Below are positions 1-64,000 of a stretch of DNA of 64,000 nt, in pieces (position 1 is the stretch's first letter; the number at the start of each line of letters is the position of its first letter). The DNA is taken from contig NZ_CP117884.1 of assembly GCF_028736235.1 (NCBI RefSeq), positions 1,116,001 to 1,180,000 on the forward strand, read 5' to 3'. The notes beneath the pieces are model-generated. The model did not search any database and was not told the DNA's origin. It saw nothing but the letters and a program-made list of their open reading frames with translations. The stretch comes from Lacticaseibacillus pabuli (GTDB taxonomy: Bacteria > Bacillota > Bacilli > Lactobacillales > Lactobacillaceae). The translations under genes were made by a program, and so were the position numbers.

Positions 1-1
1 A

Positions 2-289
2 CTGGATGACTGGTTTCCAGCGGTTGTCTGGATTCTGCTAGGCGGCTTTGTAGTCATAAATAATTTGTTTGACGTGTGGCCTGATCGTAACCGCATAGCT
101 GCCATTGCGATGATGGGGCTGTGGGGCTTTTATTTTGGCATGATGCTTGCCCGCGACCTCAACGACCCGCACCCGCCGGTTGTCGGTCTCGCCACAATCT
201 TCTACGGCATCATCATGCTGCGGATTCTGGTGCTTTTACTATTTGATGACACTCATGCACACAAGCACCGGCGGAAAGGGGGCCACTAG
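2..289 (+). CDS. Small prophage membrane protein (5' end outside window)
   Basis: The reading frame is open from the first bases of the window, so the gene probably starts upstream; a TTG at 65 is the first start-like codon inside. The visible product has about three hydrophobic segments (around WILLGGFVVI, MMGLWGFYFGMML and IIMLRILVLLLF) and ends in a basic His/Lys/Arg tail, so it is an inner-membrane protein. It sits just before a coiled-coil protein, a holin and an endolysin, and its stop overlaps the next start (TAGTG), so it belongs to a phage late operon. Its function is unknown; small membrane proteins at this position are common in phages of lactic acid bacteria. Confidence 0.6.
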   Translation: MDDWFPAVVWILLGGFVVINNLFDVWPDRNRIAAIAMMGLWGFYFGMMLARDLNDPHPPVVGLATIFYGIIMLRILVLLLFDDTHAHKHRRKGGH

Positions 290-600
290 TGAGCACAATT
301 TTACTACCCGGCCTTATCTCCGGAATTGTGGCCGTCATAGTGGCCATTGTCACCTCTAGAACGAACATTAAAACGGCTGACAAGAGTAATACGGCAAGTA
401 CCGAGGGCATCTATGCTCAGGAGTTGCCAGAACTGCTAGAGCAAATTCGGCGGCTGAATGATGAGCGCACTAAACTTTCTCAGCAACAAATTGAGTCAGA
501 CCGTGTCATTGCCGAGCTCAGGGGACAAGTGAGAAAGCTCTCCGCACAGCTCACAGAACTGAACCAACGACTAAAGGAAGGCGAAAAGAATGAAGATTAA
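289..600 (+). CDS. Prophage membrane-anchored coiled-coil protein
   Basis: This 103-residue product starts with GTG inside the stop of the preceding gene. It has one N-terminal hydrophobic segment (about residues 4-23) and then a charged Gln/Leu/Glu-rich region (about 45-100) with heptad-like spacing that should form a coiled coil. It resembles in layout the small one-helix proteins found next to holins in siphophages, which can act as holin partners or spanin-like factors, but I do not recognise a named family. Its stop overlaps the holin start by 11 bases, which indicates translational coupling. Confidence 0.6.
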   Translation: MSTILLPGLISGIVAVIVAIVTSRTNIKTADKSNTASTEGIYAQELPELLEQIRRLNDERTKLSQQQIESDRVIAELRGQVRKLSAQLTELNQRLKEGEKNED

Positions 601-1054
601 TTGGACGCCGCGTTTGAAGAGCGCGAAGTTTTGGGTATCGATGGTACCGCTTGTTCTGCTACTTGCTCAACAAGTTGCGGCCATCTTTGGCTATAAGCTT
701 GAGATTGAAGGCCTAAACAACCAGCTGACATCTGTCATCACAACTGTATTTGCCATCCTGGCAGGGGTCGGCATTGTGACTGACCCTACTACGCCAGGAT
801 TGAGCGACAGCCGGCAAGCAATGAGCTATGGTTCTATTGTGCAGTCTGAAAGCTCCAAGGAAAACGAGCAGCTGCGTCAACGTTTGGCAAAGATTGAGGC
901 ACTGAGTGATGCTAAGTCACTCGACGCTGAGACCAAGACAGCCGACGTACAGCCTCAGCCTACACAACCGACAGTTGTCCAGGCACAAGATGCTACGCAG
1001 GTTGCTACCACACCGACGGAAGCAGGTGGTCAAGATGAGCTCCACAAGGCTTAA
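590..1054 (+). CDS. Phage holin, phi LC3 family
   Basis: The first 85 or so residues match the phi-LC3 holin family: a KINW-type N-terminus, a hydrophobic segment around residues 15-34, a second around 46-63, and the family signature GIVTDPTTPGLSDS near residue 62. Holins of this family assemble in the cytoplasmic membrane and release or activate the endolysin at the end of the lytic cycle. The C-terminal 65 residues are an unusual Gln/Thr/Pro-rich tail, which makes the protein longer than typical members (about 80-90 residues). The endolysin start lies inside the last 20 bases. Confidence 0.88.
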   Translation: MKINWTPRLKSAKFWVSMVPLVLLLAQQVAAIFGYKLEIEGLNNQLTSVITTVFAILAGVGIVTDPTTPGLSDSRQAMSYGSIVQSESSKENEQLRQRLAKIEALSDAKSLDAETKTADVQPQPTQPTVVQAQDATQVATTPTEAGGQDELHKA

Positions 1055-2120
1055 TTTTATTGACATTGCCAGCTACCAGCTTGGCATGAATGCAGGCTCC
1101 ATCAGTGCTGACGCGGTCATCGTGAAGGCAACTGAGGGCACTAGCTACGTCAATCCTGGCTTCGCTAAGCACCCTCAGCAGGTGCTGGCAGCGGGCAAGG
1201 GTTTAGGCTTGTACCACTTTGCTCGGCAAGGTACATCTTGGCAAGCAGAGGCTGACCATTTTCTCGCAGTCGTAAAGCCATACCTGGGCAAGGCCACACT
1301 GTGGCTCGACTGGGAGGCTGGTGCTGTTAAAAATGGCACGGCATGGGCAAAAAACTGGCTGGACTATGTATATAGGAAGACCGGTGTTCGTCCTGGCATC
1401 TACATGGGTCTTGCTGACGAGAACGCATACGGTTGGAGCGCGGTTGCGGCTGCTGGTTACCCGCTCTGGGTAGCACAGTACAACAACTACAACAGCGTGT
1501 GGGGCTTTGCTCCCCGTTCCATCTATGGCCATGTGGCTCACAAGTGGCAGTGGACAGCCTTCCAGTACACGTCTTCTGGTCGCTTGAGCGGCTGGGCTGC
1601 CAATCTGGATCTAGACGTCTACTACGGCTCACGTACTGACTGGGATAAGATGGCCGGTGCGAAGTCAGTCACAACAAAGGGGGTGGCAGGATTGCCACAA
1701 GCAAAACTATACGAGAGCAGGCTCGCAGGCCTGGTGTATGCCCGTGTCAAGACGCAGGTGTATAGCACAAGTAAGCTCGACAAGGCTTCTATCATCAAAG
1801 GTAAGTACCTGGAGGCTGGTGTGACCTACAAGGCCTTTGCCCGCGATGGCTCTGTATGGAACCTCGGCGGGGACCAGTGGGTCGGTGGTCCAAACGTCAT
1901 CGCATTTGAGAACCCGCTGACACTCAAGGGTGCCAACATTCGTGGTGCGATTGTGCACACTGGTGCGTCCGTACCTGTATATGCAGAGGACGGTAGCTCA
2001 CTAGGCCAGACTTTGCCGGCTGGTAACTGGACTGCCTACAAGGTCAGCGAAGGCGGCACTCAGGTGTCCGTTGGTGGCCCTAAGTGGCTCAAGGTCTATC
2101 AGGTAGGCATCTTCATGTAA
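1035..2120 (+). CDS. Phage endolysin, GH25 (lysozyme M1-type) muramidase
   Basis: The 361-residue product begins at ATG 1035, preceded by AGGTGGT; the longer frame upstream only overlaps the holin. Residues 1-200 form a GH25 muramidase domain, with FIDIASYQ near the N-terminus and the catalytic acidic motif LWLDWE near residue 96. It should hydrolyse N-acetylmuramic acid-beta-1,4-N-acetylglucosamine bonds. The C-terminal 150 residues look like two SH3-like or SLAP-like wall-binding repeats (similar VYxxxxLD and YKAFARDG/YAEDGSS segments). There is no signal peptide, consistent with holin-dependent export. Confidence 0.92.
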   Translation: MSSTRLNFIDIASYQLGMNAGSISADAVIVKATEGTSYVNPGFAKHPQQVLAAGKGLGLYHFARQGTSWQAEADHFLAVVKPYLGKATLWLDWEAGAVKNGTAWAKNWLDYVYRKTGVRPGIYMGLADENAYGWSAVAAAGYPLWVAQYNNYNSVWGFAPRSIYGHVAHKWQWTAFQYTSSGRLSGWAANLDLDVYYGSRTDWDKMAGAKSVTTKGVAGLPQAKLYESRLAGLVYARVKTQVYSTSKLDKASIIKGKYLEAGVTYKAFARDGSVWNLGGDQWVGGPNVIAFENPLTLKGANIRGAIVHTGASVPVYAEDGSSLGQTLPAGNWTAYKVSEGGTQVSVGGPKWLKVYQVGIFM

Positions 2121-2131
2121 CTTGATTCATG

Positions 2132-2161
2132 GCTCACTCGCTACGGCGGGTGGGCTTTTTT
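2132..2161 (+). terminator. Rho-independent terminator of the phage late operon
   Basis: GCTCACTCG pairs with CGGGTGGGC (nine pairs, some G-U) around a short loop and is followed by a run of T. It lies 11 bases after the endolysin stop. Confidence 0.85.
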
Positions 2162-2199
2162 ATGTGGTATATTTTTTTTGTTAATTACGGAGGAAGCTC

Positions 2200-2931
2200 A
2201 TGTCATATGAACACATCTATTTCTTTATCGACGATACAGGAGTCCTGGATGTTCCAGAGCATTCCCCTTTTTTCTGTTACTCAGGCTACATGATTCTTGG
2301 AACGCATCATAAGTCGGATGTGCTTCGCCAGTATTCTGCCATCTCAAACTCCATGAAAGAACAGTACGATGTGCGGGAGGTCAAGGGCTCAACTTTTGAC
2401 AAAACCGATAAGTCACAGTTGCGTGACGAGTTTCGTCTTATGAAAATTATGTATAGGCATAAATCCGTATTTCCATTAACTGTACGCGTAGACAATGCCA
2501 GGCTGAGATCATCAGTGTTTCATACAGAGGATAATAGGACAAGATTCAAAAATTACATTCTTAAACGGCTAATTAAAGACGCACTTTGTAAGCAAATTTC
2601 AGTGGGGTTAATTAATCCTGATAGACCGTTAGATATTAAGATTTTTATTGATGAAGAGGCTCAACGAACATCTGGTATATACTCGCTAGATCAAAGCATA
2701 TATTCAGAAGCACTGGATGGTATTCATAATTGGGATTTTGGAGCTTACTTCGAACCTTTTTTGTACAATCGGGATACTAAGATAAAAGTGGACTATGTTG
2801 ACTCAGCAACAAACCGTCCGGTTCAGTGTGCTGATATATTGGCTAACTTGTTCTATTACTTCATCGAAAATGATTATGATATTACAAAATTAACAGGGGT
2901 TTCAAACTTTGTTTACAGACGTGAGCCATGA
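2200..2931 (+). CDS. DUF3800-family protein (prophage cargo)
   Basis: This 243-residue soluble protein has the features of the DUF3800 family: an N-terminal acidic strand motif (FFIDDTG, about residues 8-14), a central IFIDE motif near residue 150, and a C-terminal VDSATNRPVQCADILANL segment that matches the family's Asp-Ser...Gln-x-Ala-Asp pattern. The family is thought to have an RNase H-like fold and is common in phages, mobile elements and defence islands; its biochemical role is not established. The gene is clearly richer in A+T than its neighbours. It sits after the lysin terminator, a usual position for accessory genes. It may act in superinfection exclusion or defence, but that is only inference. 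Confidence 0.8.
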   Translation: MSYEHIYFFIDDTGVLDVPEHSPFFCYSGYMILGTHHKSDVLRQYSAISNSMKEQYDVREVKGSTFDKTDKSQLRDEFRLMKIMYRHKSVFPLTVRVDNARLRSSVFHTEDNRTRFKNYILKRLIKDALCKQISVGLINPDRPLDIKIFIDEEAQRTSGIYSLDQSIYSEALDGIHNWDFGAYFEPFLYNRDTKIKVDYVDSATNRPVQCADILANLFYYFIENDYDITKLTGVSNFVYRREP

Positions 2932-2960
2932 TTGACTGAGATTGACATGGCTTGTACAAT
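2932..2960 (+). promoter_or_regulatory. Promoter of the candidate prophage sRNA
   Basis: TTGACT (2932-2937), a 17-base spacer and TACAAT (2955-2960) begin directly after the DUF3800 stop codon. An overlapping TTGACA (2942) and TATAAT (2960) are badly spaced relative to each other. Confidence 0.6.
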
Positions 2961-2966
2961 ATAATT

Positions 2967-3071
2967 GCGGGCAGGAAACTGCACCGAGTAAAGTTCCATT
3001 GATGATAGAAATATTAAGCGTATGTTAAGTACGCCATCGGAACTTGGCAAGCCCCTTGGGGGCTTATTTTA
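2967..3071 (+). ncRNA. Candidate structured small RNA of the prophage
   Basis: There is no ORF here, but the segment is bounded by a promoter and an intrinsic terminator. Visible folds are GCAG-gaaa-CTGC (2971-2982), a long-range stem AAGTTCC (2991-2997) with GGAACTT (3039-3045) that encloses the hairpin GCGTA/TACGC (3018-3034), and the terminator AAGCCCC/GGGGCTT with a U-rich tail (3049-3071). The predicted RNA is about 100 nt. I do not recognise the family; it could be a phage regulatory RNA or an antisense RNA. Confidence 0.5.
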
Positions 3072-3084
3072 TTTCGTCATTTAT

Positions 3085-3125
3085 CACGTGTACGTGTTGA
3101 CTATATCTCGTATGCGTGATATTAT
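3085..3125 (+). promoter_or_regulatory. Promoter with overlapping inverted repeat
   Basis: TTGACT (3097-3102), 17 bases, TATTAT (3120-3125). Just upstream is the inverted repeat CACGT-GT-ACGTG (3085-3096), a possible operator. It should drive the 45-residue ORF that follows. Confidence 0.5.
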
Positions 3126-3149
3126 AATGAAGTAGAAAGGAGGAAAGAT

Positions 3150-3287
3150 ATGGCAAAGAAGCGCAAACGAAAAGCGCCAGATGATGCCAAGGTCAGAACC
3201 GCGAAATTCGTTGCCTTGGCTGCTTGGGCCGTTCCAGCGACATCACTGATTGACCTAATCAAATTCATCATCAAGCGCCTTTTCTAA
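3150..3287 (+). CDS. Small basic membrane-associated peptide, 45 aa
   Basis: ATG 3150 is preceded by a strong AAAGGAGG ribosome binding site and a promoter. The product starts with a very basic stretch (MAKKRKRKAP) and continues with a hydrophobic segment (about residues 20-42) ending in KRLF. This basic-plus-helix design fits a membrane-active peptide such as a type I toxin or a small phage regulator. I do not recognise it. The strong start signals make it likely to be translated even though it is short. Confidence 0.5.
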   Translation: MAKKRKRKAPDDAKVRTAKFVALAAWAVPATSLIDLIKFIIKRLF

Positions 3288-3293
3288 GTGACA

Positions 3294-3321
3294 AAGAGCT
3301 GGGACACGAGTCCCAGTTCTT
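3294..3321. terminator. Hairpin, possible weak terminator
   Basis: A 12-pair stem, AAGAGCTGGGAC with GTCCCAGTTCTT (one G-U), encloses a 4-base loop just after the 45-residue ORF. It lacks a clear T run, so termination is uncertain. Confidence 0.4.
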
Positions 3322-3340
3322 GCCGTATCTTCATTCTAAC

Positions 3341-3442
3341 ATGAGCAAACAAGAGAAAAAATATTATGGTTGGGCAGTTGGGGCTTTTATCGTTGCATTG
3401 GCTATCTGGGCTGTTAAAGAGGTGCTATCATGGTTAATCTAA
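3341..3442 (+). CDS. Very small single-helix membrane peptide, 33 aa
   Basis: ATG 3341 opens a frame encoding a charged start (MSKQEKKYYG) followed by one hydrophobic helix to the C-terminus. There is no good ribosome binding site directly upstream, which lowers confidence. It overlaps the start of the following HTH gene by 13 bases, so it may serve mainly to couple translation into that gene. Its function is unknown. Confidence 0.35.
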   Translation: MSKQEKKYYGWAVGAFIVALAIWAVKEVLSWLI

Positions 3443-3654
3443 ATTCATCAGAGTTAATGGGTGCCCGTGAAGCTGCTGAGATATGGGGCAAGAGTGAGAG
3501 CTATGTTCGCAAGAGCATTCAACAGTCGCCGCAAAAATGGCCAGCAGGCTCATGGCGTAAATTTGATGGTAGGCAGATTGTGGTGACTGTTGAGGGTATG
3601 GAGGCTGTGACTGGGCAACCCGATCCAAGAAGTGCGAACTCTCGTAACAAATAA
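3430..3654 (+). CDS. Small helix-turn-helix protein (excisionase/AlpA-like)
   Basis: The 74-residue product has a predicted winged-helix/HTH core, AREAAEIWGKSESYVRKSI (about residues 12-30), followed by a beta-type wing (WRKFDGRQIVVT). This layout is typical of small DNA-binding proteins in lactobacilli and streptococci related to excisionases and MerR-like regulators. It lies next to a decayed integrase and candidate arm sites, so a recombination directionality role is possible. A role in controlling the two tiny upstream ORFs is equally possible. Confidence 0.6.
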   Translation: MVNLNSSELMGAREAAEIWGKSESYVRKSIQQSPQKWPAGSWRKFDGRQIVVTVEGMEAVTGQPDPRSANSRNK

Positions 3655-3686
3655 AAAAGACCGATAATGGATTATCAGTCCTTTTC
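3655..3686 (+). terminator. Terminator after the HTH gene
   Basis: GAC-c-GATAAT pairs with ATTATC-a-GTC around a 2-base loop and is followed by CCTTTTC, directly after the HTH stop codon. Confidence 0.6.
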
Positions 3687-4089
3687 GGCAGAGCCTGTCA
3701 GCATGAGTTCTGCTAATCGGATTGTTGGGGGCAGCTGGATTTCTGTTGCTGTCTTCCATTTAAAGTGCACGAGTCCCCACTCGTTTACTTAGGGCTGGTA
3801 GCGTGAGCTACTGCTTCTCCATGGCTTGCATTATAGCGTGAATACGTTACCATTTACTACCCCTAATTAGCATTATTAGCTTTATATAAATCGTGTATTA
3901 TAATTTATGGGCCTTTTATGGGTCTTTTGGTGTATGGGAAGTGGCTGCAACCGCTGGTATCAAGACATCTAGCTAGGGGGCTATACTCCCGCTTGACGCA
4001 GTTTAAGGGTATCACGCGAAAAGGAACGACAAGTAAACGCTGGTGTGACGGTGTTTTAACGAGGAACAAAAAGCAACGAAAAGGAACTT
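3687..4089. other. Non-coding end of the prophage region
   Basis: There is no convincing gene. Visible items are small hairpins (GAGT-cccc-ACTC near 3770; GTAGC-gtga-GCTAC near 3800) and an exact 11-base direct repeat CGAAAAGGAAC at 4017-4027 and 4077-4087, 60 bases apart. The direct repeats could be part of an attachment-site region. A short frame at 3918-4124 has no ribosome binding site and looks spurious. Confidence 0.4.
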
Positions 4090-4160
4090 ATGTGTCGCGG
4101 ATGTGTCGCCGGGCAAAAAAATAGCCCTAAAATGGGCTATCCGACACATATCCGACACAT
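4090..4160. other. Paired inverted octamers around an integrase terminator (candidate arm-type sites)
   Basis: ATGTGTCG occurs at 4090-4097 and 4101-4108, and its complement CGACACAT at 4142-4149 and 4153-4160. Each pair is spaced 11 bp apart, one helical turn, in mirror arrangement. Between them lies a minus-strand terminator: ATAGCCC/GGGCTAT (4121-4140) followed on that strand by seven T. The position downstream of the integrase suggests arm-type binding sites. That is inferred from the pattern, not from a known site. Confidence 0.45.
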
Positions 4161-4207
4161 TATCTTCTGTATCCGTTGTGGCACAAGACATCCAGCGGTC
4201 ACAAAAT

Positions 4208-5225
4208 TCAATCAAGTATTTCTAGGCCGTCAAGAACTTTGGCGGTCTTTGTGTCTTCACGCATTTGCATCTCGTGAATCTCATGCGCATAGGTCTTTAT
4301 GGTGGTCTGCATATCCGCGTGGCCAAGCCGACTGCTGACTGACCGCCATGAGCTCGACGCCGTTGTACAAAAGGACCGAACCATTTGTGTGGCGCAGGCC
4401 ATGACTAGTAATTTGAATGTGGGCTTTGATTGCAGTACGTAGTCTTTTAAGCGTGTCATTAACTGCGTTGTTGTTTACGACATTGTGGTAGAAGTTCCTG
4501 AACACCAGACTATCGGGGTCATTATATCTTTGCGCAGCATAGAGATTCTCTTGTTCGCCTTGAAGTTGCTCAAACATAGCCATTAGGTCATGTGACATGG
4601 GCAGAGTGCGATAGGACGACTTATTTTTAAGACCACCAAATGCCCCATATTGTTGTTTTGCCTTGTAGTTCCAACTGCGGTCAATACGGACGGTCTGATG
4701 TTCCCAGTCGATACGGTCCCAGGTGATGCCGATGGTCTCCTCAAAACGAGTACCCAGTAATCCCTGTGCAAAGATGATATAGTCGCTCATATGCTGCATA
4801 TCAGCCCGCTGAGCGGCGAGAGACAGCAAGTCTATAAACTCTTGCTGATTCAGGAACTTGTCAATGGCGGGCTTGCTATCCTCGCCACCAAGGTCTACAT
4901 GACGAGTAAAGTCTTTGGTGATGATACCATCCTCTAGTGCTTCACCAGCGACTGCCCGCATGTAGTTGTTAACTCGCAGAATGGTTGAGTGACTTAGAGG
5001 CCCTTTGCGAGCGCTCCGAGGCGTTGTGCTTAGGTGATTGATGAATTGTTGTCATTACATGCAGTCAATTGTAGACAGTTGAGTATCATCGAAGTATTCA
5101 CGGATATAGCCCGAAACATTATTGTACCAGGCATCGGTGCTCGCTGAATGTTTGCCCAGTTTGTAAACCTTGATCCAGTTGTCAAAATAATCTGAATGGT
5201 AAGATGGTACCCAAAGAGCAGTGCA
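4208..5225 (-). pseudogene. Tyrosine recombinase (phage integrase), decayed
   Basis: Read on the minus strand, three pieces of one integrase are visible. The N-terminal core-binding part (5225-5058, including DNWIKVYKLGKHS) ends at two consecutive in-frame stops (TAA TGA, 5057-5052). The middle (5051-4343) continues in the same frame and carries TRFEE..GITW, with the first catalytic Arg, and SHGLRHTNGS, with the His-x-x-Arg box. A 4-base tandem duplication CTGACTGA (4335-4342 on the plus strand) then shifts the frame, so SRLGHADMQTTIKTYAHEI, which contains the second His region and the catalytic Tyr, is read in another frame. The first 50 or so residues of a normal integrase are not recognisable. 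The enzyme should be inactive. Confidence 0.85.
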
Positions 5226-5304
5226 CTATGTGTACGGTTCGTTGATAGCTCAATCCCGATGTTTTTGCCGACGCCTGGGAGTGAGCTTTTTTTGCATTGA
5301 GCAT

Positions 5305-6084
5305 TTAATTTTTCAGATAAACTTTGATGTCATGATAGTCGGTCAAATGGGATTGAGCTATGGCTACCACCCCGGATTTAACGTTAGTAAATAATCCGTC
5401 TGTGTCCTCACCGGGCTTTAGCTGATCCTGCTCCATCAGCACAGTAATAGCAAGATTCTGACTGGAGTTAGCCAGTTCCTTGATTGCCTGCTGGGTTAAT
5501 ATCTTTACCTTTGTGTTGACTTGCACAGCAAGCTGACGCTTTGAGTTCATTTTGATTGAAATGACATATGTCGACCAGTCGTATTCTGATTTGCCGCCGG
5601 AAGACCAGTTTTGGTCTTCCTTCAGGCTAGCAGCGATACCACTGTTAATCTTTGCCATTTTAGCTGTTTTTGCGTTGGCTTTTGCTGAGCTACTAGCCGC
5701 TGCCGATGAGCTGCTAGAAAGGATTGAAGACTCGCTGGCACTCTCCGAGGCACTTTCAGATGAGGACGCTTTGCGACTAGAAGCAATTTCAGCCTTCGTT
5801 CTCTTTGCCTTTTTTTTAGCCACCTTGTGATGAAAACTACTCGACGGCCTTTTACCCTTAGATAAACTACTCTCTGCTATTGCGGGTGTTGTGGTGGTCT
5901 GTGTGCTTACAGCTACACCTCCAGCCATCATAAGTAGTATTGAAGCACCAAACATCAGCAACGGTGTTTTCCATTTTTCACCGGGGTTCCTGCTCCGATG
6001 AAATGCTTTGCGGATAATCCTATAAATTGAATAGTAGAATAACAGCATTCCCAGCAATGCGAGTATTGTTCCCAGAACCTTCAT
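5305..6084 (-). CDS. Serine-rich membrane protein of unknown function
   Basis: The start is placed at ATG 6084 because GGGGGAG precedes it at the right distance; the frame extends 20 codons upstream without start signals. The 259-residue product has two hydrophobic segments (about residues 3-22 and 42-60), then a Lys-rich stretch, a long Ser/Ala/Glu linker (about 105-140), and a folded C-terminal domain of about 110 residues. The C-terminus would lie outside or inside the membrane depending on topology. It follows the dead integrase on the same strand, the place where many lactobacillus prophages keep immunity or exclusion genes between int and the repressor. I recognise no family. Confidence 0.7.
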   Translation of the reverse strand: MKVLGTILALLGMLLFYYSIYRIIRKAFHRSRNPGEKWKTPLLMFGASILLMMAGGVAVSTQTTTTPAIAESSLSKGKRPSSSFHHKVAKKKAKRTKAEIASSRKASSSESASESASESSILSSSSSAAASSSAKANAKTAKMAKINSGIAASLKEDQNWSSGGKSEYDWSTYVISIKMNSKRQLAVQVNTKVKILTQQAIKELANSSQNLAITVLMEQDQLKPGEDTDGLFTNVKSGVVAIAQSHLTDYHDIKVYLKN

Positions 6085-6144
6085 AATAATAATTCTCCCC
6101 CTAGCTTTTATCGTCGTTCCTGTCTGGACGTCATAGTCATACAT

Positions 6145-6264
6145 TCATGACTATTTTAATAGTGCTGCTTGGTGTAATCGTTTGCAACACCTAACTCACA
6201 GATTTACCAACAAAATGTCATAAAAATTTTTCCTCCGTACGATATCGTAGAGACCGCGTTCGCC
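6145..6264. other. Intergenic stretch upstream of the proBA promoter
   Basis: No gene or repeat is visible in this stretch between the divergent serine-rich gene and the proBA promoter. It may contain the end of the mobile region, but I see no obvious attachment core. Confidence 0.4.
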
Positions 6265-6293
6265 TTGACAAACCCATCCCCATGCCCTAAACT
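6265..6293 (+). promoter_or_regulatory. proBA promoter
   Basis: Consensus -35 TTGACA (6265-6270), 17-base spacer, TAAACT (6288-6293). Transcription should start near 6300, at the beginning of the leader RNA. Confidence 0.75.
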
Positions 6294-6299
6294 ACCAAT

Positions 6300-6484
6300 C
6301 AACACGAGTCATAGTAGTGTCGCACAGGAATTCCAGCCACCGACTGCAAGCTGGAACACGCACACGAATCCAAACCCGTCATGAGATCACTAATTTAAAT
6401 CGTAACTAAAGTGTGGAGCGTCGCTTCAAACGAGAATGGTACCGCCTTAACGGGTGTCTCGGTTGAAACGGCGCTTTTTGTTTT
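6300..6484 (+). promoter_or_regulatory. T-box leader controlling proBA (candidate proline specifier)
   Basis: AGAATGGTACCGCC (6433-6446) matches the T-box sequence that pairs with the free acceptor end of uncharged tRNA. It lies inside an 18-pair terminator, 6418-6435 with 6457-6474, followed by TTTTTG, so antitermination is possible. Upstream, AGTA opens a stem GTGTcGC/GCACAC, then TTCCAGC/GCTGGAA closes a loop containing GACTGCAAG, and GAATCCAA follows, as expected for a specifier loop. CCA (Pro) is the reading that fits the downstream genes; UCC (Ser) is the alternative register. The leader would raise proBA expression when proline-tRNA is uncharged. Confidence 0.8.
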
Positions 6485-6504
6485 CAAAGTGAGGAGTAGG
6501 GGTC

Positions 6505-7329
6505 ATGGTAGAGCGAACAATTCAAAGTAAACGCATTGTGGTTAAAATTGGTACCAGCTCCCTGATTTATCCCAATGGTCAGGTGAACCTGGAGACAATC
6601 GACCGCCTTGCATACGCCCTGGCAGCACTCAACAACAAGGGCCACGAGGTGATTCTGGTTTCGTCCGGTGCAATCGGCGTGGGCCTGGCCGCAGAAGGGC
6701 TCACTGAGCGCCCTGAGTCCATTGCTCAGCAGCAGGCACTCGCTGCGGTTGGACAGAGTGAGCTGATCAGTTTGTACACGAAGCGCTTCTCTGACTACGG
6801 TGCACGGATTGGCCAGTTACTCCTGACCCATGATGTTTTCGAGTACAAGCTGAGTCGACAGCACGTTATGGACGCATTTGACGCCTTGCTTGCACAAAAT
6901 ATTATCCCCATCGTGAACGAAAATGATTCAGTTGCCGTTGATGAACTGGACCACCATACGACGTTCGGTGACAATGATCAGCTGAGCGCCTTGGTCGCCA
7001 CCCGCATCGATGCCGATTTACTGGTCGTCCTTTCAGATATTGAGGGGCTCTACGACAAGGACCCGCATAAATTCGCGGACGCCCACTTATTAACGAGCAT
7101 GACCCAGCTGGGCGAAGACGTCATGGCCGGCGCGACTGGGAGCTCAACCCGTTTTGGCACGGGCGGCATGGTGACCAAGCTGTACGCCGCTGCCCGCATG
7201 CTGGCGCATCAGAAGCAGATGGTGCTGGCAAGCGGTGCGGATCCACGGATTATCTTGCAAATTGTTGAAGGCGCCCCAGTCGGCACTTGGTTCCACCCAC
7301 AAGAAATGGAGATTACGCACAATGACTAA
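6505..7329 (+). CDS. proB: Glutamate 5-kinase
   Basis: ProB phosphorylates L-glutamate with ATP to gamma-glutamyl phosphate, the first and feedback-inhibited step of proline synthesis in the cytoplasm. The 274-residue product has the amino-acid kinase fold: VVKIGTSSLI at the N-terminus, VSSGAIGVGL, IVNENDSV and the FGDNDQLSA segment, then GTGGMVTKL for nucleotide binding. It lacks the C-terminal PUA domain of the longer E. coli-type enzyme, as in many lactobacilli and streptococci. The start has GAGGAG upstream, and the stop overlaps proA by 8 bases. Confidence 0.95.
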   Translation: MVERTIQSKRIVVKIGTSSLIYPNGQVNLETIDRLAYALAALNNKGHEVILVSSGAIGVGLAAEGLTERPESIAQQQALAAVGQSELISLYTKRFSDYGARIGQLLLTHDVFEYKLSRQHVMDAFDALLAQNIIPIVNENDSVAVDELDHHTTFGDNDQLSALVATRIDADLLVVLSDIEGLYDKDPHKFADAHLLTSMTQLGEDVMAGATGSSTRFGTGGMVTKLYAAARMLAHQKQMVLASGADPRIILQIVEGAPVGTWFHPQEMEITHND

Positions 7330-8572
7330 GATGACAGCAAATGATTTGACGCAAATGGGAATTGCCGCAAAAAAGGCCGCCCAGGAGCTTGCCCAGATGG
7401 ATACAACCTCGAAGAATAATATCCTGCTAAAGTTGGCCGACGACCTCGAGGCGGGGACAACCCACATCATGGCAGCGAACGTGGCGGATATGAATCACGC
7501 GGCGGTTGACCCCAAGTTTATCGACCGCCTGCGCCTCACGCCAGAACGGATTGCGGATATGGCAGCCGGGATGCGGCAGGTTGCGACGCTACCTGACCCG
7601 ACCGCGGTCACTGATCGCGGCTGGCGAAATGAAGCTGGCTTGCAGATCGACCAGCGTCGGGTCCCATTAGGTGTTGTCGGCATGATTTATGAGGCACGGC
7701 CCAACGTGACGGTTGACGCCGCCGCACTCTGCCTTAAAAGTGGCAACGCAGTTATCCTGCGGGGCGGGCGGGAAGCCCTTGCTAGCAACGAACGACTGGC
7801 TCACGTGCTCCGGAAGAGTCTTGAAAAGCAGGGTGTGAATCCAGATGCAATTCAGCTAATTGCAGACCCTAGCCATGCGTTAGCAGAACAGTTTATGCAT
7901 TTACAAGCATTGGACGTTCTCATTCCTCGTGGCGGCGCAAATTTGATCCAGCGTGTTGTTAAGACAGCAACCGTTCCCGTTATTGAAACCGGCGCCGGAA
8001 ACTGTCATATCTATGTAGACCAGAGTGCCGATTTACAGATGGCCATCGACATTGTGGTGAATGCCAAAGTGCAGCGTCCCTCCGTATGCAACTCGGCTGA
8101 AAAGCTGTTGATTCACGAATCCGTCGCGGCGGATTACCTGCCAAAAATCGCGGCTGCATTGCGCAGTCATGGGGTGGAACTGCGCGGGGATGAAGCTAGT
8201 CGTAAAATCGTGTCCGATATCATCCCAGCGACGGCTAAGGATTGGGACACAGAGTACAATGACCTCATCATGGCAATCAAGGTCGTGCCTGATTTGAACA
8301 GTGCTATTGCCCATATCAATGCGCACAATACGAAGCACTCAGAGGCCATCGTGACGAATGATTATGCGGCCGCGCAAACATTCCAAAATCTTGTTGATGC
8401 CGCTTGTGTTTATGTCAATGCGTCTACGCGATTCACAGATGGTTTTGAGTTTGGCTTCGGCGCTGAAATTGGCATCAGCACCCAAAAGCTGCACGCTCGC
8501 GGACCAATGGGACTTAACGCACTAACGACGATAAAATATGTCATCAACGGGAACGGCCAAGTTCGCAAATAG
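7322..8572 (+). CDS. proA: Gamma-glutamyl phosphate reductase
   Basis: ProA reduces gamma-glutamyl phosphate to glutamate-5-semialdehyde with NADPH. ATG 7322 gives 416 residues, the usual length; the longer frame upstream only runs through proB. The aldehyde-dehydrogenase fold is clear: the NADP-binding region (LGVVGMIYEARPNVTVDAA), RGG(R/K)EA, and the catalytic cysteine near residue 256 in SVCNSAEKLL. The C-terminal FTDGFEFGFGAEIGIST motif is typical of the family. It is translationally coupled to proB and controlled by the same T-box. Confidence 0.96.
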   Translation: MTKMTANDLTQMGIAAKKAAQELAQMDTTSKNNILLKLADDLEAGTTHIMAANVADMNHAAVDPKFIDRLRLTPERIADMAAGMRQVATLPDPTAVTDRGWRNEAGLQIDQRRVPLGVVGMIYEARPNVTVDAAALCLKSGNAVILRGGREALASNERLAHVLRKSLEKQGVNPDAIQLIADPSHALAEQFMHLQALDVLIPRGGANLIQRVVKTATVPVIETGAGNCHIYVDQSADLQMAIDIVVNAKVQRPSVCNSAEKLLIHESVAADYLPKIAAALRSHGVELRGDEASRKIVSDIIPATAKDWDTEYNDLIMAIKVVPDLNSAIAHINAHNTKHSEAIVTNDYAAAQTFQNLVDAACVYVNASTRFTDGFEFGFGAEIGISTQKLHARGPMGLNALTTIKYVINGNGQVRK

Positions 8573-8616
8573 CACCTATACCATTTACTATTCTTAAACA
8601 TTTTAATGGGCAATGG

Positions 8617-8625
8617 TGTTATAAT
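8617..8625 (+). promoter_or_regulatory. Extended -10 promoter of a candidate RNA gene
   Basis: TGtTATAAT (8617-8625) is a consensus extended -10 element; the -35 region is weak (AT-rich, around 8594-8602). Predicted transcription start is near 8632. Confidence 0.6.
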
Positions 8626-8631
8626 ACTCTC

Positions 8632-8895
8632 GGGATTTGTGAGGGCGATTAGCTCACACAGAAACGCCGTTTGTTGCTTTCTGCCAATACTCTGGGCGCA
8701 AAATGCATGATTATTCCGCTTGGACTTTTCGAAATGAACGAATCAAGTGACCACGATGTCCGTTTGATCCACGCATTTATTGCTGGAGGAGTGGTCTTCG
8801 TCGTGGTATGCTTGTGTTCCTTGGCAGGGGCACAGTGGTGCACATGTTGCACCCATTGCAATCAAAACGGCCACCCATTTGGGTGGCCGTTTTTT
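8632..8895 (+). ncRNA. Candidate stand-alone structured RNA, about 260 nt
   Basis: No plausible gene covers this segment, yet it has an extended -10 promoter upstream and a strong terminator (AAAACGGCCACCC/GGGTGGCCGTTTT, 8864-8895). Visible pairings include TGTGAG/CTCACA (8638-8658), CAGAAA/TTTCTG (8659-8683), loop-loop complementarity GGCG (8644) with CGCC (8665), and TGCCAA (8682) with TTGGCA (8821). A long interrupted stem runs AAC..CAAG..ACCACGA (8737-8756) against TCGTGGT..CTTG..GTT (8801-8818), and GGTGCA/TGCACC forms a hairpin near 8837. It lacks the hallmark sequences of SRP RNA, RNase P and tmRNA. An ORF at 8671-8922 has no ribosome binding site and runs through the terminator. Confidence 0.6.
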
Positions 8896-8910
8896 GTAGA
8901 GAATGCTTCG

Positions 8911-9144
8911 TTAACCTTGTGAACGGAAGTAATGACGCAACCAGTATAAGCCGCCGACGATTAGTAACATCCATATTGTAAGGATCCAGGTGAATGCGCC
9001 GAAACCAAATAATTTCACGGCAATGCCAAAAATTAGAATCATGATGATTGCAACCGCGATTAGATTTTGGGGACTTTTCAGGCGTGCCAGAAGCACGGTG
9101 AGGAGCGCTCCCACGAGTAAAAAGATAATGATATCAATAAACAT
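8911..9144 (-). CDS. Small membrane protein, 77 aa
   Basis: ATG 9144 on the minus strand has AGGAGGTG eight bases upstream; the frame extends further 5' without start signals. The product is almost entirely hydrophobic with about three transmembrane segments (roughly residues 3-20, 27-46 and 50-69) and a short basic C-terminus. I recognise no family. It is divergent from a TetR regulator 113 bases away, so it may be that regulator's target. Confidence 0.75.
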   Translation of the reverse strand: MFIDIIIFLLVGALLTVLLARLKSPQNLIAVAIIMILIFGIAVKLFGFGAFTWILTIWMLLIVGGLYWLRHYFRSQG

Positions 9145-9256
9145 GTCCGCACCTCCTGTGCACACTATAAACGAACCAATCACACGGGACAAGTGGACAG
9201 GTGCTAGACCGCTTGATATAATTTTGAAAGATTGATAGTTCAGGAGGTGAACCAAA

Positions 9257-9865
9257 ATGGCAGAAAAACAGCATCGGCAGACCGACGCGCGCATTAAAAA
9301 GACGCGCACACGCCTACGCCGCGCGTATTTTGCAATGATTGAAGACGGCGCGCGGACCAGTGTGGCGGCAATTGCGGACACCGCGGGCGTGACCCGTGGG
9401 ACGTTTTATCAGCACTTTGCTGACAAAGAAGATTTTTTGCAGCAGATTGTGAGCGACAGTATTAGCGACTTTTTGGGGAACGCTATCCATACTCGGCAGG
9501 GCTCCACTGACGTTGCACGCATGAATCTGCGTGTTGCCTTAGAAGAACTGGTCAGACCAGATAACGGCTTCACATTGCTCTTCAAAGACATTAACGACGA
9601 AACTTTCACGATTGAGTTAACCGACGCGCTTGATGCCGCCATTAACCGTTACCTTGAAGCTTCCCATATCAGTGCACCCGCAGATGCACCGTTTAAACAG
9701 AATGATGTCATCGATGTCATTGGGGCAACAATTGTCCATGTGTTCCGCGGCTGGGTCTTCACCCAACCACATCGCCGTAACGCCAGTACCACTGAGGCAT
9801 TGATCAAACAGATGAGTGAAGCAGAAACACTAGGCGAGTTCGATATGACGAACTTCTTCTACTAA
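9257..9865 (+). CDS. TetR/AcrR-family transcriptional regulator
   Basis: The 202-residue product has an N-terminal TetR DNA-binding domain: TRTRLRRAYFAMIEDG, then SVAAIADTAGVTRGTFYQHFADKEDFL, the classic helix-turn-helix with the Gly-Thr-Phe-Tyr-x-His-Phe signature (about residues 37-60). The C-terminal two thirds is the variable ligand/dimer domain; a C-terminal FRGWVF segment resembles the TetR-type regulators of the YbiH/DhaS group. It is preceded by AGGAGGTG and is divergent from the small membrane gene, so it may control itself and that gene. The ligand cannot be predicted. Confidence 0.9.
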   Translation: MAEKQHRQTDARIKKTRTRLRRAYFAMIEDGARTSVAAIADTAGVTRGTFYQHFADKEDFLQQIVSDSISDFLGNAIHTRQGSTDVARMNLRVALEELVRPDNGFTLLFKDINDETFTIELTDALDAAINRYLEASHISAPADAPFKQNDVIDVIGATIVHVFRGWVFTQPHRRNASTTEALIKQMSEAETLGEFDMTNFFY

Positions 9866-9912
9866 TAAATTAGACAGTATTGACGGGATTTACATTTATT
9901 TTCCGAAAACAC

Positions 9913-9941
9913 TTGTATATTCTGCCCGTGCTTGATAAAAT
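9913..9941 (+). promoter_or_regulatory. rplU-rpmA promoter
   Basis: TTGTAT (9913-9918), 17-base spacer, TAAAAT (9936-9941), followed by an untranslated leader of about 115 bases. Confidence 0.65.
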
Positions 9942-9948
9942 ATCAGCG

Positions 9949-10060
9949 TTGTATTTGTCACCCTGCGACTGCAACCGCACTAGCACAGGTTTCAAAGCTT
10001 AGCACCTGTACAGGCGAGTAATCAGGGAATGAAGCCCCATTTGAGGGCACGTAGGAGGTG
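9949..10060 (+). promoter_or_regulatory. L21 leader RNA
   Basis: The 5' untranslated region of rplU can form ACAGGT/ACCTGT (9985-10009) and GCCC/GGGC (10034-10048), the second just before the ribosome binding site. A structured leader at this position in Firmicutes is the known L21 leader, thought to mediate autoregulation by ribosomal protein L21. The match here rests on position and hairpins. Confidence 0.6.
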
Positions 10061-10065
10061 TACAC

Positions 10066-10374
10066 ATGTACGCAATTATTAAGACCGGCGGCAAGCAGTA
10101 CAAGGCAGAGGTTGGCCAAGCTATCTACGTCGAGAAACTCGATGCAGAAGAAGGCGCGGCTGTTACTTTTGACCAGGTTATCCTTGTCGGTGGCGACGAA
10201 ACCAAGATTGGCACACCCGTTGTTGAGGGTGCTTCCGTAAGCGGCAAGGTTGAAAAACAGGGCCGTGAAAAGAAGGTTGTTACTTACAAGTACAAGCCTA
10301 AGAAGCACCAGCACCAGAAGAAGGGTCACCGTCAGCCATACACGAAAGTTACGATTGACGCAATCAACCTTTAA
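10066..10374 (+). CDS. rplU: 50S ribosomal protein L21
   Basis: L21 binds 23S rRNA and L20 in the large subunit. The 102-residue product has the family N-terminus ([13 protein letters not shown]) and the C-terminal basic signature [28 protein letters not shown] precedes the ATG. It begins the rplU-rpmA operon; the cysteine protease gene prp that normally follows in Firmicutes is absent, and rpmA starts 47 bases later. Confidence 0.97.
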
Positions 10375-10420
10375 TCAGCGGATTTTTCCGCAACATTCCT
10401 AATATGGAGGTGTACTAACA

Positions 10421-10705
10421 ATGGAAATGCAGACTCTTGAGTTCCTCTCTCACCATAAGGGGGGCGGTTCTACTTCTAACGGCCGTAACTCCGCAGGTCG
10501 GCGTCTTGGCAGCAAGCGCGCCGATGGTCAGTTCGTTAAAGCTGGTAACATCCTCTACCGTCAGCGCGGTACGAAGATTCACCCAGGCGAAAACGTTGGC
10601 CGCGGTAGCGACGACACGTTGTTTGCAACTATGGACGGTATCGTTAAGTTCGAACGTCTTGGTCGCGACAAGAAGCAGGTTTCCGTTTACCCTGCAGAAG
10701 CTTAA
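10421..10705 (+). CDS. rpmA: 50S ribosomal protein L27
   Basis: L27 sits near the peptidyl-transferase centre and its N-terminus helps place the tRNA ends. The 94-residue protein has the conserved [20 protein letters not shown] segment and ends in QVSVYPAEA. As in other Firmicutes there is an N-terminal extension ([10 protein letters not shown]) before HHKGGG; in relatives this extension is removed by the protease Prp at a LNLQFFA/HKK-type site. Here the extension differs from that site and no prp gene lies beside it. Confidence 0.96.
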
Positions 10706-10716
10706 TTAGCTGACTG

Positions 10717-10747
10717 AACGCTCCGGGACATCTCGGAGCGTTTTTTT
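10717..10747 (+). terminator. Terminator of rplU-rpmA
   Basis: AACGCTCCG pairs with CGGAGCGTT around an 8-base loop and is followed by seven T. Confidence 0.9.
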
Positions 10748-10778
10748 GAATTTTAAAGATGATTTGGAGGCAGTTGCA

Positions 10779-11843
10779 ATGGATCGAATCAAAGTGCTCG
10801 AAGACAAGCTTAGTGCCAGTGATTACGACGCGCTTTTGCTGACTGATGTCATTAACGTGCAATACGCGACTGGGTTTACCGGTGATGAAAGTGCCGTGTT
10901 GATTACTAAGGACGGGGCGATCCTCGTGACAGATTCGCGGTACACCGAGCAGGCCCAGCAGGAAGTGAACATCAATATTGTGCTTCATGTTGGTAGTTTG
11001 CTTAATAAAGTAGCTGAACTGGCTGAAGCCGCCGGTGCGAAGACCCTCGGCTTTGAAGCGGACGCAATGAATTATTCTGACTATGCCAGTTTGAACGCCG
11101 CATTTGATGGCCAGCTAGTCCCCACCACCGACGTCGTAGAATCCATGCGCCAGGTGAAAGATGCCGACGAAACAGCTTTGATCAAAAAGGCCATTGCGAT
11201 TGCCGAAATGGGCTACCAGCATGTGCTTGACACGATCAAGCCAGGCATGAAAGAAATCGACGTTGCAACTGACCTTGATTTTTACATGCGCAAACAGGGT
11301 GCTTCTGGTACGTCATTTGAGACAATTGTGGCTTCTGGTGCCCGTTCCGCAATGCCACACGGATCCGCGACTGACCGGGTGATGCAAGATGGCGATATCA
11401 TTACACTCGACTGGGGCTGTGTATACGGCGGCTATGTCTCCGACTTGACGCGGACTTTTGCGCTGGGTAAGACAGATCCGAAATTAGACGAAATTTACCG
11501 CATCGTGTTTGAGGCGAACCGTGCCGTTGCTGCAATGATGGCACCGGGTGTTACGGGACGCCAAATTCATGAGGCCGCGCACCAGGTCATTGATGGTGCC
11601 GGCTACAAGCAGTACTTTGGTCACGGCACTGGTCACGGGATTGGCCGCGGCATCCATGAGGGTCCCGGCGCTTGGGGGCGGTATATGACCACACCGCAGC
11701 TGGTCGGCAACATTGAGACTGACGAACCCGGCATTTACATTCCCGATTTGGGCGGTGTCCGGATTGAGGATGACTTGCTGATTACCGCGGATGGCAATCA
11801 GCAGTTGAGCACGGTGGCGCCAGCTGAACTGCTTCATCTGTAA
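10779..11843 (+). CDS. M24-family aminopeptidase P / Xaa-Pro dipeptidase-like
   Basis: The start is ATG 10779 (TTGGAGG upstream), giving 354 residues. The N-terminal creatinase-like domain (about 1-125) is followed by a pita-bread catalytic domain with all five metal ligands visible: Asp211 (TLDWG), Asp222 (SDLTRTF), His286 (HGTGHGIG), Glu316 (TDEPGIYIP) and Glu330 (VRIED). It should be a cytoplasmic Mn/Co-dependent enzyme that removes an N-terminal residue before proline. Proximity to efp is common in lactobacilli and Bacillus (yqhT-efp) and is notable because EF-P relieves stalling at prolines. The distinction between pepP and pepQ type cannot be made by eye. Confidence 0.9.
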   Translation: MDRIKVLEDKLSASDYDALLLTDVINVQYATGFTGDESAVLITKDGAILVTDSRYTEQAQQEVNINIVLHVGSLLNKVAELAEAAGAKTLGFEADAMNYSDYASLNAAFDGQLVPTTDVVESMRQVKDADETALIKKAIAIAEMGYQHVLDTIKPGMKEIDVATDLDFYMRKQGASGTSFETIVASGARSAMPHGSATDRVMQDGDIITLDWGCVYGGYVSDLTRTFALGKTDPKLDEIYRIVFEANRAVAAMMAPGVTGRQIHEAAHQVIDGAGYKQYFGHGTGHGIGRGIHEGPGAWGRYMTTPQLVGNIETDEPGIYIPDLGGVRIEDDLLITADGNQQLSTVAPAELLHL

Positions 11844-11848
11844 GTTCC

Positions 11849-11877
11849 TTGCAAGGGCCCCAAAGCCTTGATATTAT
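11849..11877 (+). promoter_or_regulatory. efp promoter
   Basis: TTGCAA (11849-11854), 17-base spacer, TATTAT (11872-11877), about 30 bases before the efp start codon. Confidence 0.6.
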
Positions 11878-11907
11878 AGACACAGAACAATTTCACGGAG
11901 GAAACAC

Positions 11908-12465
11908 ATGATTTCAGTTAACGACTTTAAAAATGGTCTAACCATCGAGGTGGACAACGACCTCTGGCGGATCGTTGAATTCCAGCACGTTAAGCCTGGT
12001 AAGGGGAGTGCCTTTGTGCGTTCCACCTTGAAAAACCTGCGCACTGGCGCCGTTCAAGAAAAGACCTTCCGCTCCACTGAAAAGGTTGAAAAGGCGCAGA
12101 TTGACACTAAGTCCATGCAGTACCTGTATGCGGATGGCGACACCTACAACTTTATGGACAACGAAACTTACGAACAGCTTGCTTTGACCGCTGAGCAGCT
12201 CGAAGGGGCTTTGAAGTACCTGAAGGAAAACATGGTTGTGACCATCATGATGCACGGCAACGAGACACTGGGTGTTGAGCTGCCAAAGACCGTTGACCTT
12301 GAAGTCGCTGAAACCGAACCTGGTATTCGTGGTAACACGTCTTCAGGCGGTGGTAAGCCGGCGACAATGGAAACCGGTTTGGTCGTTCAGGTGCCATTCT
12401 TCATTAGCAAGGGTGACGTTCTGACAATCAACACGTCTGATGGCTCATACATCTCACGTGCCTAA
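11908..12465 (+). CDS. efp: Translation elongation factor P
   Basis: EF-P binds between the P and E sites and restores peptide-bond formation at polyproline stalls. The 185-residue product has the three-domain EF-P architecture, with the tip loop [11 protein letters not shown] placing Lys32 at the position that is post-translationally modified in Bacillus EF-P. The C-terminal signature [20 protein letters not shown] is conserved. It has its own promoter and an AGGAGG-like site, followed by the asp23-nusB pair. Confidence 0.97.
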
Positions 12466-12496
12466 TTAACGTTTATTAATGACGGGAGGTCATGAT

Positions 12497-12922
12497 ATGG
12501 CTGAAGATACAAACATCATCCTGACAGGTCGCGACGGTTTGGATGGCACCATCGAAATCGTTCCTGAAGTGCTTGAAGTCATTTTGGGTATCGCGGCGGT
12601 GAGCGTCGACGGCGTTTACCAAATGCGCGGTAGCCTGGCATCGAGTATCAACGCACTGTTTGGTCGTGTGAACCGCGGCAAGGGTGTTGCCGTTCAGGTC
12701 GAAGACGATCACATTACGGCAGAAGTGTACGTATACTTGGACTACGGGGTTTCCGTACCCAAGGTTGCACTGAAGCTGCAGGAGACGCTACGTGAACAGC
12801 TGCTTTACATGACCGACCTTGATCTCGCGGAGGTCAACATCCACGTGGTTGGCGTCGTTCCAGAAAAAACAGAAAAAGTTAAGCCCGAAGATTTATTTAA
12901 GGACACAGAGGAAACTGAATAA
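12497..12922 (+). CDS. Asp23/Gls24-family envelope stress protein (YqhY-like)
   Basis: ATG 12497 is chosen because GGGAGG lies 7 bases upstream; an earlier in-frame start at 12479 has none. The 141-residue product is a single Asp23 domain (IVPEVLEVILGIAAVSVDGVY at the start). In Bacillus YqhY lies in the acc-yqhY-nusB region and influences acetyl-CoA carboxylase activity. Here the acc genes are absent but the link to nusB is kept. The stop overlaps the nusB start (TAATG). It is one of two Asp23 paralogues in the window; the other is at 31034. Confidence 0.88.
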   Translation: MAEDTNIILTGRDGLDGTIEIVPEVLEVILGIAAVSVDGVYQMRGSLASSINALFGRVNRGKGVAVQVEDDHITAEVYVYLDYGVSVPKVALKLQETLREQLLYMTDLDLAEVNIHVVGVVPEKTEKVKPEDLFKDTEETE

Positions 12923-13326
12923 TGCTTAATCGTCATGAGATTCGCGAGGCGGCGTTTAAGGCCCTCTTCGCAATTGATAAAAATCCCGATGCAGATCGGG
13001 ACGTTACCTACGCTGCCGTATTGCCTGAAGATGAGGTCATTCCTGGCTACATGCTCCAGCTGATTGACGGTGTATCCGAGCACACGGCTGACCTTGATGA
13101 AAAGCTCAGCGGTAAGCTCAAGTCTGGCTGGACTTTGAGCCGGATTTCCAAGACAGACCTGATTATTTTGCGTCTGGGCTTGTACGAAATTCAGTACGAG
13201 GATGACCTGCCAGACAAATCAGCAATTAACGAAGCTGTCGAGATTGCAAAGACCTACGCCGACGAACAATCGGCCAAGTTCATTAATGGTGTCTTGGCTA
13301 ACTTCATTAGTGCTCAGGAAGCATAG
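12922..13326 (+). CDS. nusB: Transcription antitermination factor NusB
   Basis: NusB pairs with NusE (S10) on boxA RNA to prevent premature termination in rRNA operons. The 134-residue all-helical protein has the family motifs REAAFKALFAID, LDEKLSGKLKSGWTLSRISKTDLIILRLGLYEIQY and AINEAVEIAKTYADEQSAKFINGVL. It overlaps the stop of the Asp23-like gene by one base and is followed by a strong terminator. The folD gene that often follows in Firmicutes is missing here. Confidence 0.96.
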   Translation: MLNRHEIREAAFKALFAIDKNPDADRDVTYAAVLPEDEVIPGYMLQLIDGVSEHTADLDEKLSGKLKSGWTLSRISKTDLIILRLGLYEIQYEDDLPDKSAINEAVEIAKTYADEQSAKFINGVLANFISAQEA

Positions 13327-13337
13327 TGTGATTCCCG

Positions 13338-13373
13338 CCGGTGGTATAACGCAAAGTTTGCCACCGGTTTTTT
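13338..13373 (+). terminator. Terminator after nusB
   Basis: CCGGTGG (13338) pairs with CCACCGG (13361-13367), followed by six T. Confidence 0.88.
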
Positions 13374-13443
13374 CTACATAGCAGTCAAACTGGGCATGAA
13401 TCACGAAATCTATCATGAATCCAGTCAAGAAGGAATGGTGTAA

Positions 13444-14793
13444 ATGGACCGTAGTCAGTATCTCAGTGTGTCGGCTTTAACAACTTACATTGGCCGCAAG
13501 TTTACCCAGGATCCGTATATGCAACGTGTTTACGTGGTGGGCGAAGTCTCGAACTTTCGCCAGCGCCCGGGACATCAGTACTTTTCGCTCAAGGACGATT
13601 CCGCTAAAATCGGCGTTGCCATGTTTAAGTCGGCCTTTGCGAAGGTCAAGTTTAAGCTCGAAGAAGGCATGAAGGTGCTTGCGGTCGGCCGGATTGGCGT
13701 GTATGCGCCCAGCGGCAATTATCAGATGACCATCGAGCGCCTTGAACCAGACGGTGTCGGGGCTCTCTACGCGGCCTTTCAGCAGTTAAACGAGCAGCTG
13801 AGCAAAGAGGGACTGTATCAGGTCCACCACGAGTGGCCGCTGACACGGTTCCCTAAACGCGTGGCCGTAGTGACGAGTCCCAGTGGTGCGGTCATTCACG
13901 ATATTATGACGACCGTGGCGCGGCGCTACCCATCCCTTGAGATTGTGCTGTTTCCGGCGCAGGTGCAAGGCGATGCGGCGAGTGGTGACATCGTGCGTCA
14001 GCTCCAACGGGTGAACGAGATGCCAGGATTTGATTCGGTTATCGTCGGTCGTGGTGGGGGCTCGATTGAGGACCTCTGGCCGTTCAACACGGAAGAGGTG
14101 GCCCGCCAGATTGCGGCAATGAAGATTCCCGTTGTTTCTTCTGTTGGTCACGAAACAGATACCACAATTGCGGATTACGTTGCGGATTATCGTGCCGCAA
14201 CGCCAACTGCCGCGGCGGAATACGTCACGCCACTAACGGCGGCCGATGTGCAACGAGGTGTTCAGCAGCTCGAAGCCCGGATGGTGCGGGCTCAGGCGGC
14301 GCGGCTGCAAAATCTGCGTGCGCGGCTAACCAAGAGTCAAAACAGCGTGATGCTGACGCAACCAGACCGCATCTATGATGGGTATTTGCAGCGGGTGGAT
14401 CAGTTGCGGCTTCGCTTAGCGGCAGGTTTGCCGCGTCGTATCGAACAGCTGGCCAGTCGCGAGCAGTTGCTCCGCAATCGCCTCGCACGAACGGGCCTGC
14501 AGCAGCGGCTACAGTCGAACGACGACCGCTTGTCTCAGGATGGTCGGCGGCTGGTTAATGCGCAGAATCAATTCCTGCAACAACAGCGTCAACGTGTGCA
14601 GCGCGCAACTGCGGCGTTGGATCACCTGAGCCCATTGAAAACGATGGGCCGCGGTTACGCGTACGTCACCGCAGATGATGGTGCCATTTTACAAAAGAAC
14701 GCGGATTACCAGGTTGGCGCGACGGTCAATATTCACACGGTAGATGGCCAGGTTAACGCCAAGGTCACCGGCAAGGAGGAACAGCATGGCTGA
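13444..14793 (+). CDS. xseA: Exodeoxyribonuclease VII large subunit
   Basis: With XseB this cytoplasmic nuclease degrades single-stranded DNA to oligonucleotides. The 449-residue product shows the N-terminal OB-fold (about 1-105; [23 protein letters not shown]), the catalytic core with [14 protein letters not shown] and [15 protein letters not shown], and then a long coiled-coil region (about 260-390) with Arg/Gln-rich heptads. The C-terminal [16 protein letters not shown] motif is typical. Its stop lies inside the start of xseB. Confidence 0.96.
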
Positions 14794-15025
14794 ACAAAAA
14801 GAACAAACATTTGAGGAACAACTCACGCAGCTCGAAGACATCGTCGGACAACTTGAACGCGGCGATGTGCCGCTGGAGAAGGCCCTGGCGCAATTCCAAA
14901 CAGGGGTGCAACTTGCCGGTAAGTTAGACAAGACGCTGAAAAACGCTGAAGCGGCAGTCGCTAAGGTGATGACTCCTGAGGGCGAGTTAAAGGACTTCAC
15001 AGAAGATGACAAATCCGCTAAGTAA
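14786..15025 (+). CDS. xseB: Exodeoxyribonuclease VII small subunit
   Basis: The start is ATG 14786, preceded by AAGGAGG. The 79-residue helical protein has the family pattern [32 protein letters not shown] (part of a two-helix hairpin). Several XseB copies decorate each XseA coiled coil. It overlaps xseA by 8 bases and ispA by 20 bases, so the three genes are tightly coupled. Confidence 0.95.
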
Positions 15026-15881
15026 CTTTTCCAGGGCGGTCATCCCCGGCCTCGAAACGTACATGAATGCTCAAATTAAGGCGAGCCACGACGCGCACCT
15101 GGCCGAGGCGATGGCCTATTCACTCGACGCGGGTGGCAAGCGGCTCCGGCCACTGCTGCTGTTGGCGACAGTGGATGCACTCGGCGGGGATGTGCGTGTT
15201 GCATACCCAGCCGCTGCGGCATTGGAGTTCATTCACACCTACTCCTTAATTCATGACGACTTGCCGGCAATGGATAATTCAGACTTGCGGCGCGGCAAGC
15301 CCAGCAATCACGTGCGTTTTGATGAAGCAACCGCGATTTTGGCAGGAGATGCCTTACTCACGGATGCCTTTGTCTGCTTGAGTGATTACGCCGGTCCGGC
15401 AACCCAACTGCAGGAACTACTGCGCATCCTTGCAACAGCTGCGGGTTCACGGGGCATGGTGGCTGGACAGCAGATGGATCTGGACGGCAGCAATCAGCAT
15501 CTCAGCACGGAGCAGCTGCAACATTTGAACGCTCACAAGACCGGCGCATTAATTCACGGCGCGGTGGCGATGGGCGCAGTTATTGGAAACGCACCAACGC
15601 GGACAAGTGAGCATTTGCAAGACTTCGCGACCGCATTTGGCCTGGGCTTTCAGCTTAAGGACGATATTGATGACGCGACGGAAACGACGGCACAACTCGG
15701 CAAGCCAGCAGACCAAGACGAACATAATGGTAAAAACACTTATGTTGAATTGTTAGGCCTGGATGGTGCGCGCGCGCAGCTGGTAAAGTATGCGAAGCAA
15801 GCAGATGCCGCACTCGGACGTGTTCGGGGTGACACCGCGGTCCTGATGAGCATTGCAGATTATTTGAAACGGGAGAAATAA
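15006..15881 (+). CDS. ispA: Geranyl/farnesyl diphosphate synthase
   Basis: The enzyme condenses isopentenyl diphosphate with allylic diphosphates to make farnesyl diphosphate, the precursor for undecaprenyl phosphate and other isoprenoids. The 291-residue product has the first aspartate-rich motif DDLPAMD (Asp84, Asp85, Asp90) and a second, DDIDD (219-223), where most relatives have DDILD. LRPLLLL and the TGALI segment are conserved. It overlaps xseB and touches tlyA, an order common in Firmicutes. Confidence 0.94.
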
Positions 15882-16693
15882 TGGCTAAAGAACGAGTGGA
15901 TGTCCTGGCAGTGGGTCAGGGATTATTTGAATCACGGGAGCAGGCTAAACGTGCCATCATGGCGGGCGAGGTGTACGACCAAAACAATGAGCGCCTGGAC
16001 AAACCCGGTGTCAAGATTAAGGCAGACAGCGTGTTGCACGCCAAGGGTAAAAAATTGCCATACGTGTCGCGGGGCGGCCTGAAATTAGCGAAGGCACTGG
16101 ACAGCTTTGACATCGACGTGACTGATCTCACGGTGCTCGACATTGGTTCGAGTACTGGTGGCTTTACGGACGTGTGCCTGCAGCGGGGAGCTAAGCAGGT
16201 TTACGCACTCGATGTCGGCACTAACCAGCTCGTGTGGAAATTGCGTACGGATCCACGTGTCCACGTCATGGAGCAGACGAACTTCCGCTACAGCAAGCCC
16301 GAGGACTTTACATTTGGTCAGGTTGAGTTTGCTGTGACCGACGTGTCCTTTATTTCGCTCAAGCTGATTCTGCCGCCATTGCGTGCCATCTTGAAACCAA
16401 ATGGGGACGCGGTCATGCTGATTAAGCCGCAGTTTGAGGCCGGGCCCGAGAACATCGGCAAGCACGGCATCGTCAAGGACCCTGCCGTTCATAAGATGGT
16501 TCTGGAAATGATTACTGACTTCGCGGTGCAGGCAGGTTATTCAGTTCTCGGTTTGGACTTCTCACCAATTAAGGGTGGCGAAGGCAATATCGAATTTCTG
16601 GTACACTTGCGCAACGTCGGGGATGATGCGACGTTCGAGTCACCAACGAGTATTGAAGACGTTCTCGCAGCGGCACACGGGACACTTGATTAA
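15881..16693 (+). CDS. TlyA-family S4-domain rRNA methyltransferase
   Basis: The 270-residue product combines an N-terminal S4 RNA-binding domain (about 1-60; ERVDVLAVGQGLFESREQAKRAIMAGEVY) with a FtsJ-like Rossmann methyltransferase domain (VLDIGSSTGGFTDVCLQ, about 85-101). The MLIKPQFEAG motif carries the catalytic Lys. Relatives methylate 2'-OH groups in 16S and/or 23S rRNA and can affect sensitivity to capreomycin-type drugs; the exact target here is not known. It starts on the last base of ispA and precedes argR, the order seen in Bacillus (yqxC-ahrC-recN). Confidence 0.9.
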   Translation: MAKERVDVLAVGQGLFESREQAKRAIMAGEVYDQNNERLDKPGVKIKADSVLHAKGKKLPYVSRGGLKLAKALDSFDIDVTDLTVLDIGSSTGGFTDVCLQRGAKQVYALDVGTNQLVWKLRTDPRVHVMEQTNFRYSKPEDFTFGQVEFAVTDVSFISLKLILPPLRAILKPNGDAVMLIKPQFEAGPENIGKHGIVKDPAVHKMVLEMITDFAVQAGYSVLGLDFSPIKGGEGNIEFLVHLRNVGDDATFESPTSIEDVLAAAHGTLD

Positions 16694-16757
16694 TTATGCG
16701 TTTTCAGGTTTAAAATGGTATTATTAACGCAAGAAACTAGCAAAGGGTGGCCTCATC

Positions 16758-17213
16758 ATGCCAAAACAAACGCGCCAAGAAATAATCAAAAATCTGCTGA
16801 ACTCAAACATCGTTGAAACCCAGGAACAGCTTGTCGAATTGCTCCGGGACACCGGTGTTGACGTGACGCAAGCGACGGTCTCTCGCGATATTAAGGACAT
16901 GCAACTCATCAAGGTTCCGATTCGCGATGGGCGGTATCGTTACTCCTTGCCCGTTGACAATCCCGCAACCAGCGCCGGATCACTAGACAGTGTCTTGTCT
17001 GACGCGTTGCAGTCGGTTGGGCGGCAAGACTACTTTGTTAACTTGATTTTGAGTCCCGGCAGCGGCCCCGCGGTGGCAAGTATTTTGCAAGCACGGGCAG
17101 ATGACCGTATTTTTGCGATTGTCCCTGCAGATGCCAGCATTTTACTGATTTGCCGCGGCAGCGAAGAGGCCATTGCTTTGACCTCCGAGCTCGGGATTCT
17201 ATTGGAGAAATAA
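16758..17213 (+). CDS. argR: ArgR/AhrC-family regulator with altered ligand motif
   Basis: The 151-residue protein has the N-terminal winged HTH (about 1-68) with the DNA-contact motif TVSRDIKDMQL (40-50) and a C-terminal hexamerisation domain. ArgR proteins bind arginine through a GDDT motif; here the aligned stretch is AIVPADASILL, so only the first Asp (125) is kept, and the second Asp, the Gly and the Thr are replaced. Lactobacilli often carry two ArgR paralogues; this could be the one that does not sense arginine itself, or it could use another co-effector. GGGTGG precedes the ATG. Confidence 0.88.
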   Translation: MPKQTRQEIIKNLLNSNIVETQEQLVELLRDTGVDVTQATVSRDIKDMQLIKVPIRDGRYRYSLPVDNPATSAGSLDSVLSDALQSVGRQDYFVNLILSPGSGPAVASILQARADDRIFAIVPADASILLICRGSEEAIALTSELGILLEK

Positions 17214-17216
17214 TCG

Positions 17217-18920
17217 ATGCTACAGGAACTGGTTATTCACGATTTCGCAATCATTGAATCACTCGATTTGTCCTTTGACACGGGAATGACGGCTTTAACG
17301 GGGGAAACTGGTGCCGGGAAGTCGATCATCATCGACGCGGTCTCACTGCTCGCGGGGGCGCGCGGATCGAGTGAGTTTGTGCGGACTGGAACCAAGAAGG
17401 CGGCACTGCAAGGCATGTTCGGCGCGACGACTAATACCCGCACGCAGGAGGTGCTCGACCAGTTTGGGCTGAAGCTCGACAATGGGCAGGTGTTACTCGA
17501 GCGGGACATTTATTCGACTGGTCGTAACGTCTGCCGAGTGAACGGTCAACTGGTGAATACCAGTACGTTGCGGGCGGTGGGTGAAACGCTGGTCGATATT
17601 CACGGGCAAAATGAGCACCAAGAGTTGACCCATCCTGACCGGCACATTCACATGCTGGATGAGTACGGTGGTCCAAAGTTGCAGGCTTTGCTCAATGATT
17701 ATCAATCTGTGTTCACGGAATATGAACACCGGAGTGCGGCACTGCGCAAAAAGCAACAAAATGAACAGGAGTGGGCCCAGCGTTTAGACATGCTACGGTT
17801 CCAGGTCAAGGAAATTAATGATGCTGAACTCACCCCATCGCTGGAAGATGACTTGATTGCTGAGCGGGATAAACTCGCGAACTTCCAGCATATTCAAGAG
17901 GCGCTTGGCAATGCCTACTCGAGTTTATCCGGGGATGAATTCAATCCGCTCGACGTCATCGAGTCTGTTAGTCAGTCGCTGCAGTCCATCGAGGATTTGT
18001 CACCTGAGTACAAGAACGTCAGTGAGAACGTCGCGAGTGCCTATTACGCCTTGCAAGATGCCCAGACCGATTTGTCTCGCCTGGCTGACGGCCTGGAGTG
18101 GGATGAAGGGCGCCTTGAGGATGTTGAAGCGCAACTCAACACGATTAGCGAACTGAAACGCAAGTACGGTGACAGCACAGCCGATATCATTGCTTATGGT
18201 AAAAAGGCGAGTGCGGAGTTGGCTGATATGGAGGCTTCTGAAGCCGATTCTTCTGGCCTCGAGGAAACCGTCTCGAAATTAGAGACCCGGGCCACTGCCG
18301 CCGCTGCGGCTTTGAGCAAAGCCCGTCACGCCACGGCGCAAAAGCTGGAAAAGGCGGTTCATGAACAATTGCGTGAATCGTACATGGCCAAGACGGTGTT
18401 TAGCGTCCATTTCTCTGGTGACCGCAAGCAGTTGGGGCCATTCGGTAGTGACACGCTCGAGTTTTACATTCAGCCCAACCCAGGTGAACGTGCCCAGCCG
18501 CTGGCCAAGATTGCCAGTGGCGGTGAGTTGTCGCGGATTATGCTAGCACTGAAAACCATCTTTGCGGATGCGGACGGTGTCACCAGCATCATCTTTGATG
18601 AGGTCGATACCGGGGTGTCTGGCCGTGTTGCTCAGGCGATTGCGATGAAGATTGCACAAATTGCCAAACATTCGCAGGTGCTATGTATTACGCATTTGCC
18701 GCAGGTTGCGGCGATGTCGGATCACGAGTACCAGATTCAAAAGCAGATCAAGGGTAAGCGGACGATGACCAGCGTCACGCCACTTCAGCAGGATCAGCGG
18801 GTGAACGAACTCGCAAGAATGCTCGCGGGGACGGAGATTACCGAGCTGACCATTGAACACGCCTCGGAGATGCTCAAACAAGCTGAAGATGTGCGTGCAA
18901 AAATGCGCACCCAGTCTTAG
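17217..18920 (+). CDS. recN: DNA repair protein RecN
   Basis: RecN is an SMC-like ATPase recruited early to double-strand breaks. The 567-residue product has Walker A GETGAGKSIIIDAV near the N-terminus, DIHGQNEHQELTHPD (Q-loop region), a central coiled coil (about 150-370), the ABC signature ASGGELSRIMLALK and Walker B IIFDEVDTGVSG. It starts 4 bases after argR. I see no clear SOS box directly upstream of the operon, unlike the unknown gene that follows. Confidence 0.96.
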   Translation: MLQELVIHDFAIIESLDLSFDTGMTALTGETGAGKSIIIDAVSLLAGARGSSEFVRTGTKKAALQGMFGATTNTRTQEVLDQFGLKLDNGQVLLERDIYSTGRNVCRVNGQLVNTSTLRAVGETLVDIHGQNEHQELTHPDRHIHMLDEYGGPKLQALLNDYQSVFTEYEHRSAALRKKQQNEQEWAQRLDMLRFQVKEINDAELTPSLEDDLIAERDKLANFQHIQEALGNAYSSLSGDEFNPLDVIESVSQSLQSIEDLSPEYKNVSENVASAYYALQDAQTDLSRLADGLEWDEGRLEDVEAQLNTISELKRKYGDSTADIIAYGKKASAELADMEASEADSSGLEETVSKLETRATAAAAALSKARHATAQKLEKAVHEQLRESYMAKTVFSVHFSGDRKQLGPFGSDTLEFYIQPNPGERAQPLAKIASGGELSRIMLALKTIFADADGVTSIIFDEVDTGVSGRVAQAIAMKIAQIAKHSQVLCITHLPQVAAMSDHEYQIQKQIKGKRTMTSVTPLQQDQRVNELARMLAGTEITELTIEHASEMLKQAEDVRAKMRTQS

Positions 18921-18930
18921 GCAAACGAAA

Positions 18931-18977
18931 AAAGGATGAGTTCCGACTGGTTTAGCAAGTCGGAACTCATCCTTTTG
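18931..18977. terminator. Bidirectional terminator between recN and the SOS-type gene
   Basis: A perfect 19-pair stem, 18931-18949 with 18959-18977, is flanked by A-rich and T-rich runs, so it can terminate convergent transcription from both sides. A second, T-poor hairpin (CAATGGCCATCTC with its complement, about 18987-19022) lies next to it. Confidence 0.88.
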
Positions 18978-19027
18978 TTTTGACAGCAATGGCCATCTCC
19001 ATGGGAAGTCGAGATGGCCATTGGGTG

Positions 19028-19342
19028 CTAAGCGAGCTTTTCGGCGCGCTTAATATAGGTGGTTTGGTCTACGCGAACAATCTGGTCAACGCGTCCTGCA
19101 TAAGCGTGCATCACGTATGCGTCGTCGCTAATTTGATGGTTGATATAGCCTAGTGCCTGATGACCACCACGCATTTTGATGGCGATGAGCAGGTGTTGCG
19201 CCTTGGCCTTATTCAGAAACAGACGTAACTGCGTATCGGGCATCACTTGTTCTGCTTCATCCAGGTCAAAGAAACGGCGATAGGATGCTTTGATGTTCTG
19301 TTCGACCTTTTGAATTGCGTTGGTCTGCTTCTTCATATCCAT
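19028..19342 (-). CDS. Unknown small protein under predicted SOS control
   Basis: The 104-residue soluble product is predicted to have an N-terminal helix (KKQTNAIQKVEQNIKASYRRFF) and a C-terminal beta-rich part (ALGYINHQI, VDQIVRVDQTTYIKRAEKL). I do not recognise a family; the short beta region ending in a Val-Asp-Gln motif is reminiscent of YolD-like proteins that accompany Y-family polymerases, but the similarity is weak. GGAGGA lies 8 bases before the ATG. Its promoter carries two SOS boxes, so it is probably induced by DNA damage. Confidence 0.75.
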   Translation of the reverse strand: MDMKKQTNAIQKVEQNIKASYRRFFDLDEAEQVMPDTQLRLFLNKAKAQHLLIAIKMRGGHQALGYINHQISDDAYVMHAYAGRVDQIVRVDQTTYIKRAEKLA

Positions 19343-19355
19343 GATTGTTATCCTC

Positions 19356-19405
19356 CGAACATTTGTTTGTAACTACATTATACGAACAAGTGTTCCGGGA
19401 CGCAA
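19356..19405 (-). promoter_or_regulatory. Promoter with two LexA/DinR-type SOS boxes
   Basis: On the minus strand, TTGCGT (plus 19405-19400), a 17-base spacer and TATAAT (plus 19382-19377) form a near-consensus promoter. CGAACAAGTGTTCC (19383-19396) lies exactly between -35 and -10, and CGAACATTTGTTTG (19356-19369) lies just downstream next to the ribosome binding site. Both fit the Gram-positive SOS box pattern CGAAC-N4-GTTYG/C, so LexA would block both polymerase binding and escape. Confidence 0.8.
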
Positions 19406-19479
19406 GCATTTTTGTAAAAAACTTTGCCGACAGTGGGTTGTAATTCGTCCGGCACGGCGGCAAATGCTTGCGCAAAGCC

Positions 19480-19503
19480 CTAAAAAAGTGCAAAATAGAC
19501 AAA
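19480..19503 (+). promoter_or_regulatory. Possible gmk promoter
   Basis: TTGCGC and CAAAAT separated by 17 bases lie about 40 bases before the gmk start; the -10 is weak. Confidence 0.35.
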
Positions 19504-19536
19504 CATAGTAGATTTATTTTTGAGAGGGGTAGTCAA

Positions 19537-20163
19537 ATGACCGAACGGGGGATGCTCATCGTCCTTTCTGGGCCATCGGGGGTCGGCAAAGGTACTGTCC
19601 GCCAAGCGATGATGAACTCAGGATACCGTGATTTTAAATACTCAGTTTCCATGACCACACGTAAAATGCGGCCAGGCGAAGTGGATGGTGTGGATTATTA
19701 CTTCCGCACTAAGGACCAGTTCGAACAGGAAATCGCGAATGGCGGCATGCTCGAATACGCGCAGTATGTTGACAACTATTACGGCACACCACTGAAGTAC
19801 GTGAACCAGACGCTTGATTCCGGGCGGGACGTTTTGCTGGAGATTGAGGTTAAGGGCGCCATGCAGGTTCGCGCGAAGTGTCCCGATGCCGTCTTCATTT
19901 TTCTCACGCCACCGGACATTCCGGAACTCAAACATCGACTCGTTGGACGCGGCACTGATGATGAAACAACCATCATGAAACGTGTTCGCAAAGCAGCGGA
20001 CGAACTCAAGATGATGTCCAACTACGATTACGCGGTCGTTAATGACAAGGTGCCACTGGCGGTTGAGCGTATTGAAGAGATTATTAAGAGTGAGCACCTG
20101 CGTGTCGCACGCGTCATGGATCGTTACATGGCGATGCTCGCAGACACTGGACTCGCTGACTAA
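19537..20163 (+). CDS. gmk: Guanylate kinase
   Basis: Gmk phosphorylates GMP and dGMP to the diphosphates with ATP and so sets GTP and ppGpp supply. The start is ATG 19537 (GAGGGG upstream); the longer frame has no start signal. The 208-residue product has the P-loop [12 protein letters not shown], the GMP-binding [17 protein letters not shown] segment and [13 protein letters not shown]. It forms an operon with rpoZ 14 bases downstream. The usual upstream gene (yicC/yloC-type) is absent. Confidence 0.96.
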
Positions 20164-20177
20164 AGGAGAAAAACAAC

Positions 20178-20459
20178 ATGATTGTATATCCATCAATTGA
20201 TAAGTTGCTGGCACAGGTGCCATCTCGTTACTCATTGGCCGTACTTGCTGCAAAGCGGGCACACCAGATTGAAAATGGTGACATCAAGATGTTGGCCGAA
20301 TACAAGTCACCACGGACGGTTGGCCAGGCACTTGAAGAAGTTGCTGAAGGTGACGTAATTATCGATCCAGACTCCAAACTTCTCGAACGTGACGCTGAAC
20401 GGCTCGACCGCGAAGAAGACACGCGTAAGGCTGAAGAAGACGACGGTCTCGAAGACTAA
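20178..20459 (+). CDS. rpoZ: RNA polymerase omega subunit
   Basis: Omega stabilises the beta' subunit during RNA polymerase assembly. The 93-residue product starts with the conserved [27 protein letters not shown] and carries the [16 protein letters not shown] segment. The C-terminal 30 residues are very acidic ([20 protein letters not shown]), longer than in Bacillus. The neighbour coaBC that follows rpoZ in many Firmicutes is missing; a repeat array occupies the gap before priA. Confidence 0.94.
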
Positions 20460-20460
20460 A

Positions 20461-20911
20461 GCAAACAACGCAGCGGCGGCGATGGTTTCGAACCATCACC
20501 GCCGCTGTTTGCGTTAGTCTTCGGTCGCTCCGCCGCACACTTTAGAATGGCTCCGGGGCGCAGAAACCTGCGGCTAACATGATTCGGGTCTAACCCAGCA
20601 AAACCGCTGGCTTAAACCCGAATCCCGTTAGTCCTCGGTTTCTAAGCGCGTCCCTCCGCACACTTTAGAACGGCTCCGGGGGGCAGAAACCTGTGGCTAA
20701 CATGATTCGGGTCTAACCCAGCAAAACCGCTGGCTTAAACCCGAATCCCGTTAGTCCTCGGTTTCTAAGCGCGTCCCTCCGCACACTTTAGAACGGCTCC
20801 GGGGGGCAGAAACCTGTGGCTAACATGATTCGGGTCTAACCCAGCAAAAACCGCTGGCTTAAACCCGAATCCCGTTAGTCCTCGGTTTCTAAGCGCGCCC
20901 CTCCGCACACT
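20461..20911. repeat. Hairpin repeat array A (about 123-bp units)
   Basis: Three full units repeat with periods of 123, 123 and 124 bp (CCGCACAC at 20533, 20656, 20779 and 20903). Each unit is a long nested hairpin: a conserved left arm ending AGAAACC..GGCTAAC, an insert with arms GATTCGGGT/ACCCGAATC, an apical stem CCAGC/GCTGG around an AAAACC-type loop, and a right arm GTTAGTCCTCGGTTTCT. The unit boundary is TCCGCACACTT. A first, truncated unit (20461-20530) has a different GC-rich insert directly after rpoZ and may also act as its terminator. The same family occurs at 47283-47672. Confidence 0.85.
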
Positions 20912-20967
20912 TGTTTCATCTGCTATAATTAAGGCCATAGAATTTATCGAAAGGAGGGTTGCGCGCC

Positions 20968-23259
20968 ATGGCTTATGCTCGGATTATCGTTGATGTCCCA
21001 ACCATGCAAACAAACCACCCTTATGATTACCTCATCCCTGACAATTTGGCCGACCAGGTTGCACCTGGTAAGCGCGTCGTTGTCAGCTTTGGGAAGGGTA
21101 CCCGTCAGGTGATGGGCATGGTCGTTGGCATGCGCGACCAGACTGATTTCGACGGCGAAGTGAAGTCTGTTCTGCGTGTGCTCGATGACCAGCCTGTTAT
21201 TAGTGCAGAATTACTTGCCCTCTCAAAGTGGCTCGCAACAGACACCTTTTCGTTTTGGATTAGCTGTCTGCAAACCATGCTACCTAACGCGCTGAAAACC
21301 GAATCTCGGCGTCTGAACAAGCAGACCGACGAAACTGAAATCGTTAATAAGGGCCGCATTCAAACACGCGAATACGTGCGCGCCACTAAGACCGCCGCGG
21401 ATTATGCCGCATTGACGACAGAAACGCGTAAGAATGCAAAGAACCAGATCAAGCTACTCAAGATTCTGACCGAGCTGGTTGGGAAGGACGCCGTTGCCCT
21501 CCAGACCTTAAGCAAACAGGACAAAATTCCGCGCGCGACCTTCACCGATGCCGCGGATAAAGGCTGGCTGGCCATTGAAGACCACGAATACTACCGGCAT
21601 CCGTACGCCCAGCTCGATGACTTGCCACGGACAAAGCCGCTGCACTTCACTGATGAGCAGCAGCGGGCTTACGATAGTGTGAGCCAATCCGTTGACCAGC
21701 ATTTAAATGATACATACCTGCTTGAAGGGGTGACTGGCTCCGGTAAGACCGAGGTTTACCTGCAACTGATTGCGCGCACACGCCAAGAAGGGCGCGACGC
21801 CTTGATGCTCGTGCCCGAAATTGGTCTGACCCCGCAGATGGTCAAACGCGTTAAGGGCCGCTTTGGTAGCGAAGTAGCCGTCCTGCACTCTGGCCTGAGT
21901 GATGGTGAACGGTATGATGAGTGGCGGCGCATCGCGCGTGGCGAGGCTCATATTGTGATTGGCGCACGCTCAGCAGCCTTCGCGCCATTGCAAAATCTTG
22001 GCCTGATTGTCATGGACGAAGAGCACGAAACAAGCTACAAACAGGACGACACGCCACGGTACCATGCACGCGACGTGCTGGCTTGGCGTGCCAAGTACAA
22101 CCACGCGCCATTGTTACTGGGGTCCGCGACGCCGAGTCTGGAATCTCGGGCACGCGCTGAAAAGGGCGTCTACAAACGTCTGCTGATGCCTGAGCGCACC
22201 AACAACAAGCCATTGCCACCCGTCGACATTATTGACATGCGGGAAGCAGAAGTGGACTCCTATTCTGGAGATATTTCTAACGCGCTGACGACCGCTTTGC
22301 AGACCACCATGGCACGCGGGGAACAGGCCGTACTGATGCTGAACCGGCGCGGCTTCTCGAGCTTTGTGATGTGCCGCGAATGTGGTTATGTTGCCAAGTG
22401 CCCGAACTGTGATATCTCGCTGACCCTGCACATGGACACGCACACCCTGCGTTGCCATTACTGTGGCCATGAAGAAGCGATTCCGAAGATTTGCCCAAGT
22501 TGCAAATCCCGCAAAATTCGCTACTATGGCACCGGGACCGAAAAGGTGGAGCAGACCTTGCACCAGCTCTTTCCGGACGCGGGTGTCTTGCGGATGGACG
22601 TGGACACAACCCGCAAAAAGGGCGCGCACGGCCGCATTCTGAAGGCATTTGGGGATGGCAAGGCGGATATTTTGCTCGGCACCCAGATGATTGCCAAGGG
22701 ACTCGACTTTCCGAACGTGACACTTGTTGGCGTTATTAACGCCGACACCGCGCTGGGCTTGCCTGATTTTCGGGCTAGTGAACGCACCTTCCAGTTGCTG
22801 ACGCAGGTGAGTGGGCGTGCGGGCCGTGCGGATAAGCCCGGCCGTGTCCTGATTCAGACCTTTAATCCTGACAACTACGCCATTCAGTTGGCACAGCGCC
22901 ACGATTATGAGCGTTTCTTTGGCCTGGAGATGCACATGCGGCATGAGGGGAATTACCCGCCGTATTACTTCACGTTCAAATTGACCGTCAGCCATGAGGA
23001 AGAGGATAAGGCAGCTAAGGCCATTTTCAAGTTGGCCGATCAGTTGACGGCTAACCTGTCCGATCAAGCGATTATCCTGGGTCCCACGCGTGGCGCCATT
23101 GCGCGGGTCAAGCGGCGGTATTATTACCAAGTCGTCATTAAATATAAGAATGAACCGAACTTACAAAAAACATTAGCAGACATGCTGGAATCCACGCAGA
23201 TGAGTAGTCGGAGTGGATACCAAATTGCCTTTGACCGAGAACCTCTATCATTTATTTAG
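20968..23259 (+). CDS. priA: Primosomal replication restart helicase PriA
   Basis: PriA recognises stalled forks and reloads the replisome. ATG 20968 is favoured (AAAGGAGGG 9 bases upstream) over an in-frame TTG at 20959. The 763-residue protein has an N-terminal DNA-binding domain, Walker A GVTGSGKTEVYLQL, the DEEH box MDEEHETSYKQDD, eight zinc-binding cysteines in four pairs (CRECGYVAKCPNC, then CHYCGHE and CPSCKS), and helicase C motifs GTQMIAKGLDFPNVTLVG and QVSGRAGRAD. It leads an operon running through fmt, rsmB, stp, pknB and rsgA. A TATAAT (20923) lies just after the repeat array. Confidence 0.96.
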   Translation: MAYARIIVDVPTMQTNHPYDYLIPDNLADQVAPGKRVVVSFGKGTRQVMGMVVGMRDQTDFDGEVKSVLRVLDDQPVISAELLALSKWLATDTFSFWISCLQTMLPNALKTESRRLNKQTDETEIVNKGRIQTREYVRATKTAADYAALTTETRKNAKNQIKLLKILTELVGKDAVALQTLSKQDKIPRATFTDAADKGWLAIEDHEYYRHPYAQLDDLPRTKPLHFTDEQQRAYDSVSQSVDQHLNDTYLLEGVTGSGKTEVYLQLIARTRQEGRDALMLVPEIGLTPQMVKRVKGRFGSEVAVLHSGLSDGERYDEWRRIARGEAHIVIGARSAAFAPLQNLGLIVMDEEHETSYKQDDTPRYHARDVLAWRAKYNHAPLLLGSATPSLESRARAEKGVYKRLLMPERTNNKPLPPVDIIDMREAEVDSYSGDISNALTTALQTTMARGEQAVLMLNRRGFSSFVMCRECGYVAKCPNCDISLTLHMDTHTLRCHYCGHEEAIPKICPSCKSRKIRYYGTGTEKVEQTLHQLFPDAGVLRMDVDTTRKKGAHGRILKAFGDGKADILLGTQMIAKGLDFPNVTLVGVINADTALGLPDFRASERTFQLLTQVSGRAGRADKPGRVLIQTFNPDNYAIQLAQRHDYERFFGLEMHMRHEGNYPPYYFTFKLTVSHEEEDKAAKAIFKLADQLTANLSDQAIILGPTRGAIARVKRRYYYQVVIKYKNEPNLQKTLADMLESTQMSSRSGYQIAFDREPLSFI

Positions 23260-23271
23260 GAGTGGTATGCA

Positions 23272-24225
23272 ATGACATCAATTATTTTCATGGGAACACC
23301 CGAATTTGCCGTGCCTGTCCTCGACGGTTTAGTCGATGCGGGGTACGACGTGCAGCTCGTTATCACCCAGCCTGATCGCAAGGTGGGCCGTAAGCAGGTG
23401 CTGCAACAGACACCAGTTAAAGAGGCTGCGGTGCGTCATAACATCAAGGTACTGCAACCAGAAAAACTGTCCGGCAGCCCTGAGCTCGATGAAGCGATGG
23501 CCTTGAACGCCGACCTGATTGTGACGGCGGCTTACGGTCAATTTTTGCCGACCAAGTTTTTGAAGTCAGTTAAAATTACGGCGGTGAACGTCCACGGCAG
23601 TCTGCTGCCAAAGTACCGCGGCGGCGCGCCAATTCAGTATTCGATTATTAATGGTGACCACAAAACCGGGGTGACCATTATTCAAATGGTTAAAAAAATG
23701 GATGCCGGTGTCATGTACGCCCAGCAGAGTATTTCCTTAACCCGTGACGATGATACGGGAACGGTTTTCCAGCGCCTCAGTCCTGTTGGCCGCGACTTGT
23801 TGCTGGCGACCTTGCCTAAGATTATTGACGGGACGGCTGTCGGCACGCAGCAGCCTGAAGATGAAGTCACCTTCTCACCGAATATTTCTAAGGCGCAGGA
23901 GCACCTCGACTTCACGCTGAACGCCCGCCAGATTGACCAATGGGTACGCGGGCTGCGGCCACACGTGGGCGGCTGGGTTGACCTTGGTGGTAAGCGGACC
24001 AAACTCTGGGCCGTGACCCCACTTGATGAGGGCACCGACCAAACACCAGGCACATTGATTCGGAGTGATAAGCATGAATTTGTCCTCGCAGCAGGGGATG
24101 GTACCGTACTGAGCATTGACGAATTGCAGCCAGCGGGTAAGGCTAAACAAGACATTACACAGTTTATGAATGGACAAGGACGCAAGTTTCAGACTGGCGA
24201 TCAGGTGATTATTGATGGAGAATAA
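23272..24225 (+). CDS. fmt: Methionyl-tRNA formyltransferase
   Basis: Fmt formylates initiator Met-tRNA with 10-formyl-tetrahydrofolate. The 317-residue product begins IIFMGTPEFAVPVL and has the signature HGSLLPKYRGGAPIQ with the catalytic His and Asn region (NVHGSLLP), followed by the C-terminal OB-like domain. It starts 12 bases after priA and overlaps rsmB by 11 bases. The peptide deformylase gene often found beside it is not here. Confidence 0.97.
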   Translation: MTSIIFMGTPEFAVPVLDGLVDAGYDVQLVITQPDRKVGRKQVLQQTPVKEAAVRHNIKVLQPEKLSGSPELDEAMALNADLIVTAAYGQFLPTKFLKSVKITAVNVHGSLLPKYRGGAPIQYSIINGDHKTGVTIIQMVKKMDAGVMYAQQSISLTRDDDTGTVFQRLSPVGRDLLLATLPKIIDGTAVGTQQPEDEVTFSPNISKAQEHLDFTLNARQIDQWVRGLRPHVGGWVDLGGKRTKLWAVTPLDEGTDQTPGTLIRSDKHEFVLAAGDGTVLSIDELQPAGKAKQDITQFMNGQGRKFQTGDQVIIDGE

Positions 24226-25552
24226 CAATCCGCGTTTACTAGCGGTACAAGTATTATCGCGTGTGGCCAAGGGGAGTTATTCGAACCTGACACTCGATGG
24301 TACGCTGCGCAAGGCACATCTTGATCCACGCGACGCGGGCCTGCTGACCAACATCGTTTACGGTGTTATTCAACGCCAGCTCACGTTGGACTTCTTCATT
24401 GCGCCATTTATCCGCGGTAAGAAGGTCGACGACTGGGTGCTGGTTTTGCTTCGCACCGCCGTTTACCAGATGAAGTACCTGGATAAGGTACCAACGCGTG
24501 CGATTTTCTACGACAGCACTGAGATTGCCAAGAAGCTGGGACATGCGGGGGTGGCCAAGTTTGTCACGGCCATTTTGCACCGCATGGACCGTGAAGGCTT
24601 TCCCAAGATTGAAAACATCAAGGATCCAGCCGAACGTTTGGCAACCGGCAGTAGCACACCGTTGTGGCTGACGAGTAAACTCATCAAGCAACTCGGTATG
24701 GTGCAGGCCAGTGCCATCCTTGATTCCATTGATACCGCACCTAATGGGGTCCTCCGGGTTAACCGGACCAAGACGAAGCGCGACGACCTGGCAAAAGTCT
24801 TGTCCGACCGTTTTCCAGACTTGCATGACAGCATTGTGAGCCCCGTTGCCCTGGTGACACCTGGTGGTCATTTGGCCGGGACCGATGAGTTCCGCGCGGG
24901 TGAATATACCTTGCAGGATGAAAGTAGTCAGCTGGTTGCGCCTAGTTTGCGTTTGCGCCCGAGCGACAAGGTTCTAGATGCCTGCGCCGCACCTGGTGGT
25001 AAGACGACGCATATTGCTGAATACCTGGATCCCGCGCAAGGTGGCAAGGTCACCGCGCTTGATTTGCACGCACACAAGGTCAAACTTGTGGCGCAAAATG
25101 CTGCGCGTCTGGGCCTAGCCGACCGCGTGGATGCGATGACGCTCGATGCGCGCAAGGCGCAGGATGAGTTCGCGGCCGGGTCGTTTGACCGCGTCCTCGT
25201 TGACGCGCCATGTTCAGGTCTCGGCCTGATTCGCCGCAAACCTGAAATTAAATATGAAAAAACGCAGCAGGATATTGATAATTTGAGCCGGATCCAGAAA
25301 GATATCTTGGGTAGCGTTGCCGATTTGGTTAAACCCGGCGGCTATTTGACCTACAGCACCTGTACCATGGTGACTGAGGAAAACCAGGGCGTTGTGACTG
25401 ACTTTTTGGCAAAGCACCCGAACTACAAGCAGGTTGAGGTGGCCAAGGACGCAGCGCTGAGTTTGCAGCACAGTGAACCTGCACTGCAACTCTTCCCGAG
25501 TGACTACGGGACGGATGGGTTCTTCATTGCAAGTCTGCAGCGTACAGAGTAA
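24215..25552 (+). CDS. rsmB: 16S rRNA (cytosine-967 C5) methyltransferase RsmB
   Basis: RsmB methylates C967 of 16S rRNA using S-adenosylmethionine. ATG 24215 lies inside the end of fmt. The 445-residue product has an N-terminal NusB-like RNA-binding domain (about 1-140) and a C-terminal Rossmann methyltransferase with VLDACAAPGGKTTHIAEYL, the catalytic VDAPCSGLGLIRRKPEIKY and the second cysteine in YSTCTM. The gene order priA-fmt-rsmB-stp-pknB is conserved in Firmicutes. Confidence 0.95.
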   Translation: MENNNPRLLAVQVLSRVAKGSYSNLTLDGTLRKAHLDPRDAGLLTNIVYGVIQRQLTLDFFIAPFIRGKKVDDWVLVLLRTAVYQMKYLDKVPTRAIFYDSTEIAKKLGHAGVAKFVTAILHRMDREGFPKIENIKDPAERLATGSSTPLWLTSKLIKQLGMVQASAILDSIDTAPNGVLRVNRTKTKRDDLAKVLSDRFPDLHDSIVSPVALVTPGGHLAGTDEFRAGEYTLQDESSQLVAPSLRLRPSDKVLDACAAPGGKTTHIAEYLDPAQGGKVTALDLHAHKVKLVAQNAARLGLADRVDAMTLDARKAQDEFAAGSFDRVLVDAPCSGLGLIRRKPEIKYEKTQQDIDNLSRIQKDILGSVADLVKPGGYLTYSTCTMVTEENQGVVTDFLAKHPNYKQVEVAKDAALSLQHSEPALQLFPSDYGTDGFFIASLQRTE

Positions 25553-25566
25553 GGAGATTTTCGGTT

Positions 25567-26313
25567 ATGAAATATGCCTACCGAAGCGATATTGGTCAGA
25601 TTAGGCCAAGCAATCAAGATTACGTTGGTGTCTTTAAAAACAATGGTGGCGCCACACTCGCCATCGTTGCAGACGGCATGGGCGGCCATCAGGGCGGGGA
25701 TGTTGCCAGCGAAATGGCGGTCTCGCACATTGGTTATGCCTTCGAAGAAATGACGAGCAGCGACATGACCGTTGCCGCCAAGTGGCTCATTAACGAGCTC
25801 GCACGCGAAAACGACCGGATTCTCACCCGAGGCCAGCAGTTTTCAGACCTGACAGGGATGGGGACGACCATCGTCGCGGTGCTGACCTGCGGCGACAAGT
25901 TTATTGTGGCGAACATCGGGGATTCCCGGGCTTACTTGTATCGCAAGGGTCGTTTCGTTCAAATCACTGAGGATCACAGTTTGGTCAACGAACTGGTCCG
26001 TAGCGGCGAGTTGACACCTGAAGAAGCCAAGAATTTTCCTCGTAAAAACCTGATTACCCGTTCCTTGGGTGTAGCACCGGACGTCGAGCCCGATGTGGAT
26101 ACTTATGATCTGATCAAGGGGGACATGCTCCTACTTTGCTCAGACGGTCTCTCCAAGACGGTCGACGATTCACAAATGGCGCAAGTCATGAGTAGCAAGT
26201 TGACCCTCCAAGAGAAGGCCGACCGCTTAATCGAACTGGCCAATGAAGCCGGTGGCCCCGATAACATCAGTGCTCTTATCGCGAGCGCGGAAAACGGGGG
26301 TGACGACAAATGA
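25567..26313 (+). CDS. stp: PP2C-family Ser/Thr protein phosphatase
   Basis: This metal-dependent phosphatase reverses the action of the neighbouring PASTA kinase. The 248-residue product has the PP2C motifs RSDIGQIRPSNQD, VADGMGGHQGGDVAS with metal-binding Asp and Gly, NIGDSRAYL, LLLCSDGLSK and GGPDNIS. The stop overlaps the kinase start (ATGA), so the pair is made in balance. Known targets in relatives include EF-Tu, DivIVA and cell-wall regulators. Confidence 0.95.
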   Translation: MKYAYRSDIGQIRPSNQDYVGVFKNNGGATLAIVADGMGGHQGGDVASEMAVSHIGYAFEEMTSSDMTVAAKWLINELARENDRILTRGQQFSDLTGMGTTIVAVLTCGDKFIVANIGDSRAYLYRKGRFVQITEDHSLVNELVRSGELTPEEAKNFPRKNLITRSLGVAPDVEPDVDTYDLIKGDMLLLCSDGLSKTVDDSQMAQVMSSKLTLQEKADRLIELANEAGGPDNISALIASAENGGDDK

Positions 26314-28199
26314 TTGAGCCAGGCATGATTCTTGATGAACGTTATAAGTTGACCAAGACGCTCGGTGAGGGCGGCATGGCGAACGTTTATCTGGCACACG
26401 ACCTGATTTTGAACCGTGATGTTGCGGTCAAGGTTCTCCGTCTGGACCTGCAAAATGACAAGGGTACCCTCCGCCGCTTCCGCCGTGAAGCGATGGCGAC
26501 GCTCGAGCTCAATCACCCCAATATCGTCAGCATTTACGACGTGGGTGAGAGTGAAGGCCAGCAGTATCTCGTCATGGAGTACGTGCACGGGACGAACCTG
26601 AAGACTTATATTGCGCAACATTTTCCGATTCCGTATGCCAAAGTCATTGCGTTCATGAAACAAATCTTGAGTGCGGTGCAAGAAGCGCATAATCACAACA
26701 TTATTCACCGTGACCTCAAGCCGCAGAACATTTTGGTTGATGATCACGAAACGGCCAAGATTGCCGATTTCGGCATTGCCGTCGCGCTGTCTGACAACGC
26801 CAACACGCAGACAAACTCACTGCTCGGCTCTGTGCACTACATGTCACCCGAACAGGCGCGTGGCGCCCTGCCAACGCGTCAGAGCGACATCTACGCCCTC
26901 GGGATCATCCTGTATGAGATGCTGACGGGCCGTGTGCCTTTCGAAGGGGATTCGGCCGTCACCATCGCGCTGAAGCATTTTCAGGAGTCCGTCCCTTCGG
27001 TGCGCGAGTTTGACCCGCGGATTCCGCAGGCTCTGGAAAACGTTGTGCTGAAGGCAACTGCTAAGGACCCGAACCAGCGCTACACGAGTGCGGAAGCCAT
27101 GAGTGAAGACCTCGCGACTTCTCTGGATGCATCGCGAGCTAATGAGCCGGTTTTCGTGCCCAAAGTCGAAGATGACATGGGTGAAACCCGCGTGATGACG
27201 GATCTGCCCTCTGCGTTGCGTGATTTAGACAATGCGAGCCGTGATAACACGGTGAGTGGCAACACGATTGCGCCACGGCCGGTTGCCGAAACCTACGTGC
27301 CTGATACGGATGCACCGGACACCAAACGCAAGCCGAATCCTAAGCGGCGCCGCAACCTGATGATCGCGGCTGGGGTCGCGATTGCGCTCGTTCTGATCAC
27401 GGTACTCATTATCATTCTGCCTAAGGGTGACGTCAGCATTCCCGACGTGAAGGGGATGTCATTGAGCCAGGCCCGCACCACTTTAGATAAAGCGAAACTG
27501 GGCGTTGGCGATGAGACTGAGGAAACCTCTAACAAGTACAGCAAGGGTGAGGTCATTTCGACAAACCCGAATACTGGTACCAGCGTCAAATCTGGGTCGG
27601 CTGTTGACCTGGTGATTAGCTCTGGTGGCAAGCGCTTCAAGGTGGGCGATTATGTCGGATCCGTATATAGTGACGTTGCCTCAGACCTGCGCAAGAAGGG
27701 TTTCACCGTCCGTAAGCGCGAGGATACGGGCTCCACTGAGGAAGCGGGCACCGTACTGAAGCAGAGCATTAAGGCGGGCAAGACTGTCGTGGCGAAGGGC
27801 AAGACGATCACCCTGACCGTGGCCAGTGCTGGCGAAAGCTTCAAGATGGCCGACTTGTCCAAGTACAACTACCAAGGTGTCATGGGTTACGCGAACGATC
27901 ACAACTTGACCGTGAAGTACACAGGTGCCACCACGGGCCTTGTCGTGCAACAAGATCCAGCTATTGGTACCACCGTTCACGACGGAGCGACGATTAGCGT
28001 CACCTTCGCGAGCGGCTACGGGACAACATCGCGGTCGAACAGTACAAACGGGACAACGCAGTCCAGCAGTTCACAACAGGCAGCTGGTCAGAATTCGCGT
28101 TCGCAAGCCTCGAGTTCTGTCAGTTCTTCGAGCGCACCGGCGGCAAGTAGCAGCCAGCAAAACGAACAGAGCAGTTCAAACGACGAGCAGGGTGAATAA
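26310..28199 (+). CDS. pknB: PASTA-domain Ser/Thr protein kinase
   Basis: The 629-residue protein has a cytoplasmic kinase domain (about 10-270) with glycine loop LGEGGMANVYL, Lys41 (VAVKVL), catalytic Asp135 (HRDLKPQN) and Asp153 (DFG). A juxtamembrane linker, one transmembrane helix (about 350-370) and three extracellular PASTA repeats (about 376-437, 443-506, 511-568) follow, then a Ser/Gln/Asn-rich tail (570-629). PASTA repeats bind muropeptides or lipid II, so the kinase links wall status to growth and division. The Ser-rich tail is a plausible wall-spanning extension. Confidence 0.95.
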   Translation: MIEPGMILDERYKLTKTLGEGGMANVYLAHDLILNRDVAVKVLRLDLQNDKGTLRRFRREAMATLELNHPNIVSIYDVGESEGQQYLVMEYVHGTNLKTYIAQHFPIPYAKVIAFMKQILSAVQEAHNHNIIHRDLKPQNILVDDHETAKIADFGIAVALSDNANTQTNSLLGSVHYMSPEQARGALPTRQSDIYALGIILYEMLTGRVPFEGDSAVTIALKHFQESVPSVREFDPRIPQALENVVLKATAKDPNQRYTSAEAMSEDLATSLDASRANEPVFVPKVEDDMGETRVMTDLPSALRDLDNASRDNTVSGNTIAPRPVAETYVPDTDAPDTKRKPNPKRRRNLMIAAGVAIALVLITVLIIILPKGDVSIPDVKGMSLSQARTTLDKAKLGVGDETEETSNKYSKGEVISTNPNTGTSVKSGSAVDLVISSGGKRFKVGDYVGSVYSDVASDLRKKGFTVRKREDTGSTEEAGTVLKQSIKAGKTVVAKGKTITLTVASAGESFKMADLSKYNYQGVMGYANDHNLTVKYTGATTGLVVQQDPAIGTTVHDGATISVTFASGYGTTSRSNSTNGTTQSSSSQQAAGQNSRSQASSSVSSSSAPAASSSQQNEQSSSNDEQGE

Positions 28200-28216
28200 A
28201 CCCAAGGAGAGAGTCA

Positions 28217-29113
28217 TTGCAGGGTCGAATCATTAAACAAATTAGCGGCTATTATGATCTTGAGGTGAACGGGCAAATTGTCCGCACCCGTGCCGCTGGT
28301 AATTTGCGCCAGAAAAAGGTATCGCCTCTCGTGGGTGATATCGCTAATTACACGCCCGCCGAGGAAAATGGGGAGCTAGGTTATCTCACCAGCGTTGAAC
28401 CACGGACCAACGCGCTGGTGCGTCCGCCAGTTGCCAACATCGATCAGGCAATTTTGATCACGGCGGCGGCCGAGCCCGCTTTCTCCGCGAACCTGTTGGA
28501 CCGGTTCCTGGTGTACCTTGAAGGCAAGCATATCCAGCCTTTGATCTACCTCACGAAGACGGATCTGCTGTCAGATACCCAATATGAACAGTTGCGGCCA
28601 ACGCTGGCCGGTTATGAGCAAGTTGGTTACCAGGTGTTCGCACCGCGCGAAGCGTTTGCGGCGGCAACCCTAAAGCAGTTGCACGGGTTGTTTGCAGATA
28701 AGTTGACCATCTTTACGGGCCAAACTGGTGCCGGTAAATCGACACTCATTAACCATCTGGAACCAAACTTGAATCTGGCGACGGGTGAGATTTCCAAGAG
28801 CCTGGGCCGCGGGAAACATACGACACGGACCACGGATCTGTATCCGGCTGACGGCGGCCTGCTGGCGGACACTCCTGGGTTTTCGTCCCTCGGGTTACTC
28901 GACGTGACGCTCGATGATTTGCGCGACCGTTTTCCTGAGTTTGTCGAACGCGCTGGGGGCTGCAAATTCCGCGGCTGTCAGCATGTGAGTGAACCAAAGT
29001 GTGCGGTGAAAGCCGCACTCGCGGCCGGTGAAATCATGCAGAGTCGCTATGATAATTACCTCCAATTCCGCGCAGAACTGAGTAATCAGCGGCCGGTATA
29101 TGGCAAAAACTAA
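28217..29113 (+). CDS. rsgA: Ribosome small subunit GTPase RsgA
   Basis: RsgA checks and releases late 30S subunits. The start is TTG 28217, with AAGGAGAG upstream and no nearby ATG. The 298-residue product has an OB-fold (about 1-70), then a circularly permuted GTPase with G4 (LTKTD) before G1 (GQTGAGKSTLIN) and G3 (DTPG), and a C-terminal zinc motif CKFRGCQHVSEPKCAVK. It ends the priA-to-rsgA operon and is followed by a terminator. Confidence 0.95.
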   Translation: MQGRIIKQISGYYDLEVNGQIVRTRAAGNLRQKKVSPLVGDIANYTPAEENGELGYLTSVEPRTNALVRPPVANIDQAILITAAAEPAFSANLLDRFLVYLEGKHIQPLIYLTKTDLLSDTQYEQLRPTLAGYEQVGYQVFAPREAFAAATLKQLHGLFADKLTIFTGQTGAGKSTLINHLEPNLNLATGEISKSLGRGKHTTRTTDLYPADGGLLADTPGFSSLGLLDVTLDDLRDRFPEFVERAGGCKFRGCQHVSEPKCAVKAALAAGEIMQSRYDNYLQFRAELSNQRPVYGKN

Positions 29114-29132
29114 CCTAGTGCGTTAGACTTAG

Positions 29133-29170
29133 AAGTTAAATGGTGGCGCTACCACTATTTAACTTTTTTT
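29133..29170 (+). terminator. Terminator after rsgA
   Basis: AAGTTAAAT-GTGG pairs with CCAC-ATTTAACTT and is followed by a run of T, between rsgA and rpe. Confidence 0.85.
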
Positions 29171-29205
29171 GTGGGCTCAGCCCGCAAGTTGCGGAGGTAA
29201 GGCAT

Positions 29206-29859
29206 ATGCAAATAGCACCATCAATTCTTAGCGCTGATTTTGGTAACCTAACACAAGCGGTTCGGGATGCGGAACAAGCGGGCGCGGACCGAATTCACAT
29301 TGACGTCATGGACGGACAATTTGTGCCAAACCTCAGCTTTGGCCCACAGATTGTTGAAGTCTTGCGCCGGGAGACCGATTTGCCACTGGAAGTGCACCTG
29401 ATGGTTGAGCACCCTGAAAATTGGGTTAAGCCATTTGCGGCAGCCGGTGCCGACATGATTATGGTGCATGTGGAATCCACACCACATATTCACCGTGCCT
29501 TGTCCCTGATTCATGAGACGACGGCGAAGGCTGGTGTCGTCATTAACCCAGGCACACCGGTTTCCACAATTAGTTTCCTGCTGCCAAGTGTTGAGCAGGT
29601 GCTCGTCATGACAGTGGACCCTGGCTTCTCCGGTCAACACTTCATTCCGGATAACTTGGAAAAGGTTGACGATCTCGTCACCATTCGTGACCGGGACGAT
29701 TCCCTGAATTACACCATCGAAGTCGATGGTGGGGTGAATGTGGACCGGGTCCACAGTGTTGCCAACCGCGGCGCCGACATCTACGTTGCCGGGTCGGCGG
29801 TTTACAATGACGAGGCGGATGTTGCGACTAACATCAAGCGACTCCGGGACGCCGAATGA
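29206..29859 (+). CDS. rpe: Ribulose-phosphate 3-epimerase
   Basis: Rpe interconverts ribulose-5-phosphate and xylulose-5-phosphate in the pentose phosphate pathway. ATG 29206 follows GCGGAGGT; upstream in-frame codons cover the previous terminator and are unlikely. The 217-residue TIM barrel has HIDVMDGQFVPN with metal-binding His and Asp, HLMVEHP, the MTVDPGFSGQ loop and EVDGGVN. The stop overlaps thiN by 4 bases. Confidence 0.96.
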   Translation: MQIAPSILSADFGNLTQAVRDAEQAGADRIHIDVMDGQFVPNLSFGPQIVEVLRRETDLPLEVHLMVEHPENWVKPFAAAGADMIMVHVESTPHIHRALSLIHETTAKAGVVINPGTPVSTISFLLPSVEQVLVMTVDPGFSGQHFIPDNLEKVDDLVTIRDRDDSLNYTIEVDGGVNVDRVHSVANRGADIYVAGSAVYNDEADVATNIKRLRDAE

Positions 29860-30524
29860 CGCGACTCAACCTGATGCTCGGCGGTCCCAAGGAACTGCTG
29901 CCAACGGATTGGCAACAGGCGCCTGGCAAATGGGCTGGGGCCGACCGGGGCACATTGTACCTGTTGCAGCATGACATTCAGCCAGAATTTTCCGTTGGGG
30001 ACTACGATTCAATGACCGACGCGGAGCGCAAGCAGGTGGCGAAACAGTTAACAAAAATGCCCGTGTATCCTGCTGAAAAGGACTACACGGACACGGAACT
30101 GCTGCTGACGATGGCACTGACTGAATATGATGCGCGTGACATCGTGCTGTATGCAGCGACGGGTGGTCGAATTGATCACGAGCTGTCTAATTTGCTGTTG
30201 GCGACAGAACCCAGTTACACTGAATTTGCTAGTCGGCTGCACATCACTGATGCCACGAACTGGATTGATTTCCTCGGTGCAGGCGACCATCACGTTAAGA
30301 AACGTGCGGGTTATCCGTACTTAGGCGTGGTGCCGTTAACGGGTGTTGCGAACCTGACCATTGTCGGGGCGAAGTACCCACTTCACAACTGGAGTAGCGA
30401 GCGGCCGTTTAGTTGGGCGTCAAATGAGTTTGTTGACGGTCAAGCCGTTAAGGTCAGTTTCGACGCTGGCATCGTGGCCATTGTTTATAGCCGCGATTTA
30501 CGCGGTCAAAAAACGGATAATTAA
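29856..30524 (+). CDS. thiN: Thiamine pyrophosphokinase
   Basis: The enzyme transfers pyrophosphate from ATP to thiamine to give the active cofactor. The 222-residue product has GADRGTLYLL, VGDYDSMTD and the acidic metal motif EKDYTDTELLL, followed by ATGGRIDHEL and a beta-rich C-terminal domain. Its place after rsgA-rpe is the classical Firmicute order. It overlaps rpe (ATGA) and ends before a bidirectional terminator. Confidence 0.94.
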   Translation: MTRLNLMLGGPKELLPTDWQQAPGKWAGADRGTLYLLQHDIQPEFSVGDYDSMTDAERKQVAKQLTKMPVYPAEKDYTDTELLLTMALTEYDARDIVLYAATGGRIDHELSNLLLATEPSYTEFASRLHITDATNWIDFLGAGDHHVKKRAGYPYLGVVPLTGVANLTIVGAKYPLHNWSSERPFSWASNEFVDGQAVKVSFDAGIVAIVYSRDLRGQKTDN

Positions 30525-30586
30525 CACCGTTTCCCGATAAAGTGACAGCTGTAACTGATATTCGCGTCACAAGCAGTTGGAACACG

Positions 30587-30624
30587 AAAAAAAGCGATTC
30601 AGACCGAAGTCTGAACCGCTTTTC
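30587..30624. terminator. Bidirectional terminator between thiN and rpmB
   Basis: AAAAGCG-ATTCAGAC pairs with GTCTGAA-CGCTTTT around CGAA, with A and T runs on either side, serving the convergent thiN and rpmB genes. Confidence 0.88.
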
Positions 30625-30639
30625 GTTTACGCTTTTAAA

Positions 30640-30825
30640 TTAGACGCGGGTAACCTTGCCTGACTTAAGGGCACGAGCTGATACCCAAACGCGCTTTGGC
30701 TTACCATCAACCAGGATGCGAACCTTCTGCAGGTTAGCCTTCCAGGTACGACGGGAGCTGTTAAGAGCGTGGGACCGCTTGTTGCCGAAGGTGGTGTGGC
30801 GTCCAGTAATTACGTCAACTGCCAT
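30640..30825 (-). CDS. rpmB: 50S ribosomal protein L28
   Basis: L28 is a small protein at the base of the L1 stalk. The 61-residue product ([19 protein letters not shown] at its N-terminus, [14 protein letters not shown] at its end) is typical of Firmicutes and lacks the zinc cysteines of the C+ form. AAGGAGGA precedes the ATG. It stands alone, divergent from the asp23-fakA operon, the normal Firmicute arrangement. A possible promoter TTGCAA-17-TAAATT lies upstream on the minus strand. Confidence 0.95.
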
Positions 30826-30968
30826 GATGTATGTCCTCCTTGTTTCATTCAAGGTAATCCTCGAATTAATCACTTGACTAATTTATCACAGCCCTATGGA
30901 TGTTGCAAGGCTTTTGGCAAGTAAAATTGCTTGACAGTCGAAAAAGGTACCCGTTGTGGCGGGATTTC

Positions 30969-30997
30969 TTTATAATGATTATCGGCTATGCTAGAAT
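30969..30997 (+). promoter_or_regulatory. Promoter of the asp23-fakA-recG-plsX operon
   Basis: TTTATA (30969-30974), 17-base spacer ending in TGC (extended -10), TAGAAT (30992-30997). Confidence 0.6.
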
Positions 30998-31033
30998 ATC
31001 ATAGAAACTACGCACACTTTGAGGAGGATTATT

Positions 31034-31396
31034 ATGGCGGTCAAGATTAAGACCAAGTATGGATTTATTGATATTGATAATTCCGTGATCGCGACAGTGG
31101 TTGGCGGCGGTGCCACCAGCATCTACGGGATTGTTGGTATGGCGAGTCGCAATCAGATTCGTGATAACCTCAACGGTATTCTCAACCGTGACAATTACGC
31201 GCGGGGCGTGGTAGTTCGTCAAGATGACAATGGCGTTAATATTGAAGTTAACATTATCGTTGGCTATGGCACCAAGATTTCTGAAGTGTGCCGCAACGTC
31301 CAAGCCAAAGTAAAATACAATTTGGAGAGCATGCTGGGCCTGACTGCCAATGCAGTGAGTGTCATCGTGCAGGGCGTTCGTGTCATCGGCGAATAA
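31034..31396 (+). CDS. Asp23/Gls24-family protein (YloU-like)
   Basis: ATG 31034 has GAGGAGG upstream. The 120-residue product is a single Asp23 domain (NSVIATVVGGGATSIYGIVG, GYGTKISEVCRNVQAKVKYNLE). In Bacillus, YloU lies beside yloV (fakA) and recG, exactly as here. The family is membrane-proximal and linked to alkaline and envelope stress; a specific function is not settled. It is the second Asp23 paralogue in this window. Confidence 0.9.
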   Translation: MAVKIKTKYGFIDIDNSVIATVVGGGATSIYGIVGMASRNQIRDNLNGILNRDNYARGVVVRQDDNGVNIEVNIIVGYGTKISEVCRNVQAKVKYNLESMLGLTANAVSVIVQGVRVIGE

Positions 31397-31428
31397 TATC
31401 CGCTGATGTATCTTAGGAGGTTTGTTTT

Positions 31429-33096
31429 TTGAAAGTTACGGAAATCACCGCTACTGAGTTCCAGAGCATGATTCGGATGGGCGCACGGCGCCTCAGTAAA
31501 AATGCTGAATTTGTGAACTCGCTTAACGTTTTCCCAGTACCGGATGGTGATACTGGTACCAACATGAATTTAACGTTCCAAAGCGGCGCTAAGGCTGTGC
31601 TTGAAAGCGATAGCGACCACGTTGGCGAACTCGCCCAGAAGTTGGGCAAGGGTTTGCTGATGGGCGCCCGTGGTAACTCTGGCGTGATTAGCTCCCAGTT
31701 GTTCCGTGGATTTGCGAAGAACGTTGAAAAGAAAGCATCCCTGAGCGCGCAGGATTTGGCGGACGCCTTTGCTGCTGGTGTTCAGACGGCGTACAGTGCC
31801 GTGATGAAGCCCGTTGAAGGCACCATCCTGACCGTTGCGCACGAAGGGGCAAAAGCCGCACTCAAGGCTGCCAAGAGCAGTGATGACGCGGTCGTTGTCA
31901 TGGATGCGATGGTCAAGGAGGCACGCAAGGCTCTGGCGAACACGCCAAACTTGCTGCCCGTGCTGAAGGAAGTCGGCGTTGTCGATTCCGGTGGCCAGGG
32001 ACTGACTTTCATCTACGAAGGATTCTACGAAGCACTGTCTGGCGAAACAACCGCCGAAGAATATGTGCCGAGTGAAGGCGAAATGAACGAAATGGTGAGC
32101 GCAACACATCACCAGGTCGCCCAAACGAAGCTGAACGTTGACGATATCAAGTACGGTTACTGTACTGAAATGATGGTCGGCCTCGGTAAGGGTAATGCCA
32201 CTGAGCCCTTCAACTACGATACCTTCCGCGAGCACCTGAGCCATATCGGCGACTCGCTGCTTGTGATTGCGGATGATGAAGTCGTTAAGGTCCACGTCCA
32301 CACCGAACACCCAGGCCAGGTTTATCGCTATGGCCAGCAGTTCGGTTCCCTGGACAAGATCAAGATCGATAACATGCGTCTCCAGCAGGAAAGCATCATC
32401 GACGGCGCCAGTGAGATTGTGCAAGAAGCCAAACCACTGGCTGACTTTGGTGTTGTCGCCATTTGCTCCGGCGAAGGGCTCGCCGACCTGTTCAAGAGTA
32501 TGGGCGTGACCTATGTTCTGAGTGGTGGTCAGACGATGAACCCAAGCACCAACGATATCTTGGATGCCATCAAAGCGGCACATGCCAAGAGCGTTATCGT
32601 GTTGCCAAACAACTCCAACATCTTCATGGCTGCTGACGAAGCGGCTAAGGAAGCGAACGTTGATGTTGCCATTGTGAAGAGCAAGACCGTTAACCAAGGG
32701 CTGACGAGCATGTTGTCATACAATCCTGAACGGTCATTGGCTGAAAATGCCGCTGAAATGACCGAATCATTGGCTGACGTGGTGTCTGGGCAGATTACCC
32801 AGTCCATCCGTAACAGCAAGATTGGCGGACTAGAGATTCATGACGGCGACTGGATTGGTCTGATTAACGGTGACATCAAGATTGCCAACAAGGACCAGTT
32901 GCAGTGCACGATTGATATGGTTGGTGCCATGTTGGACGAAGATTCTGAAATTGTCACCCTGATTTACGGCAGCGAGGCGAGTGAATCCGAAGCTGAAGAA
33001 GTGGCGGGTGCTATCGAAGACAAGTTCCCAGACATCGAAGTTGAAATCCATGAAGGTGACCAGCCACTTTACCCATTCCTAGTATCTGTCGAGTAA
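31429..33096 (+). CDS. fakA: Fatty acid kinase catalytic subunit (DAK2 domain)
   Basis: FakA phosphorylates FakB-bound fatty acids to acyl-phosphates, which PlsX and PlsY use for phospholipid synthesis. The start is TTG 31429, nine bases after AGGAGG. The 555-residue product has an N-terminal Dak2 ATP-binding domain (NVFPVPDGDTGTNM, GARGNSGVISSQLFRG, VVDSGGQGL), a middle domain with VHVHTEHPG, and a C-terminal FakB-binding domain. plsX lies two genes downstream in the same operon, which fits the pathway. Confidence 0.94.
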   Translation: MKVTEITATEFQSMIRMGARRLSKNAEFVNSLNVFPVPDGDTGTNMNLTFQSGAKAVLESDSDHVGELAQKLGKGLLMGARGNSGVISSQLFRGFAKNVEKKASLSAQDLADAFAAGVQTAYSAVMKPVEGTILTVAHEGAKAALKAAKSSDDAVVVMDAMVKEARKALANTPNLLPVLKEVGVVDSGGQGLTFIYEGFYEALSGETTAEEYVPSEGEMNEMVSATHHQVAQTKLNVDDIKYGYCTEMMVGLGKGNATEPFNYDTFREHLSHIGDSLLVIADDEVVKVHVHTEHPGQVYRYGQQFGSLDKIKIDNMRLQQESIIDGASEIVQEAKPLADFGVVAICSGEGLADLFKSMGVTYVLSGGQTMNPSTNDILDAIKAAHAKSVIVLPNNSNIFMAADEAAKEANVDVAIVKSKTVNQGLTSMLSYNPERSLAENAAEMTESLADVVSGQITQSIRNSKIGGLEIHDGDWIGLINGDIKIANKDQLQCTIDMVGAMLDEDSEIVTLIYGSEASESEAEEVAGAIEDKFPDIEVEIHEGDQPLYPFLVSVE

Positions 33097-33123
33097 AGTG
33101 GTGTGCAAGTAGGGGGTGAGTCG

Positions 33124-35163
33124 GTGAGTTTATCCGATCCGATTACAGTCCTTAGCGGCGTGGGCGCAAAGCGTGCGGAAGGGCTCGAAGCACTCGGCAT
33201 TAAAACCGTGGGCGACGTACTATTTTACTTTCCGTTTCGTTACGACGACCTCCAAGAGCGTGATTTGGAATCCGCCGTTGATGGTGAAAAAATTACAATT
33301 AAGGGGACAGTTGTCGCTGACCCCGTCGTGAGCCGTTTTGGGCCACGTAAAACCCGGGTCAACATCCGACTGCGCGTTGAAAACGTGGTCGTGATGGTGA
33401 CCTTCTTCAATCAGCCCTGGCTCAAGGACAAGTTCCACGCGGATCAGCAGGCTGCAGTCTACGGCAAGTGGGAAGCAAGCCGCGCATCCATGGTTGGTAT
33501 GCGCGTGCTGGCGACTCAGGACGAAGACAGTCCCAGCTTGGCCGCTATTTACCCCTTAAGCCAGAGCGTGCACCAGAAGTTTCTGGTGGGACTGATTAAA
33601 GAGGCATTCGAGAAATACGGCGACCAAATCGAATCCGTGGTGCCTGCCGCCATTCGCACGCACTTCCGCCTGCTGGAAGACAAACAACTGGTGGCGTGGA
33701 TGCATTTTCCGGAGACCCCGCAGCAGGCCCAACTGGCGCGTCGCAGTGCAATTTTCCGTGAATTCTTCCTGTTTGAAGCCAAGCTGCAGATGATTAAGCA
33801 TCGGGATACGGCACCTGCCGCCGGTTTGAGCATTCCGTTTGATAATGAACGTCTAAAGTCATTCATCAGCACGCTCAGCTTTGAACTGACCAACGCGCAA
33901 AAGCGGGTGGTCAACGAAATCTGTGCGGACATGCGCAGTGAGCGCCATATGAACCGCTTATTGCAGGGGGACGTCGGTAGTGGGAAAACCATTGTGGCGG
34001 CCATCTGCATGTATGCGGCGGTCACGGCTAACTTTCAGGCGGCACTGATGGTGCCGACCGAAGTGCTGGCTGAGCAACATTACCAAAAGCTGCACAAGCT
34101 GTTCGAGCCCTTGCCTGTTCACGTGTCGATTCTGACTAGCAGTGCGAAACCTGCTGGGCGCCGCGCGATTTTGGCGGATCTAGCGAGTGGTGAGACAGAC
34201 ATCATCATCGGGACGCACGCCCTGATTCAAAAGGACGTGAACTTCGCCAACCTTGGCTTAGCCATTATCGATGAGCAGCACCGCTTTGGTGTTGGTCAGC
34301 GTGAGATTCTCCGTAGTAAGGGCCTCAAACCCGATGTGCTCGCGATGACGGCAACACCGATTCCGCGGACACTAGCGATTACGGCGTACGGGGAAATGGA
34401 CGTGTCGACAATTGATGAATTACCGGCTGGGCGTAAGCCAGTGCAGACGACCTGGGTGCACAAAAATGAATTTGGCCGGGTCGCTGACCAGATTAAGTCT
34501 GAGGCGCACACGGGCGGTCAAACTTTTGTCATTACCCCACTGATTGCGGAATCTGAGAAGGTCGATTTGCAAAACGCCGAGTCCGTGTTCGCAGATTTGA
34601 AGCAGCGCTTGGGCGCAAATGTCTCGGTTGCACTCCTGCATGGTCAGATGAAGACTGAGGAGAAGGAGGACATCATGACCGCCTTCTCCGCGGGTAAAAT
34701 TGACGTGCTGGTGTCGACAACGGTCATCGAAGTTGGGGTCGACGTACCAAACGCCACCATGATGGTCATTCTGGATGCCGACCGTTTCGGCCTGGCCCAG
34801 CTGCACCAACTTCGCGGCCGTGTGGGTCGTGGCAGTAAGGCCGCCCGGTGTATCCTGGTGGCCGATCCAAGTACCGATACTGGGATTTCCCGGATGGATG
34901 TCATGACTAGCACGAACGACGGGTTTGTCGTCGCGCAAAAGGATTTGGAGCTGCGCGGCCAAGGGGACATCTTTGGTGCCAAGCAATCTGGGATGCCTGA
35001 TTTCCGTTTGGGTGACCCGGTTGGTGACTTCAATATCCTGGATGCCGCACAACGGAGCGCATCCGAGCTGTTCACGCTTGATCCGGATTTGAATCAAGCG
35101 GATAATCAAGCGCTTCGGCGCGCGCTTTCTGCCACTGCGGTTGCCGCAGCTGGCCTAAATTAG
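33124..35163 (+). CDS. recG: ATP-dependent DNA helicase RecG
   Basis: RecG regresses stalled forks and migrates Holliday junctions. GTG 33124 follows GGGGGTG and gives 679 residues; an upstream in-frame GTG at 33103 would add seven unlikely residues. There is a wedge OB domain (about 50-150), Walker [29 protein letters not shown] and QLRGRVGRG. The operon order fakA-recG-plsX is the Firmicute standard; no serine dehydratase genes lie between fakA and recG. Confidence 0.96.
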
Positions 35164-35173
35164 GAGGTTACTA

Positions 35174-36202
35174 GTGAAAATAGCAGTTGACGCCATGGGT
35201 GGCGATAATGCCCCTAAGGTCATTGTTGAAGGGGTCGAACGTGCCCGTGACGAACGGAAAGACTTGGAATTCATCCTTTATGGAGATGAACAACAGGTGC
35301 GGCCGTTGCTCAAGAGCGACGAGCGCATTACTTTGGTGCACACAACCGAGCAGATCGAGGGGGATGAACACCCCGTTAAGGCCATTCGCAGTAAGAAACA
35401 GGCCTCAATGGTGTTGGCAGCTCAGGCCGTTAAGAATGGTGAAGCAGATGCCATTTTCTCTGCTGGGAGCACGGGGGCTTTGCTGGCTGCGGGGCTCTTT
35501 ATCGTCGGCCGGATCCGCGGGGTTGACCGTCCCGGGCTGATGCCAACCATGCCATCTATGGGGGACAATCCTGCCTTCGTTATGCTCGATGTTGGCGCGA
35601 ACGCCGACAACCGCGCACGTCAGCTCCAGCAGTACGCCATCATGGGTAATCTGTACGCCAAGGATATTCTCGGTTACGCGAACCCACGCATTGGCCTCCT
35701 GAACAACGGGACCGAAGCCACGAAGGGTGACGAACTTCATCAGGAAGCCCACAAGTTGCTCGCCGGGACAGAGGGCATTAACTTCATTGGTAACGTGGAG
35801 TCGAGTGGCATGCTCGGCGGCGCGGCTGATGTTATCGTGACCGATGGCTTCACCGGGAATGCGGCGCTTAAGGCCACAGAGGGTGCTTCGCGCACCATTT
35901 TGCATGAACTCAAGCACACCATTTTGAATAGTGGCATCAAGGGCAAGCTCGGTGGTTTGTTGCTACGCGATGGCATCAAACAGGTTGTGGCGAAGTTCGA
36001 TGCCTCCCGGTACGGGGGCGCGGTCCTACTTGGTTTGAAGTCACCCGTCATTAAGGCACACGGGGCGGCGGACTCACGTGCGGTGTACTACACCATCTTA
36101 CAAATCGCAAAACTCATTGATAACGGTACCGTCAACAAGTTTGTGGATTACTTCAGTACGCATGATATGGCGGCGGAACAGGGTAAGACAGACGAAAATT
36201 AG
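35174..36202 (+). CDS. plsX: Phosphate acyltransferase PlsX
   Basis: PlsX interconverts acyl-ACP and acyl-phosphate at the membrane surface for phosphatidic acid synthesis. The 342-residue product starts with GTG at AGGAGG distance and shows [32 protein letters not shown] and [16 protein letters not shown]. acpP follows 61 bases later, so acyl carrier and acyl transfer are made together. Confidence 0.96.
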
Positions 36203-36263
36203 GGCGTGACAGCCGTCATCAAAAAGTCTATAGTTAAGCGGAATTGTATGAAGGAGGATTATC

Positions 36264-36509
36264 GTGAGCGAACAGGAAATTTTCGACAAGATCTCTGCTA
36301 TTTTGCAGGATCACTTCCAATTGGAAGCCAGCCAGGTGACCAAGGAACTGAACTTTAAGAAGGATCTTGACGCAGACTCAATCGACATTGTTGAATTTGT
36401 ACTCGAACTTGAGGACGCGTTCAACGCTGAGATTCCCGACGAAGATGCCGAGAGCATTCAAACTGTCGGCGATGCCGTGAGCTACATTGCAGCACACCTG
36501 GGCAAGTAG
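36264..36509 (+). CDS. acpP: Acyl carrier protein
   Basis: ACP carries growing acyl chains on a 4'-phosphopantetheine attached to the serine of the DSI motif (LDADSIDIVEFVLELE, about residue 39). The 81-residue acidic four-helix protein starts with GTG behind AAGGAGG. It sits with plsX as in many Firmicutes; a possible second ACP with the fab cluster cannot be judged from this window. Confidence 0.94.
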   Translation: MSEQEIFDKISAILQDHFQLEASQVTKELNFKKDLDADSIDIVEFVLELEDAFNAEIPDEDAESIQTVGDAVSYIAAHLGK

Positions 36510-36540
36510 CGTCAGCGATATTTAAAATAAAGTATCCCGG

Positions 36541-36567
36541 GGGTCGCGATATTGTCGCGGCCCTTTT
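36541..36567 (+). terminator. Terminator after acpP
   Basis: GGGTCGCGA pairs with TCGCGGCCC (one mismatch) and is followed by TTTT. Confidence 0.75.
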
Positions 36568-36644
36568 GCAATGCTGATTTTGTCGACATTAGACACCATT
36601 GCGCGGTACAATAAGAACAGACTGACTAGGAGGTTTCACCAATA

Positions 36645-37355
36645 ATGGTTGTATCAGAATTTGTATCGAACTTACGTCAGAAGTATGGCATTGAGTTCAA
36701 GAATCTCGCGCTACTAGACGAAGCATTTACTCACTCTAGTTACGCTAACGAACACCGTGAGCTCGGGCTCCGCGACAACGAACGCCTGGAATTTTTGGGC
36801 GACGCTGTGCTCGAGCTGACGGTGTCCGATTACCTGTACCGCAAGTATCCCGATTTGCCCGAGGGTAAGCTGACACGGATGCGGGCTGCTATTGTGCAGA
36901 CTGCTGGTTTTTCTTCTTTCTCACGTGAGGCTGGGTTTGATAAGTACATCAAACTGGGCAACGGGGAAGAGGCTGCGGGTGCCCGGCAACGTGACACCTT
37001 GCTCGAAGACTTGTTTGAAGCCTTCTGCGGTGCTCTGTATATGGACCAAGGGCGCGGCAGTGTCATTAAATTCTGCCAGCAGATTATCTTTCCAAAGATT
37101 GACGCGGGTCAGTTCGATGAAATGCGTGATTTCAAGACGCTCCTGCAGGAAGACCTGCAAAAGGGCGGCGACGCGGATATTCGCTACGAACTCATGACCA
37201 CTTCAGGTCCAGCAAACGACCGTGTCTTCACGGTGCGCGTGCTGAATGGCGAAACGGACCTGGGTGAAGGTACCGGTAAGAGTAAGAAGGCGGCTGAACA
37301 GGCCGCTGCCAAGGCTGCACTTGCAGCAAGTGGCGAAATTAAGTCTGCTAAGTAA
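36645..37355 (+). CDS. rnc: Ribonuclease III
   Basis: RNase III cleaves double-stranded RNA in rRNA precursors and regulatory RNAs. The 236-residue product has the signature NERLEFLGDAVLEL with the catalytic acidic residues, LLEDLFEAFCGALYMDQG, and a C-terminal dsRNA-binding domain (about 160-230) with GTGKSKKAAEQAAAKAAL. The order rnc-smc-ftsY is conserved. Confidence 0.97.
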   Translation: MVVSEFVSNLRQKYGIEFKNLALLDEAFTHSSYANEHRELGLRDNERLEFLGDAVLELTVSDYLYRKYPDLPEGKLTRMRAAIVQTAGFSSFSREAGFDKYIKLGNGEEAAGARQRDTLLEDLFEAFCGALYMDQGRGSVIKFCQQIIFPKIDAGQFDEMRDFKTLLQEDLQKGGDADIRYELMTTSGPANDRVFTVRVLNGETDLGEGTGKSKKAAEQAAAKAALAASGEIKSAK

Positions 37356-37368
37356 GGTTGGTAAGCAT

Positions 37369-40300
37369 ATGCAATTGAAGTCGCTCACGCTGAATGGATT
37401 TAAATCGTTCGCGGACAAAACAACAATTGAATTTAACCATGGTCTCACGGGCATTGTGGGGCCGAACGGTAGTGGTAAAAGTAACATCACCGAGGCCATT
37501 CGTTGGGCACTCGGGGAGCAAAGTGCCAAGAGTCTGCGCGGAGAACGCATGGGCGATGTCATCTTTGCCGGAACCGCTGCACGGCCGCCCCTGTCTCGGG
37601 CCGAAGTCACCATGGTTTTCGATAATACGGATCAATACCTGCGCGATTCACCTGCCGAAGTGACGGTGACACGCAGGTTATTTCGTGACGGCGAAAGTGA
37701 CTTTCTGCTAAACGGTAAAACGGTGCGTCTACGTGATGTCATCGAACTCTTCATGGATAGTGGGCTCGGGCGTGACTCCTTTGCGTTCATCTCCCAAGGC
37801 CGTGTTGAGGCAATTTTCAACAGTAAACCTGAGGACCGCCGGGGTATTTTTGAAGAAGCTGCCGGTGTGCTCAAGTACAAGCAACAAAAGGTCCGTGCCC
37901 AGGCGCAACTGCAGGAAACGAGCGATAATTTGTCTCGCGTGCATGACATTGTCCATGAGCTCGAAGGGCGGATGACGCCCCTGGCCGAGCAGGCATCGAT
38001 TGCGCAAGATTATCAGCAGCAGAATAAGGACTACCGCGTCAAGCACCAGCAACTGCTTGCGCTGGAAATCCGCGATTTGGCGGCTGAACAAACCGACACG
38101 CAAACGCATGCCAAGGTAACAAAACGTGAACTCGAAGAAATTAATGCGCTAATTAAACAGTTAGAAGCTCAGTCTGACCAAGCGACCAAAGCGGATGCGG
38201 CGTTGCAGAAGCAATTAGAGCAGTTGAACGACGATTTTGTCGTCAAGTCGACCCAGCGTGAGCACTTAAGCGGCCAGGAAAATGTGTCCAGTGAACGTGC
38301 GCAGAATGCGGTGACCACCTTGGCCGATTTGCGCGAACGTTTGGCTAAAGCCCAGGCGGATCACAAACTGGCCACTGAGAAGGTCAACCAGCTCGAAGAG
38401 AAGAATGCTGCTTTGCAGGCGAACGTGAAGGTGCTCGCGGCCAAGGTGCAGTCCGGATCAGGCAGTGCGGCTGAATTAAAGGCGCTCAAGGCCAAGATTG
38501 AAACCAATCAGTCCGATTACATCGATACGCTGCAGCAACAAGCGAATGTGCGCAACGAACTGGCCGCCCTTGAAAAGGAACAACAGCTCTCGGCAAGTCA
38601 GCTGAGTTCGACGCAAGCACGTCTTGCCGAACTGAAGGCCCAACAAGACGGTCTGGCGACGCAAACGCAGGCCGCAGATGAAAAGCTAACGGCGGCGCAA
38701 GAACAAAACGAACACGCCGGTCAAAAGTTGGCCGATGCGATGGGCAAACTGAAGGCTGCACGTGGGCGCTTAACGACGGCGGATAACGAGCACCGCCAGC
38801 ATCAGGCCCAATATAACCAAACGAAGACCCGGCACGCGACATTAAAGGAAATGTCCCAAGATTACACGGGCTTTTACGCCGGGGTCCGGACAGTTCTGAA
38901 GAACAAGTCTCAGCTGGATGGCGTTGTGGGAGCCGTGGCGGAACTGCTGACGGTGCCCGAACAATATCAGGCCGCACTCGACCAGGCGTTGGGCGCGAAC
39001 CTGCAGGCCATCGTGACGGCGAATGAGCAGGCGGCAAAGGGTGCCATCGCATTCCTGAAGCGCCGGCGTGCTGGACGGGCAACATTCTTGCCTGCCGATG
39101 TGATTCGGCCGCGTGACTTGCCGTCGAGTACCCACCAGATTTTGGCAGGACAGACTGGCTTTATCGGGGTGGCATCAGAACTTGTTTCCTACCCGCAGAA
39201 CGTCCAACGGGTCATGCAAAATCTGATGGGGTCACTGATTGTCATGGATAACATCGACAATGCAGTGCGCGCTGCTGGGGCAACGGGTCACCGCTTTCGG
39301 ATTGTCACCCTCGATGGCGATATTCTGAACGCGGGTGGTTCCTTGTCTGGTGGTTCACGCCAGCACGGTAGCGCTAGCCCACTTGCTCGTAGCCAGGAAC
39401 TCAAGCACCTGGAAGACCAGCTAGCAGCCATGACCACTAAGTTGCAGAGCGAACAAGAGGCTATCGAACAACTGGAACACGAAGCTGATGGCCTGAATGA
39501 TCAGGTACAGACCCTAACGCAGGCTGTTCAAGCGGCGGGTCAAGCCGTTCAGGAATGTGAAGGGGACAAACGCGTTCTGACTGAACAGTCCAAACAGCTG
39601 GACCGTCAGCGCGCAAGCCTGCAGCTGAGTATGCCTGAAGGAACGGTCGACCTGGCCGCACATCAGCAGGAACTCAGCGCTCAAGCGGCGCAAATTGCGA
39701 CCCAATTGGCCGATTTGAAGACCGAAGGGGATGCAATGCACGAGCGGCAGACGGCACTGGAAACCTCTGCGAACTCCGAAAGTGAGCAAGCAGCTAGTGA
39801 CCAGGCGGCTTTAGCCGTCGCGCAAACTGACCTGCGTACGAGCGAGCTGCAACGTAATCAGTGGCAAGCCAATGCGAACGAGGCCAGTGATGAAGCCGAC
39901 CGTTTGAGCAAGCGTGTGGCTGCCATTGAAGATTCCAGTGCGGTTACTGCGACAGAAAAAGAGGCGCGCAAGCAAACCATCGCGCGTCTGGATCAAGAAC
40001 TAGCTGATTTGAAACAACAACAGGCGCAGATGCGCACGCAACAAGTCGAGGGCAAGACGGCCCTCAGCCGCTTGTCCGGCCGTATCACGACAGCTTATGA
40101 TCAGCGGCAGGCGCACATGACGACCAGCGAGGCGCAGTCGGTGGCCCTAAACCGCTGCAAGATTAATATCGATAACCGCCTGCAGACCCTTGCCGACGAA
40201 TACGATACGACATATGAGGCCGCACTGGCCGCGGTGCCAACACCAGAACCTGACCAGCCGCAGTTGCGTAGCCAAATCAAGCTGCTGAAGCGCGGTCTGG

Positions 40301-40935
40301 ATGAACTGGGACCCGTGAACCCGAACGCGGTCGCCGAATACGCTGAGGTCAAGGAACGCTATGACTTCTTGACCAAGCAAGATGATGATTTGAACAACGC
40401 CCGAACACAACTGGAGAGCACCATGGCGGAACTCGATGATGAGGTCCGGGTGCGTTTCAAGGATGTTTTTGAAGCAACCGCTGCCGCATTTACGGAAATT
40501 TTCCCGCAAATGTTTGGCGGTGGTCACGCCGAACTCAAGCTGACTGAGCCGGATGACCTGCTCAACACAGGCATCGAAATCATCGCCCAGCCGCCTGGCA
40601 AGAAACTGACGCGTTTATCCCTGCTTTCGGGGGGTGAGCGTGCGCTGACGGCGATTACTTTGCTGTTTGCCATCCTGCGCGTTCGGCCGGTACCATTCTC
40701 CATTTTGGATGAAGTAGAAGCCAGCTTGGACGAAGCCAACGTGGACCGCTTTGGCGAATTCCTGCACAACTACTCGAGCTCGACCCAGTTCATTGTCATC
40801 ACGCACCGGCGTGGGACTATGGTTGCGGCCGACGTGCTATACGGGGTGACGATGCAGGAGTCAGGTGTGTCGACAATGGTTGCCGTCACGTTGGATGAAG
40901 CCGTCGCTGCCAAATCGCAAGAGACGAACAAGTAG
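37369..40935 (+). CDS. smc: Chromosome segregation ATPase SMC
   Basis: SMC with ScpA and ScpB loads at parS and extrudes DNA loops to separate sister chromosomes. ATG 37369 gives 1188 residues, the usual length; the upstream extension overlaps rnc. Walker A GPNGSGKSNITEAIRW (about residues 32-47), two coiled-coil arms (about 165-500 and 675-1020) around a hinge (about 510-665), the signature LLSGGERALTAI and Walker B FSILDEVEASLDEANV are all present. The arms are rich in Gln and Ala. Confidence 0.97.
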   Translation: MQLKSLTLNGFKSFADKTTIEFNHGLTGIVGPNGSGKSNITEAIRWALGEQSAKSLRGERMGDVIFAGTAARPPLSRAEVTMVFDNTDQYLRDSPAEVTVTRRLFRDGESDFLLNGKTVRLRDVIELFMDSGLGRDSFAFISQGRVEAIFNSKPEDRRGIFEEAAGVLKYKQQKVRAQAQLQETSDNLSRVHDIVHELEGRMTPLAEQASIAQDYQQQNKDYRVKHQQLLALEIRDLAAEQTDTQTHAKVTKRELEEINALIKQLEAQSDQATKADAALQKQLEQLNDDFVVKSTQREHLSGQENVSSERAQNAVTTLADLRERLAKAQADHKLATEKVNQLEEKNAALQANVKVLAAKVQSGSGSAAELKALKAKIETNQSDYIDTLQQQANVRNELAALEKEQQLSASQLSSTQARLAELKAQQDGLATQTQAADEKLTAAQEQNEHAGQKLADAMGKLKAARGRLTTADNEHRQHQAQYNQTKTRHATLKEMSQDYTGFYAGVRTVLKNKSQLDGVVGAVAELLTVPEQYQAALDQALGANLQAIVTANEQAAKGAIAFLKRRRAGRATFLPADVIRPRDLPSSTHQILAGQTGFIGVASELVSYPQNVQRVMQNLMGSLIVMDNIDNAVRAAGATGHRFRIVTLDGDILNAGGSLSGGSRQHGSASPLARSQELKHLEDQLAAMTTKLQSEQEAIEQLEHEADGLNDQVQTLTQAVQAAGQAVQECEGDKRVLTEQSKQLDRQRASLQLSMPEGTVDLAAHQQELSAQAAQIATQLADLKTEGDAMHERQTALETSANSESEQAASDQAALAVAQTDLRTSELQRNQWQANANEASDEADRLSKRVAAIEDSSAVTATEKEARKQTIARLDQELADLKQQQAQMRTQQVEGKTALSRLSGRITTAYDQRQAHMTTSEAQSVALNRCKINIDNRLQTLADEYDTTYEAALAAVPTPEPDQPQLRSQIKLLKRGLDELGPVNPNAVAEYAEVKERYDFLTKQDDDLNNARTQLESTMAELDDEVRVRFKDVFEATAAAFTEIFPQMFGGGHAELKLTEPDDLLNTGIEIIAQPPGKKLTRLSLLSGGERALTAITLLFAILRVRPVPFSILDEVEASLDEANVDRFGEFLHNYSSSTQFIVITHRRGTMVAADVLYGVTMQESGVSTMVAVTLDEAVAAKSQETNK

Positions 40936-40960
40936 AATCTTTTAGGGGAGGAAACAACTA

Positions 40961-42001
40961 ATGGGATTATTTGACCGCATTAAACGTGCCTTTTCTGGCC
41001 ACGAAGAAGAAGAAAACGAGGAGACCGAAAAGTACGATAACGCCCTCGAAAAAAGTCGCACCACGTTTGGTGATCGGCTGAACGCACTTTTTGCCAATTT
41101 CCGGACTGTCGACGAGGACTTCTTCGACGACCTCGAAGAAACGCTCATTGGGGCCGATGTCGGCTTTGACACTGCCGTGAAGATTACTGACGAGTTGCGT
41201 GACGAGGTGAAGTTGCGCAACGTGAAGGACCCACAGGCTGTGGCAAAGGTGATCGTGCAAAAGCTCGTCGACTTATATGGCGAACAGGGCGTGAACGAAG
41301 ACAACAGTTTGCACTACGCTGAAAAGGGCCCATCCGTGTTCCTATTCATCGGGGTGAATGGTGCGGGTAAGACGACCACGATTGGTAAACTCGCCAACCG
41401 CCTCCACAAGCAGGGCAAATCTGTCATGCTCGTGGCTGCTGATACCTTCCGTGCCGGCGCCATCCAGCAACTCCAGGTTTGGGGCAAACGTGATGATGTG
41501 CCGGTTGTGGCTGGCCCTGAAGGCGGCGATCCTGCTGCGGTTGTTTACGATGGCGTGCGGCGTGCAATCGATGAAGACGTGGATGTCTTAATCGTGGATA
41601 CTGCCGGTCGTCTGCAAAATAAGGTTAACCTGATGAATGAACTTGCGAAGATTAAGCGGGTGATTCAGAAGGAGCTGCCTGAACAGCCATCCGAAGTGCT
41701 GCTGGTGGTAGACGGGACAACGGGTCAAAACGCGCTGAGCCAAGCCAAGGAATTCAACCAGACCGCCGAAATGACCGGGCTGGTGCTCACCAAGCTGGAT
41801 GGATCCGGCAAGGGTGGCATTGTGCTGGCCGTCCGCAACGAACTGCACGTGCCAGTTAAGTTGGTCGGTTTAGGTGAAGGCATCGACGACTTGGCTGACT
41901 TTGACTCGACGAAGTTTGTGTACGGCTTGTTCAAGGGCCTGATTGATGCCCCTGACGAACCGGCGGAAGACGATGATACGCAGGAGGCAGACCAGAAATG
42001 A
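40961..42001 (+). CDS. ftsY: Signal recognition particle receptor FtsY
   Basis: FtsY docks SRP-ribosome complexes at the membrane. The 346-residue product has a short acidic N-terminal segment (EEEENEETEKYD), the N domain, and the G domain with GVNGAGKTTTIGKLA, AADTFRAGAIQQL, DTAGRLQNKVNLM, TKLDGSGKGG. Its partner ffh lies about 6 kb away at 48102. The stop overlaps the next gene (ATGA). Confidence 0.96.
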   Translation: MGLFDRIKRAFSGHEEEENEETEKYDNALEKSRTTFGDRLNALFANFRTVDEDFFDDLEETLIGADVGFDTAVKITDELRDEVKLRNVKDPQAVAKVIVQKLVDLYGEQGVNEDNSLHYAEKGPSVFLFIGVNGAGKTTTIGKLANRLHKQGKSVMLVAADTFRAGAIQQLQVWGKRDDVPVVAGPEGGDPAAVVYDGVRRAIDEDVDVLIVDTAGRLQNKVNLMNELAKIKRVIQKELPEQPSEVLLVVDGTTGQNALSQAKEFNQTAEMTGLVLTKLDGSGKGGIVLAVRNELHVPVKLVGLGEGIDDLADFDSTKFVYGLFKGLIDAPDEPAEDDDTQEADQK

Positions 42002-43263
42002 GTTGGCGTGATAATTACGATCCCAAACTAATCGAGATTGTCGACCGAGTGGACAAGAAAATCGCGCCACGTTTGGCTGAGATGGACGACCAAGTCATCG
42101 AAAATCAGTCGAAGGTCCTCCGCGCCTTTCAGGAACATCATGTCGCCGAAAGTGACTTAACGGGGTCCACCGGTTACGGCCACTACGATGAAGGCCGCGA
42201 TAAGCTGGAGGACATCTACGCTGAGGTGTTGGGCGGTGAAGATGCGCTCGTGCGCCCCCAGCTGGTTTCGGGTACCCATGCTATCGGGGTCTCATTGCTG
42301 GGGCTGGTTCGCCCCGGCGATGAGCTGGTCTACATTACCGGCAAGCCTTACGATACGCTGCAAGAGGTATTGGGCATGGCCGGCAACGGGATTGGCTCAC
42401 CGATTGAGTACAACATTAAGACGGGCTATGTCGACTTGAAGCAGGACGGCAGCGTCGATTTTGACGCGGTTCGCGCCCGCCTGGCGTCGCATCCCCGTGT
42501 CGTTGCCATCCAGCGTAGCCGCGGTTACGCCACGCGTGACTCGTTCACCATCGCCAAAATTGCGGCCATGATCAAGGTTGTGCGTGAAGTCTCACCGGAT
42601 TCCTGGGTTTTCGTGGATAACGCGTACGGCGAATTCTCTGAAACCAAAGAACCCTTGCAGGTGGGGGCTGACCTCATGGCTGGCTCACTGTTCAAGAACG
42701 CCGGTGGTGGCATGGCCAAAACGGGTGGTTACATTGTCGGCAAGAAGGAACTGGTCGAACGTGTGAGCTACCGCTTTACCGTGCCTGGTCTCGGCGCAGC
42801 TGAGGGTGCGACCTATGGCAGTTTGGAAGATATGTTCCAAGGCTTCTTCCAGGCGCCACAAGTCACGGGTGCCGCCATTAAGGGCTCAATCTTCGAGGCA
42901 GCTTTGCTCGAGGAACTTGGCCTCGACGTATCGCCTAAGTGGGATGCACCACGGACTGATTTAGTTCAGACCGTTAACTTTGGTAACCCTGACGACATGG
43001 TTGCTTTTGCGAAGGCCGTGCAGCACAACTCGCCAATTGACTCTTTCGTGACGCCAATTCCCGAAAAGATGGCGGGCTATGAGGACGCGGTCATCATGGC
43101 GGGCGGCAGCTTCGTGCAGGGCTCGACCATTGAGTTCTCTGCTGATGGCCCTTTGCGTGAACCTTATACGCTCTACATTCAGGGCGGCTTGACCTACGCG
43201 CATGTCAAACTCGCCACGGTTGGGGCAGCGCAAGACACGTTTTTCAGTCAATCTACGAAATAG
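41998..43263 (+). CDS. Methionine gamma-lyase-like PLP enzyme (aluminium resistance family)
   Basis: The 421-residue product belongs to the PLP-dependent family once named aluminium resistance protein (YnbB-like): GTHAIGVSLLGLVRPGDELVYITGKPYDTL, the Asp of VFVDNAYGEF, and a probable PLP-binding lysine in AGSLFKNAGGGMAKTGGY. Family members are annotated as methionine gamma-lyases from fold, but the substrate is rarely tested. The ATGA overlap with ftsY is unusual for a metabolic gene and means co-translation. The convergent terminator follows directly. Confidence 0.88.
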   Translation: MSWRDNYDPKLIEIVDRVDKKIAPRLAEMDDQVIENQSKVLRAFQEHHVAESDLTGSTGYGHYDEGRDKLEDIYAEVLGGEDALVRPQLVSGTHAIGVSLLGLVRPGDELVYITGKPYDTLQEVLGMAGNGIGSPIEYNIKTGYVDLKQDGSVDFDAVRARLASHPRVVAIQRSRGYATRDSFTIAKIAAMIKVVREVSPDSWVFVDNAYGEFSETKEPLQVGADLMAGSLFKNAGGGMAKTGGYIVGKKELVERVSYRFTVPGLGAAEGATYGSLEDMFQGFFQAPQVTGAAIKGSIFEAALLEELGLDVSPKWDAPRTDLVQTVNFGNPDDMVAFAKAVQHNSPIDSFVTPIPEKMAGYEDAVIMAGGSFVQGSTIEFSADGPLREPYTLYIQGGLTYAHVKLATVGAAQDTFFSQSTK

Positions 43264-43264
43264 C

Positions 43265-43308
43265 AAAAAAAATCCTGTTGCCGATTCAATTCGGTAACAG
43301 GATTTTTT
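43265..43308. terminator. Bidirectional terminator
   Basis: AAAAAATCCTGTT-CCGA pairs with TTCGG-AACAGGATTTTTT, between convergent genes. Confidence 0.9.
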
Positions 43309-43311
43309 AGT

Positions 43312-45390
43312 TTACAGGGTTGTCATGACGTGAACGGTCGGCTTGCCGTGTTCATCGGCGGTCACACCCTGAATTTCCGGTGTGAACCCAGGAAAGCGGT
43401 CGACGGCCGTGTATAGTGTCTCGAAGTAATCAATTGCTGATTGCGTCCATTTTTCGCCGGGCACAATGACGAAGATGCCTGGTGGGTAAGGAAGCGCCCC
43501 CTCAACGGCAACGTGATCGACGGCGTCAGCAAGCGGCACGGTTGTGTACTGGCCGCGAACAAAGGCAAGGTCAGCCTCACGTGGTGTGCAGGCGCGCGGG
43601 TGATCCTGGCTGCCAATGAACAGCCCGGCTTGTTTGGCTGCGAGCTGGTTCTCAATGAAGAAGTCGGACAGTTCGTTGGCCAGTTGCCGTAGTGTCATGC
43701 CGGCGTATCGGTCACCCGTTTCGGCGAGCAAGTTGGGTAAGCAGTTCGCAAGGGTGACTTCATTCAAAAAGTCATGTTCGAATTGTTTGAGGACGTCCAG
43801 GAGTTGGTTCCAATCCGAATCGTCCGAACCTGGTGTGACCAGGAACAGTACGGAGTTCGGGTCGGCCTTTTCTGGCACGATGCCGTGGTCAAGCAGGTAG
43901 CGGTCGAGAACCCACCCAGAGACCGCATTGGCACCAGTTTTAGGCAGGTGCACGGTAACCTTGCCTGGATCTAGGTAAGCTTGGCCCGTTTGAAGACCGG
44001 TGAAGCCGTGCCACGTGTCTGTTGGGTTCAACGCCCAGGCACCAGCATCTTGCAACTCGGCATCTTGAACCGCGCCCTGGTCCATTGCGGGCGCGTTATA
44101 GCCGCGGAACAGCTGGGTTTGCATCAATGCCCGCCGGAACCGTTGGGTACTTGCCAAAGCATTTTGCCAAATCACACGACCGCGGGGACCGTCATTCAGC
44201 GCAACGTTAACGGCGAGTGAGGCATAGACCGGGTAGGAGAAACTCGTCGTGACGTGTTTGAGGTAGGCGTGGTTGAACTGCGCGTGGCTCACGTAGCGAG
44301 ACTGGCCTTTAATATGGCTGTCTTTTTTGTGAATTTGCGAGGTTTGTGCCAGACCTGACTGTTGCTTATGCACGGACTGGGTCACGATAATGCCTGGGTC
44401 GTCTGGCCCGAGATCAAGCTGCAAGGGGTCCATGGCCTTCATCGCGGGGATAAAGGGTTCATAGCCGCCCCAAGCGGCGTCAAAGGCAATGTAATCGCAC
44501 AGTGGGCCAAAGGTATCGATTAATTTGCGGACGTCGGGCACAATGCCGTCAAAGGTCTCCAGCTCGAGTAGTGCTAAACGAAACGGCCGTTTGCGGTCTG
44601 CAGCGCTAGGATCAACTTTCACCGCAGCGGCGCGGAGGCTGTCAGCGGACATATTCGCGAGGTCAACGGGACCGATGAGGGCGTCCTTGCTGCGGAGCGT
44701 GTCCAGATAGACAGGGAGCGCACCGTTTTGAACGAGGGCGGCGTTGTAGAACGACTTGTGGTTGTTGCGATCAAAGAGCACGAGGTCGCCCGGTGTTAGC
44801 AGCGCAGAAGCCACGACGTTGTTTGACCCGGTCGTCCCGTTGGTCACGAAGTACGTCTTATCAGCGTGATACTGGCGAGCAGAGGCTTGTTCGGCGGCAA
44901 GTGGTGTCCCGCCATGCGTGAGCATGTCGCCCAGTGCGGTGACGACGTCGGAGGTGTCGCTAGAGAAGAAGGTCTGACCGTATGCCTGGTGAAACAGGTA
45001 GCCGGCGGGGCCAAGGTCGTCGTAGTGGCCAGCATGGTGGCCAGGTGTGGCGAACGTGGTGGGATCCGCCTCAGCAAAGGTGAACAGGTCTTCAATGAAG
45101 GCGGGGACGTTTGCCTTAGTGTAGGCGTCTCTGGCGGCGCTGGCTTGCTGATGGAGGCTTTCATCCAGGGCGTTCACGCGTGTCACTTGCAATTGACCGG
45201 CACTGCCCATGTCGGTGGTACCAATCACAAACACTGGCAGGGATAAGGCACTATCCGCGAGTCGTTTAAAATCCGCTTGGTCCAGATCACTCAAAATGAC
45301 GCTTCCTAAACCACCGATTGGAATGGTGTCTAAGGACACAGCCCAATCTGGTTTTTTAAGTGTGGAACTAACACCAATTGCTAATTGCAT
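43312..45390 (-). CDS. Ornithine decarboxylase (Orn/Lys/Arg decarboxylase, group III)
   Basis: The 692-residue PLP enzyme has a flavodoxin-like wing domain (about 1-105), a large AAT-fold domain with TPGHHAGHYDDLGPAGYLFH, FFSSDTSDV, FVTNGTTGSNNVV, FDAAWGGYEPF and the PLP-lysine motif TQSVHKQQSGLAQTSQ, and a C-terminal domain with CTPREADLAFVRG and VEGALPYPPGIFVIVPGE. It matches inducible lactobacillus ornithine decarboxylase best and would turn ornithine into putrescine and consume a proton; lysine or arginine cannot be excluded. A divergent antiporter gene supports an amino acid/amine exchange system. Confidence 0.88.
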   Translation of the reverse strand: MQLAIGVSSTLKKPDWAVSLDTIPIGGLGSVILSDLDQADFKRLADSALSLPVFVIGTTDMGSAGQLQVTRVNALDESLHQQASAARDAYTKANVPAFIEDLFTFAEADPTTFATPGHHAGHYDDLGPAGYLFHQAYGQTFFSSDTSDVVTALGDMLTHGGTPLAAEQASARQYHADKTYFVTNGTTGSNNVVASALLTPGDLVLFDRNNHKSFYNAALVQNGALPVYLDTLRSKDALIGPVDLANMSADSLRAAAVKVDPSAADRKRPFRLALLELETFDGIVPDVRKLIDTFGPLCDYIAFDAAWGGYEPFIPAMKAMDPLQLDLGPDDPGIIVTQSVHKQQSGLAQTSQIHKKDSHIKGQSRYVSHAQFNHAYLKHVTTSFSYPVYASLAVNVALNDGPRGRVIWQNALASTQRFRRALMQTQLFRGYNAPAMDQGAVQDAELQDAGAWALNPTDTWHGFTGLQTGQAYLDPGKVTVHLPKTGANAVSGWVLDRYLLDHGIVPEKADPNSVLFLVTPGSDDSDWNQLLDVLKQFEHDFLNEVTLANCLPNLLAETGDRYAGMTLRQLANELSDFFIENQLAAKQAGLFIGSQDHPRACTPREADLAFVRGQYTTVPLADAVDHVAVEGALPYPPGIFVIVPGEKWTQSAIDYFETLYTAVDRFPGFTPEIQGVTADEHGKPTVHVMTTL

Positions 45391-45738
45391 AAAAGAAAAC
45401 TCCTTTTCACTTTTTAACTAGACCAATATACAGTGATAATCTGGTTTCATATATTTTCTCTGAACCAATTTAAGGCGACATTAACACGCGATTAATGCTA
45501 TCACAGCGGGGCATGAACGAATAGCTTTCTCAAATGATTATTTGACTTATCCACAGTTACTTTCATAAAACCGGTGTGTTTTCAGAAAACTCTTTTCAAT
45601 TGCGGATGATGGCGGTATAATATTTTGGTTATTATTTTGAATGCGGACAGGCGTTATGTTTGCCAGCACAAATCAATTTAATCATTCGTCGGTGCCACTT
45701 ATTCTGAATCACGGCCGGCGCACAAGAAAGGAATTTAT
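45391..45738. promoter_or_regulatory. Divergent control region of decarboxylase and antiporter
   Basis: TTTTCA-17-TATAAT (45593-45621) should drive the antiporter. On the decarboxylase side there is an interrupted inverted repeat TGGTTTCA/TGAACCA (about 45452-45477), a candidate operator, and AAAGGAG before its ATG. A single TTATCCACA (45547-45555) matches a DnaA box but stands alone. Confidence 0.5.
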
Positions 45739-47202
45739 ATGAATACAGAAGCACCCATGCTTGGACAAGAGAAGCCCAAGTACATGTCGTGGCAGGTCCT
45801 GGGCCTGCTGACGTTCGTGACCGTGATTGGTTTCGAAAACATTCTTTACCCGTTCCAGAACCAAGGTTTATCCGTCATTTTCTCTTGGATTATCTTGCTC
45901 ATCACCTACATTGTGCCCTACGCATTGATTTCCGCACAAATCGGGACGACCTTCACCAAAGATGGTGGTGGTCTGGCTACGTGGGTGCGTCACACCACCA
46001 ACGACACGCTCGGTTACGTGGTGTCATGGATGTACTGGAGCTCAACGCTCCCATACCTGATTGATGTGGCTAACGCAATTATCGTAGCACTTTCTTGGCT
46101 CATCTTGGGTGATAATACCTTGCACCGCTACATGTCACCGATGTGGTTCGGGATTTTCACCTTCATCGTCATCCTGATTTTCATTGCACTGGAAAATATT
46201 TTCAGTCGTTCGATGGAAATTATGTCCCTCATTGGTGGGGCCGCGATGTTCGTGATGGGGATGTTGTTTGTTGTCATGGCGTTTGCCGGTGTGGCGAAGG
46301 GTTACCATCCTGCCAGCGACATTTTCAACCTGGCCTCATTCAAACCACACTTCTCGATGCACTACTTCTCGACGACTGGGCTATTAATTTTCGCCACGTC
46401 GGGTGCTGAACTTGGGGCGACCTACATCCAGCAGGTCAAAAACCCGAAGAAGGAATTTCCAAAGTCCATGTGGATGCTGGCCATCATGACTGGTTTTCTG
46501 ATCATCTTTGGCTCACTGGCACTGGGTGTCTACTTCGATGCTAACCACTTGCCTGATGACCTGAAGATGAATGGTGCCTTCTACGCGTTCCAGTACATGG
46601 GTCAGCAGTGGGGGATGGGCAAGCTCTTCCTTTATCTGTTTGCCGCCACGCAATTGGTCTTCATGTTGGCACAACTCGCTGTCCTCATTGATGCCGCCAG
46701 CCGTGTGCTGTCTGCTGATACGGCTTCCAAGTACATGCCTAACTGGTTGCTGAAGAAGAACCGTCAGGGCCGGCCAATTCATTCCTACGCATTGACTGCC
46801 GGCATTTGCCTGTTCTTGCTGTTGCTTGCAGGGACGCTTCCTGATATCAACACCATCTTTAACTGGCTGCTGAACCTGAACGGGATCGTGTCACCATACA
46901 AGACGGCATGGGTCTTCGTCGCCTTCCTCGCGTTGCGAATGCAGGATGACAAGTTCCAGTCCGGCTATGTGTTCATCAAGAACAAGCCAACTGCATTGTT
47001 TGTCGGTGCTTGGTGCTTCCTGTTTACCTTCGTCTGCGCGACGATGGGCTTCATGCCACAGGAAGCCAAGTGGGGCACACCTGCCTTCACGCACCAGCTG
47101 ACCTTGAACGTCGTTTCTGTCATCGTGCTCTTCGGTCTGGGCTTCATCCTGCCAGCCATTGCACGACACACTAATAAGAAAGAAATTCCAGAATCAAACT
47201 AA
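45739..47202 (+). CDS. APC-family amino acid/amine antiporter
   Basis: The 487-residue protein has about 12 predicted transmembrane segments and amino acid-polyamine-organocation family features (the FENILYPFQNQGLS and SGAELGATYIQQVKNPKKEFPK regions). The glutamate/GABA antiporter subgroup has the same general layout. Because it is divergent from an ornithine decarboxylase, the likely job is exchange of external ornithine for internal putrescine, giving acid resistance and proton-motive force. Substrate is inferred from context only. Confidence 0.82.
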   Translation: MNTEAPMLGQEKPKYMSWQVLGLLTFVTVIGFENILYPFQNQGLSVIFSWIILLITYIVPYALISAQIGTTFTKDGGGLATWVRHTTNDTLGYVVSWMYWSSTLPYLIDVANAIIVALSWLILGDNTLHRYMSPMWFGIFTFIVILIFIALENIFSRSMEIMSLIGGAAMFVMGMLFVVMAFAGVAKGYHPASDIFNLASFKPHFSMHYFSTTGLLIFATSGAELGATYIQQVKNPKKEFPKSMWMLAIMTGFLIIFGSLALGVYFDANHLPDDLKMNGAFYAFQYMGQQWGMGKLFLYLFAATQLVFMLAQLAVLIDAASRVLSADTASKYMPNWLLKKNRQGRPIHSYALTAGICLFLLLLAGTLPDINTIFNWLLNLNGIVSPYKTAWVFVAFLALRMQDDKFQSGYVFIKNKPTALFVGAWCFLFTFVCATMGFMPQEAKWGTPAFTHQLTLNVVSVIVLFGLGFILPAIARHTNKKEIPESN

Positions 47203-47234
47203 TTTCATGGCTCAAGGAGCTCGGGTAAGTTAAG

Positions 47235-47269
47235 GTCGGTGTCGCAGGGATGCGAGGCCGGCTTTTTCT
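47235..47269 (+). terminator. Terminator after the antiporter gene
   Basis: GTCGG-TCGCA pairs with TGCGA-CCGGC around GGGA-type loop bases and is followed by TTTTT. Confidence 0.75.
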
Positions 47270-47282
47270 TTTACTTAAACGG

Positions 47283-47672
47283 GCCGCTCCGCACACTTTA
47301 GAATGGCTCCGAGGCGCAGAAGTCTGCGGCTAACAAAAGAAGGGCTCAAACTCACAAAGACCGTGAGTCTGAGCCCTTCTTCCGTTAGTCCTCGACTTCT
47401 AACCGCGCCTCTCCGCACACTTTAGAACGGCTCCAGGGCGCAGGAGCCTGCGCTTAACAAAATGATGGTCTTGCCCAGCAAAGACCGCTGGCCAAAACCA
47501 TCAGTCCGTTAATGCTCGGCTCCTGAACGCGCCCTTGCGCACACTTTATAGAACGGCTCCGAGGCGCAGAAGTCTGCGGCTAACAAAAGAAGGGCTCAAA
47601 CTCACAAAGACCGTGAGTCTGAGTCATTCTTCCGTTAGTCCTCAACTTCTAACCGCGCCTCTCCGCACACTT
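47283..47672. repeat. Hairpin repeat array B (about 124-125-bp units, same family as 20461-20911)
   Basis: Three units with CGCACAC at 47290, 47414, 47539 and 47664 (periods 124, 125, 125). The first and third units share one insert type (arms AAGAAGGGCTCA/TGAGCCCTTCTT, apical CTCAC/GTGAG; the third has a few changes in one arm). The middle unit has another (arms ATGATGGT/ACCATCAG, apical CCAGC/GCTGG). All have an AAAGACC apical loop. Flanking arms covary: AGAAGTC/GACTTCT and GAGGCGC/GCGCCTC in the first unit, AGGAGCC/GGCTCCT and AGGGCGC/GCGCCCT in the middle unit. There is no coding potential. Confidence 0.87.
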
Positions 47673-47746
47673 ATAATCAGTCCTAAGTCCATTGACGCCA
47701 AGCGGTTGCACCGGTATCCTATATAGGTATGTAAAGGACTGATGAC

Positions 47747-48088
47747 ATGGAACTGGCAAAGACAAATCGCATGAATGATTTACTTGAGTTTTATGGCAAA
47801 TTACTCACGGATAAACAGCAATCGTACCTTGAGCTGTACTATGGCGACGACTACTCCCTTGGCGAAATTGCCGAGGACTTTGGCGTCTCCCGGCAGGCCG
47901 TGTACGACAACATTCGGCGCTCCGCTGCTGCCCTTGAAGAATATGAGGGTAAGCTCCATCTGCTGGAAAAGTTTACGGGTGCTAATGATGCGGTCGATAC
48001 TTTGGCCAAATACTTGCACGACCAGTATCCAGACGACAGTCACTTGCGCCACCTGCTGGGCAAAGTCCAACAACAAGTTGCGCGCTAG
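47747..48088 (+). CDS. ylxM: YlxM-family HTH protein, SRP accessory
   Basis: The 113-residue helical protein has a sigma-factor-like HTH ([39 protein letters not shown]). YlxM proteins precede ffh in Firmicutes; in streptococci the homologue binds SRP RNA and Ffh and adjusts their GTPase cycle. The order ylxM-ffh is kept here with 13 bases between the genes. A possible promoter TTGACG-17-TATCCT lies about 30 bases upstream. Confidence 0.92.
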
Positions 48089-48101
48089 GAGGAAATTTTA
48101 A

Positions 48102-49538
48102 ATGGCATTTGAAGGATTAACTGAACGGTTGCAAAAGACCTTCGCCGGTTTGCGGCGCAAGGGTAAGATCAATGAGAGCGACGTCCGCGACGCCATGCGT
48201 GAGATTCGTCTCGCGCTACTGGAAGCCGACGTTAACTTCGGCGTTGTCAAAGACTTCGTTAAGCGGGTCCGTGACAAGGCGGTCGGCTCCGAAGTGCTTG
48301 ACGGCATTAACGCCTCACAGCAAATCGTTAAGATCGTGAACGACGAACTCACCGCTACGATGGGTGAAAAAGCCGTCCCACTGAACAAGTCAGACAAGAT
48401 TCCAACCGTTATCATGATGGCTGGGCTCCAGGGTGCTGGTAAAACGACCACGGTAGGGAAACTGGCCAAATACCTCGAAGAAACCGAGCACGCGCGGCCA
48501 TTGCTCATTGCGGCTGACGTTTATCGTCCCGCTGCGATTAAGCAATTGCAGGTTGTCGGTGAGCAAGTCCACGCCCCTGTCTTTGAGATGGGCACGGATA
48601 CCGATCCACGTGAAATTGTCCGTCAGGGGATGGCCAAGGCACGCGAAGACCATAACGATTATGTGTTGATCGATACGGCCGGTCGCCTGCAGATTGACGA
48701 AAAGCTGATGCAGGAACTGGCTGACATCAAGGAGATCGCCCATCCTGACGAAATCCTCCTGGTTGTCGATGCCATGACTGGGCAAGCCGCCGTTGACGTT
48801 GCCAAAGGGTTCAACGAGCAACTTGAAATCACCGGGGTTGTCCTGACCAAACTGGATGGTGATACCCGTGGTGGTGCTGCACTGTCAATTCGTGCAGTGA
48901 CTGGTAAGCCAATTAAGTTCACAGGTCAAGGTGAAAAGATGGATGCGCTGGATGTCTTCTATCCAGATCGCATGGCCAACCGGATTCTGGGGATGGGTGA
49001 CATCCTGACGCTGGTTGATAAGGCACAAAAGAACTTCGACCAGAAGCAGGCCCAAGAGCTCACCGAAAAGATGCAGGCGAACACCTTTGACTTCAATGAC
49101 TTTATCGAACAACTCGATCAAGTTAGTCAGATGGGGCCAATGGAAGATATCCTGAAGATGATTCCGGGGATGGCGAATAACCCAGCCCTGAAGAACTTCA
49201 AGGTTGATCCGAAAGACGTGACGCACATCAAGGCCATTGTGCAGTCCATGACCGAAAAGGAACGGACTGACCCCGACGTCTTGAATCCAAGTCGGCGGCG
49301 CCGGATTGCGGCTGGTTCTGGCCGTCCAATCGTTGAGGTGAACCGGATGATTAAGCAATTCGGGCAAACCAAAAAGATGATGAATCAGATGTCCAACGGT
49401 AATATGGCCGGTATGGACCAGATGATGGGTGGCGGTATCAAGGGCCGCCTGGGCAAGATGGCGATGAACCGGATGGTCAAACAACAACGCAAGAATAAGA
49501 AGAAGCGTCTCAAGAACGCCAAGCGGTTCAAGTCTTAA
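48102..49538 (+). CDS. ffh: Signal recognition particle protein Ffh
   Basis: Ffh with SRP RNA binds signal sequences and delivers nascent chains to FtsY. The 478-residue product has N, G and M domains: GLQGAGKTTTVGKLAKYLE, DTAGRLQIDEKLM, TKLDGDTRGGAALS, and a Met-rich C-terminal domain (MANNPALKNF, SRRRRIAAGSGRPIVEVNRM). AGGAGG precedes the ATG. Confidence 0.97.
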   Translation: MAFEGLTERLQKTFAGLRRKGKINESDVRDAMREIRLALLEADVNFGVVKDFVKRVRDKAVGSEVLDGINASQQIVKIVNDELTATMGEKAVPLNKSDKIPTVIMMAGLQGAGKTTTVGKLAKYLEETEHARPLLIAADVYRPAAIKQLQVVGEQVHAPVFEMGTDTDPREIVRQGMAKAREDHNDYVLIDTAGRLQIDEKLMQELADIKEIAHPDEILLVVDAMTGQAAVDVAKGFNEQLEITGVVLTKLDGDTRGGAALSIRAVTGKPIKFTGQGEKMDALDVFYPDRMANRILGMGDILTLVDKAQKNFDQKQAQELTEKMQANTFDFNDFIEQLDQVSQMGPMEDILKMIPGMANNPALKNFKVDPKDVTHIKAIVQSMTEKERTDPDVLNPSRRRRIAAGSGRPIVEVNRMIKQFGQTKKMMNQMSNGNMAGMDQMMGGGIKGRLGKMAMNRMVKQQRKNKKKRLKNAKRFKS

Positions 49539-49672
49539 TCTGAATCCAATCTTACTTAGGCGCATTTCCTTACCATGTCATTTAAACCTATTCCGAATAT
49601 AATTGTTATGTTATCTGGCTGCTTTACACTGGAGAGAGCAAGTTATTCGGGATTTTCGCAGGAGCGCCGCGG

Positions 49673-49697
49673 CCGAATCTGACCGCGGCGTTCTTTT
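49673..49697 (+). terminator. Terminator downstream of ffh
   Basis: GCGCCGCGG pairs with CCGCGGCGTT and is followed by CTTTTT, about 135 bases after ffh. The A+T-rich stretch between ffh and this hairpin (49539-49672) holds no gene that I can see. Confidence 0.75.
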
Positions 49698-49730
49698 TAT
49701 GGGCAAAATCGACCGGGAATGGAGACCGAG

Positions 49731-51374
49731 ATGCAGCTTAAAAAGTATGTCGTCGGTTTAATGACGGCAATCAGTGCGGCGCTGCTAATTGGCTGTGGCA
49801 CGCACAAGGCAAGCAATCATACGCAAGAGGTATCGGTGATGGCCGATGACACGATTAGCACCATGGACCCCGCCCGCGGGACAGATGCCAACTCAGCGCA
49901 AACGATGGCGAACGTGTACGCCGGCCTGTACCGCTACTCCGGTAAAGAATTGGTCCCGGATATGGCGGCGCGCCAAGCGTCTGTATCCACCGACAAGCGG
50001 ACCTATACGTTCACGTTGCGCCATAACGCGCGCTGGAGTGACGGGAGTCCAGTGACCGCTGCGGATTTTGTCTACGCCTGGCGCCGGGTGGTTGATCCAG
50101 CAACCAAGTCGGATAATGCTTCCTTGTTTGCCGGTATTCAGAATGCCACGCAGATTACTGCTGGCAAATTGCCTGCCAGCCAATTAGGGGTTCAGGCCAC
50201 GGGTAAGCGAACACTGGTGGTTCACCTTGAACGACCGCTTGCGTACTTTGCCCCCTTGATGGCACAGTCCGCGTTTTACCCGGTGCAACATCGTCTGGTG
50301 CGGCGGTATGCGGACAGCTTTGGCACGAATAATCACACCGTCAGTTTTAACGGGCCCTTTGTATTAGGAAAGTGGGACGAATCTAGCAACCAGTGGACCG
50401 TGCGCCGGAACCCGCACTATTGGGATCACTCGCGCGTTCAGCTTGACCAAATCGTAACCCGCGTTGTTAAAAGCAGCGGCCAGGCCCGCAAACTGTTCGA
50501 TGCCGGCAAGCTAGACGACGTCACGTTGACGGGGGCGGCGGCACGTGGGGCAACCAGGAGTGCAGCGTTTAATGTGGTGCCACAAAATGCGACCTTTTAT
50601 TTGGAAATGAATGCGCAGCGCGTTCCAGCGTTTGGCAATCAGCAGATCCGTCAGGCCCTCTCACAGGCAATCAACCGTCAGGACTTCATCAAGAAGGTGC
50701 TGGGCGATAGTTCGCTCCCCGCTTATACGGTGATACCGACGGGAATGACGACCAATACGGACAACGGGACGGATTTCGCGGATCAGGCGGCGAGTGGCGT
50801 TCGTGTCTACACGGCGTATGATCCTATTGCGGCGCGTGATTTGTTGCAGAAGGGGATGCGCGCGGTTGGTGCGAAAACGTTGCGCTTTACGATTGTCGGT
50901 AGCGATACAGATAGTGCCAAGCAGTCGCTGACCTATCTAAAACGTAGCTTTGAACGCTTAAGTAGCAACGGGATTAAGGTGCAAGTCGATGTCCAGTCGG
51001 TCGCGCTTAAGACGCGAGTGGCGATGAGTGAGTCGCATACCGCAGATACGGTCGTTTCCGCCTGGAATGCCAACTATCCGGACCCAAGCACATTCCTCAA
51101 CCTTTTCACCAAGAACAGTCCGTATAATAGTGGTCAGTGGTCGAATGCCCAGTACGATCGTCTGGTGGCGCGGATGGCGGCGACAGATAGTACCAACACG
51201 AAAGCCCGCTGGCGCGACCAGCTGCAAGCAACGAAACTGTTGACTCAGCAGCTTGGTGTCATCCCACTTTATCAGCGCGGCGCGACGCATTTGACCAGCA
51301 CCAGCGTGAAGGATATTTTCCTGAGTCCGAACGGGATTATCAATTATATCGGGGTTTCCAAGGTGAATTCCTAA
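49731..51374 (+). CDS. Orphan peptide-binding lipoprotein (OppA/DppA-like)
   Basis: The start is taken at ATG 49731, which has GGAG at good distance; ATG 49719 lacks one. A lipoprotein signal ends in the lipobox LLIGCG (Cys near residue 22), so the mature protein is lipid-anchored outside the membrane. The remaining 525 residues are a class C solute-binding protein (SBP_bac_5: [28 protein letters not shown]). No permease or ATPase gene accompanies it; it sits between ffh and rpsP, unlike the normal gene order. It may feed the Opp system encoded at 53718-59524. Composition is close to its neighbours. Confidence 0.9.
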
Positions 51375-51402
51375 AAAAATCGCAGCTGTAAAGAAAAAAC
51401 AC

Positions 51403-51431
51403 TTTACACCGCTTGGCCGCTCTGGTATTCT
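51403..51431 (+). promoter_or_regulatory. rpsP promoter
   Basis: TTTACA (51403-51408), 17 bases, TATTCT (51426-51431), 35 bases before the rpsP ATG. Confidence 0.6.
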
Positions 51432-51465
51432 ATACAAGTTAAGAATTCTAGGAGGAATTACATTC

Positions 51466-51738
51466 ATGTCAGTTAAGATCCGTTTGAAGCGCATGGGTTC
51501 AAAGAAGAACCCATTCTACCGTATTGTTGTTGCCGACAGCCGTTCCCCACGTGACGGCCGTTTCATCGAACAGCTCGGTTACTACAGCCCACTTACAGAG
51601 CCAGTTACCATCAAGCTTGATAACGATGCTACTTTGGCATGGCTCCAGAAGGGTGCTCAGCCATCCGATACTGTCCGCACGATTCTTTCTACTGAAGGTA
51701 TCATGAAGAAGTATCACGAAGCACGCTTCACCAAGTAA
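51466..51738 (+). CDS. rpsP: 30S ribosomal protein S16
   Basis: S16 is an early-binding 16S rRNA assembly protein. The 90-residue product has the family start [20 protein letters not shown] and the [17 protein letters not shown] motif. AGGAGG lies upstream. It begins the rpsP-khpA-rimM-trmD cluster. Confidence 0.97.
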
Positions 51739-51743
51739 TTAGT

Positions 51744-51998
51744 ATGGTCGAGATTGCGCCCCTTATTGAAGCGCTGGTAAAGCCCATGGTCAAAAACCCG
51801 GACGCTATCAGCATTAAGGCTCATGAGACCGCTGATTTTATGGCGTTTGACTTAAGCGTTGCGCCCGAAGATGTCGGAAACGTCATCGGCCGTCAGGGAC
51901 GTGTGGCTCAGGCCTTGCGTGCCGTGGTCTACGGCGTGCGTTCACCATACGCCAAACGGGTACGTCTTAATATCGTAGACTCCCGTAAGAAGCATTAG
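51744..51998 (+). CDS. khpA: KH-domain RNA-binding protein KhpA
   Basis: The 84-residue product is a single KH domain with the GxxG loop in VIGRQGRVAQALRAVV. KhpA partners with KhpB/Jag in Gram-positive bacteria and affects cell elongation and RNA stability. It follows rpsP after 5 bases, the conserved order. Confidence 0.93.
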   Translation: MVEIAPLIEALVKPMVKNPDAISIKAHETADFMAFDLSVAPEDVGNVIGRQGRVAQALRAVVYGVRSPYAKRVRLNIVDSRKKH

Positions 51999-52006
51999 TC
52001 TTCGTT

Positions 52007-52036
52007 GAGGTTCGGCGTGTGCCGAGCCTCTTTTTT
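52007..52036 (+). terminator. Terminator after khpA
   Basis: GAGG-CGGC pairs with GCCG-CCTC around GTGT and is followed by six T. Confidence 0.85.
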
Positions 52037-52079
52037 GTGATTTAGCCCAACTCGTTGTTTCATCGATAGGAGGATACCT

Positions 52080-52604
52080 ATGCCTGAGTTTTACCACGTC
52101 GGCAAAATTGTTAATACACACGGGATTAAGGGAGAGGTCAAGGTTGTTGCGACGACCGACTTTCCCGAGACTCGCTTTAAGAAGGGTGCCAAGCTTGTCA
52201 TTTTGGGCAAGACCACAACGCCCGTCACCATTACATCCAGTCGGGTGCACAAGGGGACGGTACTCATGACTTTCGATGGTTACCAAGATATCAATGAAGT
52301 TCTCCCGTTTAAGGGTCAACTCCTTGGTGTTCGAGAAGCCGATCTGGACCAGACTGACCTTGAAGACAACGAGTACTTTTATAAGGATATTATCGGTTTG
52401 AACGTTCAGGATGCAGATGGCAACGAAATTGGTACCGTGAGTGAAATACTCAGCCCGGGTGCTAACGATGTGTGGGTGGTCAAACGCCGCGGCAAGCAGG
52501 ACTTACTCCTGCCATACATCGAGAGTGTTGTTTTGCGGGTTGATGTGTCGAACAAACTGACGGTGGTTGATATTCCGGAAGGGCTGGATCCAGATGAAAA
52601 TTGA
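52080..52604 (+). CDS. rimM: Ribosome maturation factor RimM
   Basis: RimM assists 30S head assembly by binding S19. The 174-residue product has an N-terminal RimM domain ([18 protein letters not shown]) and a C-terminal PRC-barrel ([33 protein letters not shown]). AGGAGG lies before the ATG, and its end overlaps trmD by 11 bases. Confidence 0.96.
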
Positions 52605-53355
52605 TGTCTTAACACTGTTCCCAGACATGTTTGCGCCATTGGAACAGTCGCTGATTGGTAAGGCCGTTGAAGATGACAAGCTGTCACTGAACTTGGTCGA
52701 TTTCCGCAAGTACAGCCACGATAAGCATAATCACGTGGATGATACGCCTTATGGGGGCGGAGCGGGGATGCTGCTGAAGCCGGAGCCCATCTTTGAGGCC
52801 ATGGATGACATTAATGCGGCGGATACTGGCAAAAAACGGGTCATCCTGCTTGATCCAGCTGGTCGCAAGTTTGACCAGGCTGCCGCAGCAGAACTGGCAC
52901 AAGAAGACCACCTCGTCTTCATTTGCGGTCACTATGAAGGTTACGACGAACGGATTCGCACCCTGGTCACCGATGAGTTCTCTCTCGGCGACTTTGTCAT
53001 GACGGGTGGCGAAATTGCATCGATGGCGATGATTGATGCGACGGCACGACTCATTCCTGGTGTGCTGGGCAACAGCGTTTCACCTGAGACTGACAGTTTC
53101 CAGAACGGACTGTTGGAGTACCCGCAGTACACACGCCCACCAGAATACCGGGGGATGGATGTGCCGTTCGTTCTGCAAAATGGGAACCACAAGTTGATTG
53201 CTGAATGGCAATTGAAGGAAAGTTTGCGGCGGACTTACACGCGACGTCCTGACTTGTTAGTCGGGCTTGAGCTGGATAAAACCGGCAAACGGTTGCTCCG
53301 TGAAGTGAAGACAGAGGAACACACCAAACAGATAGAAGCAGAACAACAAAAATAA
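52594..53355 (+). CDS. trmD: tRNA (guanine-37 N1) methyltransferase TrmD
   Basis: TrmD makes m1G37, which prevents +1 frameshifting. ATG 52594 gives 253 residues; the knotted SPOUT fold shows [30 protein letters not shown] and [12 protein letters not shown]. It is translationally coupled to rimM. In most Firmicutes rplS follows directly; here rplS is 8.4 kb further on. Confidence 0.97.
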
Positions 53356-53366
53356 CGTGACACCTG

Positions 53367-53399
53367 AAACCACTTACTTTCGAGCAAGTGGTTTTTTTG
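53367..53399 (+). terminator. Terminator after trmD
   Basis: AAACCACTT pairs with AAGTGGTTT around a 10-base loop, followed by T residues. Confidence 0.85.
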
Positions 53400-53717
53400 T
53401 GAAATGCTTGAACTTCTGGGTTTGAATGGGACAAATTAATATGCCACGACTGCGACACTGAGGCATATTTGGTTTGTGTACAAATTAATTAATTGTAAAT
53501 AAGAATTCTTAGATTGCAATTTTGTTAAGATTAGCGGTCTTAGAGATGAGCAGAACACTTTAAGAACATGTGTTTCGGGTTTGATAATTTTGACTAGATT
53601 GTGAACTTTTTTCGACCATCGTATTGTTTTTGTCGTTTTATAGTCATATAATTATGGCAACAAACTCATCGAAAGTTAATTATTCGTTGAAGAATCTTTT
53701 GAATCGAGGCGCCTTAA
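53400..53717 (+). promoter_or_regulatory. opp operon control region
   Basis: This AT-rich intergenic region contains TTGTTT (53624-53629), 17 bases, TATAAT (53647-53652), a good vegetative promoter about 65 bases before oppD. The remainder is AT-rich without a clear operator. Confidence 0.6.
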
Positions 53718-54740
53718 ATGAACGAGAATCAGGATCACTTCCTTGACGTGCGAGACGTTAGCACGGCATTTAAGATCAACGGTGAGTTTTACAATGCGGT
53801 AACCGACGTGAATTTAGAGGTTAAGCGTGACGAAATCATGGCCATTGTTGGTGAGTCAGGTTGTGGTAAGAGTACACTTGCGACTACCATCATGGGATTG
53901 CATGATCCTCAGCAGACGAAGATTAGTGGCGAAATTGATTTTGAAGGCCAGGATCTGCTGAAGTTTGATGAAAATAAATATAACAAAGTACGTGGCAACA
54001 AAATTGGCATGATTTTTCAAGACCCGATGTCAGCACTGGACCCATTGAAGCGGGTCGAAGAACAAATTGGTGAGGTGCTCGTTTATCACACGGACATGAA
54101 CGCCAGTCAGCGGCATGACCGGGTGATTGAATTACTAAATCAAGTTGGCATCGTTGACCCAGAATTAACCGCAAAGCAGTTTCCGCATCAGCTGTCTGGT
54201 GGGATGCGGCAACGTGTCATCATTGCGATTGCGATTGCTTGCAAGCCAGAGTTAATTATCGCTGATGAACCAACCACTGCATTGGATGTCACGATTCAGG
54301 CGCAGATTTTGGATTTGCTCCGGGACATTCAAAAGGAAAACCATGCTGGCATTATCTTGATCACCCATGACTTGGGTGTTGTCGCTGAAACGGCTGACCG
54401 TGTCGCGGTGATGTACGCCGGGCAGATTGTCGAGATTGGCACTACTGAGCAAATCTTTAATCACCCGAAGCATCCATACACCCGTTCATTGCTCCGTGCG
54501 ATGCCTCAGCGGGGGAGTGAAGATGATGACTTGTACGTCATTCAGGGCATGGTGCCATCATTGCAACGGATGCCGCAAGATGGTGACCGGTTTGCCCCAC
54601 GGATTCCATGGGTAAAGCCTGAGGAGCACGAAGCCCACCCGGTCCTGCACGATTTGGGTGACGGCCATGAAGTGCGGTGCACTTGCTACAAGCATTTCGA
54701 ATTTCCAGATGAGGAGCGTGCAGCTAATGAGTCTAATTAA
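53718..54740 (+). CDS. oppD: Oligopeptide ABC transporter ATPase OppD
   Basis: OppD is one of two ATPases powering peptide import. The 340-residue product has Walker [17 protein letters not shown], signature [14 protein letters not shown], Walker [14 protein letters not shown] and the C-terminal Opp-type region with the cysteine pair near the end (VRCTCYKH), a remnant of the iron-sulfur-type motif seen in Opp/Dpp ATPases. It starts the operon oppDFBCA, the order found in lactococci and lactobacilli. Confidence 0.94.
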
Positions 54741-55689
54741 AGTCGATAATCTGCAGGTGCACTACCCAATTCGCGGCGGTTTCTGGAACCGAGTCGTGGA
54801 CAACGTGCTTGCTGTCGACGGGGTCAGTTTTGAAATTGAACCAGGCGAAACATTTGGTCTGGTAGGTGAGTCTGGCTCCGGTAAATCTACAACTGGCAAG
54901 GCAATCGTCGGGTTGGAAAAGGCCACGGCAGGAACAATCACATATGACGGACAGGACGTCACAAAGAAATCAGAGCGGACGCACATGGATTACAACCGTG
55001 ACGTGCAAATGATTTTTCAGGACTCACTGTCCAGTCTCAATCCGCGCAAACGGATTGAAAACATCATCGCCGAACCACTGCAAAATTTCGAGCATTTGAG
55101 CAAAGAGGACGAGAAGCTGCGTGTCTTGCAACTGCTGGACATCGTTGGCTTAGGACCGGATGCGTTATACAAGTATCCCTACCAGTTCTCTGGTGGTCAG
55201 CGCCAGCGTATTGGCGTTGCGCGTGCCGTTGCAACGAATCCGAAACTAATCATTGCAGATGAACCTGTTTCCGCGCTGGATCTATCCGTGCAGGCGCAGG
55301 TGCTGAACTTCATGAAGAAAGTGCAACGTGAACTCGGCGTTTCTTACTTATTTATCTCCCATGATTTAGGGGTTGTCCGTCACATGTGTACGACAATCGC
55401 CATCATGCACCGTGGCCGTTTGGTTGAAATCGGTAGCCGCGACGACATCTATAATCACCCGCTACACATTTACACGCGCCGCCTACTTGCTGCAATTCCG
55501 GAAACCAATGTGGATCATCGCGAAGAACACCGTCAGCACCGGGCTGAGATTGAGCAAGAGTACCAAGAAGACCAAGCGTTCTACTATGCTGAAGATGGTT
55601 CTGCATTTCCACTGACCAAAGTTTCTGACACACATCAGGTTGCTTTGCCACCAGATAAACTGGCTGAGCTAGAAAAGCAGAGGGGGTAA
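54727..55689 (+). CDS. oppF: Oligopeptide ABC transporter ATPase OppF
   Basis: The start is ATG 54727 (GAGGAG upstream), overlapping oppD by 14 bases. The 320-residue product has Walker A GESGSGKSTTGKAIVG, signature FSGGQRQRIGVARA and Walker B LIIADEPVSALDL. It works as a heterodimer with OppD. Confidence 0.94.
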   Translation: MSLIKVDNLQVHYPIRGGFWNRVVDNVLAVDGVSFEIEPGETFGLVGESGSGKSTTGKAIVGLEKATAGTITYDGQDVTKKSERTHMDYNRDVQMIFQDSLSSLNPRKRIENIIAEPLQNFEHLSKEDEKLRVLQLLDIVGLGPDALYKYPYQFSGGQRQRIGVARAVATNPKLIIADEPVSALDLSVQAQVLNFMKKVQRELGVSYLFISHDLGVVRHMCTTIAIMHRGRLVEIGSRDDIYNHPLHIYTRRLLAAIPETNVDHREEHRQHRAEIEQEYQEDQAFYYAEDGSAFPLTKVSDTHQVALPPDKLAELEKQRG

Positions 55690-55695
55690 GACAGC

Positions 55696-56655
55696 ATGTG
55701 GAAAACAATTTTACGACGGGTACTCATCATGATTCCCGAACTCATTATTCTTAGCATACTGGTTTTCCTGCTTGCTAAGCTGATGCCTGGGGATCCATTT
55801 ACTGGTTCCATTAACCCACGTTTGGGGCAAGCACAAATTCATCATTTGATGCGGATTAATGGGTTGTATGATCCTTGGTACCAGCAGTACTGGAACTGGG
55901 TGGTGCACTTGTTCCACGGCAATCTTGGGACGAGTTATGAATACCACGAACCTGTTATCGACTTGATCAAGCAACGTGGGGCTAACACCTTGTACTTGGC
56001 GGTCTTCACCATGGTTCTGACCTATGTTATCGGTCTGCCACTTGGTATTTACGCCGGCAAGCACGAAGGCAAGCTTCAGGATACCTTGGTCCAGATTTAC
56101 ACCTACGTCACGATGGCTATTCCTTACTTCGTTGTCCTGGTTGTCGGTATTTGGATCTTTGGTTACGGCTTGAACCTCTTCCCAACGGCGGGGTCCGTGT
56201 CACCACAAGCAAATGGCTTCGGCCCGACGCTACTATCGCGCATCGGGCATATCCTCTTACCAGGATTACTGGGGGCGCTGTTCGGGACGGTTAACATCGT
56301 CCAGTACCTGCGTTCTGAAGTCATTGATTCAAAGCATTCGGAATATGTCCGGACGATTCGGGCCAAGGGTGTCCCAATGCCGGCTATCTACCGTCATCAT
56401 ATTTTCCGGAACTCACTGCTGCCAATCGCGGCATTTGCGGGTTACTCCATTACCGGTTTACTGGGTGGGTCAATCTTTACTGAAATGGTCTTCTCATATC
56501 CCGGCATGGGCCTGCTGTTCTTAAACGCAATTAATTTCCGTGACTACACCGTTATCACGGCACTGGTTTTACTCTATGGATTCTTAAACTTACTGGGCAC
56601 ACTGCTGTCAGATATTGTCCTGAGCATCGTGGATCCTCGGATTCGAGTCTCATAA
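55696..56655 (+). CDS. oppB: Oligopeptide permease OppB
   Basis: The 319-residue inner-membrane permease has about six transmembrane segments and the EAA loop region SEYVRTIRAKGVPMPAIYRHHIFRN that contacts the ATPases. It begins 6 bases after oppF. Confidence 0.94.
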   Translation: MWKTILRRVLIMIPELIILSILVFLLAKLMPGDPFTGSINPRLGQAQIHHLMRINGLYDPWYQQYWNWVVHLFHGNLGTSYEYHEPVIDLIKQRGANTLYLAVFTMVLTYVIGLPLGIYAGKHEGKLQDTLVQIYTYVTMAIPYFVVLVVGIWIFGYGLNLFPTAGSVSPQANGFGPTLLSRIGHILLPGLLGALFGTVNIVQYLRSEVIDSKHSEYVRTIRAKGVPMPAIYRHHIFRNSLLPIAAFAGYSITGLLGGSIFTEMVFSYPGMGLLFLNAINFRDYTVITALVLLYGFLNLLGTLLSDIVLSIVDPRIRVS

Positions 56656-56668
56656 GGAGGGGTTAACA

Positions 56669-57625
56669 ATGGATAGCAAAATTGATCGTCATAGTTCCAT
56701 ATCTGCTGAAGACCTCGCCCGCCTGAATAAAGAGGCAGAGCAAGAAGCTGCACCATCAGCATTAAAAATTACTTGGAACGAATTTAAGGCTGACAAACCA
56801 GCATTAATTTCCTTAATTATTATTTTGACTTTCTTCATCTTTGTGGGCGTTGCTTCACTGTTTATTAACGTTCCAAAGATGATGCAGACAAATTTTATGG
56901 CTTACTATAACCAGCCATTCACTAAAGATTTTTGGCTGGGTGCCGATTCAGGTGGTAAGTCCATTGCCAAGCAACTCATTGTTGGGTCACGCAACTCAAT
57001 TGGGATTGCAATTGGTTTGACCGTGATTTCATCCACGTTCGGGATTTGCTGGGGCATGGTCTCAGGCTACTTCGGCGGTATGGCAGATTTGGTCATGCAA
57101 CGTGTATATGATTTTATGATGATTATTCCAATGCTCATGACCATCATCGTCATTGTGACCATCATTCCTTCATACACTGCCATCACGTTGACCTTGATTC
57201 TGTCCTGCTTCTACTGGATGGGGACTTCGCGTTTGATCCGGTCACGGACCCTGGCTGAAACGCAGAAGGATTACGTGCAGGCGTCAAAGGCATTTGGCAC
57301 GAGCAACGTGAAGATTATCTTCCGTGAAATCATGCCAAACATTTCATCGCTGATTATCGTTGATACAACTTTATCCTTCGCTGAAAACATGGGGGTTGAA
57401 ACTGGGCTCTCATACCTGGGCTTTGGGTTACCGATGGGGACACCATCATTAGGGACCTTGATTGCGAATGCTAACGACCCTGAGAACATCACCAATTACT
57501 GGTGGACTTGGTTGCCAGCCGCACTCGAAATTATCATTCTATGTTTGGCCATCAGCTACATTGGTCAGGTTCTACGTCGGACATTAAACGCTGCACAACG
57601 GCGTGGTACGGAAGACGAAAAATAG
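56669..57625 (+). CDS. oppC: Oligopeptide permease OppC
   Basis: The 318-residue permease has an N-terminal cytoplasmic tail, about six transmembrane segments and an EAA motif (QKDYVQASKAFGTSNVKIIFREIMPN). AAGGAGG precedes the ATG. It completes the permease heterodimer with OppB. Confidence 0.94.
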   Translation: MDSKIDRHSSISAEDLARLNKEAEQEAAPSALKITWNEFKADKPALISLIIILTFFIFVGVASLFINVPKMMQTNFMAYYNQPFTKDFWLGADSGGKSIAKQLIVGSRNSIGIAIGLTVISSTFGICWGMVSGYFGGMADLVMQRVYDFMMIIPMLMTIIVIVTIIPSYTAITLTLILSCFYWMGTSRLIRSRTLAETQKDYVQASKAFGTSNVKIIFREIMPNISSLIIVDTTLSFAENMGVETGLSYLGFGLPMGTPSLGTLIANANDPENITNYWWTWLPAALEIIILCLAISYIGQVLRRTLNAAQRRGTEDEK

Positions 57626-57733
57626 TGACCAAATCATGAAACCTTTAAGGGGGCGATGCTCGTCAGTAATATTAACTTGAAGACGACGTCACGCAATCAT
57701 GCATTACATTAATTAATGTGGAGGAGAATGTTT

Positions 57734-59524
57734 ATGAGTCAATCAAAGAAATGGCTTAGCGCAGGTGTGGCAGTTGCTGCTGTCCTGACGCTGGCTGCAT
57801 GTTCAAATGGCAGCAGCAGTAAGGGTACTTCAGCTCGTCTCAAGCTGCCTAACAACTATAGTGCAAGTGCAAAGGCTACCAAGGCGGGTAACAATAGTAC
57901 GTTGAAGGTTGCTGAAATTAATGATGCCCCATTTGAAGGAATTACAGCTGCAACCATTGCCACCAACGCCGAGGATTCCGATGTCTTTGCACCAGGTGGT
58001 ATGGGCAATATGTTCTTCTTTGACAAGAACTACAAGATTGTCGATGGTGGGCTTGCGAACCAGAAGCTGGACCGGAAGAACAACACTGCAACGATGACGC
58101 TTCGTAAGAACGCTAAATGGTCTAACGGCCAAAAGGTTACCGCGAAGGATATGGAGTACCCTTACGAAATTATCGGTAACAAGGACACCGTTTCCCAGCA
58201 GTATTCTTCTGACTATGAAAACATCAAGGGTATGGCTGAATACCACGCGGGAACTGCCAAGACTATTTCTGGGATTACCTACCCAGATGGTGAAAATGGC
58301 CGTAAGATGGTCATTCACTTCAAACATATGTCACCTGCCATGGAATATGCAGGTAACTCATTCATTTGGTCATCCGTAGAACCATACGAATACATCAAGA
58401 ATGTCCCAATCGCCAAGTTAGCTTCTGCACCACAAGTACGTAAGAACCCAATTTTCGTTGGGCCTTACAAACTCGACAAGATGGTCCAAGGTGAATCTAC
58501 CAGCTGGGTACCTAACAAGTACTACTATGGGAAGACGCCTAAGATCAAGCACATTACCATTCAGGTTGTGTCCTCTAGCAACGCTACTGCTGCCTTCAAG
58601 GCTAAGAAGTACGACTTCTCCTTCACCGCTGCGCCTAGCCAGTACCCACAGCTGAAGAAACTGAAGAACTATGCTGAGGTTGGTTCACCAGCACTCTCCT
58701 ATGGTTACTTTGGGTTTAACGTTGGTCGTTATGACACCAAGACTGGTAAGAACGTCATGGATAAGAATGCCAAGATGGGTAACAAGAATCTCCGTCAGGC
58801 AATGTTCTATGCGCTTGATAGTGATGCCATCTTCAAGAAGCTATCTAACGGGCTCTCATGGCGTGGTAACACCTTGATTCCACCTGCATTCAAGGCGTAC
58901 AACGACAAGAGTCAGACTGGTTTCAAGTACGACATGCCTAAAGCCAAGAAGTTACTGGATGACGCGGGCTACAAGAAGCGCAACGGTAGCAAGTGGCGTT
59001 CCGATCCTAAGGGTAAGAAGCTGGTTATCTACTTCGGTGCTATGAAGAGTTCCGCAGCAACCGAATCTCGTTACCAGTACGATCTGCAGCAATGGCACAA
59101 GCTTGGTCTGGACGTTAAGATGACATCTGGCAAGCCAATGGAAATGAACAGTTTCTACTCCACACTGCAGCAGCCTAAGCAGAACAAGATTGATATCTTC
59201 AATGCTGCTTGGCAGACGAGTTCCGAACCTACTCCTACTCAGCTGTATGGCGAAACAGCACCATACAACATGGGTCACTTCGTTTCCAAGAAGAACACAC
59301 AGCTCATGGCAAACATGAACAACAACAAGTCTTGGAACCTCAAGTACCGGAAGAACCAATTCTACGCATGGCAGAAGTACATGAACCAGCAGGCTGCCTA
59401 CGTACCTGACAACTTTAGCCTCAATTACACACCTGTTAACAAGCGTGTTAAGGGCTACAGCATGGCACCTCAGGATAACCAGCTCTGGGCTGAACTGCAG
59501 CTCACCTCTGCAAACCTTAAGTAG
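57734..59524 (+). CDS. oppA: Oligopeptide-binding lipoprotein OppA
   Basis: ATG 57734 is chosen for GGAGGAG 8 bases upstream. The signal peptide ends in LAAC (Cys near residue 19), giving a lipid-anchored receptor. The 596-residue protein is a class C binding protein, rich in Lys and Asn. It supplies peptides to OppBCDF; the larger size fits long-peptide-binding OppA of lactic acid bacteria. A strong terminator follows. Confidence 0.93.
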   Translation: MSQSKKWLSAGVAVAAVLTLAACSNGSSSKGTSARLKLPNNYSASAKATKAGNNSTLKVAEINDAPFEGITAATIATNAEDSDVFAPGGMGNMFFFDKNYKIVDGGLANQKLDRKNNTATMTLRKNAKWSNGQKVTAKDMEYPYEIIGNKDTVSQQYSSDYENIKGMAEYHAGTAKTISGITYPDGENGRKMVIHFKHMSPAMEYAGNSFIWSSVEPYEYIKNVPIAKLASAPQVRKNPIFVGPYKLDKMVQGESTSWVPNKYYYGKTPKIKHITIQVVSSSNATAAFKAKKYDFSFTAAPSQYPQLKKLKNYAEVGSPALSYGYFGFNVGRYDTKTGKNVMDKNAKMGNKNLRQAMFYALDSDAIFKKLSNGLSWRGNTLIPPAFKAYNDKSQTGFKYDMPKAKKLLDDAGYKKRNGSKWRSDPKGKKLVIYFGAMKSSAATESRYQYDLQQWHKLGLDVKMTSGKPMEMNSFYSTLQQPKQNKIDIFNAAWQTSSEPTPTQLYGETAPYNMGHFVSKKNTQLMANMNNNKSWNLKYRKNQFYAWQKYMNQQAAYVPDNFSLNYTPVNKRVKGYSMAPQDNQLWAELQLTSANLK

Positions 59525-59546
59525 TCATTGTTAGTTGCTTTTAGCT

Positions 59547-59585
59547 AAACAAAGCGGTCACCTCATCGAGGTGGCCGCTTTGTTT
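59547..59585. terminator. Bidirectional terminator between oppA and chromate transporter genes
   Basis: AAACAAAGCGG-CACCTC pairs with GAGGTG-CCGCTTTGTTT around ATC. Confidence 0.9.
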
Positions 59586-59600
59586 GTGTTGGATAATGAG

Positions 59601-60152
59601 CTAGATGTAGTAAACGATTGCGCCAAACACACCGGCAAGCGCGATAAGAATGACAGGGTTCACGTGGTATTTCAGGTCGAGAACTAACACCCCGATAATG
59701 ACAACGAGGCTGGACCAATTGAAGTTGGCTTTGGCCCACGCACCGATGCTGTTAATATTGAACACCGTCCCCAGCATGATGGTGAACGCCACGGCGAGAA
59801 TCAGGCCTGCGCTGGCCGGCTTGATGCCATCGAGAATGGCGCTGAGTATCCAATTATTCTTGATGCGTTTTTCGAAGTGCAAGTATAGCGGCACGATGAC
59901 GAAGGAAGGGACACAGACCATCAACGTGGCCAGCACAGCGCCCCAGAATCCGTGTGTGAGTTGGCCGATATAAGTGGCTGAATTAATGGCGATGGGTCCC
60001 GGAATCATCCCATCCAGTGCATTGAGATCTGCAAATTGCTGGAGGCTAAGTCCAAAAGTTTGCGACTCCGCATAGATGAGGGACAGCATGGCGTAGCCAC
60101 CGCCGAAACCCAGAAAGCCAATTTTGAGGAAAGCGAGCATTAGACTAATCAT
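59601..60152 (-). CDS. Chromate transporter, CHR domain subunit 2
   Basis: The 183-residue membrane protein is a single CHR domain (FLKIGFLGFGGGYAMLSLIYAE and MIPGPIAINSATYIGQ). Short-form chromate transporters work as a pair of two such proteins in antiparallel orientation. Its start overlaps the end of the partner gene upstream (ATGA). In the absence of chromate the natural substrate is unknown; sulfate or another oxyanion is possible. Confidence 0.9.
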   Translation of the reverse strand: MISLMLAFLKIGFLGFGGGYAMLSLIYAESQTFGLSLQQFADLNALDGMIPGPIAINSATYIGQLTHGFWGAVLATLMVCVPSFVIVPLYLHFEKRIKNNWILSAILDGIKPASAGLILAVAFTIMLGTVFNINSIGAWAKANFNWSSLVVIIGVLVLDLKYHVNPVILIALAGVFGAIVYYI

Positions 60153-60697
60153 GCCTTTGCCTCCTTATGCTTCTGACTGCCCATGATGACACCGACAACG
60201 CCGGCAATGACAATCAGAACTGGTGCACTAGCTAGGCTGAAGACGCTGGCGAGCAGGCAGAATACCGCGAGCAAGATACTGGCAATGTTCTTCAGATTAT
60301 ACCGTGCTAAGGTGTAGGCGGCGCTGAATAGGAAGGCGGCAGATGATGCCCGAATAGCGCTCATGATACTGAGGATGATGCCACGCTGCGGAATCAGTTG
60401 GTACAAAATGGTTGCCAGCAGCATAAACGTAAACGCTGGGAAAATGGCGCCAAATGCAGCCCAGAACATGCCAGGCACGCCATTCACCTTGCGCCCGACG
60501 AAGCAAGCGTTGGTGAGGGCGATGACCCCTGGAAAAGTTTGCGATAGGGTGGAATACTCGTACAACTCGTCTTTAGCCATGAGGTGGTACTTGTCCACGA
60601 CCTCACGCTGAATCATTGGGAGCATGGCCAGCCCACCTGAAAAGGTGAGGGCACCTGCAGTAAAGTAGACTTTAAATAGTAGCCAGTTCTTGTTCAA
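60149..60697 (-). CDS. Chromate transporter, CHR domain subunit 1
   Basis: Start is TTG 60697 (minus strand), with AAGGTGA upstream; the longer frame reaches into non-coding DNA. The 182-residue product has GALTFSGGLAMLPMIQREVV and FPGVIALTNACFVGRKV, the CHR signature. Together with the next gene it makes the two-part transporter. Confidence 0.88.
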   Translation of the reverse strand: MNKNWLLFKVYFTAGALTFSGGLAMLPMIQREVVDKYHLMAKDELYEYSTLSQTFPGVIALTNACFVGRKVNGVPGMFWAAFGAIFPAFTFMLLATILYQLIPQRGIILSIMSAIRASSAAFLFSAAYTLARYNLKNIASILLAVFCLLASVFSLASAPVLIVIAGVVGVIMGSQKHKEAKA

Positions 60698-61180
60698 GAT
60701 TTCATCACCTTCCGATAGGCCTATTATAACAAGCTTTACCGAACTAATGACTATCATCAAAAATGTTTTGCTGGACATGTGATTATTGTGTTGCGGGTGT
60801 AGCAATCGCTTGCATAGACTTGAAGTGATTCGAATGGTTAATAACACTATTAGCTAGATTCTGGTTATGAATTTACCGTTCATGGGGCTTTGTGGTCGCA
60901 GATGTGATGCGAGTTAACTTAGAACAAAACTAGCATTCAATTTGTCGTGAGAATTGTACATCTAAAATTGGGCTTTGCGATATTCTTCGTGGTCGTTAAT
61001 AGTTAACGCTCTTATTAAATTGGACTAGGTCATCTCTTTCTTGTGGTTCAGGTCAATAGTAGGCCCTTAAAATCAGTCGAAAGTCCGATTTGATTAAATC
61101 TCGTGAAATTTGGTACTGAGTAGATGTATAATTTAAATAACGTCAAAGCAAAGACGCGAAAATACTTTGGAGGTATTATT
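60698..61180. other. AT-rich intergenic region
   Basis: No gene is visible. A weak promoter (TGAAAT-17-TATAAT near 61112-61140) precedes the DUF805 gene; its -10 is good, its -35 poor. The rest holds no repeat or hairpin that stands out. Confidence 0.5.
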
Positions 61181-61654
61181 ATGAGTGAAGGACATGTTGG
61201 TTTTGTTCAGGCATTAGGGTTGTTTTTCCGTCAGGGATTTGATTTTCATGGGCGTTCATCACGGAGCGCGTACTGGTGGGTTCAGTTGTGGGGTGTTCTG
61301 TTAGGCGGCGTAGTTGGTGTACTGGAAGTTACCCACGTTCTGGACGCTAGCCGGATGGGAATTGGTTTCCTGCCTGCTATCTTGATTGGTATGGTGCCAG
61401 TGATTCTTTTTGATCTCGTTGCCATTATTTTACTGGTTCCAGAGACGGCACTGATGGTTCGGCGCAGTCGTGACGCGGGCTTTGGTTCTGTTTGGGCATA
61501 CATCCTAGGCATCATGGAACTAATCCAGATTTTCATGCCAAATGGTCAGTTTGATGGTACGCCTGCAATCAAGTACACGTTCCAGGGCGTCATGCTCGTG
61601 CTTAGTTTGTTCCTATTGTACGTGACTCTTCGGCCAAGCAAGGCGACCAACTAA
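61181..61654 (+). CDS. DUF805 family membrane protein
   Basis: The start is ATG 61181 with GGAGGT upstream. The 157-residue product has the DUF805 pattern FDFHGRSSRSAYWW followed by four predicted transmembrane segments and RRSRDAGFGS between the second and third. The family is widespread, with no assigned function; it often lies near stress or phage genes. It is placed in the segment that separates trmD from rplS. Confidence 0.87.
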   Translation: MSEGHVGFVQALGLFFRQGFDFHGRSSRSAYWWVQLWGVLLGGVVGVLEVTHVLDASRMGIGFLPAILIGMVPVILFDLVAIILLVPETALMVRRSRDAGFGSVWAYILGIMELIQIFMPNGQFDGTPAIKYTFQGVMLVLSLFLLYVTLRPSKATN

Positions 61655-61673
61655 GGCGGTCAAGCAAATTATC

Positions 61674-61702
61674 TTTACAAGCGTGGGGGACATTGCTATA
61701 AT
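61674..61702 (+). promoter_or_regulatory. rplS promoter
   Basis: TTTACA (61674-61679), 17 bases, TATAAT (61697-61702). Confidence 0.7.
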
Positions 61703-61708
61703 TACTGC

Positions 61709-61786
61709 TTGTGGAATCCCCACGTAAATTCCGATGTTCCGCTGGCCCGGGATGGGTGTAAGAATGTCGACAAAAGGAGAAATACC
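61709..61786 (+). promoter_or_regulatory. L19 leader
   Basis: The 80-base untranslated leader before rplS lies where the Firmicute L19 leader RNA occurs. It begins with a stem GTGG-aatc-CCAC (around 61711-61722) near the transcript start. The identification rests on position more than on sequence. Confidence 0.4.
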
Positions 61787-61787
61787 A

Positions 61788-62135
61788 ATGAACTTACTTA
61801 TTGACGAAATCACCAAGTCTCAGCTTCGCGATGACATTCCTGACTTCAAGGCCGGTGACACCGTACGTGTCCACGCTAAGATTGTCGAAGGTGAACGCGA
61901 ACGTATCCAACTTTTCGAAGGCGTTGTTGTTAAGCGCCGCGGTACCGGCGTTTCCGCTACCTACACTGTTCGTAAGATCAGTTCAGGTGTCGGCGTTGAA
62001 CGTACCTTCCCAGTAAACACACCTCGTGTTGAAAAGATCGAAGTTATCCGTCATGGTGCTGTGCGTCGTGCTAAGCTCTACTACCTGCGTGCATTGCGCG
62101 GTAAGGCTGCACGTATCAAGGAAGCCCGTCGTTAA
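61788..62135 (+). CDS. rplS: 50S ribosomal protein L19
   Basis: L19 bridges the two ribosomal subunits. ATG 61788 has AAAGGAG upstream and gives 115 residues with [19 protein letters not shown] and [20 protein letters not shown]. It is normally directly behind trmD; here it has its own promoter, probably because of the 8.4-kb insertion. Confidence 0.96.
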
Positions 62136-62149
62136 GATAGCAATTGAGG

Positions 62150-62175
62150 AGCGGCCGCTTGCGGTCGCTTTTTTT
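62150..62175 (+). terminator. Terminator after rplS
   Basis: AGCGGCCGC pairs with GCGGTCGCT and is followed by T residues. Confidence 0.85.
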
Positions 62176-62195
62176 GCAAAATTCGGAGGTACATT

Positions 62196-62444
62196 ATGGC
62201 TGAACAACCTAAAGAACGGCTTGATCGGATTAATGAACTTGCTAAGAAGGCTAAGAGTAGCGAAGGTCTGACTCCTGCAGAAATTTCTGAGCGTGCAGAG
62301 TTACGCAAGGCATACCTTGAGGACTTTAAGGCAGGCTTCCGTGAGCAAGTTGAGTCATTGAAGGTCATCGATGAAGATGGCAATGAGGTGACACCACAAA
62401 AAGTAATCGATATTCAGCGTAAAAAGGGTTTACGGAAAGATTAA
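62196..62444 (+). CDS. DUF896 family protein (YnzC-like)
   Basis: The 82-residue product is a short helical protein with the family motif LDRINELAKKAKSSEGLTPAEISERAELRKAYLEDFKAGFREQ, split here by the usual helix-hairpin. In Bacillus YnzC is part of the SOS-linked yneA-yneB-ynzC operon; here there is no SOS box visible and it stands behind rplS. Confidence 0.92.
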   Translation: MAEQPKERLDRINELAKKAKSSEGLTPAEISERAELRKAYLEDFKAGFREQVESLKVIDEDGNEVTPQKVIDIQRKKGLRKD

Positions 62445-62507
62445 CCCTTTGCAAACGCCGCCATTTTTGGCACAATAGAGAAGGACATTTCAAGGAGGAA
62501 CAGCATT

Positions 62508-62729
62508 ATGACCATGTTTATTATCGGTTTCGTCATCGGCGCAATCGCCGGTGTCGCAGGGGGCTTCTTCGGCGCCCGTGCGTACATGAAGAAGTATTTC
62601 CAGGACAATCCTCCTATCAACGAGGACATGCTGCGGACGATGATGCTCTCTATGGGGGCAAAGCCTTCTGAAAAGAAGCTTAATCAGATGATGCAGCAGA
62701 TGAAGACTCAGCAAAAGAATTCGAAGTAG
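62508..62729 (+). CDS. YneF family (UPF0154) membrane protein
   Basis: The 73-residue product has one N-terminal transmembrane segment rich in Gly (about 4-24: [20 protein letters not shown]), followed by [24 protein letters not shown], typical of the UPF0154 family. AAGGAGG precedes the ATG. Its function is unknown. Confidence 0.93.
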
Positions 62730-62741
62730 TCTTTCTCTATG

Positions 62742-62779
62742 GAGCCGTGAGACCGGAATGCTGGTCTCACGGCTTTTTT
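62742..62779 (+). terminator. Terminator after the YneF gene
   Basis: GCCGTGAGACC pairs with GGTCTCACGGC around GGAATGCT and is followed by six T. Confidence 0.9.
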
Positions 62780-62782
62780 GCA

Positions 62783-63200
62783 ATTTCTCTTAGCAAATTT
62801 TGAGCCAGTTAGTGCCCGGTTTCGCGAAGCGGAACTGGGCGCTTACTGGCTCAAATGCGCTTAGAGAAATGCAGTCAGGCAATGCGAACGCATTGTCTGA
62901 CCCACGTAACCCTATACCACTATGAAACCTAGAACGATTCGCAAAGCGGCGCTCGTCGGCTTACTGGCTCAAATGCGCTTAGAGAAATGCAGTCAGGCAA
63001 TGCGAACGCATTGTCTGACCGACGTAACCTTAACCACCATATAACCTAGCAGGCTTCGCGAAGCGGCCCTCGTCAATTTACTGGCTCAAATGCGCTTAGA
63101 GAAATGCAGTCGGGCAATGCGAACGCATTGTCTGACCGACGTAACCTTAACCACCATATAACACCTAGTAGGCTTCGCGAAGCGGCGCTCGTCATTTTAC
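62783..63200. repeat. Tandem repeat array C (about 118-bp units)
   Basis: TTACTGGCTCAAATGCGC recurs at 62843, 62961 and 63078, with a degenerate fourth start at 63197 (periods 118, 117, 119). Each unit contains a palindrome GTCAG-CAATGC-gaac-GCATTG-CTGAC and a GCTTCGCGAAGC palindrome near the unit end. The first unit is preceded by an inverted copy of the start (ATTTCTCTTAGC..GAGCCAGTTA). The array is unrelated in sequence to arrays A and B. It carries no ORF. Confidence 0.85.
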
Positions 63201-63298
63201 GGGCGTAGCACCACCAGCTCTAATCTGCATTCCCGCAACAAACTAGCACCATTCGTCTATTTTCCGCATCTGGTTGACGAATCAACCCACTTGTCCCC

Positions 63299-63327
63299 TT
63301 GAAATGACATTAATAAATGACTAGAAT
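63299..63327 (+). promoter_or_regulatory. Promoter of the ABC exporter gene
   Basis: TTGAAA (63299-63304), 17 bases, TAGAAT (63322-63327). Confidence 0.65.
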
Positions 63328-63368
63328 TGCTTGAGTAATTTAAATGTTTCGTAAGAAAGGATGTGAAC

Positions 63369-64000
63369 TTGCGCATGGGTATCTTCAAAAAATTAGGTTG
63401 GTATTTTAAACAGGAGCGCCGGCGCTATGGCATTGGGGTTTTAGCGTTGTTGCTCGTTGCAATTGTTAATCTTATTCCACCTAAAATCATCGGGTCCATG
63501 GTCGACGCGATGAACCGGAGGAGTGTGACGGCTCATAAACTCGTCATTTGGCTTGGCATTCTCCTATTAGCTGGTGTCGGGCAATATCTCTTCCGTTTTG
63601 CGTGGCGCACACAAATCTGGGGCGGGGCTGCGAAGCTTGAGCGAACCCTCCGCACCCGCCTGTTCTGGCACTTCATGCGCATGGACGCGACCTTCTATCA
63701 GAAACATCGGACTGGGGATCTCATGGCGCACGCCACCAATGACCTGAACGCGATTCAAAACGTTGCGGGTGCGGGTGTGCTAACGCTATTTGATTCCATT
63801 ATCACGGGTGGCACAACGCTGATTGCCATGATCATATTGGTTGACTGGCGCTTAACGTTGCTGGCCATTCTGCCAATGCCATTGCTTGCACTGATGGCAC
63901 GCAGACTTGGGACGCACCTGCATTCCGCTTTTCGCGATGCGCAGGCGGCTTTTTCACGTTTGAACGATAAGACCCAGGAGTCTGTTTCAGGCGTTAAGGT
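63369..64000 (+). CDS. ABC exporter, N-terminal membrane domain (runs off window)
   Basis: The frame is open to the end of the window. TTG 63369 has GAAAGG eight bases upstream; ATG 63375 is the alternative. The visible 210 residues form the first part of a type IV ABC exporter membrane domain (helices around LALLLVAIVNLIPPKIIGSMVD, LGILLLAGVGQYLF and TTLIAMIILVDWRLTLLAILPM), with LMAHATNDLNAIQNVAG typical of heterodimeric multidrug exporters related to YheI/BmrC. The ATPase half lies outside. Confidence 0.85.
   Translation, partial: MRMGIFKKLGWYFKQERRRYGIGVLALLLVAIVNLIPPKIIGSMVDAMNRRSVTAHKLVIWLGILLLAGVGQYLFRFAWRTQIWGGAAKLERTLRTRLFWHFMRMDATFYQKHRTGDLMAHATNDLNAIQNVAGAGVLTLFDSIITGGTTLIAMIILVDWRLTLLAILPMPLLALMARRLGTHLHSAFRDAQAAFSRLNDKTQESVSGVK

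Follow-up and report, generated by a model that had tools for sequence, protein, structure and literature searches.

The stretch of Lacticaseibacillus pabuli chromosome analyzed here (64,000 nucleotides; "the window") carries two tandem arrays, A and B, of a structured repeat. Each array consists of three units on the forward strand, is preceded by a stray copy of the unit tail, and stops just short of promoter-like sequence (as judged by eye). Array B is followed by a gene at 47747, which we take to be ylxM-like. The features are:

20532-20542, + strand: stray tail ahead of array A (from sequence)
20543-20665, + strand: array A unit 1 (sequence and covariance model)
20666-20788, + strand: array A unit 2 (sequence and covariance model)
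20789-20912, + strand: array A unit 3 (sequence and covariance model)
20924-20929, + strand: promoter-like TATAAT, 3' of array A unit 3 (by eye)
47276-47298, + strand: stray copy of the unit tail (23 nt) ahead of array B (sequence family D2)
47299-47422, + strand: array B unit 1 (sequence and covariance model)
47311-47317 with 47405-47411, + strand: helix P1 of array B unit 1 (predicted fold)
47318-47324 with 47394-47400, + strand: helix P2 of array B unit 1 (predicted fold)
47356-47362, + strand: apical loop of array B unit 1 (predicted fold)
47401-47404, + strand: one-sided AACC bulge of array B unit 1 (predicted fold)
47423-47546, + strand: array B unit 2, with arms AGGGCGC/GCGCCCT and AGGAGCC/GGCTCCT (sequence and covariance model)
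47549-47672, + strand: array B unit 3, a near-copy of unit 1, partly decayed (sequence and covariance model)
47692-47720, + strand: promoter-like TTGACG, 17 nt, TATCCT, between array B and the gene at 47747 (by eye)

An earlier note on this DNA had described array B as three units of about 124 bp whose arms change in pairs, and this description held: the start-to-start spacing is 124 and 126, AGAAGTC is matched by GACTTCT in unit 1 and AGGAGCC by GGCTCCT in unit 2, GAGGCGC/GCGCCTC is swapped for AGGGCGC/GCGCCCT, and the apical stem reads CTCAC/GTGAG or CCAGC/GCTGG around AAAGACC. Unit 3 has two mismatches in its inner stem and one A.C closing the AGAAGTC arm; thus compensation is strong but not perfect. 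The arms AGAAACC/GGTTTCT reported for array A are also present, but the start given for that array (20461) was wrong: the units begin at 20543, and the sequence from 20461 on belongs to a terminator-like hairpin distinct from them. The long terminator-like hairpin at 20440-20531 (by eye) stands at the end of a gene, presumably rpoZ-like, and its 3' side (GTTAGTCTTCGG) resembles the unit 3' arm, as if the gene end had recruited unit remnants. A block similar to the promoter-like stretch at 47692-47720 precedes the ylxM-like gene in several relatives. The window also carries a DUF3800-I RNA at 2960-3078 on the + strand (Rfam RF02969; 77.6 bits versus a cut-off of 44.2), which has no relation to the repeats.

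For the 16 own-genome units RNAalifold predicted 41 base pairs, with double changes at 25 of them. The predicted fold is a single long imperfect hairpin per unit (about 115-126 nt, starting with TAGAAC, TATAAC, GAAACG and similar), which comprises a short basal helix (P0), P1 (7 bp), P2 (6-7 bp), a mismatched internal loop, P3, the freely varying P4 and P5, and an apical loop of AAARANC; a one-sided AANC bulge lies on the 3' side between P1 and P2. The AANC bulge, the internal loop and the AAARANC loop, all unpaired, are fixed and conserved across Bacilli, while the letters of the stems swap in pairs. The unit ends pair through the short basal helix alone, with no terminal inverted repeats of the MITE type (15-30 bp), and TAGAACGGCTCC and TCCGCACACTT are not reverse complements of each other (by eye).

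Double changes recurred in wider sets fitted to the covariance model: at 39 of the 41 pairs among 55 units from about 25 genomes, at 38 of 41 in a second set of 88 units (many from genome G019, the others from other genera), and at 35 of 41 among 17 units from other families of Bacilli. In the 55-unit set the covariation score was 0.771 versus 0.180 after shuffling (slid controls, at most 0.144), and 93.6% of cells paired versus 61.6% after shuffling. Since such alignments (A2 to A6; A1 and A7 were not model-fitted) are shaped by the model itself, a covariation test with a tree-based null was added. It is our own R-scape-like re-implementation rather than R-scape itself: on a FastTree tree, parsimony substitutions are redistributed within branches, and each column pair receives an APC-corrected G statistic. 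With the model alignment the test found 28 of the 41 structural pairs significant, and none among the column pairs that lie outside the structure. On a sequence-only MAFFT alignment (53 units, 40 genomes), 28 column pairs were significant, including 25 of 37 testable structural pairs; 27 of the 28 coincided with a predicted pair to within one column, and the remaining one (5-121) was on the diagonal of the basal helix. Covariation no greater than expected from phylogeny had been named beforehand as the finding that would count against the fold; on both alignments it exceeded the tree-based null. Thus the proposal that the fold rather than the sequence is maintained was borne out by several sets and by this test on two alignments.

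Matched arms are the rule within a single genome as well. In G019, every pair of P1 was Watson-Crick in 86 of 122 units, where shuffled arms gave about 35 (maximum 46), and every pair of P2 in 98 of 123, where they gave about 25 (maximum 39); the 123 units were drawn from 80 loci as a subset of all, some of them beyond the list of 150. The hairpin insert freely exchangeable like a cassette, as initially suggested, is therefore too strong a description, because arms match far above random pairing. A minority of units are nevertheless chimeric in their arms, and therefore units recombine. One site is common to G006 and G019: there most differences between the elements fall on matched positions, and the adjoining terminator is identical; at two sites common to G005 and G019 the unit looks replaced. 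Whole-unit exchange between loci thus seems to take place, so that paired differences at a single locus can reflect conversion rather than stepwise compensation. Carried further, this would dispense with selection on the fold: palindromes would stay matched by template switching from arm to arm or by conversion of whole units. Recombination and replacement of units, local homogenization of arrays, and the scarcity in P1 and P2 of intermediates with a wobble or a one-sided change are what such a process would leave. We nonetheless consider it improbable: i) the AANC bulge and the internal and apical loops persist amid sequence turnover, where arm copying would erase them, and the asymmetric bulge and internal loop in particular should have been removed by arm-to-arm repair alone; ii) there are many kinds of matched arms across genomes, and this varied pool together with the tree-based test calls for a constraint on the fold.

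Mismatch types gave no consistent strand signal. An excess of A.C cells in the distal stems of the 55-unit set had pointed to the reverse strand as the working strand, an idea dropped after the larger set: there the distal stems held 236 A.C versus 28 G.T cells, with three positions of a single alignment contributing 137 of these A.C cells, and the proximal stems 22 A.C versus 176 G.T, with 127 of these G.T cells coming from two pairs next to the internal loop. Within P1 and P2 the counts were 12 A.C and 31 G.T, the latter out of about 1,860 cells.

The own chromosome contains 34 full units at 16 loci, six of them in the two window arrays. These were called with covariance model R1, trained on 16 own-genome units, a full unit being one of at least 111 bits; 34 of the 57 matches listed were kept, and reverse-strand and partial ones were dropped. 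TCCGCACACTT occurs 23 times in the genome (reversed control, 0), at least one occurrence (L002) looking like a chance match inside a gene. A stray tail stands on the left side of 15 of the 16 arrays (by eye), and these tails resemble the tails of their own array more than those of other arrays (0 of 2000 permutations); outside this genome a stray tail is present beside some units only. No autonomous copy was found in the genome, where the 36 matches to the 5' half of the unit were the 34 units and two remnants.

Beyond L. pabuli, the family is present in 28 of 30 genomes of the genus (own included), at 0 to 101 matches per species. With R1, units were found in 29 of 60 relatives; with a second model, R2, in 63 of 395 genomes of the order (24 of 80 genera); and in a survey of the class in 18 of 398 genomes, including five families outside the order. 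As eight candidates per genome were scored in the order and class surveys, copy numbers there are lower bounds. A DHFR of one unit-rich genome from another family is most similar to PDB chains 4m7v and 4m7u of E. faecalis, from which it clearly diverges. G019 carries at least 150 units in 123 arrays (61 plus, 62 minus). One G019 unit matched 25 plasmid records (Lacticaseibacillus, Pediococcus and Lactiplantibacillus), and units of two other genomes matched no plasmid. BLAST searches with array B against plasmids and against phages and a phage search with one unit of another genome gave no match either; these three queries, covering the window arrays and L183, turned up neither a phage nor a plasmid copy.

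This distribution bears on a role as double-stranded or cruciform DNA, in which the units would be sites for nucleoid, gyrase or replication proteins, like the BIMEs of E. coli. Their intergenic position, often between transcription units and beside terminators, and their nearly Watson-Crick stems agree with such a site; the spread of copy number within one genus, the plasmid copies and the lack of strand or replichore bias among arrays (36/31 and 25/31, with the position of the origin assumed) make it a poor candidate, to which we give little weight.

The two edges of the arrays differ in what adjoins them. Among 121 G019 arrays (two of the 123 were dropped as they came without flanks), an A-tract came next to the 3' edge in 36, and a Shine-Dalgarno sequence with a start lay within 30 nt of it in 23; at the 5' edge both counts were 0. 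A looser scan found 36 starts at the 3' edge versus 4 at the 5' edge. The A-tracts stand beside opposite-strand terminators, a perfect stem of at least 6 bp following closely in 18 of the 36 versus 5 of the 85 other arrays, and the spacers ahead of the Shine-Dalgarno sequences are 67% T versus 29% at 74 background sites. Many other 3' edges run into promoter-like sequence (by eye) or into another unit (17 of 63). The left end is GCCC or CTCCC in 34 of 121 arrays, mostly behind variant units, which retain an intact P3-P5 hairpin and have a short ending such as TTTACGCCC in place of the 3' arms of P1 and P2; in many G019 arrays a variant unit stands directly 5' of a full one. A second recurrent left flank in G019 ends in TTGCGTTC. 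Two near-identical single-unit loci (G019:C1:838043-838163 and 1892474-1892594) share a 3' flank that reads like the reverse complement of the 23S rRNA 3' end, and are presumably copies beside rRNA operons.

Placement right before a Shine-Dalgarno sequence would also fit a regulatory RNA, and so counts against a mobile element. As part of transcripts, in 5' leaders, intercistronic stretches or next to terminators, the hairpin would act in cis, setting mRNA stability, termination or translation via a conserved host protein or RNase. The 23 starts and 36 A-tracts at the 3' edge, none of which has a counterpart at the 5' edge, are in keeping with this, as are the copies inside operons and the motifs conserved across Bacilli. 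On the other hand, units lie in either direction relative to genes and the right-hand genes are varied, so that the consistent orientation plus gene association by which a riboswitch or other cis-regulatory RNA is recognized is absent, the oriented 3' edge being a partial match; copy numbers are very different among related species, and G.U pairs are rare in P1 and P2. We therefore regard a cis-acting RNA as unlikely, if less far-fetched than the two alternatives above.

Occupancy differs among species. Upstream of the ylxM-like gene, no scoring unit was found in 20 Lacticaseibacillus loci (19 so named and one MAG) using R1, which is less sensitive far from its own species, one locus offering only 436 nt of upstream sequence; L. 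pantheris alone has units near this gene, located downstream. In G019 a three-unit array lies between two genes, the nearer of which we take to be hisB-like from its translated start. The distance between flank matches at this site is about 420 nt in G019 versus 41 in G005, 41 in G028, 51 in G006 and 14 in G016; it is likewise shorter in G002 (220), G012 (203), G018 (203) and G022 (191) versus 504-602, while G023 is ambiguous (512 versus 521) and G029 yielded one flank match only. At six sites examined, a unit is present in one of G005 and G019 and absent from the other (flanks about 80% identical), and one of the unfilled sites retains a 3' remnant. Short alleles at three plasmid sites were considered as empty sites and rejected: the unit ends remain wholly or in part, and these alleles are therefore read as hairpin deletions. 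The sites compared, which are too diverged or are deletion alleles, showed neither an exact pre-insertion sequence nor a target duplication, and no transposition event was seen among the compared loci. Some unit sites are old and common to several species, which counts against mobility, as do these negative results, the phage and plasmid queries that drew a blank, and the failure to find an autonomous copy in the own genome or, among the families searched, a candidate enzyme.

As drivers, a RAYT or a group II helper were rejected, neither being tied to copy number in a search covering the Y1 and group II families. The Y1 (IS200/IS605-type) transposase (PF01797) is present in 13 of 30 genus genomes and absent from G000, G005, G016 and G019; the group II maturase is present in 4 of 30 and absent from the same four. 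The own genome has neither.

Of the three suggestions made at the outset (a modular structured RNA, a cruciform DNA element, a mobile unit with exchangeable inserts), the mobile unit fits best in view of spread, copy number, plasmids and occupancy differences, although not with freely exchangeable inserts. The family is probably a non-autonomous mobile repeat of Bacilli, of the MITE/BOX/EFAR kind, recognized as a folded single strand of RNA or DNA. Several lines of evidence lead to this view: i) loci filled in one species are unfilled in others; ii) units occur in both orientations; iii) the 3' edge is directional; iv) plasmids carry copies; v) hairpin deletions keep both ends; vi) G019 holds its large number of copies; vii) covariation exceeds the tree-based null. 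A trans-acting enzyme or host factor would read the shape, that is, a rigid stem with its unpaired motifs set at fixed distances, and stems would then drift only in matched pairs. Units would insert between genes so that the 3' edge meets an AT-rich start or a terminator, recombination between units would make arrays grow and shrink, and effects on neighboring genes would be secondary. More tentatively, and with the odds rather against it, the element could be a single-stranded hairpin defined by shape across the whole class: its motifs would be read by an enzyme or host factor of Bacilli which, needing neither a Y1 transposase nor the reverse transcriptase of a group II intron, would spread it in a directional way to terminators and to sites where transcription or translation begins.

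None of the 4227 Rfam 15 models matched the arrays or 12 loci of relatives at the gathering score, and the hits below threshold were microRNA models. A literature search, with most subscription journals outside its coverage, found no description of the element, nor is it described in the accessible parts of PMC2267715, PMC3049150, PMC3446304, PMC6542083, PMC3733652, PMC11109978, PMC8632094 and PMC3496567. The earlier statement that no described family fits thus has these negatives behind it, but is not secure, since the enterococcal EFAR may be an element of this kind. EFAR is reportedly about 170 bp, of variable assembly and inserted at stem-loops. Like the present unit, EFAR/Efa-1 is an intergenic, strongly folding repeat; the present unit, by comparison with descriptions of EFAR only, would differ as a single hairpin preceded in its own genome by a stray tail. 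These own-genome tails are a possible second small hairpin, present in other genomes in part only. Efa-1 of E. faecalis has 163 nt, 65 (18) copies and an adjacent stem-loop pair (PMC2267715), and EFAR is counted among the MITEs of enterococci (PMC3733652). The present unit resembles MITEs in being dispersed, structured and non-autonomous, and presumably noncoding given its 124-nt palindromic form.

For REP sequences with RAYT and for the attC sites of integrons, the substrate is a folded single strand that carries bulges or mismatches, and the likeness to them is one of working principle only. REPs are described as 20-40 bp with a GTAG end (PMC3733652), whereas the present units are about 115-126 nt without a GTAG-type 20-40 bp palindrome, in a genome without a Y1 transposase. 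BOX of Streptococcus pneumoniae is built of composite tandem modules in variable number, structured, dispersed, slow-moving and probably parasitic (PMC3049150); it is structured, dispersed and tandem like the present unit, but consists of boxA, boxB and boxC modules, while the present family has one repeated unit with private covarying arms, across Bacilli. The bcr1 repeats of the Bacillus cereus group are high-copy, intergenic and MITE-like, some on plasmids and often in mRNAs (PMC3446304, PMC6542083), and repeats of this type are described as confined to that group and as having a TTTAT motif (PMC6542083). They are alike in copy number, intergenic position and MITE-like character and are set apart here by description. 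MRSC-65-2 is a mobile or repeat motif found dozens of times per genome, with a long stem and a UYCCGG repeat (PMC11109978); the present units have no UYCCGG repeat (by eye).

The units form a real family of structured interspersed repeats, apparently undescribed, to which EFAR may turn out to belong. In its workings it is like MITE, BOX, bcr1 and EFAR elements and unlike the REP/RAYT system. Bacteria commonly carry small structured repeats, and among the best-described families several (BOX, bcr1 and EFAR) are known from a single genus or group; the present family keeps a detailed fold across Bacilli despite sequence turnover, reaches at least 150 copies in one genome and adjoins gene starts and terminators. 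It thereby makes testable what moves repeats that lack a visible transposase, and whether gene expression in food and probiotic bacteria is altered by them; with the covariance model, annotators could locate its members. Some plasmid copies lie within PTS operons, in either direction. Near-identical PTS operons stand on plasmids (L191, L192 and L196 versus L197): the L. paracasei and P. inopinatus plasmids have a unit between IIB and IIC and the L. plantarum plasmid a hairpin-deleted form, so that the operon with and without the hairpin is a natural pair for an expression test.
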